A stretch of DNA of 64,000 bases, from contig JAFGRK010000018.1 of the NCBI GenBank assembly GCA_016935175.1, positions 1 to 64,000 on the forward strand. Direction: 5' to 3'. The notes beneath the pieces were generated by a model, which was given only the letters and a program-made list of their open reading frames with translations, ran no database searches and was not told the origin of the DNA. Position 1 is the first letter of the stretch. Each line of letters begins with the position of its first letter. The stretch comes from Candidatus Woesearchaeota archaeon. GTDB taxonomy: Archaea; Nanobdellota; Nanobdellia; Woesearchaeales; SM23-78. The position numbers and the translations under genes were made by a program. Shown piece by piece: positions 1 through 64,000 of the stretch.

Positions 1-2829
1 ACGCTTCAGTGTAAGCTTGATCGTTCTGGTTGTTATGATTATCCTAAGGTTTGTGGTGATGGTGTTGTTCAGCGTCCTAATGATGCTAATTTCAACGAGC
101 AGTGTGATGACCTTGACTTTAATGGAAGCACTTGCATGAGCTTAGGATATGGCACTGGCAACTTGAGCTGCCGCAATGACTGCAGGCTTGATACCGTTTA
201 TTGCTATAACCAGACCAACTTCTGTGGTGACAACCAGCTTAGGGCTGGAGAGCAGTGCGAAGGCACCCAATCAATACCTTGCAACATGTTGAATCCTCAG
301 TTCACTTCAACTACTCTAGCTAGTTGCATTCAATCCAACTGTACCTATAGCACCAGGTATTGCAATGGCGCTACTCAAGGGAGGTGTGGAGATAACATCG
401 TTCAGACCCCCAATACGGCAGGTCTCTATGAGCAATGTGATGGCTCAACAGGGGGCTTGCAATGCTCTCAGATTAACTCTCTGTTTGTAACAGGAACTCT
501 GACGTGTGGAGCAAACTGCCTTTACAACACGACCTTATGTGAGCTTTCCCCTCAGCGAATATGCGGTGATTATGCTGTTAATAGGCTGGGCGAGGTTTGC
601 GATGGTGAAGACTTTGCAGGAACTACTTGTGAGTCACTTGGCTTTTCAGGTGGAAACCTGTCATGCATCCAAGAAACCTGCCAGGTAAACACATCACAAT
701 GCATTAAGACCAACACTTCAAGGTTTTGTGGTGACGGAATCTTGCAGAAACCTAATGATGCCATCTTCATGGAACAGTGCGATGGCACTAACCTAAGCGG
801 AAAGACATGCACTAGCTTCACAGGATACACAGGAGGCAACTTAGCCTGCTATAGTGACTGCACATTTGATTATTCTAGCTGCTCAAGGGTTACCACCCCC
901 ACTTGCCAAGATGGCGTTAGAAACCAGATATCCGAAGAGTGCGACCGAACAGACCTGGTGGGTTTCACTTGTGGGTTCTTCGGGTTTACCAATGGCTCAT
1001 TGCTATGCACCAATGATTGCAAGCTAAACAAGTCTCTCTGCTCAAGCACAGCAGGCGCTTGCGGTGATAACATCGTTCAGAGGCCCAATGTCAAGGGGGC
1101 GGATGAGGAATGTGATGGATCTGACCTTGATGGCATGACTTGCGAAGATTTAGAATATGATATTGGAACACTGAAATGCAAGGGAGACTGCAGCTTTGAC
1201 CAGTCAAACTGCAGCTATTCTGAAGTTGAAGAAGGTTTCTGTGGAGATGGAATATTAGGCAGCTATGAGTTATGCGATGGGAATCTTTGGGGGCGTGTCA
1301 CTGGATGTGATTACTTTGAAACTTACTCTGGCGGAGTCTTGGCCTGCAGGTATGATAATTGCCAGTTTGACACTACTGGATGCCTGCCCGTCTCTGTGAT
1401 CCCTAATGCCTCTTGCTATGACCTTGAGAAAAATGGTGACGAGACCGATTTGAACTGCGGGGGCAGCTGCCCTTCGTGCATCAACGGGAGGACTTGCCTC
1501 ATAAATGGGGATTGCATCTCTAACTACTGCAAAAGCGGAATCTGTGTAGAGGCTAGCTGTGAAGATGACATGATGAATGGGCTTGAGACCGACATTGATT
1601 GCGGAGGCAACTGCAATGGTTGCGAAGAGGGAAAGGCTTGCAATTCAGGATCAGACTGCCTTTCAGGATTATTCTGCCATCCATTCAACAGGAAATGCAT
1701 CGCCCCTAGTTGCGATGACGGCTTCCAGAACGGTGATGAGACCGGAATTGACTGTGGTGGCAGCTGCCCATTAGCCTGCTCATCTAACCAAGGCTGCATG
1801 TCGGACAGGGATTGTGAGCAAGGAATGAATTGCGTAGCAGGCAAGTGCATTTCCAACCAGAATGCGGACTCTGATGGTGATGGCATGCCTGACTGGTGGG
1901 AGAACAGGTATTTCCTTGATGCTAATGATCCTTCTGACGCCTATCAAGACTTAGATAATGATGGTCGTACCAACCTTGATGAGTTTATAGATGGTACAGA
2001 TCCTACGCAGGCTGATGGATTTGTTGAGGAAAGCAAAAGCCCTCTACCCATGATCCTGCTTATAATAGGGATTATACTCATGCTTCTTAGCACAGGATTC
2101 CTTATTTATTCAAGGAAAGTGCTTGTGCCCCAACAAAGAAGGGCTGCTGCATCCGCAAGAATGGCCCAACAGCAAGCAGCTCAGCAAAAGCCAGGGATTA
2201 AGCCCTCTGCAATGTCAGGAGTAGGAGCCCCTGGTAGCTTAGCACAGAGGCTTGCCCAAAGGCAAGCTGCCAGAAAGAGTTCCTTGAAAGGGTTTGGTGA
2301 TGAAAAAGCTACTGAAGCAGGAAGCCAAGGAATAAAAACTGATGCATCATCTGTTGAGGGAACTAAACCCGACGAATCCAAAAAGCCTAAAGACGAGTTT
2401 ATCCCTATATCCAAGCTAGGGAAGATTGTGGACAAGGGCAAAGAGGCTGTCCATTCTGCACAGAAGCATGAAAAGCACAAGAGCGGGATTTTTGAGAAGC
2501 TAAAAGAGTTTACAATGGCTTATAGGAAGGGTGATAAAGGAGATAAAGAAAACCTTATGGAGAAGAAAAAGCAGGGTGAAGAAAAGGCTGGTATTAATGG
2601 CGCTGATAATGCTGATAAGCTGAAGCTTGATAAGCTTGACAAAAAACCCGATAATCAGCCCGATAAGCAGGCTGATAAAAAGGCAGATGACCGGCAGGAA
2701 GAGCAAAAGAATAAGCAGCAAGATAAAAAGCAAGATTCAGGAACAGATGAAAATAAGGAACCAGATAAAAATAAGGGCGCAGGAAAGAAACAGCCAGATA
2801 ATCCAGAGCCAAAACAAATTAAAGGATGA
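1..2829 (+). CDS. 5'-truncated Cys-rich surface protein: EQCDG/CGDG repeats, NGDETDxxCGG repeats, Ca-binding DxDxDG stretch, one TM segment, D/K-rich cytoplasmic tail
   Basis: Frame +1 is open from base 1 (TLQCKLDRSGCYDYPKVCGDGVVQRPNDANFNEQCDD...) through the listed ORF at 136; repeated C-G-D-G...EQCDG units; TM PLPMILLIIGIILMLLSTGFLIY. Confidence 0.85.
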   Translation, partial: TLQCKLDRSGCYDYPKVCGDGVVQRPNDANFNEQCDDLDFNGSTCMSLGYGTGNLSCRNDCRLDTVYCYNQTNFCGDNQLRAGEQCEGTQSIPCNMLNPQFTSTTLASCIQSNCTYSTRYCNGATQGRCGDNIVQTPNTAGLYEQCDGSTGGLQCSQINSLFVTGTLTCGANCLYNTTLCELSPQRICGDYAVNRLGEVCDGEDFAGTTCESLGFSGGNLSCIQETCQVNTSQCIKTNTSRFCGDGILQKPNDAIFMEQCDGTNLSGKTCTSFTGYTGGNLACYSDCTFDYSSCSRVTTPTCQDGVRNQISEECDRTDLVGFTCGFFGFTNGSLLCTNDCKLNKSLCSSTAGACGDNIVQRPNVKGADEECDGSDLDGMTCEDLEYDIGTLKCKGDCSFDQSNCSYSEVEEGFCGDGILGSYELCDGNLWGRVTGCDYFETYSGGVLACRYDNCQFDTTGCLPVSVIPNASCYDLEKNGDETDLNCGGSCPSCINGRTCLINGDCISNYCKSGICVEASCEDDMMNGLETDIDCGGNCNGCEEGKACNSGSDCLSGLFCHPFNRKCIAPSCDDGFQNGDETGIDCGGSCPLACSSNQGCMSDRDCEQGMNCVAGKCISNQNADSDGDGMPDWWENRYFLDANDPSDAYQDLDNDGRTNLDEFIDGTDPTQADGFVEESKSPLPMILLIIGIILMLLSTGFLIYSRKVLVPQQRRAAASARMAQQQAAQQKPGIKPSAMSGVGAPGSLAQRLAQRQAARKSSLKGFGDEKATEAGSQGIKTDASSVEGTKPDESKKPKDEFIPISKLGKIVDKGKEAVHSAQKHEKHKSGIFEKLKEFTMAYRKGDKGDKENLMEKKKQGEEKAGINGADNADKLKLDKLDKKPDNQPDKQADKKADDRQEEQKNKQQDKKQDSGTDENKEPDKNKGAGKKQPDNPEPKQIKG

Positions 2830-2862
2830 TAGGATGAACATGACACGAGAGGTGAATATTCC

Positions 2863-3414
2863 TTGATGAGAAAAGCCCAAATAAGCCAGGTTTTCACTTA
2901 CTTAATGGCTATCTTAGTAGTTGGTCTTATTGTTTTTGTAGGCTACAAAGGGGTGGCATGGATCCTGAACACTAATTGCGAGCATGGCAAGGCTGCCTTC
3001 CAAAAAGAGCTTTTTCAGCTGATTGATGACTACTCAGACAGAGGCTCTACAAGGGTTGAGATGCTATCTGCCCCTTGCGATGTCACTAAGGTATGCTTTG
3101 CTGACTTAAGCCATTGTGAAAATCCGGAACAAAACATCCCTGACTTCGAACCCTTTATCAGATCTTCTCTTGATGAAAAATACCGGGGGGTAGTTATAAG
3201 CTCTGTATATGATTGTGATAACATATATGCCAACATATTCATTGTAGGAAAGACTACTGAGCCGCTGGGCTACGCCCCTAAGCTAGTGCTTAAGCAAGAT
3301 GTTGGCAACAGCGATTATCCCTTCAAGTGCTTTGAGGTAAGGTCGGGGAAAATCAGGTTCTTGTTCAGGGGATTGGGCAGGAAGACCCAGTTAGAGGAAG
3401 CCCGGCCAGGCTAA
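2863..3414 (+). CDS. Small secreted/membrane protein with pilin-like N-terminus (RKAQISQVFTYLMAILVVG)
   Basis: ORF, N-terminal charged residues followed by hydrophobic helix. Confidence 0.7.
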   Translation: MMRKAQISQVFTYLMAILVVGLIVFVGYKGVAWILNTNCEHGKAAFQKELFQLIDDYSDRGSTRVEMLSAPCDVTKVCFADLSHCENPEQNIPDFEPFIRSSLDEKYRGVVISSVYDCDNIYANIFIVGKTTEPLGYAPKLVLKQDVGNSDYPFKCFEVRSGKIRFLFRGLGRKTQLEEARPG

Positions 3415-3461
3415 AGAGTTTTAGGGGTTTAGAAGGGTTTTAGGGCTTAGAAGGTGAGTTA

Positions 3462-4568
3462 ATGACAGTATTAGGGTTTCTTGGCAAAAAAGGCTTTGCC
3501 ATGCAGTTCAACTGGATATTCGTATTGATAGGTGGAGCAATCATATTCGGCTTCTTCTTCAGCCTTATAAATAACCTACTCCAAAGCGAGGACGTGAGCA
3601 CCAAGATAAAGGCGACCCAGGAAGTGGATGCCATGTTCAAGATAAATCTTGCCTCAGACAACACCCAGAAGACAATAGAATTTACCTCAAATATAAAGAT
3701 CAATTTCTTTGCCGAGCGTACCTCAACTTATTCTGAGTATTCTGTAGAGGGCTCTCCTAGGGCTGCCAGATATGATTATAATGCGATCTTCTCTCCTAAC
3801 GAGCTTGAGGGTGATGAGCTAATAGTCCAAAGCTTCGTACTCGATTTGCCTTTTAGGTCTATGCCCGTAGTTTATGTTACCAATAAGGAGGTAGAGTATG
3901 TGCTGCTAGGCATCTCCCCTGCTGTGCAAACCGTGCTCTCAGACTTGCCTGAAGACATCAACTGGAAGCAACACGAGGTTTTAGGTGACATGTCATCATA
4001 TCCTGACAGGAACTATGACAGGACTGTTTTTGTGACTGATAAGGAGACTTTTGACACCAGCGGCATGGCTTGGGTGAGATTCAATAACTTTAACAGGCCT
4101 GCAGAAAGAATATTCGCAGTAGTGATGGCTCCAGGCACAGGAACCATTGCAGGCTACGGCGAAATAAGCTTTTACAAGTATGATCCTAACCAAGGATTAG
4201 TACTGGCAGGCACCTCACCTTTCTTTGACCATAAGATCCTCACAGGAGCAATCATAAGCCACGATAGGGATATCTATGAGAATAACTTAAGGAAAGTATT
4301 GAGAAGGATAAACTTACTCACAGACCTTTATGTGAAAAAAGTAGAATATTACTGGGCAGATAATGAACTTGTGCTATGCAGGGGCCTGTACGGCGAAGTA
4401 TTAGAATTCCTTGACAGCCCAGGTGGCAATGAGGATGTCAAGGCTTGGTCACTTTATGAGGATGAGCTATCATATACTAACCTCGCATTGCTTTTTTCCG
4501 CTAGCAACCAGCTTAAAGCTTTTAATTCACAAATAGTAAGCGGCAGGGACTGCCCAGGAATATATTGA
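3462..4568 (+). CDS. Membrane-anchored protein, pilin-like N-terminus (KKGFAMQFNWIFVLIGGAIIFGF)
   Basis: Long ORF, single N-terminal TM. Confidence 0.75.
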   Translation: MTVLGFLGKKGFAMQFNWIFVLIGGAIIFGFFFSLINNLLQSEDVSTKIKATQEVDAMFKINLASDNTQKTIEFTSNIKINFFAERTSTYSEYSVEGSPRAARYDYNAIFSPNELEGDELIVQSFVLDLPFRSMPVVYVTNKEVEYVLLGISPAVQTVLSDLPEDINWKQHEVLGDMSSYPDRNYDRTVFVTDKETFDTSGMAWVRFNNFNRPAERIFAVVMAPGTGTIAGYGEISFYKYDPNQGLVLAGTSPFFDHKILTGAIISHDRDIYENNLRKVLRRINLLTDLYVKKVEYYWADNELVLCRGLYGEVLEFLDSPGGNEDVKAWSLYEDELSYTNLALLFSASNQLKAFNSQIVSGRDCPGIY

Positions 4569-4640
4569 AATCAGAATATTTAAATCAGAAAAAAATCAGA
4601 TAAATTGAAATCAGAAAAAACACATTGTGGCTAGAAGAAT

Positions 4641-5150
4641 ATGAGCAAAAGATCCCAGATGCAGATGACTGAGTCGGTTTTCGTGGTCTTCATCATACTG
4701 ATAATCATAGTCATGGGCTTTGTAATGTTCTCTAAATTCCAGGAAGCAAGCATAAAGGAGAACGAGAGGATGCTCAGGAACATAGATGTCATCAAGCTAG
4801 CCCACAGGATGAGCGCATGGCCTGAGCTAGAATGCTCCTTGGCAGGAACAGAAAGGTTTGTTTGCCTAGACATAGTGAAGTTATCTATTTTAGGGGACTT
4901 CATTAATGACAGCATGCATGAAGAAACTTATTCGTTCAACTACTACTATGACTTGCTAAAGGAATCAAAGGTTATTGTTAAAGAGATTTATCCTCCGCTT
5001 GCCCACCCTGAACTGCAAAACAGGTGGTCGCTTTACTATAATCCCGGCAAGACTGCCACTACGGACACTGTTTTTGTGCCTGTGAACCTTTACAACCCAT
5101 TATCAGAAACCTTTTCAATGGGTATGCTAGAAATACAGATATATGGGTGA
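4641..5150 (+). CDS. Pilin-like membrane protein (KRSQMQMTESVFVVFIILIIIV)
   Basis: ORF; class III-like signal followed by hydrophobic helix. Confidence 0.7.
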   Translation: MSKRSQMQMTESVFVVFIILIIIVMGFVMFSKFQEASIKENERMLRNIDVIKLAHRMSAWPELECSLAGTERFVCLDIVKLSILGDFINDSMHEETYSFNYYYDLLKESKVIVKEIYPPLAHPELQNRWSLYYNPGKTATTDTVFVPVNLYNPLSETFSMGMLEIQIYG

Positions 5151-5231
5151 AGAAACAAGAGTAAACTAGTGGATGCTAAAATAATTGATTAAAAGAATAA
5201 ATGGCTAAATGAATATGAACGAAAGAATAAA

Positions 5232-5768
5232 ATGGCCGAAAGAACAAAATTTTTAAAAAAGAAATCTCAGATGGAAATGATAGGCTTGACAGTTATCGTA
5301 GTCATAGTCATAACAGGAATGCTTATAGCGACAGTGTATAAGTTCAACCACCCTACTACTAACATACAGAAAAGGTATTGGAACAGGGAATTAGCAACTA
5401 ACCTGCTGATTGCCATGACTCATACCAATGTGCCGGAATGCAACAACCTATCAGTGCGTGACTTGTTGCAGGACTGTGGAAGCGCATTTCCAAGGCTTAA
5501 CTGCTATGATAAGATGAGTTGCGAGGTGGTTAATAACACAATCTATGACATAATCAACAAGACTCTTATAAACCAAATGGTAAGCTTTGACCTCACAATA
5601 AGCTCTCCATTTAGGACAGACTTTGAAACTGGCCAACCGGTATTTGTCACGCATATAAATACTTTTGATTGCGGCCAAGGGATACATAATCAAGAGCAGG
5701 CTTTTGAAATGGTAAGGCTGGAAGGAAACCAGATGATGGAAATCAACCTCACCCTTTGCCTTGACTGA
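5232..5768 (+). CDS. Pilin-like membrane protein (KKSQMEMIGLTVIVVIVITG)
   Basis: ORF; class III-like signal followed by hydrophobic helix. Confidence 0.7.
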   Translation: MAERTKFLKKKSQMEMIGLTVIVVIVITGMLIATVYKFNHPTTNIQKRYWNRELATNLLIAMTHTNVPECNNLSVRDLLQDCGSAFPRLNCYDKMSCEVVNNTIYDIINKTLINQMVSFDLTISSPFRTDFETGQPVFVTHINTFDCGQGIHNQEQAFEMVRLEGNQMMEINLTLCLD

Positions 5769-6159
5769 TTATGCTAACATTAATTTCTCTGTTTCGCCTA
5801 GGCCCGTCTAGCTCCACCAGCATAATGCTTTGCCAGGCCCCAAGCACCAGCTTGCCATTGCTAACTGGCACAATTTCCCCAGGCCCTAGCAAGGCTGCTT
5901 TTATATGCGCGCCTGCGTTGCCATCGACAGAGTCATGTAAGTAGCCTGCCTTGTCAGGAAATGCCTTGTTAAGGGCATTAAGGAAGTCTGTGCATATGTT
6001 CGGGTCATAGTTCTCATTGATGATGATAGCTGCTGTTGCGTGCTTGGCAAAAACATGGCAAATGCCTTGCTTAACCTTGCTCTGCTGGACTATATTGTTG
6101 ACTTTCCCAGTTATGTCTATTAGCTCTTGCTTTTTGTTTGTGTCTATAGTGAATATCAT
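5749..6159 (-). CDS. YjbQ/UPF0047 family protein (secondary thiamine-phosphate synthase family)
   Basis: HATAAIIINENYDPN, GNAGAHIKAALLG and LGAWQSIMLVELDGPRR motifs; likely start MIFTIDT at 6159 (ORF extends to 6276). Confidence 0.85.
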   Translation of the reverse strand: MIFTIDTNKKQELIDITGKVNNIVQQSKVKQGICHVFAKHATAAIIINENYDPNICTDFLNALNKAFPDKAGYLHDSVDGNAGAHIKAALLGPGEIVPVSNGKLVLGAWQSIMLVELDGPRRNREINVSIISQGKG

Positions 6160-6315
6160 TTTTCCACTCCGCCCTTCCCTGGGAAAACAGCTTGTTTTTA
6201 ATATTTTTTTAATAGCATCTATTCCTGGTTTGCAAGACAGCAATTTCATATAATGACCGCCACCTTTTTCTTTCATGGCAAACTTTATATATGCCGCCCA
6301 TATTATTTGTTTGTA

Positions 6316-7302
6316 ATGGAAAGGCCGCCCATCCTTAAGGTCCAGCGCCTTACTAAGAGGTTCTGTAAGAAGACTATCCTAAGAGACATCTCGCTTGACA
6401 TTATTGAAGGGGAGATATTCGGTATTGTGGGCTCGAGCGGCAGCGGCAAGACCACCCTTCTCAAGACGATAGTGGGCTACTTGGCGCCTGAGCAGGGAGA
6501 TGTGAAGTTCCGTTATGATTACTATGTTAAGAAAAAGGATAAGGATGGAAAGCCGCTCTACGCCTCTGTTTATAGACAGCAGCAGATGGCAAGGAGCACT
6601 TTTGGATTTGCCAGCCAAGAGCCATCAATCTACCCCAAGCTGACTGTAAAGGAGAACCTGAAGTATTTCGGCTCCCTTTATAAGCTAAAGAAAAAGGCCC
6701 TTGAGTCGAACATAGATATACTTCTTGCGTTGATGGACTTGAAGGGCTCACAAAAGACCTTGGCAGGAGAGCTTTCTGGAGGGATGGAGCGAAGGCTGGA
6801 CATTGCTTGCGCATTGATTCATGACCCTGAAATACTTATTTTGGACGAGCCAACATCAGACCTTGACCCGCTCCTCCGCGACCATATATGGAGCTTGGTG
6901 CAGAAAATCAACAAGAAAGGCACAACCATAATCATGGCAAGCCACCACTTATCTGAGGTAGAGAACTTCTGCTCAAGGATAGCCATCATCAAGGACGGGA
7001 GAATAGTTGATGTGGCTAGCCCAGCAAGGCTCAAGACCAAGTATGCAGAGTCCCAGCAGATTAAAATCCAGAGCTATCCAGGAAGCTACGCAAACATCGT
7101 CAAGTCACTGAAAAAGCCAGGCAGCAAGCCGTTCGAGTTCAATATCAAAGGCTCAGAGCTGATATTATACTCGGATTATACCCAGGAGATTATGCATGAG
7201 TTGTTGCATACCTTGGAAGTGTTAAAGGAAGAGCTTATAGACATCAAGGTGTCAAGGCCAGGGCTTGATGAGCTTTTCCTAAAGCTAAACGCCAGAAAAT
7301 AA
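6316..7302 (+). CDS. ABC transporter ATP-binding protein
   Basis: Walker A GSSGSGKTT, signature LSGGMERR, Walker B ILILDEPTSDLD; ATG at 6316. Confidence 0.93.
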   Translation: MERPPILKVQRLTKRFCKKTILRDISLDIIEGEIFGIVGSSGSGKTTLLKTIVGYLAPEQGDVKFRYDYYVKKKDKDGKPLYASVYRQQQMARSTFGFASQEPSIYPKLTVKENLKYFGSLYKLKKKALESNIDILLALMDLKGSQKTLAGELSGGMERRLDIACALIHDPEILILDEPTSDLDPLLRDHIWSLVQKINKKGTTIIMASHHLSEVENFCSRIAIIKDGRIVDVASPARLKTKYAESQQIKIQSYPGSYANIVKSLKKPGSKPFEFNIKGSELILYSDYTQEIMHELLHTLEVLKEELIDIKVSRPGLDELFLKLNARK

Positions 7303-7410
7303 GCAAAGAGCCGGATGATAATCTTCACTTGGGCTTTAGTTGTATGATAATGTTAAAATGAAAGGGATAATGAAAGTGAGAAGGAGAATGAAAGGGAGAA
7401 ATGCAAAGCC

Positions 7411-9504
7411 ATGAAATCAATAAGCATAATAAAAAAGAACTTCAAGCTTTTGGTAAGGTCGAAGTCATCAGCCTTCATAATACTATTAGGCCCGCTATTG
7501 ATAATCCTCCTTGTAGGATTGGTTTTCAGCGGCAAATCATCCTATGAGCTAAGCATAGGATATTTTGCGCCTGAGAAAAACAACCTGACAGATTCATTCA
7601 TACAAGCCCTGCAAAAAAGCAATTATTACCTTCATGAGTATCCTGCAGAGCAGGAATGCATACAGAAGATAGAGCAAGGAATAATACATACCTGCATAAT
7701 CTTTCCCATTGATTTCCAGGTAAGCAACCAGCAAGGCCAAGAACTGAAGTTCTTGGTTGATTATTCCAGGATAAGCCTTGTCTATGAGGTGATAGGCTCT
7801 GTTTCTGAGCTCTTAGAGATAAAGTCAGAGGAGCTTAGCTACTCAATGACCCAGCTTTTGCTTGACAAGCTGAATTTGACCCTTAAAGAGATAAGGAACG
7901 ACAAGTCTTTAGTAGATGGATTAAGCCAGAAGGCAAGCCTAGTCTTGCTAGAGCTCCAAAAAGCCAAGGATGATGCTGCTTCATTGGACCTGGAGCTCAG
8001 GAACATAAGTACGCAGGACATGAATGCCAGCTTAATAGAGATGAACTCCACTTTTGGGAACATATCCATAAAAGGCATTGAGCTGGTAAATATGAGCCAG
8101 GAATTGATTGATGAGCTTTCAGACTATCTTGATGCTAATGAGACCTCTGAGCTACAGCAAGAGTTTGATGAGCTAGAAGAAGAGCTCAGCGAGCTATACT
8201 ATAACCAGACCCCGGATTCCATTGACAGGCTCTATACAAGGATAGATGCTATTTCATCCTCCCTATCAGAGCTCGAATCCTCAATGGTCATCAATGAGGG
8301 CCTTAAAAAGGGTGCTTTGCAGAGGATTGACTCTTCAAGGAGCAACCTTACCTCCATGCAAAAAACTCTGGCTGACCTGAAGAGTTCCCTCTCAAGATCG
8401 CAGCTAGAGCTTGAGGCCATCACCATAACAAATGCCCAGGCTATTGTAAGCCCTGTCAATGTGAAGATAGAGCCCGTGGCAGCAGAAAGCTCCAGGGCGT
8501 TATTCGCCTTCCCATCATTACTTCTGCTTGTCATAATGTTTGTTGCCTTGCTATTATCAAGCACCTTGGTGCTTTTTGAGAAGAGTTCAAAAGCCAGCTT
8601 CAGGGTGAGCATCACCCCTACCAAGCCAAGCCTTTTCATCTTCACCACTTTTATGACCAGCCTGTTGATACTGCTGTTGCAGACCATAATCCTCTTGGGG
8701 CTGGCCAGCCATTTCCTGCACATACCATTATTCAAGAACCCTCTAACTTCTTTTCTGATAATACTTTCATCATCAATGTTCTTCATCACTCTAGGGATGC
8801 TTATAGGATATGTTCTATCAACACAGGAAGGGGCTGTGATGTCATCAATAGTCATGGGGTCAATACTTCTGTTCCTATCAAACCTGGTCTTCCCGTTGGA
8901 AAGCATAGCGCCTGCCTTAGTAGGCATAATCAAGTATAACCCTTATGTCATGTCATCAGAGCTATTGCGAAAATCCTTGCTTTTCAATACTGAGCTTTCA
9001 GGAGGTAATTTAGCAATTATCATGATGCTCTTTGGCGCAGCACTTGTCTTGTTGGCATTAATAATCACTATTTCTGCCTTTAAAGGCAGGAAGAGGATAA
9101 GGATCCTGGCATCAATAGCAGAAGAAAGCCCTAAAGGGTATTATAGCACAAAAGATGAGGGAGCTTCAAGGGTGACAGAAAAAAACAAGAGTAAATCAAG
9201 GCAGCTTATTCTTGAATTCGAGGTCTATGGAAAGAAGGCCGCCACTAAGGAAGAGCTTTTCAACCTAGTTTCTGACATGACTAAGACCGAGTTCGAGGAA
9301 AATGTGAACGAGAGGGAAAATAATATAGCGGTTTGGCTCGAAAAAGCTCTTGGAGAGAAAAAGCTGGCTTCAAAGCTTAGGAAGACTAATTCTAGGGAGG
9401 AAATCCTGGGAATTTTGGCAAAAGACTTAAAAAGCAGCCAAACAAGGGAAACAAGGGACAATTCAGAATTAGGGGAAAATTCTGATGGGGGTAAATGGGG
9501 TTGA
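7411..9504 (+). CDS. ABC-2 type transporter permease with coiled-coil ectodomain and C-terminal soluble extension
   Basis: N-terminal TM, long extracellular coiled-coil region, cluster of C-terminal TMs; adjacent to ABC ATPase. Confidence 0.85.
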   Translation: MKSISIIKKNFKLLVRSKSSAFIILLGPLLIILLVGLVFSGKSSYELSIGYFAPEKNNLTDSFIQALQKSNYYLHEYPAEQECIQKIEQGIIHTCIIFPIDFQVSNQQGQELKFLVDYSRISLVYEVIGSVSELLEIKSEELSYSMTQLLLDKLNLTLKEIRNDKSLVDGLSQKASLVLLELQKAKDDAASLDLELRNISTQDMNASLIEMNSTFGNISIKGIELVNMSQELIDELSDYLDANETSELQQEFDELEEELSELYYNQTPDSIDRLYTRIDAISSSLSELESSMVINEGLKKGALQRIDSSRSNLTSMQKTLADLKSSLSRSQLELEAITITNAQAIVSPVNVKIEPVAAESSRALFAFPSLLLLVIMFVALLLSSTLVLFEKSSKASFRVSITPTKPSLFIFTTFMTSLLILLLQTIILLGLASHFLHIPLFKNPLTSFLIILSSSMFFITLGMLIGYVLSTQEGAVMSSIVMGSILLFLSNLVFPLESIAPALVGIIKYNPYVMSSELLRKSLLFNTELSGGNLAIIMMLFGAALVLLALIITISAFKGRKRIRILASIAEESPKGYYSTKDEGASRVTEKNKSKSRQLILEFEVYGKKAATKEELFNLVSDMTKTEFEENVNERENNIAVWLEKALGEKKLASKLRKTNSREEILGILAKDLKSSQTRETRDNSELGENSDGGKWG

Positions 9505-9666
9505 GGACAAACGGGGTTGGAAGTTTAATAAACTTTTTAAATAGAAGCCTTTAACTCAGCTTCAATAGAATGCGATATTGAAAATACGATATTAAGTATT
9601 TTATGAGCATATCGTTAAGCATATCGTGGTTTTGTTAAGTTTTTAGCAATAAGTGGGGGTGTAATC

Positions 9667-11553
9667 TTGAAGACTTCAAAGAAACAAGGATACCATGAGC
9701 AGGAATCTTCTGGGGGTGCTTATGATGAAAGCAGGCATAATCCAGAGCATGAGCAAAGGCATGAGCACAAGCATAAGAGCCATGCAGAGCAAAAAGCGCA
9801 TAAGAAGCAAGAGAAGCTCAGGTCCAGCAGCCAGAAAATACCAGGAGCAACTTATCCCATAGTTTCTGGCATAATCATCGTCATATTACTGACCTTGGTA
9901 ATAATCTTGCTCCTCAGAAAGCCATTCTCTGACACAACAGGAGGAGACACCACTCCCACTTACACTGGCGAGAAAGCCAAGGTAGAGTTCTATGTGATGA
10001 GCCAATGCCCTTATGGGACACAGGTAGTTGATGCCATAGGGCCTGTCCTTGAAAACCTCGGGGAAGCAGTGGATTTCCACTTGGATTACATTGTGACTGA
10101 GACTTCTCCAGGCACTTTCCAGAGTTTGCACGGAGCCAAGGAAGTGGCAGGCAACACAGCCCAGCTATGCGCCATAAAGTACTATCCTGATAATTACGAA
10201 TACATGAAGCTTATCTTGTGCCAGAACAAGGATTATGCCAATGTTGACACTAACTGGGAAAGCTGCGCAAAGGAAAACAATATGGATGTTGAAAAACTAA
10301 GGGCATGCATAACAGGAGAGGAAGGCAAGACCCTTCTCAGGGAGTCAATGCAAAAAGCCCAGCTAAGGAATGCCAGGGGAAGCCCCACTATTTACTTTGA
10401 TGACCAAGCATACGGAGGAGCAAGGGATTCCTTAAGCTTCCAAAGAGCCATATGCAACTCAATAGAGCATGAGGCTTGCGAAGAAATGCCTAAATGCGCT
10501 ACTGATGCGGACTGCAAAGAGCAACCGGGCAAGGAAGGCACTTGCAATAACCCAGGAACACCAGAATCTTCCTGCACTTACACAGACCCTGTTGCTGTGG
10601 AGTTGATTATACTCACATCAGAGGACTGCACAGGATCAGCTTGTGACACAACCAGGATTGTGCAAGTGTTCCAGCAATTGTTCCTTGGGATAAAGCAAAG
10701 GACAGTTGATATTAGCAGTGAGGAAGGAAAAGCCTTGATTGAGAAGCACAACCTAGAAGTTGTGCCTGTATACATCACTGACAGTAATGTTGTTAAGACC
10801 AAGACATGGATAGCTCAGCCAGACCTTAAGTCAGCGTTTGAGCAGCTAAGCGATGGCAGCTATAGGCTGTTGGACGAGGTCACAGGAGCAACTTATTTTG
10901 TGAGCGAAGAAGCAAGGCAGGAATTCTATGATGTTTTAGGAATAAAGCTTGGGGATAACAAGCCACAAATAGACTTCTTTGTGATGAGCTACTGCCCTTA
11001 CGGCAACCAGATGGAAGAGGCAGTAGAGCCAGCTTACCAGCTGCTCAAGGACAAGGCAATCTTCAACCCAAGATATGTCATCTACAGCAACTATGGCGGC
11101 GGAGGGCCTGATTATTGCATCTCAAACGGCAACCTTTGCTCAATGCACGGCATACAAGAGCTTAACCAGAACGTTAGGGAAGCATGCGTCAACAAGTACA
11201 TGGGAATTGATAAATGGTTTGAGTTCGCACTGGCCATGAATGATGAGTGCAACTACCAGAACGCAGACACCTGCTGGGAAGCAGTGGCAAAGAAGCTAGG
11301 CCTTGACACTGACAAGATAAAGAAATGCCAGGAAGAAGAGGCTGTTGAGCTAATGACTGTCGATAAGGCTTTAGGTGACAAGCTCGGAGTGAGCGGAAGC
11401 CCAACTACTTTCATTGACGGAGAGAGTTATGGCGGAGGAAGGACTGGGGAAGCAATCAAGCAAGCCTTGTGCGCAGCCTTTGAAACCCAGCCAAGCGAGT
11501 GCAGCACTACCTTGGACGGCTCAGCCACAGCAGTGGCTTCAGGCAGCTGCTAA
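9667..11553 (+). CDS. Membrane-anchored multi-domain thioredoxin-fold protein with two CPYG motifs (GILT/DsbA-like)
   Basis: KVEFYVMSQCPYGTQ and QIDFFVMSYCPYGNQ, each with a downstream SPT(I/T) cis-Pro-like motif; one TM; His/Lys-rich N-terminus. Confidence 0.82.
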   Translation: MKTSKKQGYHEQESSGGAYDESRHNPEHEQRHEHKHKSHAEQKAHKKQEKLRSSSQKIPGATYPIVSGIIIVILLTLVIILLLRKPFSDTTGGDTTPTYTGEKAKVEFYVMSQCPYGTQVVDAIGPVLENLGEAVDFHLDYIVTETSPGTFQSLHGAKEVAGNTAQLCAIKYYPDNYEYMKLILCQNKDYANVDTNWESCAKENNMDVEKLRACITGEEGKTLLRESMQKAQLRNARGSPTIYFDDQAYGGARDSLSFQRAICNSIEHEACEEMPKCATDADCKEQPGKEGTCNNPGTPESSCTYTDPVAVELIILTSEDCTGSACDTTRIVQVFQQLFLGIKQRTVDISSEEGKALIEKHNLEVVPVYITDSNVVKTKTWIAQPDLKSAFEQLSDGSYRLLDEVTGATYFVSEEARQEFYDVLGIKLGDNKPQIDFFVMSYCPYGNQMEEAVEPAYQLLKDKAIFNPRYVIYSNYGGGGPDYCISNGNLCSMHGIQELNQNVREACVNKYMGIDKWFEFALAMNDECNYQNADTCWEAVAKKLGLDTDKIKKCQEEEAVELMTVDKALGDKLGVSGSPTTFIDGESYGGGRTGEAIKQALCAAFETQPSECSTTLDGSATAVASGSC

Positions 11554-11647
11554 GAAAAAATTATTTATCTTTTTACTTTTTCTTCTCTTTTTTAAAATCC
11601 CTGGCTTATTAAGAACATTTTTATAGTTATCCTTTCAACCAAGGTGC

Positions 11648-12292
11648 ATGATTATTCGTCAATATGAGCCTGCTGATAGGCAGAGCATTGAGGAAATTCA
11701 GTTCAATACCTATTTTCTTGGCAAGTCAATGAGTAAGTTTGTTAGCAACAGAAAGCCTTTTTCAGCAGAATTAGCACGTTATTTTGAAGAATCAGAAAGC
11801 ATTTTTGTAGCAGAGGATAAAGGCAGAATCGTCGGGTACTTAATTGGCTGTCTTGATGATTCCAAGCATAATAAAAGACTATCTTATGCGAATTTTGTTT
11901 TGAGTAACTTCACCAAAAGTCTTTTTTTTTCTAAACAAGATAGGGCTTATTGGGCCAGCAGATTTGCTTTCTTGTTTAATATCTTGATTGGTAAATCTGG
12001 TGAATTAAAAATGAAAACCCCGGCAAATGCAGGACACTTGCACATCAATCTATTGCCTTCCTCTAGAGGGAAAGGAGCAGGCTCAAAGCTTTTACAGGCT
12101 TTTTTTCGCTACGCAAAAAAGAAAGGTATTAAAGTTGTTCACGCAGACTCATTTGAGACCAGGCTAAACCCCAATAAGAGTTTTTGGATTAAGAACGGAT
12201 TTAAGCCATATTCAAGGATTAGGACTCTATCGTGGAAAAAGCAGCTTCCGAAAGAGGAAATCTATTACGTTTGCTATGTGAAGGCACTTTAA
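11648..12292 (+). CDS. GNAT family N-acetyltransferase
   Basis: LHINLLPSSRGKGAGSKLL acetyl-CoA binding motif. Confidence 0.85.
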   Translation: MIIRQYEPADRQSIEEIQFNTYFLGKSMSKFVSNRKPFSAELARYFEESESIFVAEDKGRIVGYLIGCLDDSKHNKRLSYANFVLSNFTKSLFFSKQDRAYWASRFAFLFNILIGKSGELKMKTPANAGHLHINLLPSSRGKGAGSKLLQAFFRYAKKKGIKVVHADSFETRLNPNKSFWIKNGFKPYSRIRTLSWKKQLPKEEIYYVCYVKAL

Positions 12293-12297
12293 TTAAG

Positions 12298-12864
12298 TCA
12301 TTTCAGAACAGCTTCTTTAGCCTTTATTATACCAACAGCTATTGTGCCTCCCGCCAGGGCAGTCACTAATTGAAGAATCCCCATTGTTGTCAGAAAGATA
12401 GTCGGCAGGACTGCTAGCTTGACCAATATAAGCGCTGATGTGAATAAGAAGGCTGTCTTGATGGCAGCTGGCAAGATAGGCATCACAACATTTGCTACTT
12501 GATTCTTTTTCTCAAGCTTCCTTCGCATCAAGTACTTGAAGCCATAAGCAAATAACGCGTTGCTTAGCCAGATGAAAGGTATCATATATATGAGGAGCAT
12601 GGTGAATGGCCCAAATATCAATCCTCGAGCAAGCACTCCTAGGCTTGGTAGCAGGATAATCGGCAGTAGCTTGTGGCCTTTAAGGTAAGTAGCCCCAAGT
12701 ATAAGTGCAGCATTAACTGCTATGCCTACTGCTAGCTGAGGATGGCCTATCAAGAAAGTCACAAAGAAGGATACTAATGAATATGCAATCATCTGAAGGT
12801 TCTCTTCAAGGGCAGTTGTGTCAAATATGCTTTCAAAGTAGGTCTTTTTTATTGTTTCGTACAT
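12298..12864 (-). CDS. Multi-TM membrane protein, unknown function
   Basis: ORF with several hydrophobic helices. Confidence 0.65.
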   Translation of the reverse strand: MYETIKKTYFESIFDTTALEENLQMIAYSLVSFFVTFLIGHPQLAVGIAVNAALILGATYLKGHKLLPIILLPSLGVLARGLIFGPFTMLLIYMIPFIWLSNALFAYGFKYLMRRKLEKKNQVANVVMPILPAAIKTAFLFTSALILVKLAVLPTIFLTTMGILQLVTALAGGTIAVGIIKAKEAVLK

Positions 12865-12913
12865 TTTCTTTTCACCAAGTTTTTCTTTTTACCAACTCAT
12901 TTATGCAGCTTTT

Positions 12914-14668
12914 TCATTTATACGGCTTTTTTGAATATGATGTGTGAAGCAGTTTGTGCGCTCTTTCCCCGCCAAACTCCCCTAGGTACTCTGCGTATAT
13001 TTTCAGTGCTGAGGGGTTTTCATGGGACTTCCTGAATTTTTTTCTTTTATCTTCCTTGTTGATGGCATCCATGCGTTTTAGCAAGATTTCCTTGTTAGTC
13101 GGCCTTGGCTGCCCTCCGCCTCCAATGCATCCTCCATAGCAAGCCATTATCTCAATGAAGTGATAAGGGCTCTTGCCTTGTTTTATCTGCTCAAGAAGCT
13201 TTCTTGCCTCCCCAAGGGTGTGGACAACGCAAATCCTAACCTCTTTGCCAGCAAGTGTCAGGGTGGCTTCTTTCATAGTCTCCATGCCCCTAATGCCTTT
13301 GTATTCGATCTTCTCAAGGGATTTGCCTTCTAGCCAGTCAGCTGCTGTCCTTAATGCTGCTTCCATCACTCCTCCGCTCCTGCCAAAGATCACTCCTGCG
13401 CCTGTGCTCTCTCCTAGTGGGTTGTCAAATTCAGAGTCTGGCAGTTTCTCAAAGTCTATGTTCATCTGCTTTATTAGCTTGCCAAGCTCCACAGTTGTGA
13501 GCACATAGTCTGCTTCTTTAACAAATTCAGGCCTTTGTATCTCGTATTTCTTTGCAGTGCAGGGCATGATGTCAACCAAGATTATGTCTTCTGGTTTCTT
13601 GCCTATATTCTCAGCATAATAAGTTTTTATGAGAGACGCGAGTATGGCCTGCGGGCTCCTACAAGTGGACATGTGGTTTAGCTCTTCAAAGAAGAACTGC
13701 TCCCCGAACTTGATCCATGCAGGGCAGCAAGTAGTTATGAGCGGCAAGTCCCTGTTCTCCTTGAATCTCTTGATGAACTCAGTTGCTTCCTCGATTATCG
13801 TGATATCAGCTCCTAGGTCTGTGTCAAATACCTTCTCAAACCCAATCTTTCTTAGGGCGCTTACCATCTTGCCAGTCACATTAGTGCCTGGTTCCATGCC
13901 AAAGCATTCCCCAAGGGTTGCCCTGATAGAAGGTGCTGTCTGGGCTATTAGCATCTTGCCAGAGTTCAATGCATCAATGACGTGCTGCACCCCTGGCTTC
14001 TCAGATAAGGCTCCTGTCGGGCACACAATCACGCATTGGCCGCAGTTCACGCAAGCGCTCTTATCCATGGGATAGTCCAGTGCAGGGGTGATTATTGTGT
14101 CAAAGCCTCGCTTCTGGAAGCCTATGGCATGCACTGTCTGCACATCATTGCACATCCTAACGCACCTTCCGCAAAGAATGCACCTATTATCATTCCTAAC
14201 AATAGACACGCTTGAATCATCAACAGGCACATCGCGCTTCACTCCTGTGAACCTGCTCTGCTCTATCATGAGCTCTGAAGCATACCTTTGAAGCTTGCAA
14301 TTCAGGTTGCTAGGGCAGGTAGGGCAGTTAAGGTCATGGTTTGCTAGGAGCAGCTCAAGGTTAATCCTTCTTGCTTCAAGCAGCCTAGGTGTGTGGGTGT
14401 AGACTTTCATTCCTTCAGCTGGCTTAGTGCTGCAGGAAGTGGTTATTATGCGGTTGCCCCTCATCTCCACTTCTACAACGCACAGCCTGCAAGCAGCAGT
14501 CCTCTCAAGCCTTTCATGCATGCAGAAATGGGGTATCTTGATGCCATGCTCATCTGCTATATCAATAAGGTAATTATTAGGATCAACCATTATCTCTTCG
14601 TCGTTCAGGAATATCTTGACTTTCTGGACAACCGGGTTCACTGTTTGTTCTTTCTTTTTCCTTGGCAT
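12914..14668 (-). CDS. hydA: [FeFe]-hydrogenase catalytic subunit (HydA-type, with 2Fe-2S, His-ligated and 2x4Fe-4S N-terminal domains)
   Basis: H-cluster motifs ITTCCPAW, IMPCTAKKYE, MACYGGCIGGGGQP; CILCGRCVRMC and CVNCGQCVIVCP. Confidence 0.95.
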   Translation of the reverse strand: MPRKKKEQTVNPVVQKVKIFLNDEEIMVDPNNYLIDIADEHGIKIPHFCMHERLERTAACRLCVVEVEMRGNRIITTSCSTKPAEGMKVYTHTPRLLEARRINLELLLANHDLNCPTCPSNLNCKLQRYASELMIEQSRFTGVKRDVPVDDSSVSIVRNDNRCILCGRCVRMCNDVQTVHAIGFQKRGFDTIITPALDYPMDKSACVNCGQCVIVCPTGALSEKPGVQHVIDALNSGKMLIAQTAPSIRATLGECFGMEPGTNVTGKMVSALRKIGFEKVFDTDLGADITIIEEATEFIKRFKENRDLPLITTCCPAWIKFGEQFFFEELNHMSTCRSPQAILASLIKTYYAENIGKKPEDIILVDIMPCTAKKYEIQRPEFVKEADYVLTTVELGKLIKQMNIDFEKLPDSEFDNPLGESTGAGVIFGRSGGVMEAALRTAADWLEGKSLEKIEYKGIRGMETMKEATLTLAGKEVRICVVHTLGEARKLLEQIKQGKSPYHFIEIMACYGGCIGGGGQPRPTNKEILLKRMDAINKEDKRKKFRKSHENPSALKIYAEYLGEFGGERAHKLLHTSYSKKPYK

Positions 14669-14715
14669 CTTAGTTTATGCTCTCTTTTTGCTTTATGCTC
14701 TTTTTTGCTCTTTTC

Positions 14716-16506
14716 TCATTTCCTGTCTATTGCGTTAAACGCGCAAATATCATAACAATTGCCGCACTTGATGCATTTGGCTTGCTCAATCACATGCCTT
14801 TCCTTAATCCTTCCAGTAATAGCATTTGTAGGGCAAACCCTGGCGCAAGCGCCACAGCCAGTGCATTTCTCATTTATTATGTATTTCAATAGCTCAATAC
14901 ATACCTTGCTCGGGCATCTTTTCTCCTTGATATGAGCATCGTACTCCTCTGGGAACTTAGCAATAGTAGATAAGACTGGATTTGGGGCTGTCTTTCCAAG
15001 ATTGCAGAGTGAGTTATCCCTTATGTACTCTGCCAGGAGCTTTAGCTTTTTTATGTCCTGCTCAGTCCCAAGCCCTTTGGTTATCCTGTCAAGAATCTCA
15101 TTCATCCTAGTGTTGCCTTCCCTGCAAGGAGTGCACTTGCCGCAGCTCTCGCTCCTGGTAAAAGCTGTGAAGTATTTGGCAACATTGACCATGCATGACT
15201 CATCATTGATGACAACCATGCCTCCGCTGCCCATTATGGCGCCTGCGTTTTGCAATGGCTCATAATCAAGCGGCAGGTCAAGATCTGCCTCTGTCAAGCA
15301 TCCTCCTGATGGGCCTCCTATCTGGACAGCCTTGAAATTGGTGCCTTCAACAGGGCCTCCGCCTGCATCAAATATTATTTCCCTGAGCTTGGTTCCCATG
15401 GGAACTTCTACTATGCCTGTCCTTTTAACTTTCCCAGTCAAGCATATGTCCTTTGTTCCCTTGGTCTTCTCAGTGCCTATCTTGATGTACTCATCTACAC
15501 CCATTGCCAGAATCTTGGATATATTGGCTAGTGTGCCTACATTGTTGATGTTAGTGGGACAATCATACACTCCTTTATCTGCAGGGTAGGGCGGCCTGAA
15601 CCTTGGGTGGCCTCGCTTTCCCATGACTGAGGCTATGAGAGCTGTTTCTTCTCCACAAACAAAAGCCCCGGCACCTTTCTTTAAGATGATGTCAAAGTCA
15701 AAGCCTTCAACTCCCAGGATGCTCTTTCCAAGCAAGCCTTTATCCTTTAGCATTACCAGTGCTTTTTCAATAGTCTTGATAGCCAAGGGGTATTCTGTCC
15801 TGGTGTAGATTATGCCTTCTTTGGCTCCTGTGGCATAACTCGCGATAATCATTCCTTCGATGATAGAAAATGGATCGCTTTCCATCACTGTCCTGTTCAT
15901 GAAAGCACCAGGATCTCCTTCATCCCCATTGCACACAATAAACTTCCTTCCTTGCTTTGCAGCTAGGAAACCCCATTTCATGCCTGTAAGGAATCCTGCC
16001 CCTCCCCTGCCTCTGAGCTTTGACCTCTTGACTTCTTCAATCAGCTGGGAAGGCTGGAGCTTAAGAGCGTTGGCAAGGCCGGTAAAGCCCCCATTAGCTG
16101 CGTATTGTTCTAGGCTCAAGCCGTTGATAAAGCCGCAGTTCTTCATTACAATCCTTAGTTGCTTCTTGTAGAACTCAATATCCTCAAGCTTGTGGCCTAG
16201 GAGCATTTCCTCGCATACTTGGCTATTGCGGATGCTTTCAATCAGCTTGTCTGCCTTGTCCTCGGTTACATAGCCATAGATGCTTAGCAAGCCGTTCTGC
16301 TTTACCGTGACTATTGGCTCTGCATAGCAGCTTCCTGCGCAGCCCACCCCCTCAACAAGAAGGCTTAGGCCAGCAGTCTTGAGCTTTTCAAGGGTCTTGT
16401 CTGCTCCTGCGCTTATGCCGCAAGTAGCTACGCCAACAGTAATCCTGTCCTGCTCAAGCTCTTTTTTGCCTTTTTCAACATCCAGGATTTCGCTTATCTG
16501 CTTCAT
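14716..16506 (-). CDS. hydB: Hydrogenase flavoprotein subunit, NuoF-like (HydB)
   Basis: GRGGAGFLTGMKW, VCNGDEGDPGAFMNR, ESCGKCTPCREGNTRM; C-terminal 2x4Fe-4S; N-terminal thioredoxin-like 2Fe-2S. Confidence 0.94.
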   Translation of the reverse strand: MKQISEILDVEKGKKELEQDRITVGVATCGISAGADKTLEKLKTAGLSLLVEGVGCAGSCYAEPIVTVKQNGLLSIYGYVTEDKADKLIESIRNSQVCEEMLLGHKLEDIEFYKKQLRIVMKNCGFINGLSLEQYAANGGFTGLANALKLQPSQLIEEVKRSKLRGRGGAGFLTGMKWGFLAAKQGRKFIVCNGDEGDPGAFMNRTVMESDPFSIIEGMIIASYATGAKEGIIYTRTEYPLAIKTIEKALVMLKDKGLLGKSILGVEGFDFDIILKKGAGAFVCGEETALIASVMGKRGHPRFRPPYPADKGVYDCPTNINNVGTLANISKILAMGVDEYIKIGTEKTKGTKDICLTGKVKRTGIVEVPMGTKLREIIFDAGGGPVEGTNFKAVQIGGPSGGCLTEADLDLPLDYEPLQNAGAIMGSGGMVVINDESCMVNVAKYFTAFTRSESCGKCTPCREGNTRMNEILDRITKGLGTEQDIKKLKLLAEYIRDNSLCNLGKTAPNPVLSTIAKFPEEYDAHIKEKRCPSKVCIELLKYIINEKCTGCGACARVCPTNAITGRIKERHVIEQAKCIKCGNCYDICAFNAIDRK

Positions 16507-16563
16507 AGGCTTTATACTCTTATTTGTTTCATTTCAATTTGCTTTAATTTGTTTCATTTCGCC

Positions 16564-17022
16564 TTATTTTAGCTCTGACAATATCTTATCTATCTTTTCC
16601 TCAGTAAGATTACCATACACTTTCTCATTAATCATCATAGCTGGCGCCTTGGCGCAAGCTCCTATGCAGTTCACAGGCACAAGGCTGAACTTGCCGTCAG
16701 GAGTTACTCCCCCAGCCTTTATGCCAAGTTTCTTTTCAAAATAGGTCAGGAGCTTGTCTGAGCGGAAAATGTGGCAGGCAGTGCCCCTGCAAATCTGGAT
16801 ATGGTATTTTCCTCTTGGTGTGAGCCTGAATGAAGAGTAGAATGTAGCAACCCCAGACACAGTCACAAAAGGCACATTGAGCTTTTTTGCCGCTCGCTCA
16901 AGCATTTCCTCAGAAAGGTAGCCAAATTCCTCTTGAAGGTCTTCGAGCACAGGGATTAAGTCTTCTTTTGTGCTATACTTCTTAAGAATCCTCTCAACCT
17001 CTTCCCACTCTGCCATTTTCAT
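16564..17022 (-). CDS. hydC: Hydrogenase 2Fe-2S subunit, NuoE-like (HydC)
   Basis: CRGTACHIFRSDKLL ... NCIGACAKAPAMMIN. Confidence 0.93.
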   Translation of the reverse strand: MKMAEWEEVERILKKYSTKEDLIPVLEDLQEEFGYLSEEMLERAAKKLNVPFVTVSGVATFYSSFRLTPRGKYHIQICRGTACHIFRSDKLLTYFEKKLGIKAGGVTPDGKFSLVPVNCIGACAKAPAMMINEKVYGNLTEEKIDKILSELK

Positions 17023-17175
17023 AAATAATATCAGTGATGATGTTTTTAAATCTTATGGTAAGGCTTTATTTAAGTGCTATAAACAGTTAACTTTTAATAA
17101 TGCAAAAATTTTAATAATCAAATCATACTCATAAGCAGCATCCTAGCATAATATGCTCATTAAGAGGTGAATCAC

Positions 17176-18162
17176 ATGAAACTAGCGTTTCTTGAGAATA
17201 TAAGGAAGAAAGCAAAGGCTAATCCAAAGGCTATTGTTTATCCTGAAGGAACAGAGGGGAGGGTTCTTAAGGCTGCTGACAAAGTGGCTAAGCAGGCGTT
17301 TGCCAAGGTAATTATCCTCGGGGATGAAGCTAGCATCATGGAGCAGGCCAAGAAGCTGAAGCTAAAGCTTAAGGGAGTTCTCATAATCAATCCTGGTAAG
17401 TATGAGCGCTTCGAAGAGATGGCTAATGCTTTTTATGAGCTAAGAAAGCACAAGGGTATAACTCTTGAGCAGGCGCGAGAGATTGTGAAGAAGACTAACT
17501 ACTTCGGCACCATGCTGGTGCAGATGGGAGAAGCAGACGGGCTTGTCAGTGGAAGCACTCACTCAACAGCAGACACTGTAAGGCCTGCTTTGGAGATTAT
17601 CAAGACTCATGAGAAATCCCATAAGGTATCAAGCTTCTTTTTCATGGTTATGGGTGGCAAGCCAATGCTATTTGCTGATTGCGCAATAATTATTGACCCT
17701 GATGCCAAGGACCTTGCTGGCATAGCCATTGACACAGCTAAGAGCGCTAAGGCTTTTGGGATAGAGCCAAGAGTAGCCATGCTCTCATTCTCAACCAAAG
17801 GCTCAGCAACTCATCCCAGTGTTGACAAGGTAAAAGAGGCTGTGGCTATTGCAAAGGGCACTATGCCAGAGCTGATTATTGACGGCGAGATGCAGGTGGA
17901 TGCTGCACTTGTTCCTGATGTGTGCATAAAGAAATGCCCTGATTGCATGATAAAAGGGGATGCTAACGTGCTCATATTCCCAGACCTTAACTCAGGCAAC
18001 ATTGCTTACAAGCTAGTGGAGAGGCTTGCCAAGGCAAGCGCAGTAGGACCTATACTGCAAGGGCTTAGGAAGCCTGTGAATGACCTTTCCAGGGGCTGCA
18101 GCGTTGATGATATAGTTGATGTGACAGCCATAACTGTGGTCGAGGCCCAGAACCGCCAGTGA
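17176..18162 (+). CDS. pta: Phosphate acetyltransferase
   Basis: PTA/PTB family: GEADGLVSGSTHSTADTVRPAL, QVDAALVPDV, FPDLNSGNIAYKLVERL; SD AGAGGTGA upstream of ATG 17176 (ORF opens at 17167). Confidence 0.93.
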   Translation: MKLAFLENIRKKAKANPKAIVYPEGTEGRVLKAADKVAKQAFAKVIILGDEASIMEQAKKLKLKLKGVLIINPGKYERFEEMANAFYELRKHKGITLEQAREIVKKTNYFGTMLVQMGEADGLVSGSTHSTADTVRPALEIIKTHEKSHKVSSFFFMVMGGKPMLFADCAIIIDPDAKDLAGIAIDTAKSAKAFGIEPRVAMLSFSTKGSATHPSVDKVKEAVAIAKGTMPELIIDGEMQVDAALVPDVCIKKCPDCMIKGDANVLIFPDLNSGNIAYKLVERLAKASAVGPILQGLRKPVNDLSRGCSVDDIVDVTAITVVEAQNRQ

Positions 18163-18203
18163 ATCGTTTTGTAGTTTCATCAAATCAAAAAAGAGGTGCA
18201 TGA

Positions 18204-19463
18204 GTGAATATTTTAGTGCTTAATTCAGGAAGCAGCTCTTTGAAGTACAAGTTCTTTGACATGGCTACAGAGAAAGCCTTGCTCTCAGGCCATATAGATG
18301 GCATAGGGCTTGAAAGGTGCCTTGTTAAGATGAGTATGGATGGTAGGAAAGAAGAGAGCAAAGCCCTGGTCAAGGACCATGTAGATGCAATAATTCTCGC
18401 CCTTAAGTCATTGAAAGACAAGCAAGTCATTGGCAGCTATGCAGACATCCATGCCATAGGCCACAGGGTGGTGCACGGGGGAGAAAAATACGAGCAGCCA
18501 ACATTGATTGACGAAAAGGTGATAAGGGCAATAAAGCAGTTGTTTGAGCTAGCGCCCCTTCACAACCCCCCTAATCTTGCAGGAATACTGGCTTGCAGGA
18601 AAATACTTCCCTCTGCCCCTCAAGTAGCTGTTTTTGACACAGCATTCCACCAGAGCATGCCTCCAGAAGCCTATCTTTATGGCTTGCCATATGAGCTTTA
18701 TGAGAAGCACAGGATAAGGAAGTATGGCTTCCACGGCACAAGCCACAAATACCTTTCTGAGCAGGCTGCTAAGCTGCTGGGCAAGAAAGAGGTAAAAGTA
18801 ATCACTTGCCACCTTGGGAATGGCTCATCCATCACAGCCATCAAGGACGGAAAGTCCATCAATACTTCCATGGGATTTACGCCAATGGATGGCTTGATAA
18901 TGGGCACAAGGACAGGAAGCATAGACCCTCAGATACCTGTCTTCCTGCTCAAGCATAAGCAGTATTCATTGGCAGATATGCAGGAAATATTCAACAAAAA
19001 ATCAGGGTTGTTTGGGATTTCAGGATTGACCCATGACGTTAGGGACTTGTGGAAAGCCAGTGTCAAGGGAAACTCAAGGGCTAAGCTGGCATTGTCATTG
19101 TTCTGCCACAGGGCAGCATTTTTCATTGGAGGGTATATTGCGCTCCTGGGAGGAATTGATGCTTTGGTGTTCTCAGCAGGCATAGGGGAGAATGCCTGGC
19201 ATATTAGGAGGCGAATATGCAAGTACCTTGAGCCGTTAGGCGTAGAGATTGATACAGGCCTTAACAGGAAGAACAATTCATTAATCATCTCCAAGCCTAG
19301 CTCTAAGGCAAAGATATTCGTCATCCCGACTAATGAGGAGCTTCAGATAGCCAGGGAGACAAAACAGCTGATTCTCGAGGCAAAGCCCTTGATCAAGGAT
19401 GCGAGGAGTTCTAGCAAGAGGCTTAAAGAGCTAATCAAGGAAAGAAATGAGGCTAAAAATTAG
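18204..19463 (+). CDS. ackA: Acetate kinase
   Basis: LVLNSGSSSLKYK, HRVVHGGE, FDTAFHQSMP, KYGFHGTSHKY, HLGNGSS motifs; GTG start. Confidence 0.96.
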   Translation: MNILVLNSGSSSLKYKFFDMATEKALLSGHIDGIGLERCLVKMSMDGRKEESKALVKDHVDAIILALKSLKDKQVIGSYADIHAIGHRVVHGGEKYEQPTLIDEKVIRAIKQLFELAPLHNPPNLAGILACRKILPSAPQVAVFDTAFHQSMPPEAYLYGLPYELYEKHRIRKYGFHGTSHKYLSEQAAKLLGKKEVKVITCHLGNGSSITAIKDGKSINTSMGFTPMDGLIMGTRTGSIDPQIPVFLLKHKQYSLADMQEIFNKKSGLFGISGLTHDVRDLWKASVKGNSRAKLALSLFCHRAAFFIGGYIALLGGIDALVFSAGIGENAWHIRRRICKYLEPLGVEIDTGLNRKNNSLIISKPSSKAKIFVIPTNEELQIARETKQLILEAKPLIKDARSSSKRLKELIKERNEAKN

Positions 19464-19493
19464 CCCTGGGTTGATATGTGGCTTAATATCTTT

Positions 19494-20420
19494 TTATGCT
19501 TTTCCACACCACTTCTTTAGCTGCTCCCACCTTAAGTCTATGTTATTCTGTATCTGCTCAACAATGTGGGCGTTCTCTGGCTTCATCAAGTGCCTGAACC
19601 TGCCTTGCAGCTTGAGCCACTCAATAATAGGCTTCTTGTTAATCCCAGGGTCATAGTTTAATATCCATGTGTCGTTCTCAATCTCAAACAAAGGCCAAAA
19701 GCAGGTGTCAACAGCCAGCTTGGCAAGCTTGATGCTCTGGCTAGAAGGGTATTTCCATCCCGGCACACAAGGAGAGAGCACATTGATGAATGCAGGGCCT
19801 TTGGCTGCAAAAGCCTTTTCAGACTTCCTTAATAAGTCCATGTAATTATGAGGGCTTGCCTGGGCAACATAAGGTATGTGGTGGGCTGCAACAACTGCAG
19901 TTAATTCTTTTTTGAACTGCTCTTTGCCTTTATGCGCTTTGCCGACAGCAGAAGTATTGGTCCATGCTCCGTAAGGCGTGCTGCTGCTTCTCTGTATTCC
20001 TGTGTTCATGTAGCCCTCATTATCGACGCATACATAGACAAAGTCATGTCCTCTCTCGAGTGCTCCTGAAAGTGATTGCAAGCCGATGTCATATGTGCCT
20101 CCATCTCCGCCAAAAGCCAGGAACTTGATTTCTTTGTTAATCTTGCCTGTCCTTTTCAAAGCCTTATAAGCTGCTTCAACTCCAGTGATGGTTGCTGCTG
20201 CGTTCTCAAAAGCATTATGTATCCAAGGAACTTTCCACGCAGTATAAGGGTAAATTGTTGTGCTGACTTCAAGGCAGCCAGTAGCATTAGACACGACTAT
20301 AGGGTCTTTTGTGCCTCTCATCACAGCTCTTGCTATTATTGGCAAGGCGCAGCCAGGGCAAAGCCTATGCCCAGATGCTAATCTTTCCCCGTCCAATGCT
20401 AGTTCACGTATGTTTGCCAT
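19494..20420 (-). CDS. porB: Pyruvate (2-oxoacid):ferredoxin oxidoreductase beta subunit
   Basis: CPGCALPIIARAV, GDGGTYDIGLQSLSGALERGHDFVYVCVDNEGYMNTG (TPP binding). Confidence 0.94.
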   Translation of the reverse strand: MANIRELALDGERLASGHRLCPGCALPIIARAVMRGTKDPIVVSNATGCLEVSTTIYPYTAWKVPWIHNAFENAAATITGVEAAYKALKRTGKINKEIKFLAFGGDGGTYDIGLQSLSGALERGHDFVYVCVDNEGYMNTGIQRSSSTPYGAWTNTSAVGKAHKGKEQFKKELTAVVAAHHIPYVAQASPHNYMDLLRKSEKAFAAKGPAFINVLSPCVPGWKYPSSQSIKLAKLAVDTCFWPLFEIENDTWILNYDPGINKKPIIEWLKLQGRFRHLMKPENAHIVEQIQNNIDLRWEQLKKWCGKA

Positions 20421-20434
20421 TTTAGTTTTTTTTA

Positions 20435-20460
20435 GGCTGTCCGCCGATTGAGGACCAATA
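20435..20460 (+). repeat. Single block-A copy F3 in the opposite orientation (porA-porB spacer)
   Basis: GGCTGTCCGCCGATTGAGGACCAATA compared with minus-strand F1 CCTGTCCGGCAAATGAGGACCAAAT. Confidence 0.6.
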
Positions 20461-20469
20461 AATTTTTAG

Positions 20470-21660
20470 TTATTCTCTCACTCCTAAATACCTCACAAGC
20501 TCTCCAAGGTTTCCATTCTTAATTTCTTCAAGCTCTGCAAATACTTTCCTTATCTGCTCCAGGTCTAATTCCCTGCCTCCTAGGCCGTAAATGTAGTTGA
20601 TTAGTATTGGCTTGTCTTGTTTTTCTTGCTCGTGGAATGAGCTTCTGACCTCATGGAACAATGGCCCTCCTAGTGCTCCAAAGCTTGCAGCCCTGTCAAG
20701 CACAGCCACAACTTTAGCATGCTTTAGCTTTTCCACAACCTGCTCATTAAGCCAAGGCCTGAACACCCTCATCTTTAATAGTCCAACTTTCTCTCCTTTA
20801 GCTCTTAGCTCGTCAACAATCACTTTGGTGCTTCCTGCGCTGCTGTTAGAGCAGAAAATCACTTTCTCAGCATCATCAAGCATATATCCCTCAAAGAAAT
20901 CATACTCTTTGCCAACTATCTTGCCAAACTCATCAAAGACTTGCCTGATTACCTTCTTGCTGTGTTCCATGGCATCAATCTGCTGGCGCTTGTGCTCAAA
21001 ATAATAGTCAAAAAAGTCAAGAGGGCCATAAGTAACTGGCTTGTCAACATCAAGCAAAGGATAATGAGGCTTGTAAGCTCCTATGAATGCTTTTGCAGTG
21101 GCATCATCAATTATTTCCACTGTCTCAACGCAATGGCTTGTTATGAATCCGTCCTGACATACCATTACTGGCAAGAGCACATCAGGGTGCTCAGCAATCC
21201 TTACTGCCATGAGAGTGTTCTCATAGGCTTCTTCGCCAGTCTCTGAGTAGAGCTGTATCCATCCGCTGTCCCTGCATCCCATGCTGTCTGAATGGTCGCA
21301 GTGGATGTTGATCGGGCCGCTAAGAGCACGATTGACAACGTTCATGACAATAGGAAGCCTTGTGCCAGAGGCAATATAGACTATTTCCCACATCAAAGCC
21401 AAGCCATTAGCGCTTGTGGCGGTCATAGCCCTTGCGCCTGCTGCGCTTGCGCCAACGCACGCGCTCATAGCGCTATGCTCAGACTCAACAGTCACTAGCT
21501 CAGTATCAACCTCTCCGTCAGCAACAAACTGTGAGAAATTATGCATTATCTCAGTCTGCGGAGTAATAGGATAAGCAGCTACAACGTCAGGGTTCACCTG
21601 CTTCATAGCCTCTGCAGTACACTCTGCTCCTGTCATTGCGCGTTTTGTCTTGGTTACCAT
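20470..21660 (-). CDS. porA: Pyruvate:ferredoxin oxidoreductase alpha subunit
   Basis: AAYPITPQTEIMHNFSQF, TVESEHSAMSACVGASAAGARAMTATSANGLALMWE; likely start MVTKTKRAMTG at 21660 (ORF opens at 21750). Confidence 0.94.
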   Translation of the reverse strand: MVTKTKRAMTGAECTAEAMKQVNPDVVAAYPITPQTEIMHNFSQFVADGEVDTELVTVESEHSAMSACVGASAAGARAMTATSANGLALMWEIVYIASGTRLPIVMNVVNRALSGPINIHCDHSDSMGCRDSGWIQLYSETGEEAYENTLMAVRIAEHPDVLLPVMVCQDGFITSHCVETVEIIDDATAKAFIGAYKPHYPLLDVDKPVTYGPLDFFDYYFEHKRQQIDAMEHSKKVIRQVFDEFGKIVGKEYDFFEGYMLDDAEKVIFCSNSSAGSTKVIVDELRAKGEKVGLLKMRVFRPWLNEQVVEKLKHAKVVAVLDRAASFGALGGPLFHEVRSSFHEQEKQDKPILINYIYGLGGRELDLEQIRKVFAELEEIKNGNLGELVRYLGVRE

Positions 21661-21667
21661 TTTTTTA

Positions 21668-21764
21668 TTTCCCCTGGAGGGCAAATAATCTCTTTCTTTT
21701 TTAAGTAATTTTTTTCCCTTAATCAAGCATGAACATGATTTGGTCCTCATTTGCCGGACAGGCT
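21668..21764 (-). repeat. Two-block intercistronic element F1 (porD-porA spacer)
   Basis: Minus strand: CCTGTCCGGCAAATGAGGACCAAATCAT ... ATTATTTGCCCTCCAGGGGAAA. Confidence 0.7.
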
Positions 21765-22178
21765 TCAGTCCTTGAACTCATTCTCCTCATGCATCTCTAT
21801 TGCCTTGAACGGGCATTCTGAGGCGCATATGCCGCAACCCTTGCAAAAGTCAAGGTTAAAGCCCCCGAAGTTGCCAAGGTTAGGCTTGTCGCTCACTCCC
21901 TTATGCCCCTTGTTAGGATCATTCACCCCGCCTACTTTTATGGCTGAGTCAGGGCAGAGCATCCAGCAAATCATGCAATTAGTGCATAGCTCTGGCTTAT
22001 GAACAGGCCTAAATGTCCTCCAGGCCCCTGTCTTGTAGCCTACGCTGTTGCCTGGCTCAAGGATTTTCCCTCCAATAGGTATATCTTTCCAGCCTTTCAG
22101 CTTTTTTTCCCCTTGCCCTTTAGCTTCTTGGCTTTTAGCTGCTTCTTCTTTTTTAGCCTCTTCACTTTCATTGCTCAT
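21765..22178 (-). CDS. porD: Pyruvate:ferredoxin oxidoreductase delta (ferredoxin) subunit
   Basis: CTNCMICWMLCPDSAI and CKGCGICASECPFKAI. Confidence 0.92.
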   Translation of the reverse strand: MSNESEEAKKEEAAKSQEAKGQGEKKLKGWKDIPIGGKILEPGNSVGYKTGAWRTFRPVHKPELCTNCMICWMLCPDSAIKVGGVNDPNKGHKGVSDKPNLGNFGGFNLDFCKGCGICASECPFKAIEMHEENEFKD

Positions 22179-22747
22179 AGCTTTACCTCATTATAAGCCC
22201 TGACAAATGCATTGATGTTCTTGTCAGCTATGTCCTTGCCAAGGTCGTGAACAAAATGATCGTACAAATGCTTTTTTAGCTCTTCATAATCAACAATATT
22301 AGTGGCTTTCTCTATTGCTCCAAGCATTGCAGTGTTGGTTATGGGCTTTCCTAGCTCTTCCAGAGCTATCTTGACAGCATCCAATACCACAATCCTTCCT
22401 TTGAAGCCTGTGAGCTGCCTGACATCTTCAACTCCTTGGCTGGTGTTGGCTATCAATACCCCGTTCTGCTCATCCAAGCCTTCAGCTACACGTATGCTTT
22501 TCAAAAGCGTAGGGTCAAAAACCGCAACCAAGTCAGGGTTGGTGACTCCTGTGTGCAATAGGATTTTCTTGTCGCTTATGCGCGTGAAGGCTTTCATAGG
22601 GGCTCCTTGCCTTTCTGCGCCGTACTCAGGAAAGCTTTGCACATACTTGCCTGATTCCATGGCTGCCTCTGCAAGCACAGCAGCAGCAGTCTTGGCTCCC
22701 TGGCCACCTCTGCCGTGGAGCCTTATCTCAAAGATGTCCTTTGGCAT
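22175..22747 (-). CDS. porC: Pyruvate:ferredoxin oxidoreductase gamma subunit
   Basis: EIRLHGRGGQGAKTAAAVLAEAAMESGKYVQSFPEYGAERQGAP; 4-bp overlap with porD. Confidence 0.93.
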   Translation of the reverse strand: MPKDIFEIRLHGRGGQGAKTAAAVLAEAAMESGKYVQSFPEYGAERQGAPMKAFTRISDKKILLHTGVTNPDLVAVFDPTLLKSIRVAEGLDEQNGVLIANTSQGVEDVRQLTGFKGRIVVLDAVKIALEELGKPITNTAMLGAIEKATNIVDYEELKKHLYDHFVHDLGKDIADKNINAFVRAYNEVKL

Positions 22748-22828
22748 AGGAAAAAATAATGGCTTAATACTTTATATGTTTTTCGCATAGAACTTCCATA
22801 TTTTCACATGGTTATGATTTTCAAAAGA

Positions 22829-22836
22829 TTTATATA
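22829..22836 (+). promoter_or_regulatory. Archaeal TATA box (TTTATATA) upstream of ppsA
   Basis: Motif match about 80 nt upstream of GTG start at 22915. Confidence 0.6.
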
Positions 22837-22914
22837 CTTTCAAGATTAAGGGCTTTTCATTAGAGAAAATCATATTTAATTGGTGAGATCCAGATAAAAA
22901 GAGGTGAGTATTGA

Positions 22915-25338
22915 GTGGTAGATAAGCATAATGCTTTTGTTCTGTGGTTTGACCAGATAGGCATTGATGATGTTAAATATGTTGGCGGCAAGAATGCCAG
23001 CCTTGGGGAGATGTACACCCACCTGACTCATCGGGGAGTGTCTGTGCCTAATGGTTTTGCAATAACTGCCAAGGCTTATTTCTACCTCCTGGAAAAAGCA
23101 GGAGTTATGAGTGAGATGAAAGAATTGTTGTCAGGGCTTAACACCAGGAACATCCAACAGCTGCAAAAGACAGGCCACAGGGTCAGGGAATTGATAAGGA
23201 CTGCAGAGATACCTCATGACTTGAGAAAGCAGATATACGAGGCTTACCGGGACCTTTGCGGGGCTTATAGCAAGGACCGCTCTGACATTGATGTGGCTGT
23301 GAGGAGCAGCGCAACAGCAGAGGATTTGCCTGATGCCAGCTTTGCAGGCCAGCAAGAGACTTACCTCAACATAAGGGGGGAGGAGCAATTGCTTGATGCC
23401 TGCAAAAAATGCTTTGCCAGCCTATTCACCAATAGGGCTATCAGCTACAGGCAGGACAAGGGATTTGACCATTTCAAGATAGGCCTCAGCATCGGGGTTC
23501 AGAAGATGGTTCGCTCTGACAAGGCATGCTCTGGGGTGATGTTCACCATTGACACAGAGACCGGTTTTAGGGATGTCATCATAATCAATGGCTCATACGG
23601 CTTAGGGGAGAACATTGTCCAAGGAGTGGTTAATCCTGATGAGTTCATGGTCTTCAAGCCCACGCTTAAGCATGGCTTCAAGTCTATCATCAACAAGAAG
23701 CTTGGCTCTAAAGAGATAAAGATGATTTATGATACTCATGGCAACAAGAGCACCCGCAACATACAGGTGCCTATTAATGAGAGGAAGAAATTTGTCCTCA
23801 CAGATGATGAGATTGCCACCCTAGCCCACTGGGGGTGCATAATAGAGGAGCATTATTCCAGGAAGGCAGACAAGCATAAGCCCATGGACATTGAATGGGC
23901 AAAGGATGGCGTGACCAAGCAATTATTCATTGTGCAGGCAAGGCCAGAGACCGTGCACTCACAAAAAGACATGACCAAGCTAATCAAGTACGTGCTAAAA
24001 GAGCAAGGCCCAATGATAATCAACGGCGAGTCAGTAGGCAATAGGATTGGCAGCGGAAGGGTAAGGGTCATAGAGAATGTTTCTAACATCAACAAGTTCA
24101 AGGAAGGAGAAGTCCTTGTGACTGACATGACAGACCCTGACTGGGAGCCTATAATGAAGATAGCCAGCGCCATTGTGACTAACAGGGGCGGCAGGACTTG
24201 CCATGCAGCCATCATCTCCCGTGAGCTAGGCATACCTTGCGTTGTTGGCACAGAAAAAGCCACAGAAGTAATCAAGGACAAGCAAGAAGTCACTGTTGAC
24301 TGCAGCCAAGGGGAAGAAGGGTTTATCTACCAAGGCTTGCTCAAGTTCGAGATAGAAGAGCTGGACATAGGCTCATTACCCACGACTAAGACCAAGATCA
24401 TGATGAACATAGCAGACCCATTGCAAGCCTTCAAGGAGAGCTTTATCCCTAATGACGGGGTGGGGTTGGCAAGGGAGGAGTTCATCATCAACTCAGAGAT
24501 CAAGATACACCCTCTCGCATTGCTGAAGTTCAGCAAGATAAAGGATGAGAAATTAAAGAACAAGATAAATATGCTTACTAACGGCTATGCTAACAAGGAA
24601 GACTTCTTCATCAACAGGCTGGCAAGAGGCATAGGAATGATAGCAGCCTCATTCTACCCTAAGCCAGTCATTGTCAGGATGAGCGACTTCAAGAGCAATG
24701 AGTACGCCAACCTGATAGGGGGGAAACTTTTTGAGCCAGTAGAAGATAACCCGATGATTGGCTGGAGGGGAGCCTCAAGGTACTACAGCGAGGACTATAG
24801 GGAAGCATTTGCGCTTGAATGCAGGGCAATACTCAAGGCAAGGGATGAGTTCGGTCTGAAGAACATAAAAGTGATGATACCCTTCTGTAGGACTATTGAT
24901 GAAGCCCAGAAAGTGATACAAGTCATGCACGAATCAGGCTTGAAGCAGAAAGAGCACGGTCTTGAGGTTTATGCCATGTGCGAGATACCTAGCAACGTCA
25001 TAATGGCAGAAGAGTTCCTTGACATTTTTGACGGCTTCTCAATAGGCAGCAATGACCTGACGCAATTGACACTAGGGTTGGACAGGGACTCTGAGCTGGT
25101 AAAAGACATCTATGATGAGAGGAATGAGGCAGTCAAGAAGCTAATAAGGCAAGTCATTGAGATTGCGAACAGGAAAGGCAAGTACATAGGCTTGTGCGGC
25201 CAGGCTCCGTCAGACTTCGAGGACTTTGCAGAGTTCCTGGTAGAGGCAGGCATCCACAGCATCAGCCTAAACCCAGACACAGTAATCAAGACCACACTCA
25301 AGATTGCTGAGAAGGAAAGCCAATTAGGGATAAGGTAA
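22915..25338 (+). CDS. ppsA: Phosphoenolpyruvate synthase
   Basis: VGGKNASLGEMY, VRSSATAEDLPDASFAGQQETYLN, GGRTCHAAIISRELGIPCVVG, GSNDLTQLTLGLDRDS. Confidence 0.97.
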   Translation: MVDKHNAFVLWFDQIGIDDVKYVGGKNASLGEMYTHLTHRGVSVPNGFAITAKAYFYLLEKAGVMSEMKELLSGLNTRNIQQLQKTGHRVRELIRTAEIPHDLRKQIYEAYRDLCGAYSKDRSDIDVAVRSSATAEDLPDASFAGQQETYLNIRGEEQLLDACKKCFASLFTNRAISYRQDKGFDHFKIGLSIGVQKMVRSDKACSGVMFTIDTETGFRDVIIINGSYGLGENIVQGVVNPDEFMVFKPTLKHGFKSIINKKLGSKEIKMIYDTHGNKSTRNIQVPINERKKFVLTDDEIATLAHWGCIIEEHYSRKADKHKPMDIEWAKDGVTKQLFIVQARPETVHSQKDMTKLIKYVLKEQGPMIINGESVGNRIGSGRVRVIENVSNINKFKEGEVLVTDMTDPDWEPIMKIASAIVTNRGGRTCHAAIISRELGIPCVVGTEKATEVIKDKQEVTVDCSQGEEGFIYQGLLKFEIEELDIGSLPTTKTKIMMNIADPLQAFKESFIPNDGVGLAREEFIINSEIKIHPLALLKFSKIKDEKLKNKINMLTNGYANKEDFFINRLARGIGMIAASFYPKPVIVRMSDFKSNEYANLIGGKLFEPVEDNPMIGWRGASRYYSEDYREAFALECRAILKARDEFGLKNIKVMIPFCRTIDEAQKVIQVMHESGLKQKEHGLEVYAMCEIPSNVIMAEEFLDIFDGFSIGSNDLTQLTLGLDRDSELVKDIYDERNEAVKKLIRQVIEIANRKGKYIGLCGQAPSDFEDFAEFLVEAGIHSISLNPDTVIKTTLKIAEKESQLGIR

Positions 25339-25388
25339 GAATTCTTTTTTTCAATAATTATTTAAATAACTTGAAAAACTGATAAGGC

Positions 25389-25601
25389 ATGCCTATAAAA
25401 ATAGATTATGAGAAATGCTGTTGGAAAGATAGCAAGTGCACTAGCTGCTGCTGCGGCGGAAAGACCTGCAATGGCTGCGTAGAAGCCTGCCCTACTGGAG
25501 CGATGACTCGCGGCAAAAAGGTTGAATATGACCAGTCATTATGCACTGATTGCCAAGCTTGCATAGCAGCCTGCAGCCATGAAGCTATTTCTTTAGCTTG
25601 A
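25389..25601 (+). CDS. Small ferredoxin-like 4Fe-4S protein with extra N-terminal cysteines
   Basis: CNGCVEACPTGA and CTDCQACIAACSHEAIS; additional CCWKDSKCTSCCCGG. Confidence 0.85.
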   Translation: MPIKIDYEKCCWKDSKCTSCCCGGKTCNGCVEACPTGAMTRGKKVEYDQSLCTDCQACIAACSHEAISLA

Positions 25602-25644
25602 AGAAATATGATGAAGAAAAAATAAAAATTTTAAGCTAAACAAT

Positions 25645-27180
25645 TTAAGGGCATTCTCCCCTGAAGTAAGCCCATTCCTCGCACTCAACCCCGTTAGGAA
25701 GGATGCACATCCCTATCTGGCCCTCATTCTCATAGTCATCCCTTAGCTCAAGAGTGCCTCCTTGCTCTACGCAATAAGCAGAGGCGGGGTTGGCTAGTTG
25801 GGTTGAGCCTGTGCTTCCAGGGCTAGTGCTGCTAGTTTCATCAGTGATTTCTTCATCATTTCCTTCTGAGCCATCAATGGTGTTAGGGCACTCTCCCTCT
25901 GTCCAGTAAACAACTTTTTCGTCAGCGCAAGCAGTGCACTTGTTGCCATAGGTTTGGGCGCAAGGATAAGCTAAGCACTGTATGCTTGAGTCAAACCATC
26001 CGCATACAGGCATGTATTCCTTGGTGCAGGCTTCGGGTCTTGGCTCTGTGCAGTAATTCTTTAAAGTTTCTGCTTCGCATAAGCTGCAAAGCTCCTGATT
26101 CAATTCAAGATTATGTTCGCACATCCTTGCATAGCCGAAGCTGTCTTCACAGAACTCGATGATCGTCTCATAATCGGATTTTCCCTTTCCGATGCAGTCG
26201 GCTGCGCAGTTGCAAGGGGTTTCCAGATCGTCGCACACTCCGTCGCCACAGCGGATGCAAGTTCCAATCGGGTTGCCGCTCATCATTCCCGTACCATAGC
26301 ATTTATCAGCAACAGAGATATCAGTGTCCGTGCCTGATTGCCACTCTGTCAGCCCGTCGCAACAGTGCTCGGGAAATTTGTCCTTATATACCCATGAGAA
26401 ACTCTCCCCTTCCTCTGCACATTTCTTCAATGAGCACTCTCCCTGAACATAGCTGTCTATATTCCTGCTAGCGCATGCAGAGCATTTATTGCCATAAGTA
26501 ACCCCATCATCTCCGCACACAGGCATGTACTCCATTGTGCATATCTCTGCTGCTTTCTCTTCCTCTGTGCACACATGGGCTTCAGGGCATTCTCCCCTGA
26601 AATAAGCCCATTCCTCGCATTCCACGCCCGAGGGAAGGATGCAGTAGCCTACCTGACCTTCAGCTTCATCCCTGATATCCAAGGTACCTCCCTGCTCTTC
26701 ACAGTAGACAGAAGCAGGATTAGGCATGCCTACTCCTCCAGGGCAAGGGAAGAACTCACAGTTATTATAAGGATCCCTTCCGACTGCTGAGCCATCAGGG
26801 CATACCTTAGCATCTTCTGTGCAAGCAATAGCTTCTTCCTTTATCTCCCAATCCCTAAGGCTTACTTGGAATCTTTCCTGGTTGTCATTCCTTTGTAATT
26901 CCACATCAAAGCAACCAACGCACCTTAATGTCTCTACTTCAATAACCGTTACAGGATAGCTAAGGGGTGCGACTGCTATCTTAGCAGCCTTTGCCTGGCT
27001 CTCATCAAGCTCCCAAGACCTGGTGCATGCGCCAATATCAGCATCCCAGCTGTAGCCTGCGCTTTCAATGCATCCGTGCTCGTCCTTGTCATTGCCAACT
27101 ATTGGGCCTGGCTGGTATGTGCAGCCTATTATTGCTATCATTGCTACAATCAATCCTGCAATCAAAAGTTGTGTTTTCAT
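25645..27180 (-). CDS. Putative lipoprotein with two Kazal-type domains and two near-identical DUF333-like repeats
   Basis: Signal with AIIGC lipobox-like motif; CTMEYMPVCGDDGVTYGNKCSACA (Kazal); duplicated PAS(V/A)YC.EQGGTL...GV ECEEWAYFRGECP. Confidence 0.82.
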   Translation of the reverse strand: MKTQLLIAGLIVAMIAIIGCTYQPGPIVGNDKDEHGCIESAGYSWDADIGACTRSWELDESQAKAAKIAVAPLSYPVTVIEVETLRCVGCFDVELQRNDNQERFQVSLRDWEIKEEAIACTEDAKVCPDGSAVGRDPYNNCEFFPCPGGVGMPNPASVYCEEQGGTLDIRDEAEGQVGYCILPSGVECEEWAYFRGECPEAHVCTEEEKAAEICTMEYMPVCGDDGVTYGNKCSACASRNIDSYVQGECSLKKCAEEGESFSWVYKDKFPEHCCDGLTEWQSGTDTDISVADKCYGTGMMSGNPIGTCIRCGDGVCDDLETPCNCAADCIGKGKSDYETIIEFCEDSFGYARMCEHNLELNQELCSLCEAETLKNYCTEPRPEACTKEYMPVCGWFDSSIQCLAYPCAQTYGNKCTACADEKVVYWTEGECPNTIDGSEGNDEEITDETSSTSPGSTGSTQLANPASAYCVEQGGTLELRDDYENEGQIGMCILPNGVECEEWAYFRGECP

Positions 27181-27342
27181 TTGTTTTTCACCTCGCTTTT
27201 ATGCGAAAATATGCTCTTAATAGCATAGTAGGAATTACTAAGTATTTAAATATGTTTTAGTCTACAAACCAAGTTGAAGCTATGATAAGGCTAATTCCGG
27301 GATTTATGCTTAGCTTCAAGCTAGATTGCAACCATATAAACC

Positions 27343-27350
27343 TTTAAATA
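27343..27350 (+). promoter_or_regulatory. TATA box TTTAAATA; spacing suggests a leaderless transcript for the wHTH gene
   Basis: About 27 nt upstream of ATG 27374. Confidence 0.55.
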
Positions 27351-27373
27351 TATGCATATCTTTCTTAACTACC

Positions 27374-28174
27374 ATGGCAAAAGACCCATTTTTACTGGTA
27401 TCATTGGAGGAGAACGAGTCCAAGGCATTGGCGCAAGTTATGAGCAATGACACTGCAAGGAAGATACTTGATTTTTTAAGCAAGGATGAGTCAGCCACAG
27501 AGACAGACATTGCGAATAAATTAAAGGTGCCATTGTCAACAGTGCACTATAATTTACAGGCGCTTGTAAAAGCTAACCTTGTCAAAGCAGAGGAATTCCA
27601 TTATTCTGAAAAAGGAAAGGAAGTATTGCATTATTCTCTTGCCAACAAGCTAATCATAATTGCTCCTAAGAATACTAGGACTGAGAGCTTTAGGGACAAG
27701 CTCAGGGGCATACTGCCCGTAGCACTCATAACCCTGGCTGTAGGAGCAGTAATCCAATTATTGAATAAGTTCATGTTCAGGGCAGGAGAGGCAGGGGCCA
27801 AGCTGATGGCAGCAGCCCCTAGTGCAATGCCAATGGCAGCTGATTATGCAGCCAGAGGCGCAGGAGGAGTTGCAGAGCAGGCAATAGAGAAGGCAGCAGT
27901 GCCAGTGGCAGAGGAAGCAGGGGGCTTGATGATGACTGCAGCAAGCGACTCGGCAGAAATGCTTGTAGAGAATGCTACCAATATAACCCAGAACATCACT
28001 GAGACTGTGGCTGAAGTTGTTAATGAAGTGGCTGAGCCGATAGCCAGGCCAGTCGTGCAGGTAATCCAGCAGACGCCGCCAACCAACATCGCGATGTGGT
28101 TCTTGATAGGCGCAGGATTCACAATTGTGCTCCTAATAATCTGGTATTGGTTTGTGACCAGGAAGAAGGCGTAA
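27374..28174 (+). CDS. Winged-helix (ArsR-like) DNA-binding membrane protein
   Basis: N-terminal wHTH (ILDFLSKDESATETDIANKLKVPLSTVHYNLQALVKANLVK), two TMs; ATG at 27374 (ORF opens 27326). Confidence 0.82.
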   Translation: MAKDPFLLVSLEENESKALAQVMSNDTARKILDFLSKDESATETDIANKLKVPLSTVHYNLQALVKANLVKAEEFHYSEKGKEVLHYSLANKLIIIAPKNTRTESFRDKLRGILPVALITLAVGAVIQLLNKFMFRAGEAGAKLMAAAPSAMPMAADYAARGAGGVAEQAIEKAAVPVAEEAGGLMMTAASDSAEMLVENATNITQNITETVAEVVNEVAEPIARPVVQVIQQTPPTNIAMWFLIGAGFTIVLLIIWYWFVTRKKA

Positions 28175-28257
28175 GTTTTCTGGATTTCTTATCTTTTTTG
28201 CGAAAAATCATAATAGCATTATATTAACCACAGTGTTTCATAATATGTTCAGAAACA

Positions 28258-28290
28258 TTTAAATATACTTCGGTATACTGTGGTATACTA
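28258..28290 (+). promoter_or_regulatory. TA promoter/operator: TTTAAATA box plus direct repeat GGTATACTGTGGTATACTATG abutting the ATG
   Basis: TATA 28258-28265; GGTATACT at 28272 and 28282; ATG at 28290. Confidence 0.6.
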
Positions 28291-28529
28291 TGAGCGACAC
28301 AACCATAAAAGTGCATGACGACACCAAGTCAGAGCTTGACAGCTTCAGGGAATACAAGAATGAGAGCTATGATGAAGTAATCAAGAAAGTGCTTTACATA
28401 GCTAAGAATGTGAAAGACAAGCCTGAGCTGAGCAAGGAGACTGTTGAAGCCATAGAGAAAGCCAGGGAAAGGATAAGAAAAGGGAAGTTTGTCACAGAAG
28501 CCGAAGCACGCAAGAGGCTAGGGCTGTGA
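28290..28529 (+). CDS. Antitoxin (VapB/DUF7557-like)
   Basis: Small acidic/basic protein TTIKVHDDTKSELDSFREYKNESYDEVIKKVL; 4-bp overlap with toxin ORF. Confidence 0.82.
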   Translation: MSDTTIKVHDDTKSELDSFREYKNESYDEVIKKVLYIAKNVKDKPELSKETVEAIEKARERIRKGKFVTEAEARKRLGL

Positions 28530-28774
28530 ATTATGAACTAATAATAGATGAAGAAGCAATAAGGTTCCTGGAAAAGCAAGAGAGAAATATCAGGAGAAGA
28601 ATCTTCTCTAAGCTGCAACAGGCAAAGAAAAATCCCCAGCACTACTTCCAAAGGCTTGAAGGCAGGCTAGACTACAAGCTAAGAGTCGGCCATTACAGGG
28701 TGATAGCAGACATAACAGCCAATAAGATAATGGTAACGCTCATAAGGCACAGGAAGGATGTTTATAAGAGGTGA
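28526..28774 (+). CDS. RelE/ParE-family toxin
   Basis: RFLEKQERNIRRRIFSKLQQ...YKLRVGHYRVIADI...VTLIRHRKDVYKR. Confidence 0.88.
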   Translation: MNYELIIDEEAIRFLEKQERNIRRRIFSKLQQAKKNPQHYFQRLEGRLDYKLRVGHYRVIADITANKIMVTLIRHRKDVYKR

Positions 28775-28778
28775 GTTC

Positions 28779-28838
28779 GCAGATTTATGATTCTACTCCT
28801 AGTCATCTGGTGTTGGTTTGTGACGAGGAAGGGGAAGT
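28779..28838 (+). pseudogene. Degenerate copy of the 3' end of the wHTH gene (27374-28174)
   Basis: CTCCTAGTCATCTGGTGTTGGTTTGTGACGAGGAAG vs CTCCTAATAATCTGGTATTGGTTTGTGACCAGGAAG at 28130-28165. Confidence 0.7.
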
Positions 28839-28866
28839 GGGCATTCTTGGGATGTTGTTATTTATT

Positions 28867-30297
28867 TCACCCAGGTTTTGCTTTTCTGGAAAATGAAATA
28901 AACAATATGATCAAAGTACAAATAATCGCAAAGTATGGGAATATAAACCCATAATCAACATAAAATGTGTGTTTTTTAATAGGCATAACATTTCCAATTG
29001 CAGTGCCGGTTTTTCCCAAGCCTATGTTTTGAGTTATCCTCCCTTTCGGATCAATTATTTGAGAGATTCCTGATGTAGTTGTTCTTGCTATAAACCTTCC
29101 ATTTTCAACAGCTCGCATAGAAGTCATGGCAGAGTGCTGCAAATGCTGCGTTTTGCTCCAATCCATTGCATCGTAAGTGGGAATAAACAGCATTTCTGCG
29201 CCATTTTTAACTATGTTTCTTGCTACATAACTGTAATCCGCATCATAGCAGATAAAAATTCCGATATTCCCATGTTCGGTCTGGAAAACCGAATATTCTT
29301 TTCCAGGGTCTCCATCATTAAAGAATTGAATAGGATTCATCTTATAATATCTACCTGAAATTTCTCCTGAAGGATTAATTAAATAGGCACTGTTGTAATA
29401 ACCTAATTTACCATCGTCATTCTTATCTTTGCTGCCAACAATCATGTATGCTGAATATTTTATAGTAATATTCTGGATTTCTTTCAATAAAAGCTCATCT
29501 TCATTTAGATAAGTAGGCAAGGCGTATTCGGGCAACAGGATGAAGTCAACATCAGTGTTGAGTGTATTTATCAGACTTCTATATGCGCGGAATTCAGATG
29601 ATTCATCTTGAACAAGAGCAACTTTTACCTCAGGGGAATAATTCTCATTCATATAGTATATTCCAGAGGAAATAATTGCCAATATAATTACTAATACGGA
29701 GGCGCCAACCGCAATCTTTTCTTTAGTACTATCATTATTGACAAATAAATAAACAATAAAAGAATTTATGAAAATTATCAACGCTGTAATGCCGTACTGG
29801 CCAAGAATGCTTGAAAATTGAAGTGCGGGTAAAAAATTATGTTGGCTGTAGCCTATATTCATCCATGAGAATTTTAATATCCAGAATTCTGATTTAACAA
29901 ATTCAATTGCAGTCCAAATAATTGCTGGTGAAAGCAGGATCACCCATCTTGATTTTAGCTTGTTATAAACATAACTTAGGCAATATGCAAAAAAATAAGG
30001 ATACACACACAATACTAGAAGCAAAAAGAGGCCAAACCAACCAAAAATATGATACACCCAGTGGAGAGTTCCAAAATAAAATACTATGCCAAATACAAAC
30101 CCTGTTACTGGAGCTTCATCATATAATATGCCAAATATCTTTTTATGCTCGAAAGGAGTAATTATGATGGCGTATAACAAAGGAGCTAGTGCAACCCAGA
30201 TTAGGAAAGATAAATTGTACGGGGGAAATGATAATATGCAAAGAATTCCAGACAACGCTGCAAGTAAAAACGGGTTTTTTAATGCCTTTTTATCCAT
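28867..30297 (-). CDS. Apolipoprotein N-acyltransferase-like protein (Lnt; nitrilase superfamily)
   Basis: Several N-terminal TMs then CN-hydrolase domain: LLPEYALP (Glu), YYKMNPIQFF (Lys), IGIFICYDADY (Cys). Confidence 0.85.
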   Translation of the reverse strand: MDKKALKNPFLLAALSGILCILSFPPYNLSFLIWVALAPLLYAIIITPFEHKKIFGILYDEAPVTGFVFGIVFYFGTLHWVYHIFGWFGLFLLLVLCVYPYFFAYCLSYVYNKLKSRWVILLSPAIIWTAIEFVKSEFWILKFSWMNIGYSQHNFLPALQFSSILGQYGITALIIFINSFIVYLFVNNDSTKEKIAVGASVLVIILAIISSGIYYMNENYSPEVKVALVQDESSEFRAYRSLINTLNTDVDFILLPEYALPTYLNEDELLLKEIQNITIKYSAYMIVGSKDKNDDGKLGYYNSAYLINPSGEISGRYYKMNPIQFFNDGDPGKEYSVFQTEHGNIGIFICYDADYSYVARNIVKNGAEMLFIPTYDAMDWSKTQHLQHSAMTSMRAVENGRFIARTTTSGISQIIDPKGRITQNIGLGKTGTAIGNVMPIKKHTFYVDYGFIFPYFAIICTLIILFISFSRKAKPG

Positions 30298-30352
30298 CAG
30301 TTTATCATTCTAGTTTAAGAATATAAATTTTTCTAGTTAATTTATTTATCCC

Positions 30353-31204
30353 CTACGCCCTCATCGCTGCATAGAATGTGTCGAATATGGGCATGTCTGT
30401 GGTGATGCTTATGAAGTCATAGCCTAGGTGCTCGCATGTGCTCTTGATGGCGTGGATGTGGTATTCTATCTTATCACGGTAGCCCTTGATGAGCCTGTTG
30501 CTGATGAAGGTCCTTAGCTTGCTGTGCAGCTCGCTATCCTCTAGTATCATATCCCCGTACATGGGCAGCTTCCTCTCATCAGGGTCTAATACTTGGATGG
30601 CTACTACTTCATGCTTGGTATACCTAGCCAGCACGTTTTTTATGTCCTCCAGGTCGTACAGGAAGTCCGATATGATCACTATGAAGCTCTTGCTGTGCAT
30701 ATACTTCTTGTACTCATCAAGAGTCTTCCCTAGCTCTGACTTGCCTTCAACCTTTAGCTTCTCAAGCATTCCTAGGATGTTGAGCAGCTGGTTCATCCCC
30801 TTTCTCGCCCTGAGATAATTCAGCTCATCTGAGAAGGTTGAGAAGTTAAACTTCTCATTGTTCCTAAGGGCCATGTAGGCAAATCCCATTCCTATCATGC
30901 TTGCATAGTCAAATTTGCTTATCTTCCTGCCGTACTTCATGCTGCCGCTAGCATCAACTATGATATGCACTGTCATGTTCCTCTCTTCTTCGAACTGCTT
31001 GACAAAGAACTTGTCAGTCCTGGAATAAATCTTCCAGTCTATAGCCCTGAAATCATCTCCAGGCACATAATCCTTATAGTCTGCGAATATCAGACCGTGG
31101 CCTAGCGCCCTGCTCTGCCTTTCCCCGTGGAACCTGGACAATACTCTTCTTTTCAGGATTATATTGAACCTGTCCAGCTCTTTTAGGAATGATATGTCAA
31201 TCAT
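30353..31204 (-). CDS. DUF58 domain protein (vWA-like)
   Basis: SRFHGERQSRALGHGLIFADYKDYVPGDDFRAIDWKIYSRTDKFFVKQFEEERNMTVHIIVDASGSMKYG; start MIDISF at 31204. Confidence 0.92.
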   Translation of the reverse strand: MIDISFLKELDRFNIILKRRVLSRFHGERQSRALGHGLIFADYKDYVPGDDFRAIDWKIYSRTDKFFVKQFEEERNMTVHIIVDASGSMKYGRKISKFDYASMIGMGFAYMALRNNEKFNFSTFSDELNYLRARKGMNQLLNILGMLEKLKVEGKSELGKTLDEYKKYMHSKSFIVIISDFLYDLEDIKNVLARYTKHEVVAIQVLDPDERKLPMYGDMILEDSELHSKLRTFISNRLIKGYRDKIEYHIHAIKSTCEHLGYDFISITTDMPIFDTFYAAMRA

Positions 31205-31219
31205 TTTTTCAGCTCTTGC

Positions 31220-31332
31220 AAAAAGCCGCCAGCCGGAGCCCGGAGGGCGCGTCCCCACCGGCAGCAACCACTGTGCAAATCACTCGCAAATGCTCGTGAT
31301 GTTGCAGCAGTTGCAGGTTGCGGCGGCTTTTT
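31220..31332. repeat. Structured intergenic element E1 (three-stem palindromic element)
   Basis: Outer IR AAAAAGCCGCC/GGCGGCTTTTT; GCCGG/CCGGC with inner GCCCGGAGGGC; GCAACC/GGTTGC; inner ATCAC[TCGCAAATGCTC]GTGAT. Confidence 0.8.
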
Positions 31333-31348
31333 TGGTGACTTTTTTTGC

Positions 31349-32308
31349 CTAATTTTTCAATAGCTCCTTTATCACATCATCAGCTGTCTTACCGTCTCGC
31401 TCCGCCTTGAAGTTAAGTATTATCCTATGCCTGAGCACTGGGTAGGCCATGTCTTCTATGTCCTTTGCGCTCACGTATTTCCTGCCGTTAAGCAAGGCTT
31501 TTGCTTTTGCAGCCAAGATGAGGCCGATGCTAGCCCTTGGGCTTGCTCCGTACTCTATAAGGTCCTTTGCAGTCCTGGTCTTGGCCACAACCTCCAATGC
31601 CCTTTTCTTTATGTCATCTGCTATAGGCACTTGCCTTGTAAGCTGCTGCAACAGCACAAGTGATTCCTTGCTTAATAATGACTTGACTTCTCGCACCGCT
31701 TCCTCCTTGGTGAACCTGTTGATTATTTCCATCTCATCATCAAACTTAGGGTAAGCCACCAGTATCTTTAGCAAGAACCTGTCTACCTGGGCTTCTGGCA
31801 AAGGGTAGGTACCTTCCATATCTATGGGGTTCTGGGTTGCTAGCACAAAGAAAGGGGCTTCTAATGGGAAAGTCTGGTTTCCCACTGTGACTTGCTTTTC
31901 CTGCATAGCCTCTAGCAACGCTGACTGCGTCTTGGGTGTTGCCCTGTTGATCTCATCGGCTAGGATTATGTTGGCAAAGATAGGGCCTTTCTGGAACCTG
32001 AACATCTTCTTGCCCTTATCCTCTTCAATGACATAGGTTCCTATGATGTCGCTGGGCATGAGGTCAGGAGTGTTCTGTATCCTGCTGAACTTCAAGTCTA
32101 ACACACTGGAGATGGTCTTTACCATGGTAGTCTTTCCCAAGCCAGGATAGCTCTCCAATAATGCATTGGCATCGCAGAGTATTGCTATCAATACCTGCTC
32201 TATGACTTCTTCCTGCCCGACTATGACTTTGCTTATCTCTTTTGTGACATTGCTGAAAGTCTCCTTGAGCTTCTCAATGTTGCGCACGTTCTCGATGTTC
32301 TTAACCAT
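31349..32308 (-). CDS. MoxR-family AAA+ ATPase
   Basis: GLGKTTMVKTI, IILADEINRATPKTQSALLEAMQEKQVTV, PFFVLATQNPIDMEGTYPLPEAQVDRFLLK. Confidence 0.95.
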   Translation of the reverse strand: MVKNIENVRNIEKLKETFSNVTKEISKVIVGQEEVIEQVLIAILCDANALLESYPGLGKTTMVKTISSVLDLKFSRIQNTPDLMPSDIIGTYVIEEDKGKKMFRFQKGPIFANIILADEINRATPKTQSALLEAMQEKQVTVGNQTFPLEAPFFVLATQNPIDMEGTYPLPEAQVDRFLLKILVAYPKFDDEMEIINRFTKEEAVREVKSLLSKESLVLLQQLTRQVPIADDIKKRALEVVAKTRTAKDLIEYGASPRASIGLILAAKAKALLNGRKYVSAKDIEDMAYPVLRHRIILNFKAERDGKTADDVIKELLKN

Positions 32309-32358
32309 TTTCAACTCGCCTCCCATTACTATTTTGTTATTATCTTGCCACTTGCCTT

Positions 32359-33150
32359 TTATATGTCCTTTATCCTTTGAGTGTAATTAGCAGCCTGCTC
32401 TGCATCATCAAGCAGTTTCTGGCTGCTGAAAGCATCCGGATTTGCCCCTATCTCTTGCACCACCCCTCCTTGCCTCAAGGCCTCATCCTCTGCCTCGCTT
32501 ACCTGGGTGAAGTCTATCTTGCTCAGGCTAGGGTTCATGTTAAGGTCTATCTGGTCGTTGCCTAGCTTGGCAACACTGGCATCCCCGTATATGACCTCTG
32601 TCTCATTAAAGGCAAGCTCAGCCAGGCTGCCTTCTGCAAAAATCTCTTCTTTCCCTGGAATCATGAATCTGAGCTTGTCAAATGGTATGTCTATCTTTTC
32701 AAGGTCTATGCTAATAGCAGATACAAAAACTATGAGGAACACCAATGCCACAGCACTAATCACCCTTACGATAATCCTTCTGGAATCCATCAGGTTGCCT
32801 GTTGAGACTGTTTTCATCTTCCCTTTTAGCTCTTCAAAGAGCGCAGCCATCATGATGTTGTCCTGGCTCATGTTGTCATGGGCGGTCCTTAGCATCTCCT
32901 TTACCTGCGGGTTAGCATCCTCCATCTGCTTAAGCCTCATCCTCTTGATGTTAAGGCTCATGCTTATGAAAAAGAAAACCATGGCAAACACTCCTGGCAT
33001 AAGGATGATGTACAGCAGCCTGATGTTGAAGAATGATATCACAAAATAGGCTATGAGGAAAACCATGATGGCATCTAGGAAGCTGTTGATGAAGGCTACT
33101 TTTAGCATCTCACCCTTCACTTCTATGAACAATGACTTTATTCGATCCAT
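32359..33150 (-). CDS. Membrane protein of MoxR/VWA operon, unknown function
   Basis: ORF with several TMs, co-directional. Confidence 0.75.
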   Translation of the reverse strand: MDRIKSLFIEVKGEMLKVAFINSFLDAIMVFLIAYFVISFFNIRLLYIILMPGVFAMVFFFISMSLNIKRMRLKQMEDANPQVKEMLRTAHDNMSQDNIMMAALFEELKGKMKTVSTGNLMDSRRIIVRVISAVALVFLIVFVSAISIDLEKIDIPFDKLRFMIPGKEEIFAEGSLAELAFNETEVIYGDASVAKLGNDQIDLNMNPSLSKIDFTQVSEAEDEALRQGGVVQEIGANPDAFSSQKLLDDAEQAANYTQRIKDI

Positions 33151-33197
33151 CTTTATCCTTTACTAATCCATTGGAAAATCTATTCCTAAATCTGTTC

Positions 33198-33716
33198 TTA
33201 AATAAGGCAAGTACTATCTCCGTCATTGTCAACAAGGCATTTTACATCCTCTTTCAGGTTATCGACTTGCCTGTTAAGGGAGTTGACTTGGGAATTTAGC
33301 GAGCTTATAGTCCTGTTGAGCTCAATGATCTTGTTGTTGGCTTGGTCTATGCTCTTCTTGTAGCTTTCCATAAGCACAGTAGTCCTTGTCAGCTCTGCCT
33401 GGGTGCTTGTTAGCTCTGTTTTCTTCTTCTCAAGCTCAGCTGCCTTTTGCTCGTATAAGGTATCGTATTTGCGTATGTCAGTCTCTGTGCTATTAAGGTT
33501 TTTCAGGGTGTTGGAAAGCACTTCAGTGGTCAAGGAGAGGTTTTGCTCGCATATAGAGAGGCGGCTGGCTGTGGTTTCGAGCTCATTCTTCTTGTTCTTT
33601 AGGGTGTTCTGGTAATAGACACTGGCCCCGAGCATCCCGAGAAGAATTAGTATTATTATCATCAAAAGGAACATATTAAGCTTTTTTCCCATGAATCCTG
33701 AGCTCATATAAATCAT
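33198..33716 (-). CDS. TM-anchored coiled-coil protein
   Basis: N-terminal TM then long heptad-rich region; C-terminal VDNDGDSTC. Confidence 0.75.
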   Translation of the reverse strand: MIYMSSGFMGKKLNMFLLMIIILILLGMLGASVYYQNTLKNKKNELETTASRLSICEQNLSLTTEVLSNTLKNLNSTETDIRKYDTLYEQKAAELEKKKTELTSTQAELTRTTVLMESYKKSIDQANNKIIELNRTISSLNSQVNSLNRQVDNLKEDVKCLVDNDGDSTCLI

Positions 33717-33751
33717 CCTCTCCTGTTTTTGAAAATTAACTGTTCTGAAAA

Positions 33752-36199
33752 TTACCTGTTATGCTTCCTCTCCCTTGACTTTCTTATTGCTATCTCAGCC
33801 AAAAATATTATGGCTGCTGCAAGCAAGAAGGGCCAGATGATTGTAGTCCTCTCAACCCTGGTGGTTTTTGAGATGCTTTTCACAAAGCTGACAATATCCT
33901 TAGCCTCTGTTGGTTTAAAAACTTTTCCGCCGCTTATCATCACCACTTCTTCCAACGAAGGGTTCATACCGAGATTCTGGTATTCTAATTCATAGTTCAC
34001 AGCAAAGCCTTTGCCAAGCACATGGTTAAAGCCTTTCTGGCCTGCTATCAGCTGTGCCTTGTACTGGTTCTCCCCCGCCCTGGTAAAGCTCATGCCTGCT
34101 GCGCTGGGGTACTTATCACTCTTGACAAACACCTCGACCGGCTGGTCTATCCTGGCATCAGCTATCACCACGTAATAAGGCTCTTTTCTCTGCGGGTCCC
34201 CAATGACCCAGTTGGTTATCCTTGTGAGCAGGATGGAGTTCTTCTGGTTAAGCAAATCACCTAGGTTGTTGTTGCCGCTGAAAACATTAAGCGTTGCTAC
34301 CCTTCCAAGCCCGTAGTTCCACACAGTCACAGCAGGCTCTCCGTGCTGGGTGCTCACAAGTAACTGCGCGCTGCTCTTAGGTATAACCTGGTTATAGCCG
34401 TAAAGGGATGCATCCAGCTCTAAGCCTTGGGTTATGAAATGATACTGGTTGAGGATGAATAGGTCAAACAGCTCGCCGAACTTAGTCTCTTCCGGGTCTC
34501 CGAACAGTATTTTGAGCCTGTTCTCCTGGTTGGCTGGGAAATAAATCCCCCCTCCATTATAGGCCACTGCTTTAAGGAACTCTTCGTCCACTCCCTTGCC
34601 ACTTCCCACCACATAGACCTTTACTCCTCGTGAATTTATTGTCTTTGCAGCGTCAAGGGTCTGCTGCTGGATTTGGCTGTTGCCTGTGACTCCATCTGTT
34701 ATCATGATGATGTTGCTGCTGGCACCCACGCTCTCTTTTATCAACGCATAGGCTCCGCTTAGGCCTATGTGGAAGAATGACTGGCTAGGAGGCTGCTGCA
34801 CCCTTGAAATCTTGTCAATAAGCTCGCTCTTGCTAAGGAACAAGGGCCTTAGCTCTTGCACCACAGCGTTCTTGTCGCCGAAAACAGTCACTCCTACGCT
34901 GTTGTCAGGGCCTAGGCTGTTGATCACGCTGATAGCCAATGCCTTGTTTATGTCCTGCTGGTTTGATTTTACCTCTTCCCTATGAAGCCTTCCCTGGTCA
35001 TCATAGTATAGGTTATAGCTTGTTCCTGTGCTTCCTGAAAAGTCAATGGCAATGACTATGTTGCTGCTGCCTCTCCTGCGTGCAGCCTTGCCTACGCTTA
35101 CAGGAAGGTATGACTCCAGGGTCGAGCCTTTGTAGTTTCCCCTGTCAAAGCTGTCAAATCCTCCGATGGCAAACAACCCATTGCCATAATACCCTCCTTC
35201 CTCATCCACCAAGTAGTCTGCAAGCTTCTCAACCCCTGATATTGGCATGGGCATGTCATTGAGTATGACTGCATAATATTCATTCACATTATCAGGTATC
35301 CTGTTGGTCTTGGTGACATCATAAAGCTCATTGAATATTTTCTCAACCAGGTCGGGGGCTTCTGTCACCAAGAGCACCTTGGGCTTGGGCAAAACGCTCA
35401 CCACCTTATAGAACACATTGTTGTTCGTAAAATAATCCTTTTCAGCGCTTACCTCTGCCATTATCTCATGGTCTCCTTGGCTAAAGCTTCTCTTGAACTC
35501 AAACACATTATTGGTGGTCTCTTCCTCAATCACACTTTCGCCATCAACAGTCACTTTAAGCCTTGCCTTTTGGCTGCCTAGGTTAGTAATCCTTACCCTG
35601 AAAGCGCTCTCCACATCAGCAACAGCTGTTTCAGGCCCGACGATATATATCCCTATTTCCTTGTTCTTCTCTTCAAGCTCAACCATGCTTATGGTGCTGT
35701 TGAGGCTGGCAGCTAGCAGAGCCACTTTTTCAAGAGAGGTACCTTGGTTGGAGTTACCATCTGTTATGAGCAATAGGGATGTATCTTTTTCAAGATAGCT
35801 AAGAAGGTTGTCTCCCATGTCAGATTCCATTCCTGAGCCGATGCTCCTTACTACAATAGGCATCTCTTGCTCTAGCCTTTCCTCTAATCCCGGAAGGAAT
35901 TCTGTGTCTAATACCTGCATTGAAGTTGTATTGTCTAATAGTATGAGCAGTTTGGGGTTTCCAGGTGTGGTCAGGGTGACTTCTCCAAAAGGCTTTGCCA
36001 GGGCAGTCACCAGCAGTATGAATATCAAAGTCCTTGTGACCAGCATGATAATCTTGAACTTTTTCTTTTCTTTCTTGTCGCCAAAATCAAGGTCTATGAA
36101 CCTTTTGAAAAGCAGGAAGATGAATATTAACATTATAGGGATAAGCCAAAAGAATGCTTCAGACCTGAGCAAGTTGCTTATCATCATCCTATAGGTCAC
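33752..36199 (-). CDS. Large membrane protein with VWA domain (Bat-like)
   Basis: NIVIAIDFSGSTGTSYN MIDAS-like motif; TMs at both ends. Confidence 0.85.
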   Translation of the reverse strand: MTYRMMISNLLRSEAFFWLIPIMLIFIFLLFKRFIDLDFGDKKEKKKFKIIMLVTRTLIFILLVTALAKPFGEVTLTTPGNPKLLILLDNTTSMQVLDTEFLPGLEERLEQEMPIVVRSIGSGMESDMGDNLLSYLEKDTSLLLITDGNSNQGTSLEKVALLAASLNSTISMVELEEKNKEIGIYIVGPETAVADVESAFRVRITNLGSQKARLKVTVDGESVIEEETTNNVFEFKRSFSQGDHEIMAEVSAEKDYFTNNNVFYKVVSVLPKPKVLLVTEAPDLVEKIFNELYDVTKTNRIPDNVNEYYAVILNDMPMPISGVEKLADYLVDEEGGYYGNGLFAIGGFDSFDRGNYKGSTLESYLPVSVGKAARRRGSSNIVIAIDFSGSTGTSYNLYYDDQGRLHREEVKSNQQDINKALAISVINSLGPDNSVGVTVFGDKNAVVQELRPLFLSKSELIDKISRVQQPPSQSFFHIGLSGAYALIKESVGASSNIIMITDGVTGNSQIQQQTLDAAKTINSRGVKVYVVGSGKGVDEEFLKAVAYNGGGIYFPANQENRLKILFGDPEETKFGELFDLFILNQYHFITQGLELDASLYGYNQVIPKSSAQLLVSTQHGEPAVTVWNYGLGRVATLNVFSGNNNLGDLLNQKNSILLTRITNWVIGDPQRKEPYYVVIADARIDQPVEVFVKSDKYPSAAGMSFTRAGENQYKAQLIAGQKGFNHVLGKGFAVNYELEYQNLGMNPSLEEVVMISGGKVFKPTEAKDIVSFVKSISKTTRVERTTIIWPFLLAAAIIFLAEIAIRKSRERKHNR

Positions 36200-38072
36200 C
36201 TCTTGCCTTTATATAGAGGAATTCCAGCAACAATATGATTATGACTCCTACCAAAAGGTAGTCTGTAAGCTCAAATGGAACTTTTTCCTTGAATTTTTCG
36301 CTGGTCTGGGCAAACCCTTCTTCATCTGTGTTTCCTTGGTTATTGACATCAGATTCCTTATTGTTTATCAGGTTGACGGCCAGAGCCCTGTCATTGAGCG
36401 AATATAACCCCATGCTCTCAAGCGCCAGCTGGTCAGTGGTTATAGCCCCTTCTGGAGTTGCTATTTTCTGCGCTTCTCCAAAGACAATCATGCTGCCAGT
36501 CTTATAGTTAAGCTCATAAAGCGAGGGCGTATTGGTGGCAAAGTCCATAATCCTTTTCCAGAAAGTGAAATAGTAAGGTGTCTTGGCAAAGCTAGCATCT
36601 GCCTCCTTATCCTCATCCAGTATGCCATAGAAGAACACTTTGCCATTCCCAAGGCTATTAAAGGTTATCAATAAGTTCTTGTCATCAGCTGCTGCCAAAG
36701 TCACTATTGGCTTTTCAGGCATTAGGCTCATGCTGAAATATTTCTTTGTAATCCCGAACTCTATGTCAGCTGTCAGGCTCTCGCTTGCTCCCGGGATGAT
36801 GTTGGCTCCTGCCTCTGACTTTATAGTATCATTTGCCCACATAGGCAGCAATCCCTGGTAGTCAATGCTTAGCATGCTCGGGCTGGATTGCGCAATGATT
36901 ATTGCCGCGCTCCCTTTTTCATCTAGCTCTTTCTTCACCCCATCATAAGTCCCTGGCAACACCAGCCCCGGGTTGATATCCTTGAAGATGAACACATCAT
37001 ACCCTCCCAAGTCAGGGATTTTTGGTGGGATGGCTATCTCTATCTCTATGTTTTTCATCACATCCAATACATTGAAAAGGAAAGTCCTCTCAGGATTAGG
37101 GGTATTAGTTATCATCAGAACTTTTTTCTTGACATCACTTACAGTGCTTATGTAAGCAGTGTTATCAGGCCCAAAACCGTCTTTGGCGCCCTGCAGTTCG
37201 ATCTCTAGCTTGCTAGTGCCTGGAGGTGTTGAAAAGCTGAAAAGCTCTTGTGAGTTAGCAGGGATGCTCAGGTATTCCTCCAGGTCATTTATCCTGGCCT
37301 TAACATTTGCCTCCTCCTGGTTATAGTTCTTGATGACTGCAGTGGTCTTCTTCTCATCAATCTTTAAGTCAACAATCCCCACATTGTTCACTGCCTTGTT
37401 AACGCTCAGGAAATCAACCTTTATTCCCTGACTCTCCAAGGTCTTCCTTGCAGTGGATAGGCTGCTATCAGTCTCAGTATCAATGAAATCACTGATGACC
37501 ACTACTCTTGAGTCTGCTTTGGCATAGGCTCCTGCAGCATTTATGGAATCATAAAGGTTAGTGGTGGTGTCTGTGGGCTTTAAGCCGTTAAGATAGTCTT
37601 TTATCTCACCAGATGACTTGTCAATCAATACAACATTAGGGGTCTTCTTAACGATGATAAGGGTGTTGACCAGGCCCAGGTTCTTCTTGGCAAGGCTTAT
37701 TGCTTCCTCAAACCTAGTTCCTCCATCATAGTCTGCTTTCATGCTGGCGCTCGCATCGAGCACTATGACTGTGTTCTTGAACAATGATTCTTTAGCAACA
37801 TTGATGTAAGGCTTGGCAAGGGATAGCAGCAGGAGCAATAGTGCAAGCAGCTGCAACAGGAAGAGCAAGTCATGGATTAGCCTCCTGAAAAAAGTGGTCT
37901 TCTTGTCCCTTCCCATGTCCTTGAAAAGGAACATGAGCGTAGGTATTACTTCATGCTTAGGCTTAGGCCTGATAAAGTATATGAGCAAGAAAGGTATGAG
38001 CAACAGAAGCGCATAGAGCAGCGTAGGCTCAAGAAAGAAATTTGCAGCGTTAGACATCAAATCCACTTTCAC
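36189..38072 (-). CDS. Aerotolerance regulator-type (BatA N-terminal) membrane protein with VWA domain
   Basis: FFLEPTLLYALLLLIPFLLIYFIRPKPKHEVIPTLMFL; VIVLDASASMKADYDGG. Confidence 0.88.
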   Translation of the reverse strand: MKVDLMSNAANFFLEPTLLYALLLLIPFLLIYFIRPKPKHEVIPTLMFLFKDMGRDKKTTFFRRLIHDLLFLLQLLALLLLLLSLAKPYINVAKESLFKNTVIVLDASASMKADYDGGTRFEEAISLAKKNLGLVNTLIIVKKTPNVVLIDKSSGEIKDYLNGLKPTDTTTNLYDSINAAGAYAKADSRVVVISDFIDTETDSSLSTARKTLESQGIKVDFLSVNKAVNNVGIVDLKIDEKKTTAVIKNYNQEEANVKARINDLEEYLSIPANSQELFSFSTPPGTSKLEIELQGAKDGFGPDNTAYISTVSDVKKKVLMITNTPNPERTFLFNVLDVMKNIEIEIAIPPKIPDLGGYDVFIFKDINPGLVLPGTYDGVKKELDEKGSAAIIIAQSSPSMLSIDYQGLLPMWANDTIKSEAGANIIPGASESLTADIEFGITKKYFSMSLMPEKPIVTLAAADDKNLLITFNSLGNGKVFFYGILDEDKEADASFAKTPYYFTFWKRIMDFATNTPSLYELNYKTGSMIVFGEAQKIATPEGAITTDQLALESMGLYSLNDRALAVNLINNKESDVNNQGNTDEEGFAQTSEKFKEKVPFELTDYLLVGVIIILLLEFLYIKARGDL

Positions 38073-38214
38073 TCACCACTTCCCTTAACTTAGCTTAATA
38101 CTTTTCCCTCTTAACCTATTACTTGTTCCTCTAACTATTAAAATCTGTATCTGATACAGTAAGCTTAATTATCGCAAGTCTTTTTATAAATTTTGCGTAA
38201 GATGCGAATGAAGG

Positions 38215-38325
38215 GTAAAGTCGCCTTGACCACCCCGAGGGGGCGACCCCCGGTCAAACAGCCGCAGTGCAGGTCATTCGCTTAGCTCATGACGCAGCAC
38301 TTGCTGTAGGCTGTGGCGACTTTAC
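38215..38325. repeat. Structured intergenic element E2 (same family as E1)
   Basis: Outer IR GTAAAGTCGCC/GGCGACTTTAC; TTGACC/GGTCAA with CCCCGAGGGG; ACAGCC/GGCTGT; inner GTCAT[TCGCTTAGCTC]ATGAC. Confidence 0.8.
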
Positions 38326-38344
38326 TAAAGATGATAAAACAAAC

Positions 38345-39247
38345 TCAAGAAATCATGCTCAGTGCCAGCTCTGCAGCGCCTATGGCTCCGCTGAGCTCTC
38401 CTAGCTTGCTCTTCCTTATCTTGCAGGCCTTGGCAAGGCTTGGGTGGGCGTACTTGTTGACTACTTTCTGCACATCCTTGTAATAGGGCAGGTTGCTCAC
38501 TCCTCCGCCGATGATAATAGCTTCGGGGTTGAAGATGTTGATAAGGTTTGCCAGGAATATGCCTGTGAAATAAACTGTCTCTGCGTAAACCTTTCGCGAG
38601 AATTCATCCTTCTTGTTGAGTATGATCACTGGGGAATAAGTTTTCTTGCCGCTTAGCTCCTCATAGCGCCTGATGATGCTAGGGCCTGAAATCAGGTCTT
38701 CAACTTCCTTTATGCCTTTTATATGGCCTGCCTCATGAATGTCAAGCACCAGTTTAGTATGGCCTGCTTCCCCTGCGCCTCCAATAGCTCCCCTGTATAT
38801 CATGTTGTCAATTACAATGCCAGTGCCTATGCCTGTGCCAATGATCACTCCTATTGAGTCCTTGCATTCAATGGCTGCTCCTTGCATGTGCTCTGCCAAT
38901 GCAAAGCAGTTAGCATCATTCTCAAGCCAAACTTTAAGCTTAGTCCTTTTTTGCAGCTCTTTTTTCAGGTTAAAGCCTTCAAGCTTCTTTATGTTAGGCA
39001 TGCAAGTCATCCTGCCGCTTGAAAGGGCAAAACCGGGAGTGGCAAGCCCAATGCCTTTTACTTCTTCAGACTTACCAGCCCTTAGAACATTGATTACTTC
39101 TAGGATGTTCTTGATAATCTTTTGCCTTCTGAGCCTGGCTTGTGTTGGGTGCTCATAAGCTTTCACAACCCTTCCTTTCTCATCCAACAGCACCCCTTTT
39201 ATCTTGGTGCCTCCGAGATCAATGCCTATGACTAAAATCTTTTTCAC
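38345..39247 (-). CDS. ROK family sugar kinase
   Basis: GIDLGGTKIKGVLLDE, VIIGTGIGTGIVIDN, GAIGGAGEAGHTKL. Confidence 0.93.
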   Translation of the reverse strand: MKKILVIGIDLGGTKIKGVLLDEKGRVVKAYEHPTQARLRRQKIIKNILEVINVLRAGKSEEVKGIGLATPGFALSSGRMTCMPNIKKLEGFNLKKELQKRTKLKVWLENDANCFALAEHMQGAAIECKDSIGVIIGTGIGTGIVIDNMIYRGAIGGAGEAGHTKLVLDIHEAGHIKGIKEVEDLISGPSIIRRYEELSGKKTYSPVIILNKKDEFSRKVYAETVYFTGIFLANLINIFNPEAIIIGGGVSNLPYYKDVQKVVNKYAHPSLAKACKIRKSKLGELSGAIGAAELALSMIS

Positions 39248-39295
39248 CCTTTTAATTTTTAAACTAAGGCTGAACCCCTAAATCTTATTATCTGC

Positions 39296-40153
39296 CTAAA
39301 TCTTATTGTCTGACTTGAAAATAATGATCTTGTCCTCAACCACCCTGGCCACGGTCTTGCTGACCTCCCCGAGGTAATGGTAAGGCACATCATCCTTTCT
39401 GTTAGTCACTCCCTGCAATAAAGCCCTGGCAAAAGCCACCCTCACATCTGTGTTGATGTTTATCTTGTTCATGCCCAGCTCAATGGCTTTTTGATAATCC
39501 TCAGCCAAGGTTCCTGAGCCTCCGTGAAGCACGAGAAATTTTCCAGTGGCTTGCTTGATGGCTTTTAGCCTGTCAAAATCAAGCTTTTTCTGCTCCTTCC
39601 ACAACCCATGGGCATTGCCAATGCTAATGGCAAGAGAATCAACCTTGGTCTTCTTAACATATTCCTTTGCCTGCTCAGGCTTGGTAAGCATGTCCTCCTT
39701 AATCACGTCCTTGAGGCTTTCTGTATGAGTTGTTGAGCCTCCAGTGATGCCACCAAGCTCTCCTTCAATGAACACTCCGTGCCTATGGGCGTATCTCGCA
39801 GCCTGCTTGGTCTGCTTTAAGTTCTCATCATACTCAAGCCTTGAGCCGTCAAAATGCACAGAGGGATAGCCTGCATCAACCACTTTTTTTATCTCCTCAA
39901 AAGTCTTGGTGTGGTCTGCGTGCAGCACGACATGAGGATATTTCCTGAAGATGGCCTTATAGGCTGCCACGCTTTCCTCGCAGCCAAAATAAGCCCTTTC
40001 CCCCTCGCTCATGGAGATGATTATTGGAGCTTTCTTGCTCATAGCCCCAGAGATTATGCCTTTAAGTATCTCATTGGTTGAGAAGTTAAAGGCGCCGATG
40101 GCAAAGCCTTGCTTGTCAGCCTGCCTGTAAAGCTTGATAATCTTCCTTCTCAT
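39296..40153 (-). CDS. Class II fructose-bisphosphate aldolase family
   Basis: FAIGAFNFSTNEILKGII, VVLHADHTKTFEEI, SVHFDGSRL, EGELGGITGG, LVLHGGSGT, KININTDVR; start MRRK at 40153 after SD GGTGGACC. Confidence 0.92.
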   Translation of the reverse strand: MRRKIIKLYRQADKQGFAIGAFNFSTNEILKGIISGAMSKKAPIIISMSEGERAYFGCEESVAAYKAIFRKYPHVVLHADHTKTFEEIKKVVDAGYPSVHFDGSRLEYDENLKQTKQAARYAHRHGVFIEGELGGITGGSTTHTESLKDVIKEDMLTKPEQAKEYVKKTKVDSLAISIGNAHGLWKEQKKLDFDRLKAIKQATGKFLVLHGGSGTLAEDYQKAIELGMNKININTDVRVAFARALLQGVTNRKDDVPYHYLGEVSKTVARVVEDKIIIFKSDNKI

Positions 40154-40246
40154 AAGGTCCACCCCTTTTAGCAATAAATGCAAAAGTCCTTTAATGATTT
40201 AAATGTTTTTGTTTTTGACTTCCTCAAAAGATAGAAAAATATAAAT

Positions 40247-40606
40247 ATGCCTGAAAAAGCAGTTAGGAGAATGGGATTTTTTAAGCACACGCCAAAAGAT
40301 GATTTAGTGCAATTCCTTAGCACAAAGGAGAAGCAGCTCGAGGTGATAGAGGAGAAGAGGGAAGAGTTCTTAAGCGTTCTTAGGATTATAAGGAAGAACA
40401 TCAAGTCCTATGCTGTTTTGGACAAGCAAGCAGCCCAGGACTTTCAGCACCTGATTGACAGGCTCATGACCAAGAGCTCCCACGATACCTCAATCACAAT
40501 AGCCTTGAAGACTGCAGAAGCCTTAAGTGAGAGGATATTGCATAAAAAAAATCTGTTTGGCAAGCAGGACATTGATGAGTTCCTAAAGAGGATTGGCTGG
40601 ATTTGA
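40247..40606 (+). CDS. Hypothetical helical protein
   Basis: ORF 119 aa with typical composition. Confidence 0.6.
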   Translation: MPEKAVRRMGFFKHTPKDDLVQFLSTKEKQLEVIEEKREEFLSVLRIIRKNIKSYAVLDKQAAQDFQHLIDRLMTKSSHDTSITIALKTAEALSERILHKKNLFGKQDIDEFLKRIGWI

Positions 40607-40665
40607 CTTTGCCTTTGCTCGGCACTAACCCAGGCTGAAATAAGCTTTTAGCTAGTATAATATTT

Positions 40666-41919
40666 GTGATGGCCAGCATAAGATTTATAACCATCAACAA
40701 AAACCCTTTTTCTATGAGATTTGCTCACTTGGCAGACGTGCACATAGGCTCGTGGAGAGATCCTGCCCTTAGGGATATGAGCATGGAGGCTTTAAAGAGG
40801 GCAGTGCATATCATCCTGGAGAAAAAGCCTGACTTTGTCCTCATAGCAGGAGACTTGTTCAACACTTCTATGCCTGCAATAGACCACCTCAAGCAAGCAG
40901 TCATGCTCTTGAAAAGGATAAAAAAGCAAGGAATAAGCACTTATGCTGTGCCAGGAAGCCATGACTACAGCCCTGGCGGCAGGACTATACTGGATGTGCT
41001 TGAAGAGGCCGAGCTCTTGGTGAATGTGATGAAAGGGGAAGTTATAGGCAACAAGCTAAGGCTCAAGTTCACAGTTGATGCCAAGACCGGAGCGAAAATT
41101 ACTGGCATAAGAGGGAAGAGAGGAAGCCTTGAGAGAAAAGACTTTGACATGCTAGACACAGAAACCCTTGAGAAAGAGCCAGGGTTCAAGATTTTCATGT
41201 TCCACACAGCAATTGATGAGCTAAAGCCAGAGGAAATGGAAAAGATGGAATCAATGCCTGCGACAGAGATGCCGAGGAGGTTTGACTATTATGCAGGAGG
41301 CCACGTTCATATCGTAGAGAAGAAGGATGAGCCTGAGCACAAGAACCTTGTGTACCCAGGGCCTGTTTTCCCTGCAAATTTTGCAGAGCTATGGAAGCTG
41401 GGCAGAGGCGGGTTCTACTTTTATGAGGATGGAAAACTGGAATTCCAGCCCCTTAACCTGAAGAACACCTTTAGGATTGAAGTGAATGCTGAGGGCAAGA
41501 CTCCTGAGCAGCTCAACCATGAGCTAGAATCTAAGATTCAAGGAAAAGAGTTCAACAACACCATTGTGCTGATAAAAGTCTCAGGCACCCTTAAGAGCGG
41601 CAAGCCAAGCGACATAGACTTCAAAGGAATAATCTCAGAGCTTTATGCTAAATCTGCTTATTTTGTGATGAGAAACACCTCGCAGCTGACATCTACAGAG
41701 TTTGAGGCTGCCAGGATAAGCTCTGGCACAGCAGAGCAGATAGAGGAAGAGCTCATCAAAGAGTGGGCAGGCAAGTCCAAGGCTAGCTTTGCTGCAAAAG
41801 AGGAAGAGCTAATAAAAGAGCTGCTCCAGCTGCTCAGCGAGGAGCAAAAAGAAGGAGAGAAGAAATACGAGTATGATGCAAGGATGAAAAAAGAGGCTGA
41901 TAGGATACTTGGGATTTAA
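40666..41919 (+). CDS. Mre11/SbcD-like DNA repair nuclease (start possibly MRFAHLADVHIG at about 40714)
   Basis: FAHLADVHIGSW, DFVLIAGDLFNTS, VPGSHDYSPGG, YYAGGHVHI. Confidence 0.9.
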   Translation: MMASIRFITINKNPFSMRFAHLADVHIGSWRDPALRDMSMEALKRAVHIILEKKPDFVLIAGDLFNTSMPAIDHLKQAVMLLKRIKKQGISTYAVPGSHDYSPGGRTILDVLEEAELLVNVMKGEVIGNKLRLKFTVDAKTGAKITGIRGKRGSLERKDFDMLDTETLEKEPGFKIFMFHTAIDELKPEEMEKMESMPATEMPRRFDYYAGGHVHIVEKKDEPEHKNLVYPGPVFPANFAELWKLGRGGFYFYEDGKLEFQPLNLKNTFRIEVNAEGKTPEQLNHELESKIQGKEFNNTIVLIKVSGTLKSGKPSDIDFKGIISELYAKSAYFVMRNTSQLTSTEFEAARISSGTAEQIEEELIKEWAGKSKASFAAKEEELIKELLQLLSEEQKEGEKKYEYDARMKKEADRILGI

Positions 41920-41926
41920 AGATGTT

Positions 41927-42175
41927 TCAATTTTGATGGTAATTAGCTAACGGGAATTTTAGGTCAGGGCATTCAGGGTCTAATTCTTTCATTTTCTCGT
42001 GTTGTTTAACAAGATTTTCTCTTGCTTGGTATAAGCTATTGGAAATATAATGCCCGAGTTGTTCTCCGCAGCTCAGGCTGTCAGCAAGATTATAATAATT
42101 CACATAAGCTTTCTTAAGCCTTGCTTTCTGAATTTTCTTACAGATTTCTTCTAACATCATATTCGCCCTTGCCAT
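41927..42175 (-). CDS. Small hypothetical protein
   Basis: 82-aa ORF immediately downstream of macro-domain gene. Confidence 0.5.
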   Translation of the reverse strand: MARANMMLEEICKKIQKARLKKAYVNYYNLADSLSCGEQLGHYISNSLYQARENLVKQHEKMKELDPECPDLKFPLANYHQN

Positions 42176-42181
42176 TTAAGC

Positions 42182-42700
42182 TCATTTCATCACCTGCCTT
42201 ATGGTATCATTAAAAGCCCCAACCATCTCCTCATCAATATCTATAAGAATGATTCTTTCAATGCTCTTGAACTTTATGCTTTTAATGGCCTTGAGCATTG
42301 ATTTTGCAGCTTCTGTTTTTTTCAATCCTCCAACACCAGTTCCCATTCCAGGGATTGCAATGCTCCTGAAGCCTTCATTGTCAGCAAGCTCAAGAGCTGC
42401 CTTGGTTGCGCAGAAAACCTTGTGAGGGTCAGTTCTTTCAGCAGGATTATGCATGGTAGGAGCGTGGATGACCTTCTTACATACCAAGTCACCAGCGCCA
42501 GTGATAGCAGCCTCTCCGACCTGGATAGGAGCCTTGGAGATGGCTTCCTCCTCGATGATGTCACCCCCCACCTTCTTGATGACCCCGGCAACACCTCCGC
42601 CCATATAGCCAAAGCTGTTGGCGGGATTGACAATGGCCTCTACTTCGCAGGTGGTGATGCTGGAATTCTTTACAATTATATCGGGAATATTCTTTTTCAT
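42182..42700 (-). CDS. Macro-domain (ADP-ribose binding) protein
   Basis: CEVEAIVNPANSFGYMGGGVAGVIKKVGG, HAPTMHNPA, IAIPGMGTGVGGL. Confidence 0.93.
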   Translation of the reverse strand: MKKNIPDIIVKNSSITTCEVEAIVNPANSFGYMGGGVAGVIKKVGGDIIEEEAISKAPIQVGEAAITGAGDLVCKKVIHAPTMHNPAERTDPHKVFCATKAALELADNEGFRSIAIPGMGTGVGGLKKTEAAKSMLKAIKSIKFKSIERIILIDIDEEMVGAFNDTIRQVMK

Positions 42701-42786
42701 ACTCTTAAGGAATATTATGTTTCTTTAAAAGGTTTGCTTATCGGGATTTTACCAAAAAACATATAAAAACCACTGATTATGTATCC

Positions 42787-44070
42787 TTGAGAAAGAGGTG
42801 TTTGTTGGTTAAGGAAGTCATCATACCGCCGGTTCCTTCTAAGGGTAAGCAGACTAAGCTAGAGGAAGGATTCTTGAAGGCAGAGGAGCTGCCGCCGTTT
42901 GAGGAGCATGAGTACACTATTCCTGAGCGCGGGGGTGATGCTTCACAGCATGAGACTAACCAGGAATACAATGAAAAAGCTATTGGGGACTTTGAGAAAA
43001 CTTCTAGTGGGGATGATGCCAAGAGACCATCTTATGAGCAGATTCCTTACAGCGTTGCGCACAAGGTTATAAGAGGCACTTGCCTGCTGGCCATGCTCAT
43101 ATGGTTGGTTCTTATAATACTCTTAGGCATGTGGCTCACCACTGCCAACACATTCATAGGATTATTGCCAATCCTCTTGACTATCATTGTAACTTATATT
43201 GTCCTTGATAATTATCACCTTGAGAACGGCCTCATATTATTTTTTCCCTTTGTATTTACAGCCATATTTTTTATTCTTGGATTGTCAAATAACCTTCCTA
43301 AAGGCATGGACTATGCTTTGCTTAGTACCGTGAACGTAATCTTTGGGTTGTTGTTTGATATAGTTATAATAATGCAGTACAGTATCCTTAGGAGGCGCAG
43401 GAAGATAAGGGAGCGGGAAGAGATAGCAGTTGATGAGCATGGAGATGAACAGCCAGAAGAGGAGGATGTGAAAGAAGAAGAGCCAGCAGAAGAGCCAAAG
43501 GAGCAGCCTAAGGTTTGCATAAGGCTTGACACAGATGAAGGCCTGAAGGGATTTGTGAGCAGTATTGAGGACAAGGCCAAGGCCATCAATGCAGCCATAG
43601 GCAGGGTTTACAATGTCAAGCACGGAGGAAGCGAGGCTTTGAGGAAGAAGATAAGGATTGATGCAGAGCATTACAACGAGATAAACGAGCTGAAGAACTT
43701 GCCTCTTGACAAAAGGAGGATTCTGGCTATTGAGCTTCTCAGGAAGATCAAGGACAAATTAGACTTGCTTATGAAGCACGAGAATGAAGTGTTTGATAAA
43801 GGAGAGCTGCAGCGCCTAGCCAACCTTGAGAGGGATGTTGATGGTGATTACAGGATACTGGATGTCTTGGTCCAGAATGACAAAGACCCTGTCCAGTCAT
43901 ACTATGACGGCGCAGTTGAGTTCTGTGATGAAGCCCTTGATGAGCTGGTGGCTAGCGAGCTGGAGACCATGAAAGAGAAGTCCAGCGAGCGCAAGAAAAG
44001 GAAGATAGAGCGGGCTAAGAAAGCAATAGAAGAGGCTAAAGGCAAGGCAAGCCAGGTAATTGCTGACTGA
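42787..44070 (+). CDS. Membrane protein with acidic linker and helical cytosolic domain, unknown function
   Basis: ORF, several TMs (LLAMLIWLVLIILLGMW...), EE-rich linker. Confidence 0.75.
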   Translation: MRKRCLLVKEVIIPPVPSKGKQTKLEEGFLKAEELPPFEEHEYTIPERGGDASQHETNQEYNEKAIGDFEKTSSGDDAKRPSYEQIPYSVAHKVIRGTCLLAMLIWLVLIILLGMWLTTANTFIGLLPILLTIIVTYIVLDNYHLENGLILFFPFVFTAIFFILGLSNNLPKGMDYALLSTVNVIFGLLFDIVIIMQYSILRRRRKIREREEIAVDEHGDEQPEEEDVKEEEPAEEPKEQPKVCIRLDTDEGLKGFVSSIEDKAKAINAAIGRVYNVKHGGSEALRKKIRIDAEHYNEINELKNLPLDKRRILAIELLRKIKDKLDLLMKHENEVFDKGELQRLANLERDVDGDYRILDVLVQNDKDPVQSYYDGAVEFCDEALDELVASELETMKEKSSERKKRKIERAKKAIEEAKGKASQVIAD

Positions 44071-44079
44071 GTCTATATT

Positions 44080-44123
44080 TTTAGTTTAATCTATATTTTT
44101 ATTTAGTTTAATCTATATTTTTA
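44080..44123. repeat. Perfect tandem duplication of 22 nt TTTAGTTTAATCTATATTTTTA
   Basis: Copies at 44080-44101 and 44102-44123. Confidence 0.95.
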
Positions 44124-44166
44124 TATTCTACAATCTCTTAAGATTCCACACTTTTTCACTAAGACT

Positions 44167-45465
44167 CTAAGGCTTATACCTCATCGGTGTCCTTGGAAAA
44201 GGAATAGCATCTTTTATGTTGTCTAAGCCGCAAACCCACGAGATAAGCCTTTCAACCCCTAAGCCGTATCCTCCATGGGGCACGCTGCCATACTTCCTGG
44301 TGTCTAGGTAGAATGTGTAGTTGCCTGGGTTTTCTCCCATCTCCACAAGCCTTCTTTTCAGCTTTTCAATATCATGCTCCCTTTGGCTTCCGCCAATGAT
44401 CTCTCCGTAGCCTTCTGGAGCTATGAAATCACATCCTTGCACAGTCCTGGAATCATCAGGTGCCTCCATCATGTAGAAAGCCTTGACTTCCTTAGGATAG
44501 TTGGTGCAGATGATAAAAGTGTCAAAGAGCGCAGAGAGCTTGTCCTCCTCAATTGTCCTCAGGTCTTTTCCCCACTCGATATCCATCTTGCATTTTTCCT
44601 TTAGCAGCTTAATGGCTTCAGTGTAAGTCATCCTTGCAAAAGGCTTCTTGAGGCTTGGCTCAATCTTTTTTATGTCTCTTTCAAGAATCTTAAGCTCTTC
44701 CTGGTTTACTTCAAGCACTTTCTTTATGACATGCTTGATTGCGCCTTCGCCAACATCCTGTATGTCCTTGAAAGTGCTCCAGGCAACTTCCATCTCGCAA
44801 TGCCAGTATTCTGTGAGGTGCCTTGAGGTCTTGCTCTTTTCTGCCCTAAAGCTAGGTGCCATGGTATAAATCTTTTCAAGCGCAAATATTGCAGGCTCAG
44901 CATAAAGCTGCCAGGTCTGGGCGAGGAAGACGTCTTTCTTATCAAAGTATTCTGCGCGAAAGAGAGTGCTTCCTCCTTCGCATTGCACAGACTGGAATAT
45001 GGGGCTCTGGTACTCATAGAATCCATTGCTCCTGAAATATTCATGCAAAGCACCAAATACTGTGCTCCTTATCTTGAGTATGGCAGTCATCTTCCTAGTC
45101 CTCAAGGAGAGGTGCCTGTTGTCATCCATGAACTCCCTGTTCTGGTCAGCAGCCAATGGGAAGTTATCGCTCATGCCTACCACTGTGAACTCCTCAACTT
45201 CAATCTCAAACCCCGAAGGAGCTCTCTTATCCTCCTTTATAGTCCCAGTCACCTCAAGAGATGCTTCTATCTGTAGCTTGTCAGCTTCCTTGAACTTGTC
45301 CTCAGAGAACTTCTCTTTCTTGATGACGCACTGGATGATGTCAGTGGCATCCCTGAGGACGACAAATTTGACTTTGTTGCTTCCTCGCTCACGATAAACC
45401 CAGCCCCTTACACTGACCTTGCCAGTGGCTTTCTTCATTGCTTCCTTGATTGACAAATATTTCAT
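44167..45465 (-). CDS. asnS: Asparaginyl-tRNA synthetase
   Basis: VRGWVYRERGSNKVKFVVLRD, FLAQTWQLYAEPAIFALEKIYTMAPSFRAEKSKTSRHLTEYWHCEME, HGGYGLGVERLISWVCGLDNIKDAIPFPRTP; start MKYLSI at 45465. Confidence 0.94.
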   Translation of the reverse strand: MKYLSIKEAMKKATGKVSVRGWVYRERGSNKVKFVVLRDATDIIQCVIKKEKFSEDKFKEADKLQIEASLEVTGTIKEDKRAPSGFEIEVEEFTVVGMSDNFPLAADQNREFMDDNRHLSLRTRKMTAILKIRSTVFGALHEYFRSNGFYEYQSPIFQSVQCEGGSTLFRAEYFDKKDVFLAQTWQLYAEPAIFALEKIYTMAPSFRAEKSKTSRHLTEYWHCEMEVAWSTFKDIQDVGEGAIKHVIKKVLEVNQEELKILERDIKKIEPSLKKPFARMTYTEAIKLLKEKCKMDIEWGKDLRTIEEDKLSALFDTFIICTNYPKEVKAFYMMEAPDDSRTVQGCDFIAPEGYGEIIGGSQREHDIEKLKRRLVEMGENPGNYTFYLDTRKYGSVPHGGYGLGVERLISWVCGLDNIKDAIPFPRTPMRYKP

Positions 45466-45541
45466 GAATATCACCTTCCTAAACCTATTTAGTGGACAAG
45501 ATTTTATAAAATTAACTGATATTGGCTGGCTGATGCAAGAA

Positions 45542-46003
45542 TCATATTGAGAAATCCTCAATCCTTGGCTTGAGGAGTGCAAGATAATCTTTTGTCTTCA
45601 GCTTCAATGATTTTGTCCTCTCACCTGCATTGAAAGCCATGAATTCATTCGCAGGGATGGTCCTATCCACTATTAAGTCAAACCCAAAGATGTTGGCAAA
45701 AGGAGGCACTCCTCCTGGCAAGCAGCCAGTGAGTTGGGTGACTTCATCAGGATTTGCAAACCTCAGGCTCTCTATTCCTAGCAATTCCTTTACCCTGCGC
45801 GAATCAATCTTTTTTGCTGCGCTAAGCACTAGCATGACAAACTTGCTGTCTGCCTTGAGAATCATGGCCTTGGCGCCAATCTTAATATCTTCCCCTCGGG
45901 CTTTTGCAGCCTCTTCGCTAGTGCGAACTTCTTCATGCTCCTTGAACTCATAGCTTATCTTGTTCTCGTCAAGGAATGATTTTAATCTCTCAAAAGCTCC
46001 CAT
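45542..46003 (-). CDS. YbaK/EbsC-like aminoacyl-tRNA deacylase
   Basis: YEFKEHEEVRTSEEAAKARGE...GAKAMILK...GCLPGGVPPFANIFG. Confidence 0.88.
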   Translation of the reverse strand: MGAFERLKSFLDENKISYEFKEHEEVRTSEEAAKARGEDIKIGAKAMILKADSKFVMLVLSAAKKIDSRRVKELLGIESLRFANPDEVTQLTGCLPGGVPPFANIFGFDLIVDRTIPANEFMAFNAGERTKSLKLKTKDYLALLKPRIEDFSI

Positions 46004-46026
46004 TGTTCATCTTTCCTTGTTTTTCA

Positions 46027-46881
46027 TTAAGCCTTGATTATCTCTTTAAGCATCTTATTGACATAAAGCATGTCCTTGTTGCCAGTGATTATAACGTCAT
46101 AGCCTTTCTTGTACTTGCTCATCCTTTGCTTATCATGCTTGTGATTATAAAACCCTATCTTGACTATGCACTCATGCTTCATACCATCTGCCATGGTCAG
46201 GTCGCCGAGTGAGTCTCCTAGCAGGATGACGTTTTTCCTCTTCTTGATTTGCTTTTTATAAGCAGAGATCCTTATTAGCCCCTCATTCTTGTTAAATACA
46301 TGTACCAATGGCCGGCTATAGCCTACAGCAGCGCCTTTCTTATTGAAAATGAAAAAATTAGATACTATGTGTACATTGGCTGAAAGCAAGCCTTTGTCCT
46401 TAAGATGCTTTTCTATGAGGTTGCCTACTCCTGCTGAGAAAACCAGGAACGGGATGTTATTTTTCTTAAGGCTGCTGAAAAGCTCCCTGGCGCCTCGGCG
46501 CAAATAAAGATTGTACTTATCAATGGCTTGCTGGATTATTGCCTTGCTCATCCCGTGCTTTACAGCCAATTCAAAATATTTTTCCCACCACTCATCCATC
46601 TTTCTTTTCTTGTAGCCCATTTGAAGCAAAGGCGATATCTCAATAGGATAATAGTATTTTAGCATTTCCTTAGCTTTCCTTATGAATTCCTCTGAGCCTA
46701 TGTCTCTTTCCAATGGGTCGTAAGATGTGGATGCTCCTGCTTTTTTTGAGGTTACCCTGGTAAGTGTTTTGTCAAAGTCGCTAATGACGTGCAGCAGCTC
46801 GGTGCCTCCTTTTTTCATCTGCCTAATCTTTTTCTCGAGCTTATTCTTGTCTCTTATGATGATGTTTTTTGCTTTAGCCAT
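46027..46881 (-). CDS. HAD hydrolase, UMPH-1/pyrimidine 5'-nucleotidase-like
   Basis: VISDFDKTLTRVTSKKAGASTSYD, YYPIEISP, KMDEWWEKYFELAVKHGM, FLVFSAGVGNLIEKHL, ILLGDSLGDLTMADG. Confidence 0.83.
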   Translation of the reverse strand: MAKAKNIIIRDKNKLEKKIRQMKKGGTELLHVISDFDKTLTRVTSKKAGASTSYDPLERDIGSEEFIRKAKEMLKYYYPIEISPLLQMGYKKRKMDEWWEKYFELAVKHGMSKAIIQQAIDKYNLYLRRGARELFSSLKKNNIPFLVFSAGVGNLIEKHLKDKGLLSANVHIVSNFFIFNKKGAAVGYSRPLVHVFNKNEGLIRISAYKKQIKKRKNVILLGDSLGDLTMADGMKHECIVKIGFYNHKHDKQRMSKYKKGYDVIITGNKDMLYVNKMLKEIIKA

Positions 46882-46891
46882 AAGAAATGCC

Positions 46892-48313
46892 TTATTTGCC
46901 TTTGCCCTTGACCTTTATGCCTAGCTCGTCAAGCTGCTCATCTGTCACTTCAGATGGCGCATCCATCACAGGGTCCCTTGCAGACTTGTCTTTTGGGAAC
47001 GCAATCATCTCCCTTATTGAGTCTGCGCCGCTGATGACCATTAGCAGCCTGTCAATTCCAGGAGCAATCCCTCCGTGCGGTGGCACTCCGTAGCTGAAGG
47101 CTTCGAGCAAGTGCGCAAATTCTTTTTTCTGCTGCTCTGTAAATCCTATCAGGTCGAATATCTTGGCTTGGACAGCTGCATCATGTATCCTTATGCTTCC
47201 TCCACCCACTTCAAAGCCATTAAGCACCAGGTCGTGCTGGTATGACTTGGCCTTTCCAGGCTCCTTGTCCAGCAAGGGGATGTCTTCTTCCTTTGGGGCT
47301 GTGAACATGTGGTGTGAAGGCCCCCATTCCTGGCCTGCGCCGTGGAAGAAGTCTTCCTGGGTCTGCTTTACAAACAACGGGAAGTTGAGCACCCAGCAGA
47401 ATGCCAGCTCATCCTTGTCATTCTTGTCCTTCCTCATGTCGGGCTTGTCACTGCCGTACTTAGCCTTTGCATCTGCGTGGTTAATCCTTGGGAAAGGCAC
47501 CTGGCTTATCTTCTTGTCTGGGAAAATCTTTTTTATCATCTCAATGAACAGCTCTTCCACCAGGTTCAGGATGTCTTCCTGCTCTACAAAGCTCATCTCA
47601 ATGTCCAGCTGGTAGAACTCTCCAGGGCACCTGTCAGCCCTTGCATCCTCATCCCTGAAGCAAGGAGCAATCTGGAAATACCTGTCCATGCCAGCAACCA
47701 TCAATAATTGCTTGTACTGCTGGGGTGATTGCGGCAAAGCATAGAATTTTCCTTGGTGAATCCTACTTGGCACTAAATAATCCCTTGCCCCTTCAGGCGT
47801 TGACTTGGTAAGTATAGGTGTGGTTATCTCCAGGAATCCTTTCTTGTCAAGGTATTCCCTTATGAACTGGATAGCCTTATGCCTCAAGGTCATGCTCTTG
47901 ACCATCTTTGGCCTTCGCAAGTCCAAGTACCTGTACTTTAGGCGCACGTCCTCTGTTGAGGCAACATTCTCGCTGAGCTCCAAAGGAAGGGGGGCTGCTT
48001 TGCTCAGGATGTTGACTTCGCTTGCAGAGAGCTCAACTTCTCCTGTCACAAGCTCTTTTTTCACCTGGTTCTCAGGCCTCTTCTTCACTTCTCCCTTGGC
48101 CTGGATTACTGTCTCCCTCCTTATCTCACCGAGCTTCTTGGTAATCTCAGGGTTGACAAACACCTGGGTTATGCCATACCTGTCCCTTAGCATTATGAAG
48201 CTTAATTTCCCCTGAATCCTATGGGTCTCTACCCAGCCGCAAAGAGCCACTTTCTTTCCAGCATCACTTCCCCTTAATTCTCCGCAAGTATGTGTCCTTA
48301 GCATGCTTATCAC
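46892..48313 (-). CDS. aspS: Aspartyl-tRNA synthetase, bacterial-type but lacking the GAD insertion
   Basis: TPEGARDYLVPSRIHQGKFYALPQSPQQYKQLLMVAGMDRYFQIAPCFRDEDARADRCPGEFYQLDIEMSFV; KYGSDKPDMR followed directly by ELAFCWVLNFPLF. Confidence 0.94.
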   Translation of the reverse strand: MISMLRTHTCGELRGSDAGKKVALCGWVETHRIQGKLSFIMLRDRYGITQVFVNPEITKKLGEIRRETVIQAKGEVKKRPENQVKKELVTGEVELSASEVNILSKAAPLPLELSENVASTEDVRLKYRYLDLRRPKMVKSMTLRHKAIQFIREYLDKKGFLEITTPILTKSTPEGARDYLVPSRIHQGKFYALPQSPQQYKQLLMVAGMDRYFQIAPCFRDEDARADRCPGEFYQLDIEMSFVEQEDILNLVEELFIEMIKKIFPDKKISQVPFPRINHADAKAKYGSDKPDMRKDKNDKDELAFCWVLNFPLFVKQTQEDFFHGAGQEWGPSHHMFTAPKEEDIPLLDKEPGKAKSYQHDLVLNGFEVGGGSIRIHDAAVQAKIFDLIGFTEQQKKEFAHLLEAFSYGVPPHGGIAPGIDRLLMVISGADSIREMIAFPKDKSARDPVMDAPSEVTDEQLDELGIKVKGKGK

Positions 48314-48325
48314 CTAGTTTTTCGT

Positions 48326-48430
48326 TTTCCCCCGGAGGGCAAATATTATTTTTCGTTTTATCATCTTAGTCTTTACTTTTTTTCTTGTTAACGTGAAAAA
48401 TGATTTGGTCCTCACACGCCGGACTGGCTT
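48326..48430 (-). repeat. Two-block intercistronic element F2 (upstream of aspS)
   Basis: Minus strand: CCAGTCCGGCGTGTGAGGACCAAATCAT ... ATATTTGCCCTCCGGGGGAAA. Confidence 0.7.
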
Positions 48431-48436
48431 ACTCAT

Positions 48437-49069
48437 TCACATCAAAAACTTCACTTCGCAGCCAGCGTTCTCCCTGAAAGTTTCAGCATCGCTTGCGCTG
48501 CCTACAATGGTGCCATAGTGCATGGGTATTGCTACATTGCACCTCTTGAAAGTCTTTGTGGCCTGGGCTGCTTCCATTGCGTTCATGGTATAAGTGCCTC
48601 CTACAGGCAAGAGTGCTATGTCAACATCAATGTCTTTCATCTCAGGTATCAGGTCTGTGTCTCCTGAATGATAAACCTTGACTCCGTTCATCTGGACTAT
48701 GAAGCCAACCCAGTCATTATCCTTAGGGTGGTATTGCTTGTTAATGTTATAGGCAGGCACAGCAGTGATAGTCTCGCTGTTAATCTTAATGGTCTTGCCA
48801 GGCTCAATAAGCACAATGCCCTTAACTTTGAGGTGGTTGAGCTTGCTCATGGCATCAGCTACTGTGATGATAATGGTGTTTTCATCGCTTATCATCTCAA
48901 CATCATTAGGGCTGCAATGGTCATAATGCGAATGGGTTACCAGCACGACATCTGCCTTTTCCAATCCAGGACCTGAAAGCTCAAAAGGGTCAATATAGAT
49001 GACCTTGCCGTTCTTGAGCTTAACAGAGGCATGATGGAACAATTCAATGTCGATTCCCAGTACTTTCAT
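48437..49069 (-). CDS. Metal-dependent hydrolase, beta-lactamase fold (UPF0173-like)
   Basis: VLVTHSHYDHCSPND, VYHSGDTDLIPEM, AIPMHYGT. Confidence 0.9.
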   Translation of the reverse strand: MKVLGIDIELFHHASVKLKNGKVIYIDPFELSGPGLEKADVVLVTHSHYDHCSPNDVEMISDENTIIITVADAMSKLNHLKVKGIVLIEPGKTIKINSETITAVPAYNINKQYHPKDNDWVGFIVQMNGVKVYHSGDTDLIPEMKDIDVDIALLPVGGTYTMNAMEAAQATKTFKRCNVAIPMHYGTIVGSASDAETFRENAGCEVKFLM

Positions 49070-49202
49070 GATATCACCTTGCCAATGTCAACTTATGGAT
49101 TATCGCACCCTATTAGTCCTTATAGAAGCAGCATCCTTATTTAAAGTTAATGCTCAAATAAGCGCTAAAATTAATGCTCGTAACTCGTATCTAATAAAAA
49201 AG

Positions 49203-49210
49203 TTTATATA
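49203..49210 (+). promoter_or_regulatory. TATA box TTTATATA upstream of the giant surface protein
   Basis: Motif about 55 nt upstream of ATG 49263. Confidence 0.55.
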
Positions 49211-49262
49211 GCTTTATCCCAAATAAGCAGGTTACACTAGTGTATTAAGGGTGGTTTAATAG

Positions 49263-52200
49263 ATGAAGAACCCATTTTATAGAGGGAGCGCTTTAGTCAT
49301 ATTTCTAAGCCTTATAGTCCTCGCCCTAGTTCTTGCTGCGCCTTCAGAAGATGAAGGCAAGACCACCCTTATTTCTGATCATGGTAAGGCCTATAAGGTC
49401 CAGGAAAATCCAACCATTGACTTTGACTATGAGAGAGGGTTCGACCCAATCAAATATGTAATCCAAATTTTCTCAGACCCAAGGGAAGCCAAGCTCACAA
49501 AAGACGGGAAGGAAATAGCTGCAGACATAAGAGTAGAGAAGACAGCTTACGGCAAGTACTCAGTTGAGATACCCAAGCCAAGGCAGTTCAAGCCAGGGCT
49601 CTATACTGTAACATTGACTAATGACGGAGAGACCATAGAGCAAGACTTCCTTTGGGGAGTGTTAGCTATCAACACGCATAAGTCAATCTACCTACCTGGG
49701 GAGGAAGCCTTCATAGCAATGGCAGTATTGGATGATGGGGGAAGGATGGTGTGTGATGCTGATGTGACACTTGAGATAACCAATCCTTCAGGAATAAAAT
49801 CAACCCTTAGCACTGGTGAAGGAACAATAGTTGTTTCTCCTACCTGCCATTATTATTCAGTCACTGACATGCCTGATTATTATTCTTATTACACTATGCA
49901 AGAAGCAGGCACTTATCAGGTAGTTCTTACAGCCATTACTAAGAATGGTGAGAGGACTCTTACAGACAATTTCTTTGTTCAGGAAACTGTTGATTATGAT
50001 GTTTCAAGGAAAGGCCCTACAAGGATTTATCCAAGGGATATTTACACAATGGAATTCACCATCACCCCCGGTAGGGCTTATTCTGGTGTTATCAGAGAGT
50101 ATGTTCCTGCTAGCTTTAAGATTATGCCTCAGGAGGGATTATCAGTTATGACAGTTGGTGATTTAAAGGTTCTTGAATGGAGAACAAGCCTTAGCCAAGG
50201 CCAATCCCAGGTCTTGAGCTATGATTTTGATGCTCCTGACATCTCACCTTATTTCTTTACTTTGGGAAAGCTTGAGATAGGCAACTGGCAAGAGGCAAGG
50301 GATTGGATGATTGCTAGTGATGCGGTTTATGTTGTTAATTACACTGGTGATGATACTTGGAGTGCCCCTGAAGGAATTGCTTGGGCATTTATAGAGTGCT
50401 GGGGCGGTGGAGGTGGTGGTGGAGGCTCAAATGCTGGTAAGACTAACTTCGGTGGTGGTGGTGGTGCTGGAGGTCAGTATGCTGCTAGCAACATTACTAA
50501 TCTTCCAGCAGGAAATTATGCTATTGTTGTTGGTAGTGCAGGAGCTGCTGGTCTTGCTGCTGGCGGCAATGGCGGTGCTGGTGGTAACAGCACATTCAAT
50601 GGGTCCACTGTTAAAGCTGTTGGAGGAGCAGGAGGAATTGCTAATGCAGGAGCAGGAGGCACTGGTGAAAATAGCACTGGAATTGGTCAAATAGTATATC
50701 GTGGTGGTAGCGGTTACACTGGAGGCGCTTCTGGCGGTGCTGGAGGCGGAGGAGCTGGAAGTAGTGGTGCTGGAGGTGACGCTACTGGTGTTGGCACTAA
50801 CCCTGGATCTGGCACTGCTGAATTCGGCGGTGCTGGCGGCAATGGTGGCGCTGATGCTGATGGCAGCCCTGGAAGCGATTATGGCGGTGGCGGTGGAGGA
50901 GGCGAGACTGGGCCGTCTGGTGGAAGCGGTACTCCAATGGCAGGTGGTGCTGGCGCTCAGGGATATGTAAGGATTACTTATATGATTGCTGACGCTGCTG
51001 ATGAGGAAGCTCCAACAGTCACTATCAACACAGGTCTCAACAATACTGTCTTCACTACTAGAACTCCTACTTTTGACTATACTTTCTCAGACAGCATTAG
51101 CGAATATGCTAACTGCACCCTATACATTAATGATACAGCCCGTAATACTACCCTTAATGTTGCTAACGGCACAGCAACCAAGTACCTAACAGCCAACACT
51201 TCTCTTGTTGACAGCAACTACTCTGTTTACATCAACTGCACTGATGCCTCTGGCAATGTTGGCATGTCTGGTGTTTTGAGGGTTGCTGTGGATGCTACTG
51301 CTCCAGCTATTACAGGGGTGCTTAACCATAGCATCACAGACACTTTTGCGATGATTAACTGGACTACTGACCAGATTGCCAATGGCAGTGTCAAGTACGG
51401 CACAGGGCTTGACATGAGCACCGGGACTGTAATTCATACAAGCCTGCTCTCTGCGCATAATATCTCTTTGGCTGGCTTGAGTGCTAGCACGCTTTACTAT
51501 TACAATATCACTAGCTGTGATGCCCATGGCAACTGTAATATGACAGGGCCTTATAACTTCACCACTACAGCAGCTCCTGATAATACTCCTCCTACTGTGA
51601 ATATCAATGCTGGGCTTAACAACACTGTTTTCACTACTAGAACCCCTACTTTTGACTACAATTTTAATGACACCACTAGCTCTGTTGCTAATTGCACTTT
51701 GTTCATTAATGATACTGCCCGCAATACTACCCTTAATGTTGTTAATGGAACATCAACGAAGTACCTTACATCTGATTCTTCTCTTGTTGACAGCAATTAT
51801 TCTGTTTACATAAACTGCACTGATGCCTCTGGCAATATTGGAAAGTCTGATGTTTTAAGGGTTGCTGTGGATGCTACTGCTCCTGCAATCACTGGTGTGC
51901 TTAACCATAGCATCACTAGCAGCTTTGCCATGGTTAATTGGACTACTAGCGAGCTTGCTAATGGCAGTGTCAAGTACGGCACAGGGCTTGACATGGGTAC
52001 TGGGACTGTGGTCCACACCAATCTGCTCACTGCGCATAATATTTCCCTTAGCGGCCTGGGCAGCACCACATTCTACTACTATAATATTACTAGCTGCGAC
52101 CCTCATGGATGGTGCAACATCACAGGACCTTATAACTTCACCACCTCAACAGGACCAGATACCACTGCGCCAACAGTTTCCATCAACACTTCATTGGATA

Positions 52201-55200
52201 ATTTCTGGACCAATGATAACACTCCTGAAGTCCAGTATTACTTCACTGACAGTAGGAGCAGCACTGCTAACTGCACCTTGTACTTTGATGATGCAGTATA
52301 TAATTACACAGCCAGTGTGGCCAATGGCACAGCATGGAAAGCCATGATTGCTAACAATTCCTTGCCTGATAAGAACTACAGTGTGTATGTGAACTGCACT
52401 GACAACAGCAGCAACATAGGCAAGAGCAGCGTAGTGCACATAATTGTTGACACAGCACTCCCGGGTGTGAGGGCAATAACTCCTATAACAGCTAACTGGA
52501 GCTCAACAGCCACCCCTAATTTTATTTTTAACTTCACTGACAGCTCAAGCTCAACTGCTAACTGCACATTATACGTTGGCACTAGCAGCAGAGGCAACAA
52601 TGCCAGCACTATCAACATTACAGCCACCACCATAACTTCTAGCTCTCTCTCAGCAGGAACTTATTCCTGGAATGTGACTTGCATTGACATGGCTGGTAAC
52701 AGTAATGGAAGCACTGCCAGGACCATAACCATTGATAGCTCTGCTCCTACTGTCACTCCTAGCAGCCCAGGAGACAATGAATGGACGACTGACACAACCC
52801 CTGATTTTGTGTTCACAACTACAGATTCGCTAGATAACCTTCTCAACTGTACCCTCTGGGTTGATGGCACTAGTTATGCTAACAATGCCAGCACCATAAA
52901 TAATACAGCCACTACTCTTACTGCCAGCCCTGCCTTGTCTGAGGCTAGCCATTCATGGGCTGTTAATTGCACTGACGATGCCAGCAACACAGGCCACACC
53001 ACTGCCAGGACTATTTACATTGACAATACCGCTTCAACAGTCAATATCAACATCACCCAGAACGGCTCTGCATTTGGAACAAGCACTCCTATCATCGGGT
53101 TTAATTTCAGTGACAGCGTAAGCACTACTGCGAACTGCTCATTATACTTCAATAACACAAAATACAACCACACCAACAACATGAATGTAAACACCCAATA
53201 TTCCTTGCTTGTAAATACAAGCCTTACAGACAGCAATTACACCGTTTACATCAACTGTTCTGACAAGGCTGGCAAAATAGGCAAGTCAGGAGTGCTGACA
53301 GTTGAGATAGATACAAGAGCCCCAGCAATAACTAGTGTGAATAATAATAGCATCACCACGAGCACTGCCAGGGTTAATTGGACTACTAATGAGGAGGCTA
53401 ATGGCAGTGTCAAGTATGGCACAAGCCTTGCTATGTCTGACGGAACTTCTGTTCACACTAATCTGCTTGCTTTGCATAATGTCTCGCTTTCAGGACTTAG
53501 CAGCGAGACAGTTTATTATTATAACATCACTAGCTGCGATGCGAGCTCCAATTGCAACATTACCGGTCCCTACAACTTCACCACGGCGTCTGGAGCCACA
53601 CCCGACACAACCGCCCCCACAGTCAATATAAATGCGCTTTTGGATAATATCTTCACAACAGATACTACGCCTGATGTTGACTTTAATTTCACTGATAGCA
53701 GGAGCAGCACTGCTAACTGCACGCTATATTTTGATGATACAGGCAGGAATCATACGAGCGGCATAGCGAATAACTCCCAGAAGACCCTGACAGCGAATGC
53801 CACCTTGAGCGATAAGAACTATAGTGTCTATGTGAACTGCACTGATAATTCTAGCAACATCGGCAAGAGCAGCGTAATCCGCATCATCCTCGACACTACC
53901 GCTCCCACCGTCAGGATTAACGCAACCCTTAATAACACCATCATTGCCAGCTATACTCCTAGCTTTGACTTTAACTTCACCGATGGCTTAAGCCCTTCTG
54001 CTAATTGCACTTTGTACGTAAATGGCACAGGCTATGATTATGTGGCTAGTTTAGCTAACTTCACCCAAGACACCCTTACAGCCAATGCTAGCGTCCAAAA
54101 CGGGAATTACTTTGTGAATATTAATTGTACTGACAGGGCTGGTAGGGTAGGAAAATCAGGCACTCTTAACATCACTATCTATGTTGCTTCATATGTTATA
54201 ACTAATCCTCCTGCTGATACTAAGTTTGTGTTAACTAATGACACAGGCACGGATATTACAAGCATAGGTCAGACTGGCATAATTAATGTGCTTGCAGGAA
54301 AATATGCAGGCTCAGGCAATTATTCGGCAATTTTGATCTTCAACTTCTCAGAAGACATAGACACGACCAACCTGGTACTTGATATAAATCTCTCAAGCAG
54401 GAAATCACTGTTCCATAATAGCTCAACTATAACCGGCTTGATAAACATATCGCTCTTAATCCCTAATGTGAGGAATACCAATAAGGTTTACATATGCCCT
54501 GGAGCTACAAGCCTTGAGCAAGTCAATGCTAGCTGCCCAGGGGTGATAAACATAAGTGTAGGCCAGGAAAGCAACGGCATGACAGTCTCCTCTGTCTCTT
54601 ATGATGGAGAAGACTATTATCTCGTGACCAACATCACTGGCACTGGAGGAGGAGAGCCAGACCCTACTTCGCCTCTGCAATGCGTGTTTGTCCAAGACAC
54701 TACTTGCCCTGCAGGCACTGCCAAGCTTATTGGCTTAAAGAATGACTCCGGTGGCTATATTAATGCCCATGCCCAGAACAAGACCATTGAGACCTATCCT
54801 TATTCATTATGCTGCAACAGCACCAATGCCTCAATTACCATATCCACTGACTGCCCGGGTGACGACACAGTCATAAGGCTTTCTAACCAGACCAACGCCC
54901 ACGTGGAGCTTGGGAACCTAAGCAACTATTCATACACTGCGTGCATAGGGAGTGACTGGAAAAAAGCTAATTGCGAATACCCAACTAGCAGCTGCGCTGA
55001 GAATTATGCCTGCATCATGAGCATTGCCAGCAGTGAAGGAGACAATCAGACCAATGCCCATGTCGGAGCCTGCTTAACCTATGACCAGAAGGTTTGCTGT
55101 GCCCTGACCAATTTTGCTCCTCCAGCCCCAACCCTTGTAAGCCCAGACGATGATAATACCACTGTGTTTGATAGGAGAGTCAATTTTGTCTGGAGCTCTC

Positions 55201-55841
55201 CAGGAGCAGATCCTGATGGGGATACTGTAGATTACACCCTCAATGCAAGCTGTGGAGGATGCTCTGCAGGCTGCTATGAGCCATCCATATCAGACATATC
55301 CACCGCCAATTACACAGTCCCGAATGCCTTGTGCGTCGATGTGGACTATAACTGGACTGTGAGCGCCTGCGATACCTATGATAGCTGCAATACATCTACA
55401 CAATTCACTTTCAGGATTACCAGCGTAGCAGACATGATACTGACAGTGAATGCCACCAGCTTTGGGGACATGGCATTAGGAGAGAACAATGATACTGAGG
55501 ATGATAGCCCTGCTCCAATGGTAGCAAGGAACGTAGGGAACGTGCTGCTCAATGTGACTATTAACGCAACCAACCTTTTCAGCACAGTAGATATGAATGC
55601 CTATAACTTCCAGTTCAAGGCTGATGACGAGCCAGAGCCAGGTAGCTACGAGATTAGCTGCTCACAGGACTCTGCATTCGCCTTCATGAGCAATGTCACT
55701 CCAAAGACCCTGTTCTGCAACCTATCCTATGTCGACGCTAATGATGAAAGCCAGATAGAATACAATGTGACTGTGCCCATTAGCGAGCCGCCAGGTGCCA
55801 AGAGCAGCAGTATAGAGGTAAGCTTTGTTAAGAGTGAATGA
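49263..55841 (+). CDS. Giant secreted surface protein: MG2-like N-terminal domain, glycine-rich domain, Ig/FN3-like repeats
   Basis: Signal peptide; INTHKSIYLPGEEAFIAMAVLDD; WSAPEGIAWAFIECWGGGGGGGG; repeated TANCTLYFDD...DKNYSVYVNCTDNSSNIGKS; many N-x-S/T sequons. Confidence 0.92.
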   Translation: MKNPFYRGSALVIFLSLIVLALVLAAPSEDEGKTTLISDHGKAYKVQENPTIDFDYERGFDPIKYVIQIFSDPREAKLTKDGKEIAADIRVEKTAYGKYSVEIPKPRQFKPGLYTVTLTNDGETIEQDFLWGVLAINTHKSIYLPGEEAFIAMAVLDDGGRMVCDADVTLEITNPSGIKSTLSTGEGTIVVSPTCHYYSVTDMPDYYSYYTMQEAGTYQVVLTAITKNGERTLTDNFFVQETVDYDVSRKGPTRIYPRDIYTMEFTITPGRAYSGVIREYVPASFKIMPQEGLSVMTVGDLKVLEWRTSLSQGQSQVLSYDFDAPDISPYFFTLGKLEIGNWQEARDWMIASDAVYVVNYTGDDTWSAPEGIAWAFIECWGGGGGGGGSNAGKTNFGGGGGAGGQYAASNITNLPAGNYAIVVGSAGAAGLAAGGNGGAGGNSTFNGSTVKAVGGAGGIANAGAGGTGENSTGIGQIVYRGGSGYTGGASGGAGGGGAGSSGAGGDATGVGTNPGSGTAEFGGAGGNGGADADGSPGSDYGGGGGGGETGPSGGSGTPMAGGAGAQGYVRITYMIADAADEEAPTVTINTGLNNTVFTTRTPTFDYTFSDSISEYANCTLYINDTARNTTLNVANGTATKYLTANTSLVDSNYSVYINCTDASGNVGMSGVLRVAVDATAPAITGVLNHSITDTFAMINWTTDQIANGSVKYGTGLDMSTGTVIHTSLLSAHNISLAGLSASTLYYYNITSCDAHGNCNMTGPYNFTTTAAPDNTPPTVNINAGLNNTVFTTRTPTFDYNFNDTTSSVANCTLFINDTARNTTLNVVNGTSTKYLTSDSSLVDSNYSVYINCTDASGNIGKSDVLRVAVDATAPAITGVLNHSITSSFAMVNWTTSELANGSVKYGTGLDMGTGTVVHTNLLTAHNISLSGLGSTTFYYYNITSCDPHGWCNITGPYNFTTSTGPDTTAPTVSINTSLDNFWTNDNTPEVQYYFTDSRSSTANCTLYFDDAVYNYTASVANGTAWKAMIANNSLPDKNYSVYVNCTDNSSNIGKSSVVHIIVDTALPGVRAITPITANWSSTATPNFIFNFTDSSSSTANCTLYVGTSSRGNNASTINITATTITSSSLSAGTYSWNVTCIDMAGNSNGSTARTITIDSSAPTVTPSSPGDNEWTTDTTPDFVFTTTDSLDNLLNCTLWVDGTSYANNASTINNTATTLTASPALSEASHSWAVNCTDDASNTGHTTARTIYIDNTASTVNINITQNGSAFGTSTPIIGFNFSDSVSTTANCSLYFNNTKYNHTNNMNVNTQYSLLVNTSLTDSNYTVYINCSDKAGKIGKSGVLTVEIDTRAPAITSVNNNSITTSTARVNWTTNEEANGSVKYGTSLAMSDGTSVHTNLLALHNVSLSGLSSETVYYYNITSCDASSNCNITGPYNFTTASGATPDTTAPTVNINALLDNIFTTDTTPDVDFNFTDSRSSTANCTLYFDDTGRNHTSGIANNSQKTLTANATLSDKNYSVYVNCTDNSSNIGKSSVIRIILDTTAPTVRINATLNNTIIASYTPSFDFNFTDGLSPSANCTLYVNGTGYDYVASLANFTQDTLTANASVQNGNYFVNINCTDRAGRVGKSGTLNITIYVASYVITNPPADTKFVLTNDTGTDITSIGQTGIINVLAGKYAGSGNYSAILIFNFSEDIDTTNLVLDINLSSRKSLFHNSSTITGLINISLLIPNVRNTNKVYICPGATSLEQVNASCPGVINISVGQESNGMTVSSVSYDGEDYYLVTNITGTGGGEPDPTSPLQCVFVQDTTCPAGTAKLIGLKNDSGGYINAHAQNKTIETYPYSLCCNSTNASITISTDCPGDDTVIRLSNQTNAHVELGNLSNYSYTACIGSDWKKANCEYPTSSCAENYACIMSIASSEGDNQTNAHVGACLTYDQKVCCALTNFAPPAPTLVSPDDDNTTVFDRRVNFVWSSPGADPDGDTVDYTLNASCGGCSAGCYEPSISDISTANYTVPNALCVDVDYNWTVSACDTYDSCNTSTQFTFRITSVADMILTVNATSFGDMALGENNDTEDDSPAPMVARNVGNVLLNVTINATNLFSTVDMNAYNFQFKADDEPEPGSYEISCSQDSAFAFMSNVTPKTLFCNLSYVDANDESQIEYNVTVPISEPPGAKSSSIEVSFVKSE
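51000..52160 (+). repeat. Intragenic tandem duplication of an Ig+FN3 unit (about 590 nt, two copies)
   Basis: TTCACTACTAGAAC(T/C)CCTACTTTTGACTA and AATGGCAGTGTCAAGTACGGCACAGGGCTTGACATG recur in register. Confidence 0.85.
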
Positions 55842-55896
55842 TGTGATGATGTGATGATTAGCAAAACCAAAGCTAGCCAAAAAGAGGTCACCTAGA

Positions 55897-57072
55897 ATGA
55901 AAATAAAACCTTTCAAAGAGAAGAGCTTATTCCCATTTATATCGCTGATCTTAATCCTATTTTTGAATTTGGCGCTAAGTGCAGCACTAGTAACTTCCCT
56001 TGGGGTCAGCCCTGCAGGCAAGACTGTCACATTCACCCCAAATACTGATTTTGAAATAGATTTTTACATAATCAACTCTGAAAGGAATAATATGCAGATT
56101 AGCGTTGGAGGAGTAGGAGAGCTTTCAGACATGATGTTCTTTGACCAGCAGATAATAACCCTGACTGAGTCAGATGATAAGGTCCCTTTTAGGCTAATCC
56201 TGAAATTGCCAGCTGGCATGGAACCTGGCATCAGGACCAGCAACATCAAGCTGACTCCTATTCTGCCAGAGAATGAGGACGATATGCTCTCTGCCTATCT
56301 AGCACCGCAGATACCTATCAAAGTCAGGGTGCCATACCCGAGCAAATACGCTGACATATCCATAGTTGTGCAGAGCGTGGATGAAGGCACCCCAGTACCA
56401 ATATATATTGAGTTTGACAACCTAGGCTCTGAAAGGATAACAAGCGCAGGGGCAGAGCTAAGGCTTTATGACCCTGAAGGAGAGCTGATATCAGAAATGG
56501 CAGCTCCTGAGATCAGCATTGAAAAAGACTCACTTGGCAAGACCAAGGCAGAGCCTGCCCCGATCCTAAGAAGAGGAATATACAGGGTAGTAGCTGATGC
56601 TTACTATGATGGTGTTGATAAGGTTATAGACATGAATATCTCTCTTGGAGACCCCTTGCTGACTGCAAGGGAGCTGCTGACTAAGCAGCTAGAGATACAG
56701 CCAGTCAGCAAGGTAGGCTTGAAGGCTTATAATGATTGGAATGCAGAGCTCTCAGTCACAGGGTTCTTGGAGATAGAGGACAAAAAGACAGAGATGCCTG
56801 TGTTCAAGTTCGAGAAGAATGCAGAGCAGGAGATAAGCAGCTTCCTTGAGACATCAGGGCTTGAGCCTGGAGAGTACAACCTCACAGTCACATGGGTTTA
56901 TGCTAACCAGATGAAAAGGGACGTGTTCCCTGTCAAGATTATTGAGAAAAAGCCAGAGCCAGCCATATCCTGGCCAAGGATACTCATAGGGTTGGCTGCC
57001 TTGGCAGTGATGATAGCGACCTTGGCAATTTTGCTCGCATTGCTGAAAAGAAAAAAGCCTCGCACAAACTAA
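55897..57072 (+). CDS. Secreted protein with C-terminal membrane anchor, unknown (NEW3/COG1470-like beta domains)
   Basis: Signal peptide, beta-rich ectodomain, C-terminal TM ILIGLAALAVMIATLAILLALLKRKK. Confidence 0.8.
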   Translation: MKIKPFKEKSLFPFISLILILFLNLALSAALVTSLGVSPAGKTVTFTPNTDFEIDFYIINSERNNMQISVGGVGELSDMMFFDQQIITLTESDDKVPFRLILKLPAGMEPGIRTSNIKLTPILPENEDDMLSAYLAPQIPIKVRVPYPSKYADISIVVQSVDEGTPVPIYIEFDNLGSERITSAGAELRLYDPEGELISEMAAPEISIEKDSLGKTKAEPAPILRRGIYRVVADAYYDGVDKVIDMNISLGDPLLTARELLTKQLEIQPVSKVGLKAYNDWNAELSVTGFLEIEDKKTEMPVFKFEKNAEQEISSFLETSGLEPGEYNLTVTWVYANQMKRDVFPVKIIEKKPEPAISWPRILIGLAALAVMIATLAILLALLKRKKPRTN

Positions 57073-57212
57073 TGACATACCAGTATCATCCAATATCATC
57101 TAGTATCATATCCGGTATCATATTAATACTCATTAAATAATCATTAAGAGGGTTAAAGAAGCCCAAAGGAGCGAAACCTTTAAATAGGTATGCTTACAGA
57201 AATGGAGGTATT

Positions 57213-57770
57213 ATGGCAAGTTCGTTTGGTAATGCAATAGGCTTCATGGGAGAATTAGGAGTCTATGACGTGGTGCTGCCTTTCTTGATGATATTCACCC
57301 TTGTCTTTGCAATACTTGAGAAGACCAAGATATACGGCACAGAAAAGATTGGTGGTCAGGAGTACACCAGGAAGAACCTTAATGGCATGACAGCCTTTGT
57401 AATGGCATTTTTTGTCGTCGCATCAACCAGGCTGGTAGCAGTCATCAACGAGGTCCTGGCAAGCACAGTGCTCCTTCTCTTGCTTTCAGTATGCTTCCTG
57501 CTCTTAGCAGGCAGCTTCCACTCTGGCAAAGAGGAATTCTTCCTCAAGGGAGGCTGGAACAAGCTCTTCATGTTCATCATGTTCATCGGCATAGTCCTGA
57601 TTTTCCTGCACGCGCTGGGCTGGCTCGATATAATCTGGGTAAGCCTAATCCATAATTTTGACTCAGTAATCACCTCTACCATAGTCCTCCTGGTAATAGT
57701 AGTAGTTGCGATAGTCTATATAACAGGAGGATTTGACAAGAAGAAAAGTGGAGGAAGCAAAGAAGGATAA
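57213..57770 (+). CDS. Multi-TM membrane protein (paralogue 1)
   Basis: GVYDVVLPFLMIFTLVFAILEKTKIYG; SD GGAGGT. Confidence 0.8.
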   Translation: MASSFGNAIGFMGELGVYDVVLPFLMIFTLVFAILEKTKIYGTEKIGGQEYTRKNLNGMTAFVMAFFVVASTRLVAVINEVLASTVLLLLLSVCFLLLAGSFHSGKEEFFLKGGWNKLFMFIMFIGIVLIFLHALGWLDIIWVSLIHNFDSVITSTIVLLVIVVVAIVYITGGFDKKKSGGSKEG

Positions 57771-57863
57771 GGGCAGGATAAGTGCAAGATATAAAAGCCT
57801 AAGTGCAATAAAAAACGAAAACATAATAAGCAAGTTATGTTATAAAAAAGCCAAAGGAGGTTA

Positions 57864-58466
57864 GTGAAAATGGTGTTTCAGAACTTTATATATATGTTGG
57901 ATATGTGGGGAGTGACAGATGTTCTTTTGCCGTTTATACTGGTGTTTACCATAGTCTTTGCCACATTGCAGAAGACCAAGATTCTTGGTGATGGCAAGAA
58001 AAACTACAACGTAATGGTAGCCCTAGTCATGGGCTTGGCAGTTGTCATACCGCACATAGTGGGCAGGTACCCTTTCAACTTTGACCCTGTCAATGTGATA
58101 AATGCATCACTGCCCCAGGTATCAATAATCCTAGTGGCAATAATAATGCTGCTGCTGATAATAGGTATATTCGGGAATGAGATAGACATCGCAGGTACAT
58201 CCCTTGCAGGATGGGTTGTACTGCTTGCCATCATTGCAGTGTTACTGATATTTGGTTCAGCAGTCGGCTGGTTCCCATTGCCAATCTACCTGAACTTCCT
58301 GCTTGACCCAGAGCTCCAGGCTCTCATAGTGATGATTCTTGTCTTTGGCATCATTATCTGGTTCATAACCAAGGATGATACCCAGAAGGAACAAAAAGGA
58401 GAGAAGGGTTTAGGCCACTTCCTCGAGGAGATGGGCAAGGGACTAAAAAAGAAAGGTGGAAAATAA
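57864..58466 (+). CDS. Multi-TM membrane protein (paralogue 2; ATG 57870 also possible)
   Basis: GVTDVLLPFILVFTIVFATLQKTKILG. Confidence 0.8.
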   Translation: MKMVFQNFIYMLDMWGVTDVLLPFILVFTIVFATLQKTKILGDGKKNYNVMVALVMGLAVVIPHIVGRYPFNFDPVNVINASLPQVSIILVAIIMLLLIIGIFGNEIDIAGTSLAGWVVLLAIIAVLLIFGSAVGWFPLPIYLNFLLDPELQALIVMILVFGIIIWFITKDDTQKEQKGEKGLGHFLEEMGKGLKKKGGK

Positions 58467-58571
58467 GCTTAAAGCCCTAACAAATTATTTTATTAGCTTT
58501 TTTACTTATGATTTTTTGACTAACTGATAACACAGACATGATTAAGTTCCATAATAATCCCTAAAATTAAA

Positions 58572-59186
58572 ATGGCCACACTCCTTGATGTCGGATTACT
58601 AGAGCATTTCGGGATAATCTTTGTAATCCTTCTTGTATTCCTCATCCTCTTCGGCCTTCTGGAATATATCAAGGCCTTTGGCGAGGGAAAAAAGGGCATG
58701 CATGCCATGATAGCCCTTTCAGTGGCATTCCTCTTCCTTGTCTCAAAGCTAGCCACTAACATGGTGTCCTTCATGGTGCCCTGGTTTATGGTGGCTGTCA
58801 TCTTCATCTTTTTACTCTTATTCCTCATAAGGATGTTCGGGGTTGGAGAAGGCGACATGGTAAAGCTTATCAAGGACCCTAATGCCTACCCATGGATAAT
58901 AGCCATAGCAGTGATTATACTCTTGTTCGCCTTGAGCAACACTTTTGGCCAATCCCTGCTTGAGAAAGGCGGAGGCGGTGGAGGCGCTGGCACTCCCACA
59001 TCAGACCCTGCTATAAGCCAAGACCCAGGCACAATATCACCTGATTACAGCACTACCAGCACAGCAACATCAAGCTTCGCAACTAATTTCCTTAACACGT
59101 TAAGGAATCCGAAAGTTCTTGGGCTATTGTTCATATTCTTAGTGGGAATGTTCGCACTTATCTTCCTGACCAAGACTGCCAAGTAG
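58572..59186 (+). CDS. Multi-TM membrane protein (paralogue 3, divergent)
   Basis: LLEHFGIIFVILLVFLILFGLLEYIKAFG; Gly-rich linker GGGGGGAGTPTSD. Confidence 0.78.
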   Translation: MATLLDVGLLEHFGIIFVILLVFLILFGLLEYIKAFGEGKKGMHAMIALSVAFLFLVSKLATNMVSFMVPWFMVAVIFIFLLLFLIRMFGVGEGDMVKLIKDPNAYPWIIAIAVIILLFALSNTFGQSLLEKGGGGGGAGTPTSDPAISQDPGTISPDYSTTSTATSSFATNFLNTLRNPKVLGLLFIFLVGMFALIFLTKTAK

Positions 59187-59295
59187 GAGAAGGCTAAGAT
59201 AAGAATAAAAATCCTAAAATAAGAAAATAACCTTTCTAGGGGCTAATCTTTATTCTTTATCAGGCAGCGGCCTTTATGAGATGTTTTTTAAGTTT

Positions 59296-59898
59296 TCAGA
59301 TCGGCCCTTTTTTTAAGGCTTGGGTTATCCTTGCAAGCTCGCTCACATTCTCAGTGAACAAGGGCAGGACCTTGGAGAACACCTTTTCCATGGCCTTGAC
59401 TTCAGCACCCACTTCCAGGATGTTCTTGTCATATTCCCCTATCTTTCCGATAACCGCCTGGTGGAGCTTGTCAAAGCTGTCCTGAAGGCTTTCAAAACGC
59501 TGCTCAATCCTGGCAAGCTTGTTCTCCACCTCGTTCTTCCATTCAACAATCTTGTTAATATCCTTGCCTAGCTCATCCCATTTCTCCTCAATCACGCTCT
59601 CGATGAGCTCCTCAACTTCCTCATTACCCATTCCAACCATGCTTCCTCCCTCCTCATAGCCTTGTCCAAGCCCCTGGCTTGCATCCCCAGCACCGCTAGG
59701 CAGCGGCGCATTGCTTCCCCCTTGGAAAGCTGGCGCTCCAGATACCAAGTCTGCCTGGTTTAAGGCATCGAATATCTGCGTGGATGAATACCCATTCCTC
59801 TGCAAAGCCTGTACAATCTGGTTATTGTCAAAGCCCTTTATCCTCATAGCCCTGACTTGGTCAATAGGCAGGTTATCAGGCTTATTGAACAAAGGCAA
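59296..59898 (-). CDS. Soluble helical/coiled-coil protein with N-terminal UBA-like segment
   Basis: IDQVRAMRIKGFDNNQIVQALQRNGYSSTQIFDALNQA; C-terminal coiled coil. Confidence 0.78.
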   Translation of the reverse strand: MPLFNKPDNLPIDQVRAMRIKGFDNNQIVQALQRNGYSSTQIFDALNQADLVSGAPAFQGGSNAPLPSGAGDASQGLGQGYEEGGSMVGMGNEEVEELIESVIEEKWDELGKDINKIVEWKNEVENKLARIEQRFESLQDSFDKLHQAVIGKIGEYDKNILEVGAEVKAMEKVFSKVLPLFTENVSELARITQALKKGPI

Positions 59899-60003
59899 CC
59901 ATGCACCTCTTTTGCTTCAGCGCAATCTTTTATAAAAATTCACTGACACTTTTCAAATTTATAAAATCCAGCTATATAAATGTTATGTTGTAACCCCGGC
60001 TAT

Positions 60004-60169
60004 GTTGAAAAAGTCACCCTCGGCACCCCGGCTGGGGTGACCCCCGCCTCTGCAGCCATTGTGCAAGCCATTCGCAAAGCTCATGGCGTTGCACTTGCAG
60101 CAGGTGCTCAGAAGTGCGCTTCTGGCACCGCAAGAGGTTACTCTTGCAGGCTGCGGCAACTTTTTCAAC
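60004..60169. repeat. Structured intergenic element E3 (same family as E1/E2 with an extra double-hairpin insertion)
   Basis: Outer IR GTTGAAAAAGT/ACTTTTTCAAC; CACCCCGGCTGGGGTG; GCAGCC/GGCTGC; inner GCCAT[TCGCAAAGCTC]ATGGC; extra GGTGC-CAGAAG/CTTCTG-GCACC and GCAAGAGGTTACTCTTGC. Confidence 0.82.
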
Positions 60170-60209
60170 GCACCTGTTGTAACCCTGTGGTCTTTAGCCT
60201 ATTTGCAGC

Positions 60210-60662
60210 CTATTGCTTCCTTTCACTCAACAGCTTTTCCCTGACCTTCTCCTCAAGCATCTTCTTGAGCTCAGCTCTCGTCACAAAATTCATAGGCTGC
60301 CATATGTCTAGGTAGCGCTCAACCACCTTGAAATCATTCTTGCTCACCAAGTTTTTTATCTCACTGCTGATGAGCCTTAGCTTGTCCTTGATGTCATTTA
60401 TGTCGCGCTTGACTTCAACAGTATCATCTGACAAGAGCTTCACATCAGCCCTTATGTCCTTGTCCATGGCTATTATGCCCTGCTCAGAAGCCTGCAGCCT
60501 GCCCCTTAGGTTAGAGTACCTTTCCTCAAGAATCCTAAGGTTAGCTGCAAGGCTATTGACGCTCTTGGCAATCCTGCCAACCATCTCTATATCAACATCC
60601 TGCTTCCTAAGGTGCTCCTCGGGTGGAGGCGGCTGTCCTGCCACAAAACTAGGGTCAACCAT
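60210..60662 (-). CDS. Coiled-coil protein
   Basis: Heptad-rich ORF (NSLAANLRILEERYSNLRGRLQASEQG...). Confidence 0.75.
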   Translation of the reverse strand: MVDPSFVAGQPPPPEEHLRKQDVDIEMVGRIAKSVNSLAANLRILEERYSNLRGRLQASEQGIIAMDKDIRADVKLLSDDTVEVKRDINDIKDKLRLISSEIKNLVSKNDFKVVERYLDIWQPMNFVTRAELKKMLEEKVREKLLSERKQ

Positions 60663-60811
60663 GAGATTAGTGTCTTGCTCCTTTAGTATTTAATGTTTTT
60701 GGTATGAATATTTACAATAAATCCCAGCCTAGTGATAACTTAAAATTTGATTATGCCCCATCATATTATTATTTTATAATTATTCTTATTGTTGATAGTT
60801 TAAGCAAAAGA

Positions 60812-60819
60812 TTTATATA
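60812..60819 (+). promoter_or_regulatory. TATA box TTTATATA upstream of secretion ATPase
   Basis: Motif about 75 nt upstream of TTG 60889. Confidence 0.55.
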
Positions 60820-60888
60820 CCTTGCTTGGCGTATTTGAATCTGGCTAGATAAAGCTATAGAAAATTTGAAAAAAGAGGGCGGGATTAG

Positions 60889-63186
60889 TTGATTACGGAC
60901 AAGGGAAAGCCAGGGCTTCCTTCAGAGGTGGTGAGGGAAGGAGAGGACACTATTCTTAGGATTAATTGCGATGAACTCACCACAGTGCCTTCTATCGAGG
61001 AAAACCCAAGCCTAATGTCCTATACTATTGACAGGCTTATTGAGAATAAGGCCACTACCAAGATTGTCTTCACCCAGAAAAGGGACTATGAATACGACTA
61101 TGCCCAGACCCGCCTGCTGCTTGAAATGGCCTTGCTCTATAACAGGCTGATAAAGCAGAAAGACCTGTTCAGCTATGAGGCTATGCGCCTGAAGACAGCT
61201 CCGAGGTATGTCGATAGCATCTACACCCAGATTCACCAGCTGATTTTTGACATATTGAAAAAAGATCCTATAACCTGCTATACTGAGCTTAGGAGGCTGC
61301 TAAGGCATGAGAAGATATCAGCTGATGCTGAGCAAGGGGAAGCAGCCAACGCCCACAGGCTATACGTCAAGCTTATCACTTTTCTGTTGCAGGAGCTTGA
61401 CAAGACCAGGCTGATAACCATAGCAATGCCCTTCCTTCCAGGGCATAAGCCCTATGACAGGAGCATTTACACCAAGATATTCACTCCTACCATCAAGCCT
61501 GACTTCATGTTCACCAAGCTCATGGCTACCTATCCTAGGGGAGGGGTAGAGCTTGAGAACTATAATGTCGGCAACACAGAAGTGGTTGTTTTTGACCAGG
61601 AAGATGATGTGCAATACCTTTATCACATAACCCCTCCTGAATTTAAGCTTAACGAGGAAGAATACGAGCTGCTTGACCTTGCAAGGAATATCATAGCAGA
61701 GCATAAGCCAACAAGGCAGGAATTTATTGACCCGACCAGAATGAGGGAGGTATTCTATAATGTCGGGCATGACTTATTAGAGGAGCTCTCAACCTACAGG
61801 AATGTGAAGGTTAATGATGAGAAGCTTCACGAGCTAACCATGATACTAATAAGGTACACAGTCGGGTTTGGACTTATTGAAGTCTTATTAGAGGACCCGA
61901 GGATACAGGACATAACCTTCAACAGCCCTCCAGGCCAGAGCCCGATATTCCTAGTGCATCAGGATTACGGTGATTGCAAGACTAACATAATACCAAGCAT
62001 AAGCGATGCTGAGAGCTGGGCATCCAAGCTAAGGATGATTAGCGGAAGGCCATTGGACGAAGCCAACCCTGTGCTAGACACTGAGATAACCATTCCGGGC
62101 ATTGCAAGGGCAAGGGTAGGCGCAATAGCCCCTCCCCTGAATCCTTTTGGGATAGCATATGCTTTTAGGCGCCACCGTGACAAGCCATGGACCCTACCTT
62201 TATTTGTGCACCAGAAAATGATAACCAGCCTTGCAGCAGGGCTAATAAGCTTCATAGTGGACGGCAACAGGACATTATTAGTGGCAGGAACCAGGAGTGC
62301 AGGAAAGACCAGCCTGCTAGGGAGCGTCATGGTGGAGATAATGAGAAAATACAGGATCATCACCATCGAGGACACATTAGAGCTGCCTACTGAAAGCTTG
62401 CGCAGCCTAGGGTATAATATCCAGCCAATGAAAGTGGCATCAGCACTATCAAAAGGCTCAGCAGAAGTGCCTGCTGATGAAGGCATAAGGACCACGCTAA
62501 GGCTGGGGGATTCTGCGCTTGTCGTGGGAGAAGTAAGGAGCACTGAAGCAGCTGCCTTGTACGAGGCTATGAGAGTAGGAGCCCTTGCTAACGTGGTAGC
62601 AGGAACCATCCACGGAGACAGCCCTTACGGAGTATTTGACAGGGTGGTCAATGACTTGAAGGTCCCAAGGACCAGCTTCAAGGCAACAGACATAATAATC
62701 GTCGCTAACCCTATCAGGAGCCCTGATGGGCTGCACAGGTGGAGGAGAGTCACCCAGATAACCGAGGTGAGAAAGGAATGGGAAGATGACCCGCTGCGCG
62801 AGCATGGCTTTGTTGACCTAATGAAGTATGACGCCAAGACCGACCAGCTAGAGCCTACTGACGAGCTGATTAATGGCGATAGCGACATCCTCAAGGCAAT
62901 AGCAGGCAATGTAAAGGACTGGGCAGGCAACTGGGATGCTGTCTGGGCTAATATCCAGCTTAGGGCCAGGATGAAGGAAGAGCTGGTCATGACTGCAGAA
63001 TCAGAGAAGAACATGGACTTATTAGAGGCCAAGTTTGTCATCCAGTGCAATGACCATTTCCACAAGATATGCGACAAGGTAAAGGAGAAGACAGGCAAGT
63101 TGGATGCTGACAGGATATTCTTTGAGTGGAAGGAATGGCTTCACAGGGAGATACGCAAGGAGAAGAGCAAACTAGGCCGGGTTTAG
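60889..63186 (+). CDS. Type IV pilus/archaellum-type secretion ATPase (GspE/VirB11 superfamily)
   Basis: LLVAGTRSAGKTSLLGSVMVEI (Walker A), RIITIEDTLELP, ALVVGEVRSTEAAALYEAMRVGALANVVAGTIHGDS. Confidence 0.93.
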   Translation: MITDKGKPGLPSEVVREGEDTILRINCDELTTVPSIEENPSLMSYTIDRLIENKATTKIVFTQKRDYEYDYAQTRLLLEMALLYNRLIKQKDLFSYEAMRLKTAPRYVDSIYTQIHQLIFDILKKDPITCYTELRRLLRHEKISADAEQGEAANAHRLYVKLITFLLQELDKTRLITIAMPFLPGHKPYDRSIYTKIFTPTIKPDFMFTKLMATYPRGGVELENYNVGNTEVVVFDQEDDVQYLYHITPPEFKLNEEEYELLDLARNIIAEHKPTRQEFIDPTRMREVFYNVGHDLLEELSTYRNVKVNDEKLHELTMILIRYTVGFGLIEVLLEDPRIQDITFNSPPGQSPIFLVHQDYGDCKTNIIPSISDAESWASKLRMISGRPLDEANPVLDTEITIPGIARARVGAIAPPLNPFGIAYAFRRHRDKPWTLPLFVHQKMITSLAAGLISFIVDGNRTLLVAGTRSAGKTSLLGSVMVEIMRKYRIITIEDTLELPTESLRSLGYNIQPMKVASALSKGSAEVPADEGIRTTLRLGDSALVVGEVRSTEAAALYEAMRVGALANVVAGTIHGDSPYGVFDRVVNDLKVPRTSFKATDIIIVANPIRSPDGLHRWRRVTQITEVRKEWEDDPLREHGFVDLMKYDAKTDQLEPTDELINGDSDILKAIAGNVKDWAGNWDAVWANIQLRARMKEELVMTAESEKNMDLLEAKFVIQCNDHFHKICDKVKEKTGKLDADRIFFEWKEWLHREIRKEKSKLGRV

Positions 63187-63311
63187 TCAGGATTAATAAG
63201 GGCAATAAACAGCCAGTAAGAATGACCAAGGTTAAGTTATCATAAGCACTTACTCATCACAAAGGCACTAAATCATCACTTTCATAGATTGCATAAGAGG
63301 CTAAAAAACCA

Positions 63312-64000
63312 ATGGCCACTGAAAAAGACCAATTATCGCAGCTAAGGGCAAAGTATGAGAAGCAGATACAAAAGAGCTTTGGCGAGAAATCAGACCACAG
63401 GGGCAGCCCTGGGAAGCCAGAGGACCAGCCCCTGACTTCAAAAGATTATGATGAGTTCAAGAAAGAAAACCTATCTGCACATCTTTCTGCTTATGAGAAG
63501 CTATGCAACTGGTCAGAGAAATTGCTGAAGGCAGAGCCTGACAAAAAAAAGCTTCCTGAGCTTGAAGAGGCAATCAAGATATGCCACTTGAACGTCACGC
63601 CACAAGGAGTGACCAGCCTTTCTTTGACAGCGCCATTGATAGTAGCCTTAGGCCTGATAACCATAACTTACCTAATCCCTTCTTTTATATCGCCTGGAAG
63701 CGGCAGCATGTTCTTTGTAATGTTCGGGCTATTCGCAGCAGCAGGGATGATAATACCCATCCAAAAGATGCCTTTTTTTCTTGCCAATAACTGGAGGATG
63801 AAAGCAAGCAACCAGATGGTACTTTCCATATTCTACATAGTCACTTACATGAGGCACACCAGCAACCTTGAGAGGGCTATCAGCTTTGCAGCAGAGCACC
63901 TAGCCCCGCCTCTCTCATTAGATCTGAAAAAAGTGCTTTGGGACATAGAGTCTGAGAAATTTGACTCGCTAAAGGAAAGCCTTGATGACTACCTCCAGAC
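63312..64000 (+). CDS. TadC/FlaJ-like membrane protein, truncated by window end
   Basis: ATG 63312, frame open to the end of the window (MATEKDQLSQLRAKYEKQIQKSFGEK...); TMs LIVALGLITITYLIPSFI and FFVMFGLFAAAGMIIPI; LSIFYIVTYMRHTSNLERAISFAAEHL; absent from ORF track. Confidence 0.85.
   Translation, partial: MATEKDQLSQLRAKYEKQIQKSFGEKSDHRGSPGKPEDQPLTSKDYDEFKKENLSAHLSAYEKLCNWSEKLLKAEPDKKKLPELEEAIKICHLNVTPQGVTSLSLTAPLIVALGLITITYLIPSFISPGSGSMFFVMFGLFAAAGMIIPIQKMPFFLANNWRMKASNQMVLSIFYIVTYMRHTSNLERAISFAAEHLAPPLSLDLKKVLWDIESEKFDSLKESLDDYLQ

Follow-up and report, generated by a model that had tools for sequence, protein, structure and literature searches.

Genes of the locus

The window analysed here is a stretch of 64,000 nucleotides from a Candidatus Woesearchaeota archaeon. 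Toward its end lie genes for two secreted proteins and for parts of a putative envelope machine, of which the last runs on past the window. Genes marked as core belong to a conserved unit described below.

49263-55841, plus strand: giant secreted protein of 2192 aa with Ig-like repeats; genus-restricted neighbour, not core
55897-57072, plus strand: secreted protein of 391 aa with a signal and a C-terminal anchor; genus-restricted neighbour, not core
57213-57770, plus strand: M1, polytopic membrane protein of 185 aa, first paralogue, with the motif YDVVLPFLMIFTLVFAILEKTKIYG; core
57864-58466, plus strand: M2, paralogue of 200 aa with a basic, probably cytoplasmic tail; core
58572-59186, plus strand: M3, divergent paralogue of 204 aa with an S/T-rich linker before the last helix; core
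59296-59898, minus strand: CC200, cytoplasmic protein with an N-terminal UBA-like helical motif, a variable Pro-rich linker and a C-terminal coiled coil; core
60210-60662, minus strand: CC150, cytoplasmic coiled-coil protein with the conserved C-terminal motif Y-W-P--F-T; core
60889-63186, plus strand: secretion ATPase of 765 aa, T2SSE/VirB11 family (PF00437, 3.4e-13); core
63312-64000, continuing to position 65579 of contig C32, plus strand: TadC-like platform, a single long protein of 755 aa; core

The initial annotation described a giant secreted protein lacking a C-terminal transmembrane segment and a secreted partner with a C-terminal anchor, and both descriptions hold. The giant has an N-terminal signal, and Pfam recognises Big_13 repeats, a glycine-rich domain and an MG2-like piece within it. 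The two coiled-coil proteins, the secretion ATPase and the TadC-like platform that had been reported are also present. Transcription of the coiled-coil genes runs toward M3 and away from the ATPase gene.

M1, M2 and M3 are true paralogues, with hhalign E values of 2.9e-36 for M1-M2, 5.7e-18 for M1-M3 and 1e-17 for M2-M3. The sequence signature that had been ascribed to all three is carried by M1 and M2 and not by the M3 of the window, which has IIFVILLVFLILFGLLEYIKAFG and lacks DV-LPF. Some M3 relatives do bear the motif, for example that of locus L083 (IFPALLVFVLVFAILEKTKMLG), and in almost every complete locus M3 comes last of the three. M1-M3 constitute a new membrane protein family, no known family being recognised in Pfam or NCBIfam. 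AF2 models of M1 (pLDDT 76.9) and of M2 (pLDDT 81.6, from an input alignment that mixed M1 and M2) each consist of five long hydrophobic helices and have no match among PDB folds at E<=0.001. The lack of a match to any unrelated characterised family is in line with the initial annotation, which knew of no function for the paralogues. The triplet also appears to be novel in that it is absent from the openly accessible literature text examined, figures aside. Counts of Lys and Arg residues, read by the positive-inside rule, would place the N-terminus outside and the C-terminus inside, clearly for M1 and more weakly for M2, in which the second inner loop contains neither residue. With the C-terminus inside, the conserved KTK..G segment would be cytoplasmic.

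The Walker A motif of the ATPase (GTRSAGKT) is intact, and its residues are conserved throughout the family alignment. The nearest solved structure is the archaeal GspE 2OAP (1.5e-29), followed by CpaF and FlaI. Among NCBIfam models the protein falls near FlaI and TadA, far under both cut-offs. The closest ATPase and platform found outside the phylum are encoded on Haloterrigena plasmids, at 35-37% identity, and the platform profile matches, in two blocks (E 6.4e-42), the 'secretion system protein' encoded there beside the related ATPase. The platform has no Pfam match of its own, T2SSF included, so its TadC/GspF-type identity comes only through homology to this Haloterrigena protein. On the plasmids (L246, L247), the ATPase/platform pair adjoins a DUF7311 protein and a single-TM protein. 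In the congener G005, the ATPase (L037 3513-7301) is broken near residue 550 by an intein (Intein_splicing 9.3e-18, LAGLIDADG_3 1.4e-15), and the 1966-aa ATPase frame of G197 contains two insertions, probably two inteins.

The ATPase matches the NCBIfam FlaI model with an E value of 1.6e-32, and two cytoplasmic coiled-coil proteins adjoin it. These features are what would be expected of a divergent relative of the rotary archaellum, with CC200/CC150 standing for ArlC/D/E and the ATPase and TadC for ArlI/ArlJ. CC200 also gives a weak match to FlaC_arch (E 0.041), an assignment that was dropped because it is not reproduced across 28 members. However, the FlaI score is 112.9 bits, where the curated cut-off is 550, and neither coiled-coil protein matches archaellum families reliably; Pfam matches to CC200 are all weak and inconsistent. 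FlaH/ArlH, FlaF/ArlF, FlaG/ArlG and archaellins go unrecognised among the clusters of conserved neighbours from 107 loci, as judged from the listed sequences. An archaellum relative is therefore an extremely improbable identity for the locus.

A conserved seven-gene unit

M1-M3, CC200, CC150, the ATPase and the TadC-like platform form a conserved unit of seven genes. A scan of named genomes yields 80 loci, and the relatives it recovers come almost entirely from Woesearchaeota/Nanoarchaeota MAGs. In most loci with enough flanking sequence, M1, M2 and M3 follow one another in the same direction, CC200 and CC150 are reversed, and the ATPase and TadC resume the direction of M1. Identical gene order extends beyond the Woesearchaeota order to further orders of the class. 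Clustering of open reading frames from 107 loci, on several of which the contig stops inside the unit, finds the ATPase in 102, TadC in 98, CC200 in 77, the M family in 75 and CC150 in 73. The runner-up family from outside the unit reaches 33. Recurrence of this architecture across dozens of genomes rules out chance. Relatives of the aspartyl-tRNA synthetase-like (46892-48313) and metal-dependent hydrolase-like (48437-49069) genes upstream of the unit in the window occur in 26 and 13 of the 107 loci, respectively, which suggests an old housekeeping setting. Two loci in AB_1215 bins, titled Aminicenantes bacterium (L116) and Methanosarcinales archaeon (L140), carry a typical woesearchaeal unit and are suggestive of misbinned contigs.

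Presence of the unit is nearly uniform. The ATPase is found in 185 of the 193 genomes of the window's order, and a profile search detects M1 relatives in 220 of 236 genomes in a phylum sample. When 116 genomes are scored for both proteins, 111 have both, three have neither and one is discordant in each direction (Fisher p 6e-5). Genomes without both M1 and the ATPase are G003, G046, G072, G203 and G248; discordant genomes are G117, G199 and G234, and in G117 the ATPase lies about 1.1 kb from a contig end. Where the locus is split (L164, L170 and L172, of genomes G233, G256 and G195), the M1-M3 triplet stays intact. Gene order and shared presence are the links between M1-M3 and the ATPase, and conservation of the triplet alongside it suggests that the module belongs to the base of the machine. 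The unit is kept even in genomes of about 0.5 Mb. It is missing from some genomes with a completeness rating of 97-98%, which suggests that it is not strictly essential.

In the initial annotation, the giant, its partner, the paralogues, the coiled coils, the ATPase and TadC were grouped as one dedicated host-contact or secretion apparatus whose genes should co-occur elsewhere. The giant, the partner and M1 do share a strand with short gaps, and the partner and the C-terminal part of the giant hold the same place within the genus. Co-occurrence in other genomes is nevertheless limited to the seven genes of the unit. Relatives of the giant match only its C-terminal ~245-385 aa, within proteins of 410 aa and 723 aa from the genus; the 410-aa orthologue in G004 covers the C-terminal ~385 aa alone and lacks the Ig array. 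The partner has relatives at 41-52% identity, again only in the genus, and neither protein has relatives in the other named loci. Upstream of M1, other genera carry housekeeping genes, often on the opposite strand. Since the giant and the partner are confined to the genus, they fall outside the conserved unit, and a single apparatus that includes them is very unlikely. They are best read as surface-protein genes inserted beside the unit, and their genus-specific products may use or decorate the structure that it builds.

Pilin-like genes and prepilin peptidase

The locus extends further in several other orders of the class. About six to nine genes encoding a leader plus one helix stand in series downstream of TadC in G285, G311, G300, G309 and G220. 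A protein is called pilin-like here if it has a leader and one TM helix, and Pfam recognises none of these candidates. At least three single-TM proteins with a K-K-G/A leader follow TadC in 8 of 14 loci from outside the window's order (seven genomes) versus 0 of 35 inside it (p 7e-6); no such runs are found upstream of M1. Peptidase_A24 closes the pilin-like run in G285 and G309 (L278, L281), above the Pfam cut-off, and is encoded shortly downstream of the run in G311 and G300. Within the window's order, the 35 loci have no pilin-like genes in or beside the unit. The genome from which the window derives does contain candidate proteins with KKG/KKA leaders, on contig C1 (L288, with a KKA-leader protein at 6413-6952), and a prepilin peptidase elsewhere (L289 7284-8150, PF01478 2.1e-12). 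It also has three further T4P loci, separate from the unit, on contigs C11, C14 and C15. At each of these there is a separate ATPase together with two platform proteins of half size, and pilins with leaders are encoded nearby.

The unit's ATPase is the sole T4P-type ATPase in 18 genomes, if shorter, weak PF00437 matches of 425-660 aa are assigned by inference to the PIN/KH type of which the accessible text of PMC4858521 speaks. Prepilin peptidase is retained in 16 of the 18 and is not seen in G153 and G082. Proteins with KKGxLELSxN-like leaders are present in all 18, and the canonical EYLMTYGWA pilin is present in two. As a strict marker of the unit the KKGxLELSxN family was discarded, being present in four of five genomes without the unit. 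Prepilin peptidase is likewise found in four of these five, so both may serve other machines too. One unit-less genome, G072 (91% complete), has no T4P-type ATPase above the cut-off yet keeps a prepilin peptidase and pilin-like proteins.

These distributions bear on whether the unit makes a filament at all. Its ATPase and TadC might instead act on M1-M3 as an ATP-driven membrane machine without pilins, serving secretion, envelope remodelling or signal transduction. This explanation first seemed favoured, because a strict scan for canonical class III leaders finds no convincing pilin in the near-complete sole-ATPase genome G025 and the canonical pilin is missing from most sole-ATPase genomes. 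It also accords with the lack of pilins at the locus in the window's order, and with conservation of M1-M3 that is about equal to that of the ATPase. It was overturned by a looser scan of the whole G025 genome, which reveals three tandem clusters of KKGxLELSxN-like proteins, and by the cassettes and prepilin peptidase that follow TadC in other orders. Peptidase retention in most sole-ATPase genomes also argues against it. A machine without pilins is now an unlikely explanation.

A candidate pilus-like membrane engine

The pilin-like cassettes and prepilin peptidase after TadC make a lineage-wide T4P-like assembly machine the best reading of the unit. We assign a probability of roughly three in four to the reading that the seven gene products together are the membrane engine of a type IV pilus-like (type IV filament) system of archaea, one that is kept throughout the class. 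The idea of a dedicated apparatus in the initial annotation is supported by the pilin-like genes and prepilin peptidase that follow the unit in other orders; inclusion of the giant is what lacks support. Organisms carrying the unit are tiny, mostly symbiotic archaea. To our knowledge, few envelope machines are understood in DPANN archaea.

Prepilin peptidase would trim the pilin-like subunits, and the ATPase, coupled to TadC, would extract these subunits from the membrane and polymerise them. Much as in type IV filaments, the platform may be turned or lifted by ATP hydrolysis and would add membrane-held pilins to a filament as it grows. Around the platform, M1-M3 would provide an additional membrane module of five-helix proteins, their conserved EKTK..G loop facing the cytoplasm. 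CC200 and CC150 are candidate cytoplasmic scaffold proteins or regulators in a position comparable to that of ArlC/D/E in the archaellum, and may link the ATPase to the M1-M3 module or regulate the ATPase. The pilin-like genes would sit elsewhere in the genome in the window's order and after TadC in other orders. Filament formation, topology, contacts among the parts and function are proposed here from gene content and order.

The machine may produce a pilus or a pseudopilus that serves secretion; alternatively, it may make the base of the attachment organelle of Nanobdellota. Cryo-ET of YN1 and Nanobdella has revealed an organelle of this kind, made of cone, portal and filament, whose proteins are unknown and which the authors suggest may be ubiquitous in Nanobdellota (accessible text of PMC11420986). 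A specific proposal, though a decidedly unlikely one, is that this organelle is built or powered by the unit, in which M1-M3 would serve as a collar embedded in the membrane. The unit nonetheless offers a small, well-defined set of DPANN genes for localisation or tagging.

The closest described counterparts are archaeal T4P, in particular clade 4F, whose ATPase also occurs in nanoarchaea, where cognate pilins were not identifiable (Makarova, Koonin and Albers 2016, accessible text of PMC4858521). Both systems pair a T2SSE/VirB11 ATPase with TadC, a coiled-coil protein is reported in halobacterial 4F loci, and in other orders the unit is linked to pilin-like proteins and an A24 peptidase. The ATPase of the window may be the nanoarchaeal 4F type; it is near to a halobacterial ATPase. 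However, the three five-helix paralogues and a second coiled coil of the unit form an invariant module that the accessible text of that paper does not describe, and its pilin-like genes are unlinked in the window's order. The archaellum resembles the unit in having a related ATPase and cytoplasmic coiled-coil accessory proteins, but differs in that the unit's ATPase is far below the FlaI cut-off. Bacterial Tad pili (CpaF/TadA, TadB/C) share the ATPase family, CpaF being among the nearest solved structures. In contrast, the unit belongs to an archaeal envelope, its locus has no recognised secretin, TadZ or Flp pilin, and M1-M3 have no known Tad counterpart.

Pilus clusters without annotated pilins are described in Nanohaloarchaeota and Undinarchaeota (PMC9563170), and dark-matter pilins in DPANN islands (PMC6393860). 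These clusters resemble the unit in their TadA/TadC-type genes and poorly conserved pilins, but the accessible text of the two papers, figures aside, contains neither the membrane triplet nor the order of the unit. The present results suggest an answer to the missing nanoarchaeal pilins of PMC4858521: they may have unusual leaders and be linked to the unit in some orders and relocated in others. Another conserved protein, of 70-90 aa with one to three predicted helices (EF.IMKLVLDKFLW.G), is encoded between or beside KKG-leader pilin-like genes in several genomes, at L288 6969-7199, L286 7893-8129, L291 7895-8131, L292 8305-8514 and L237 11510-11770.
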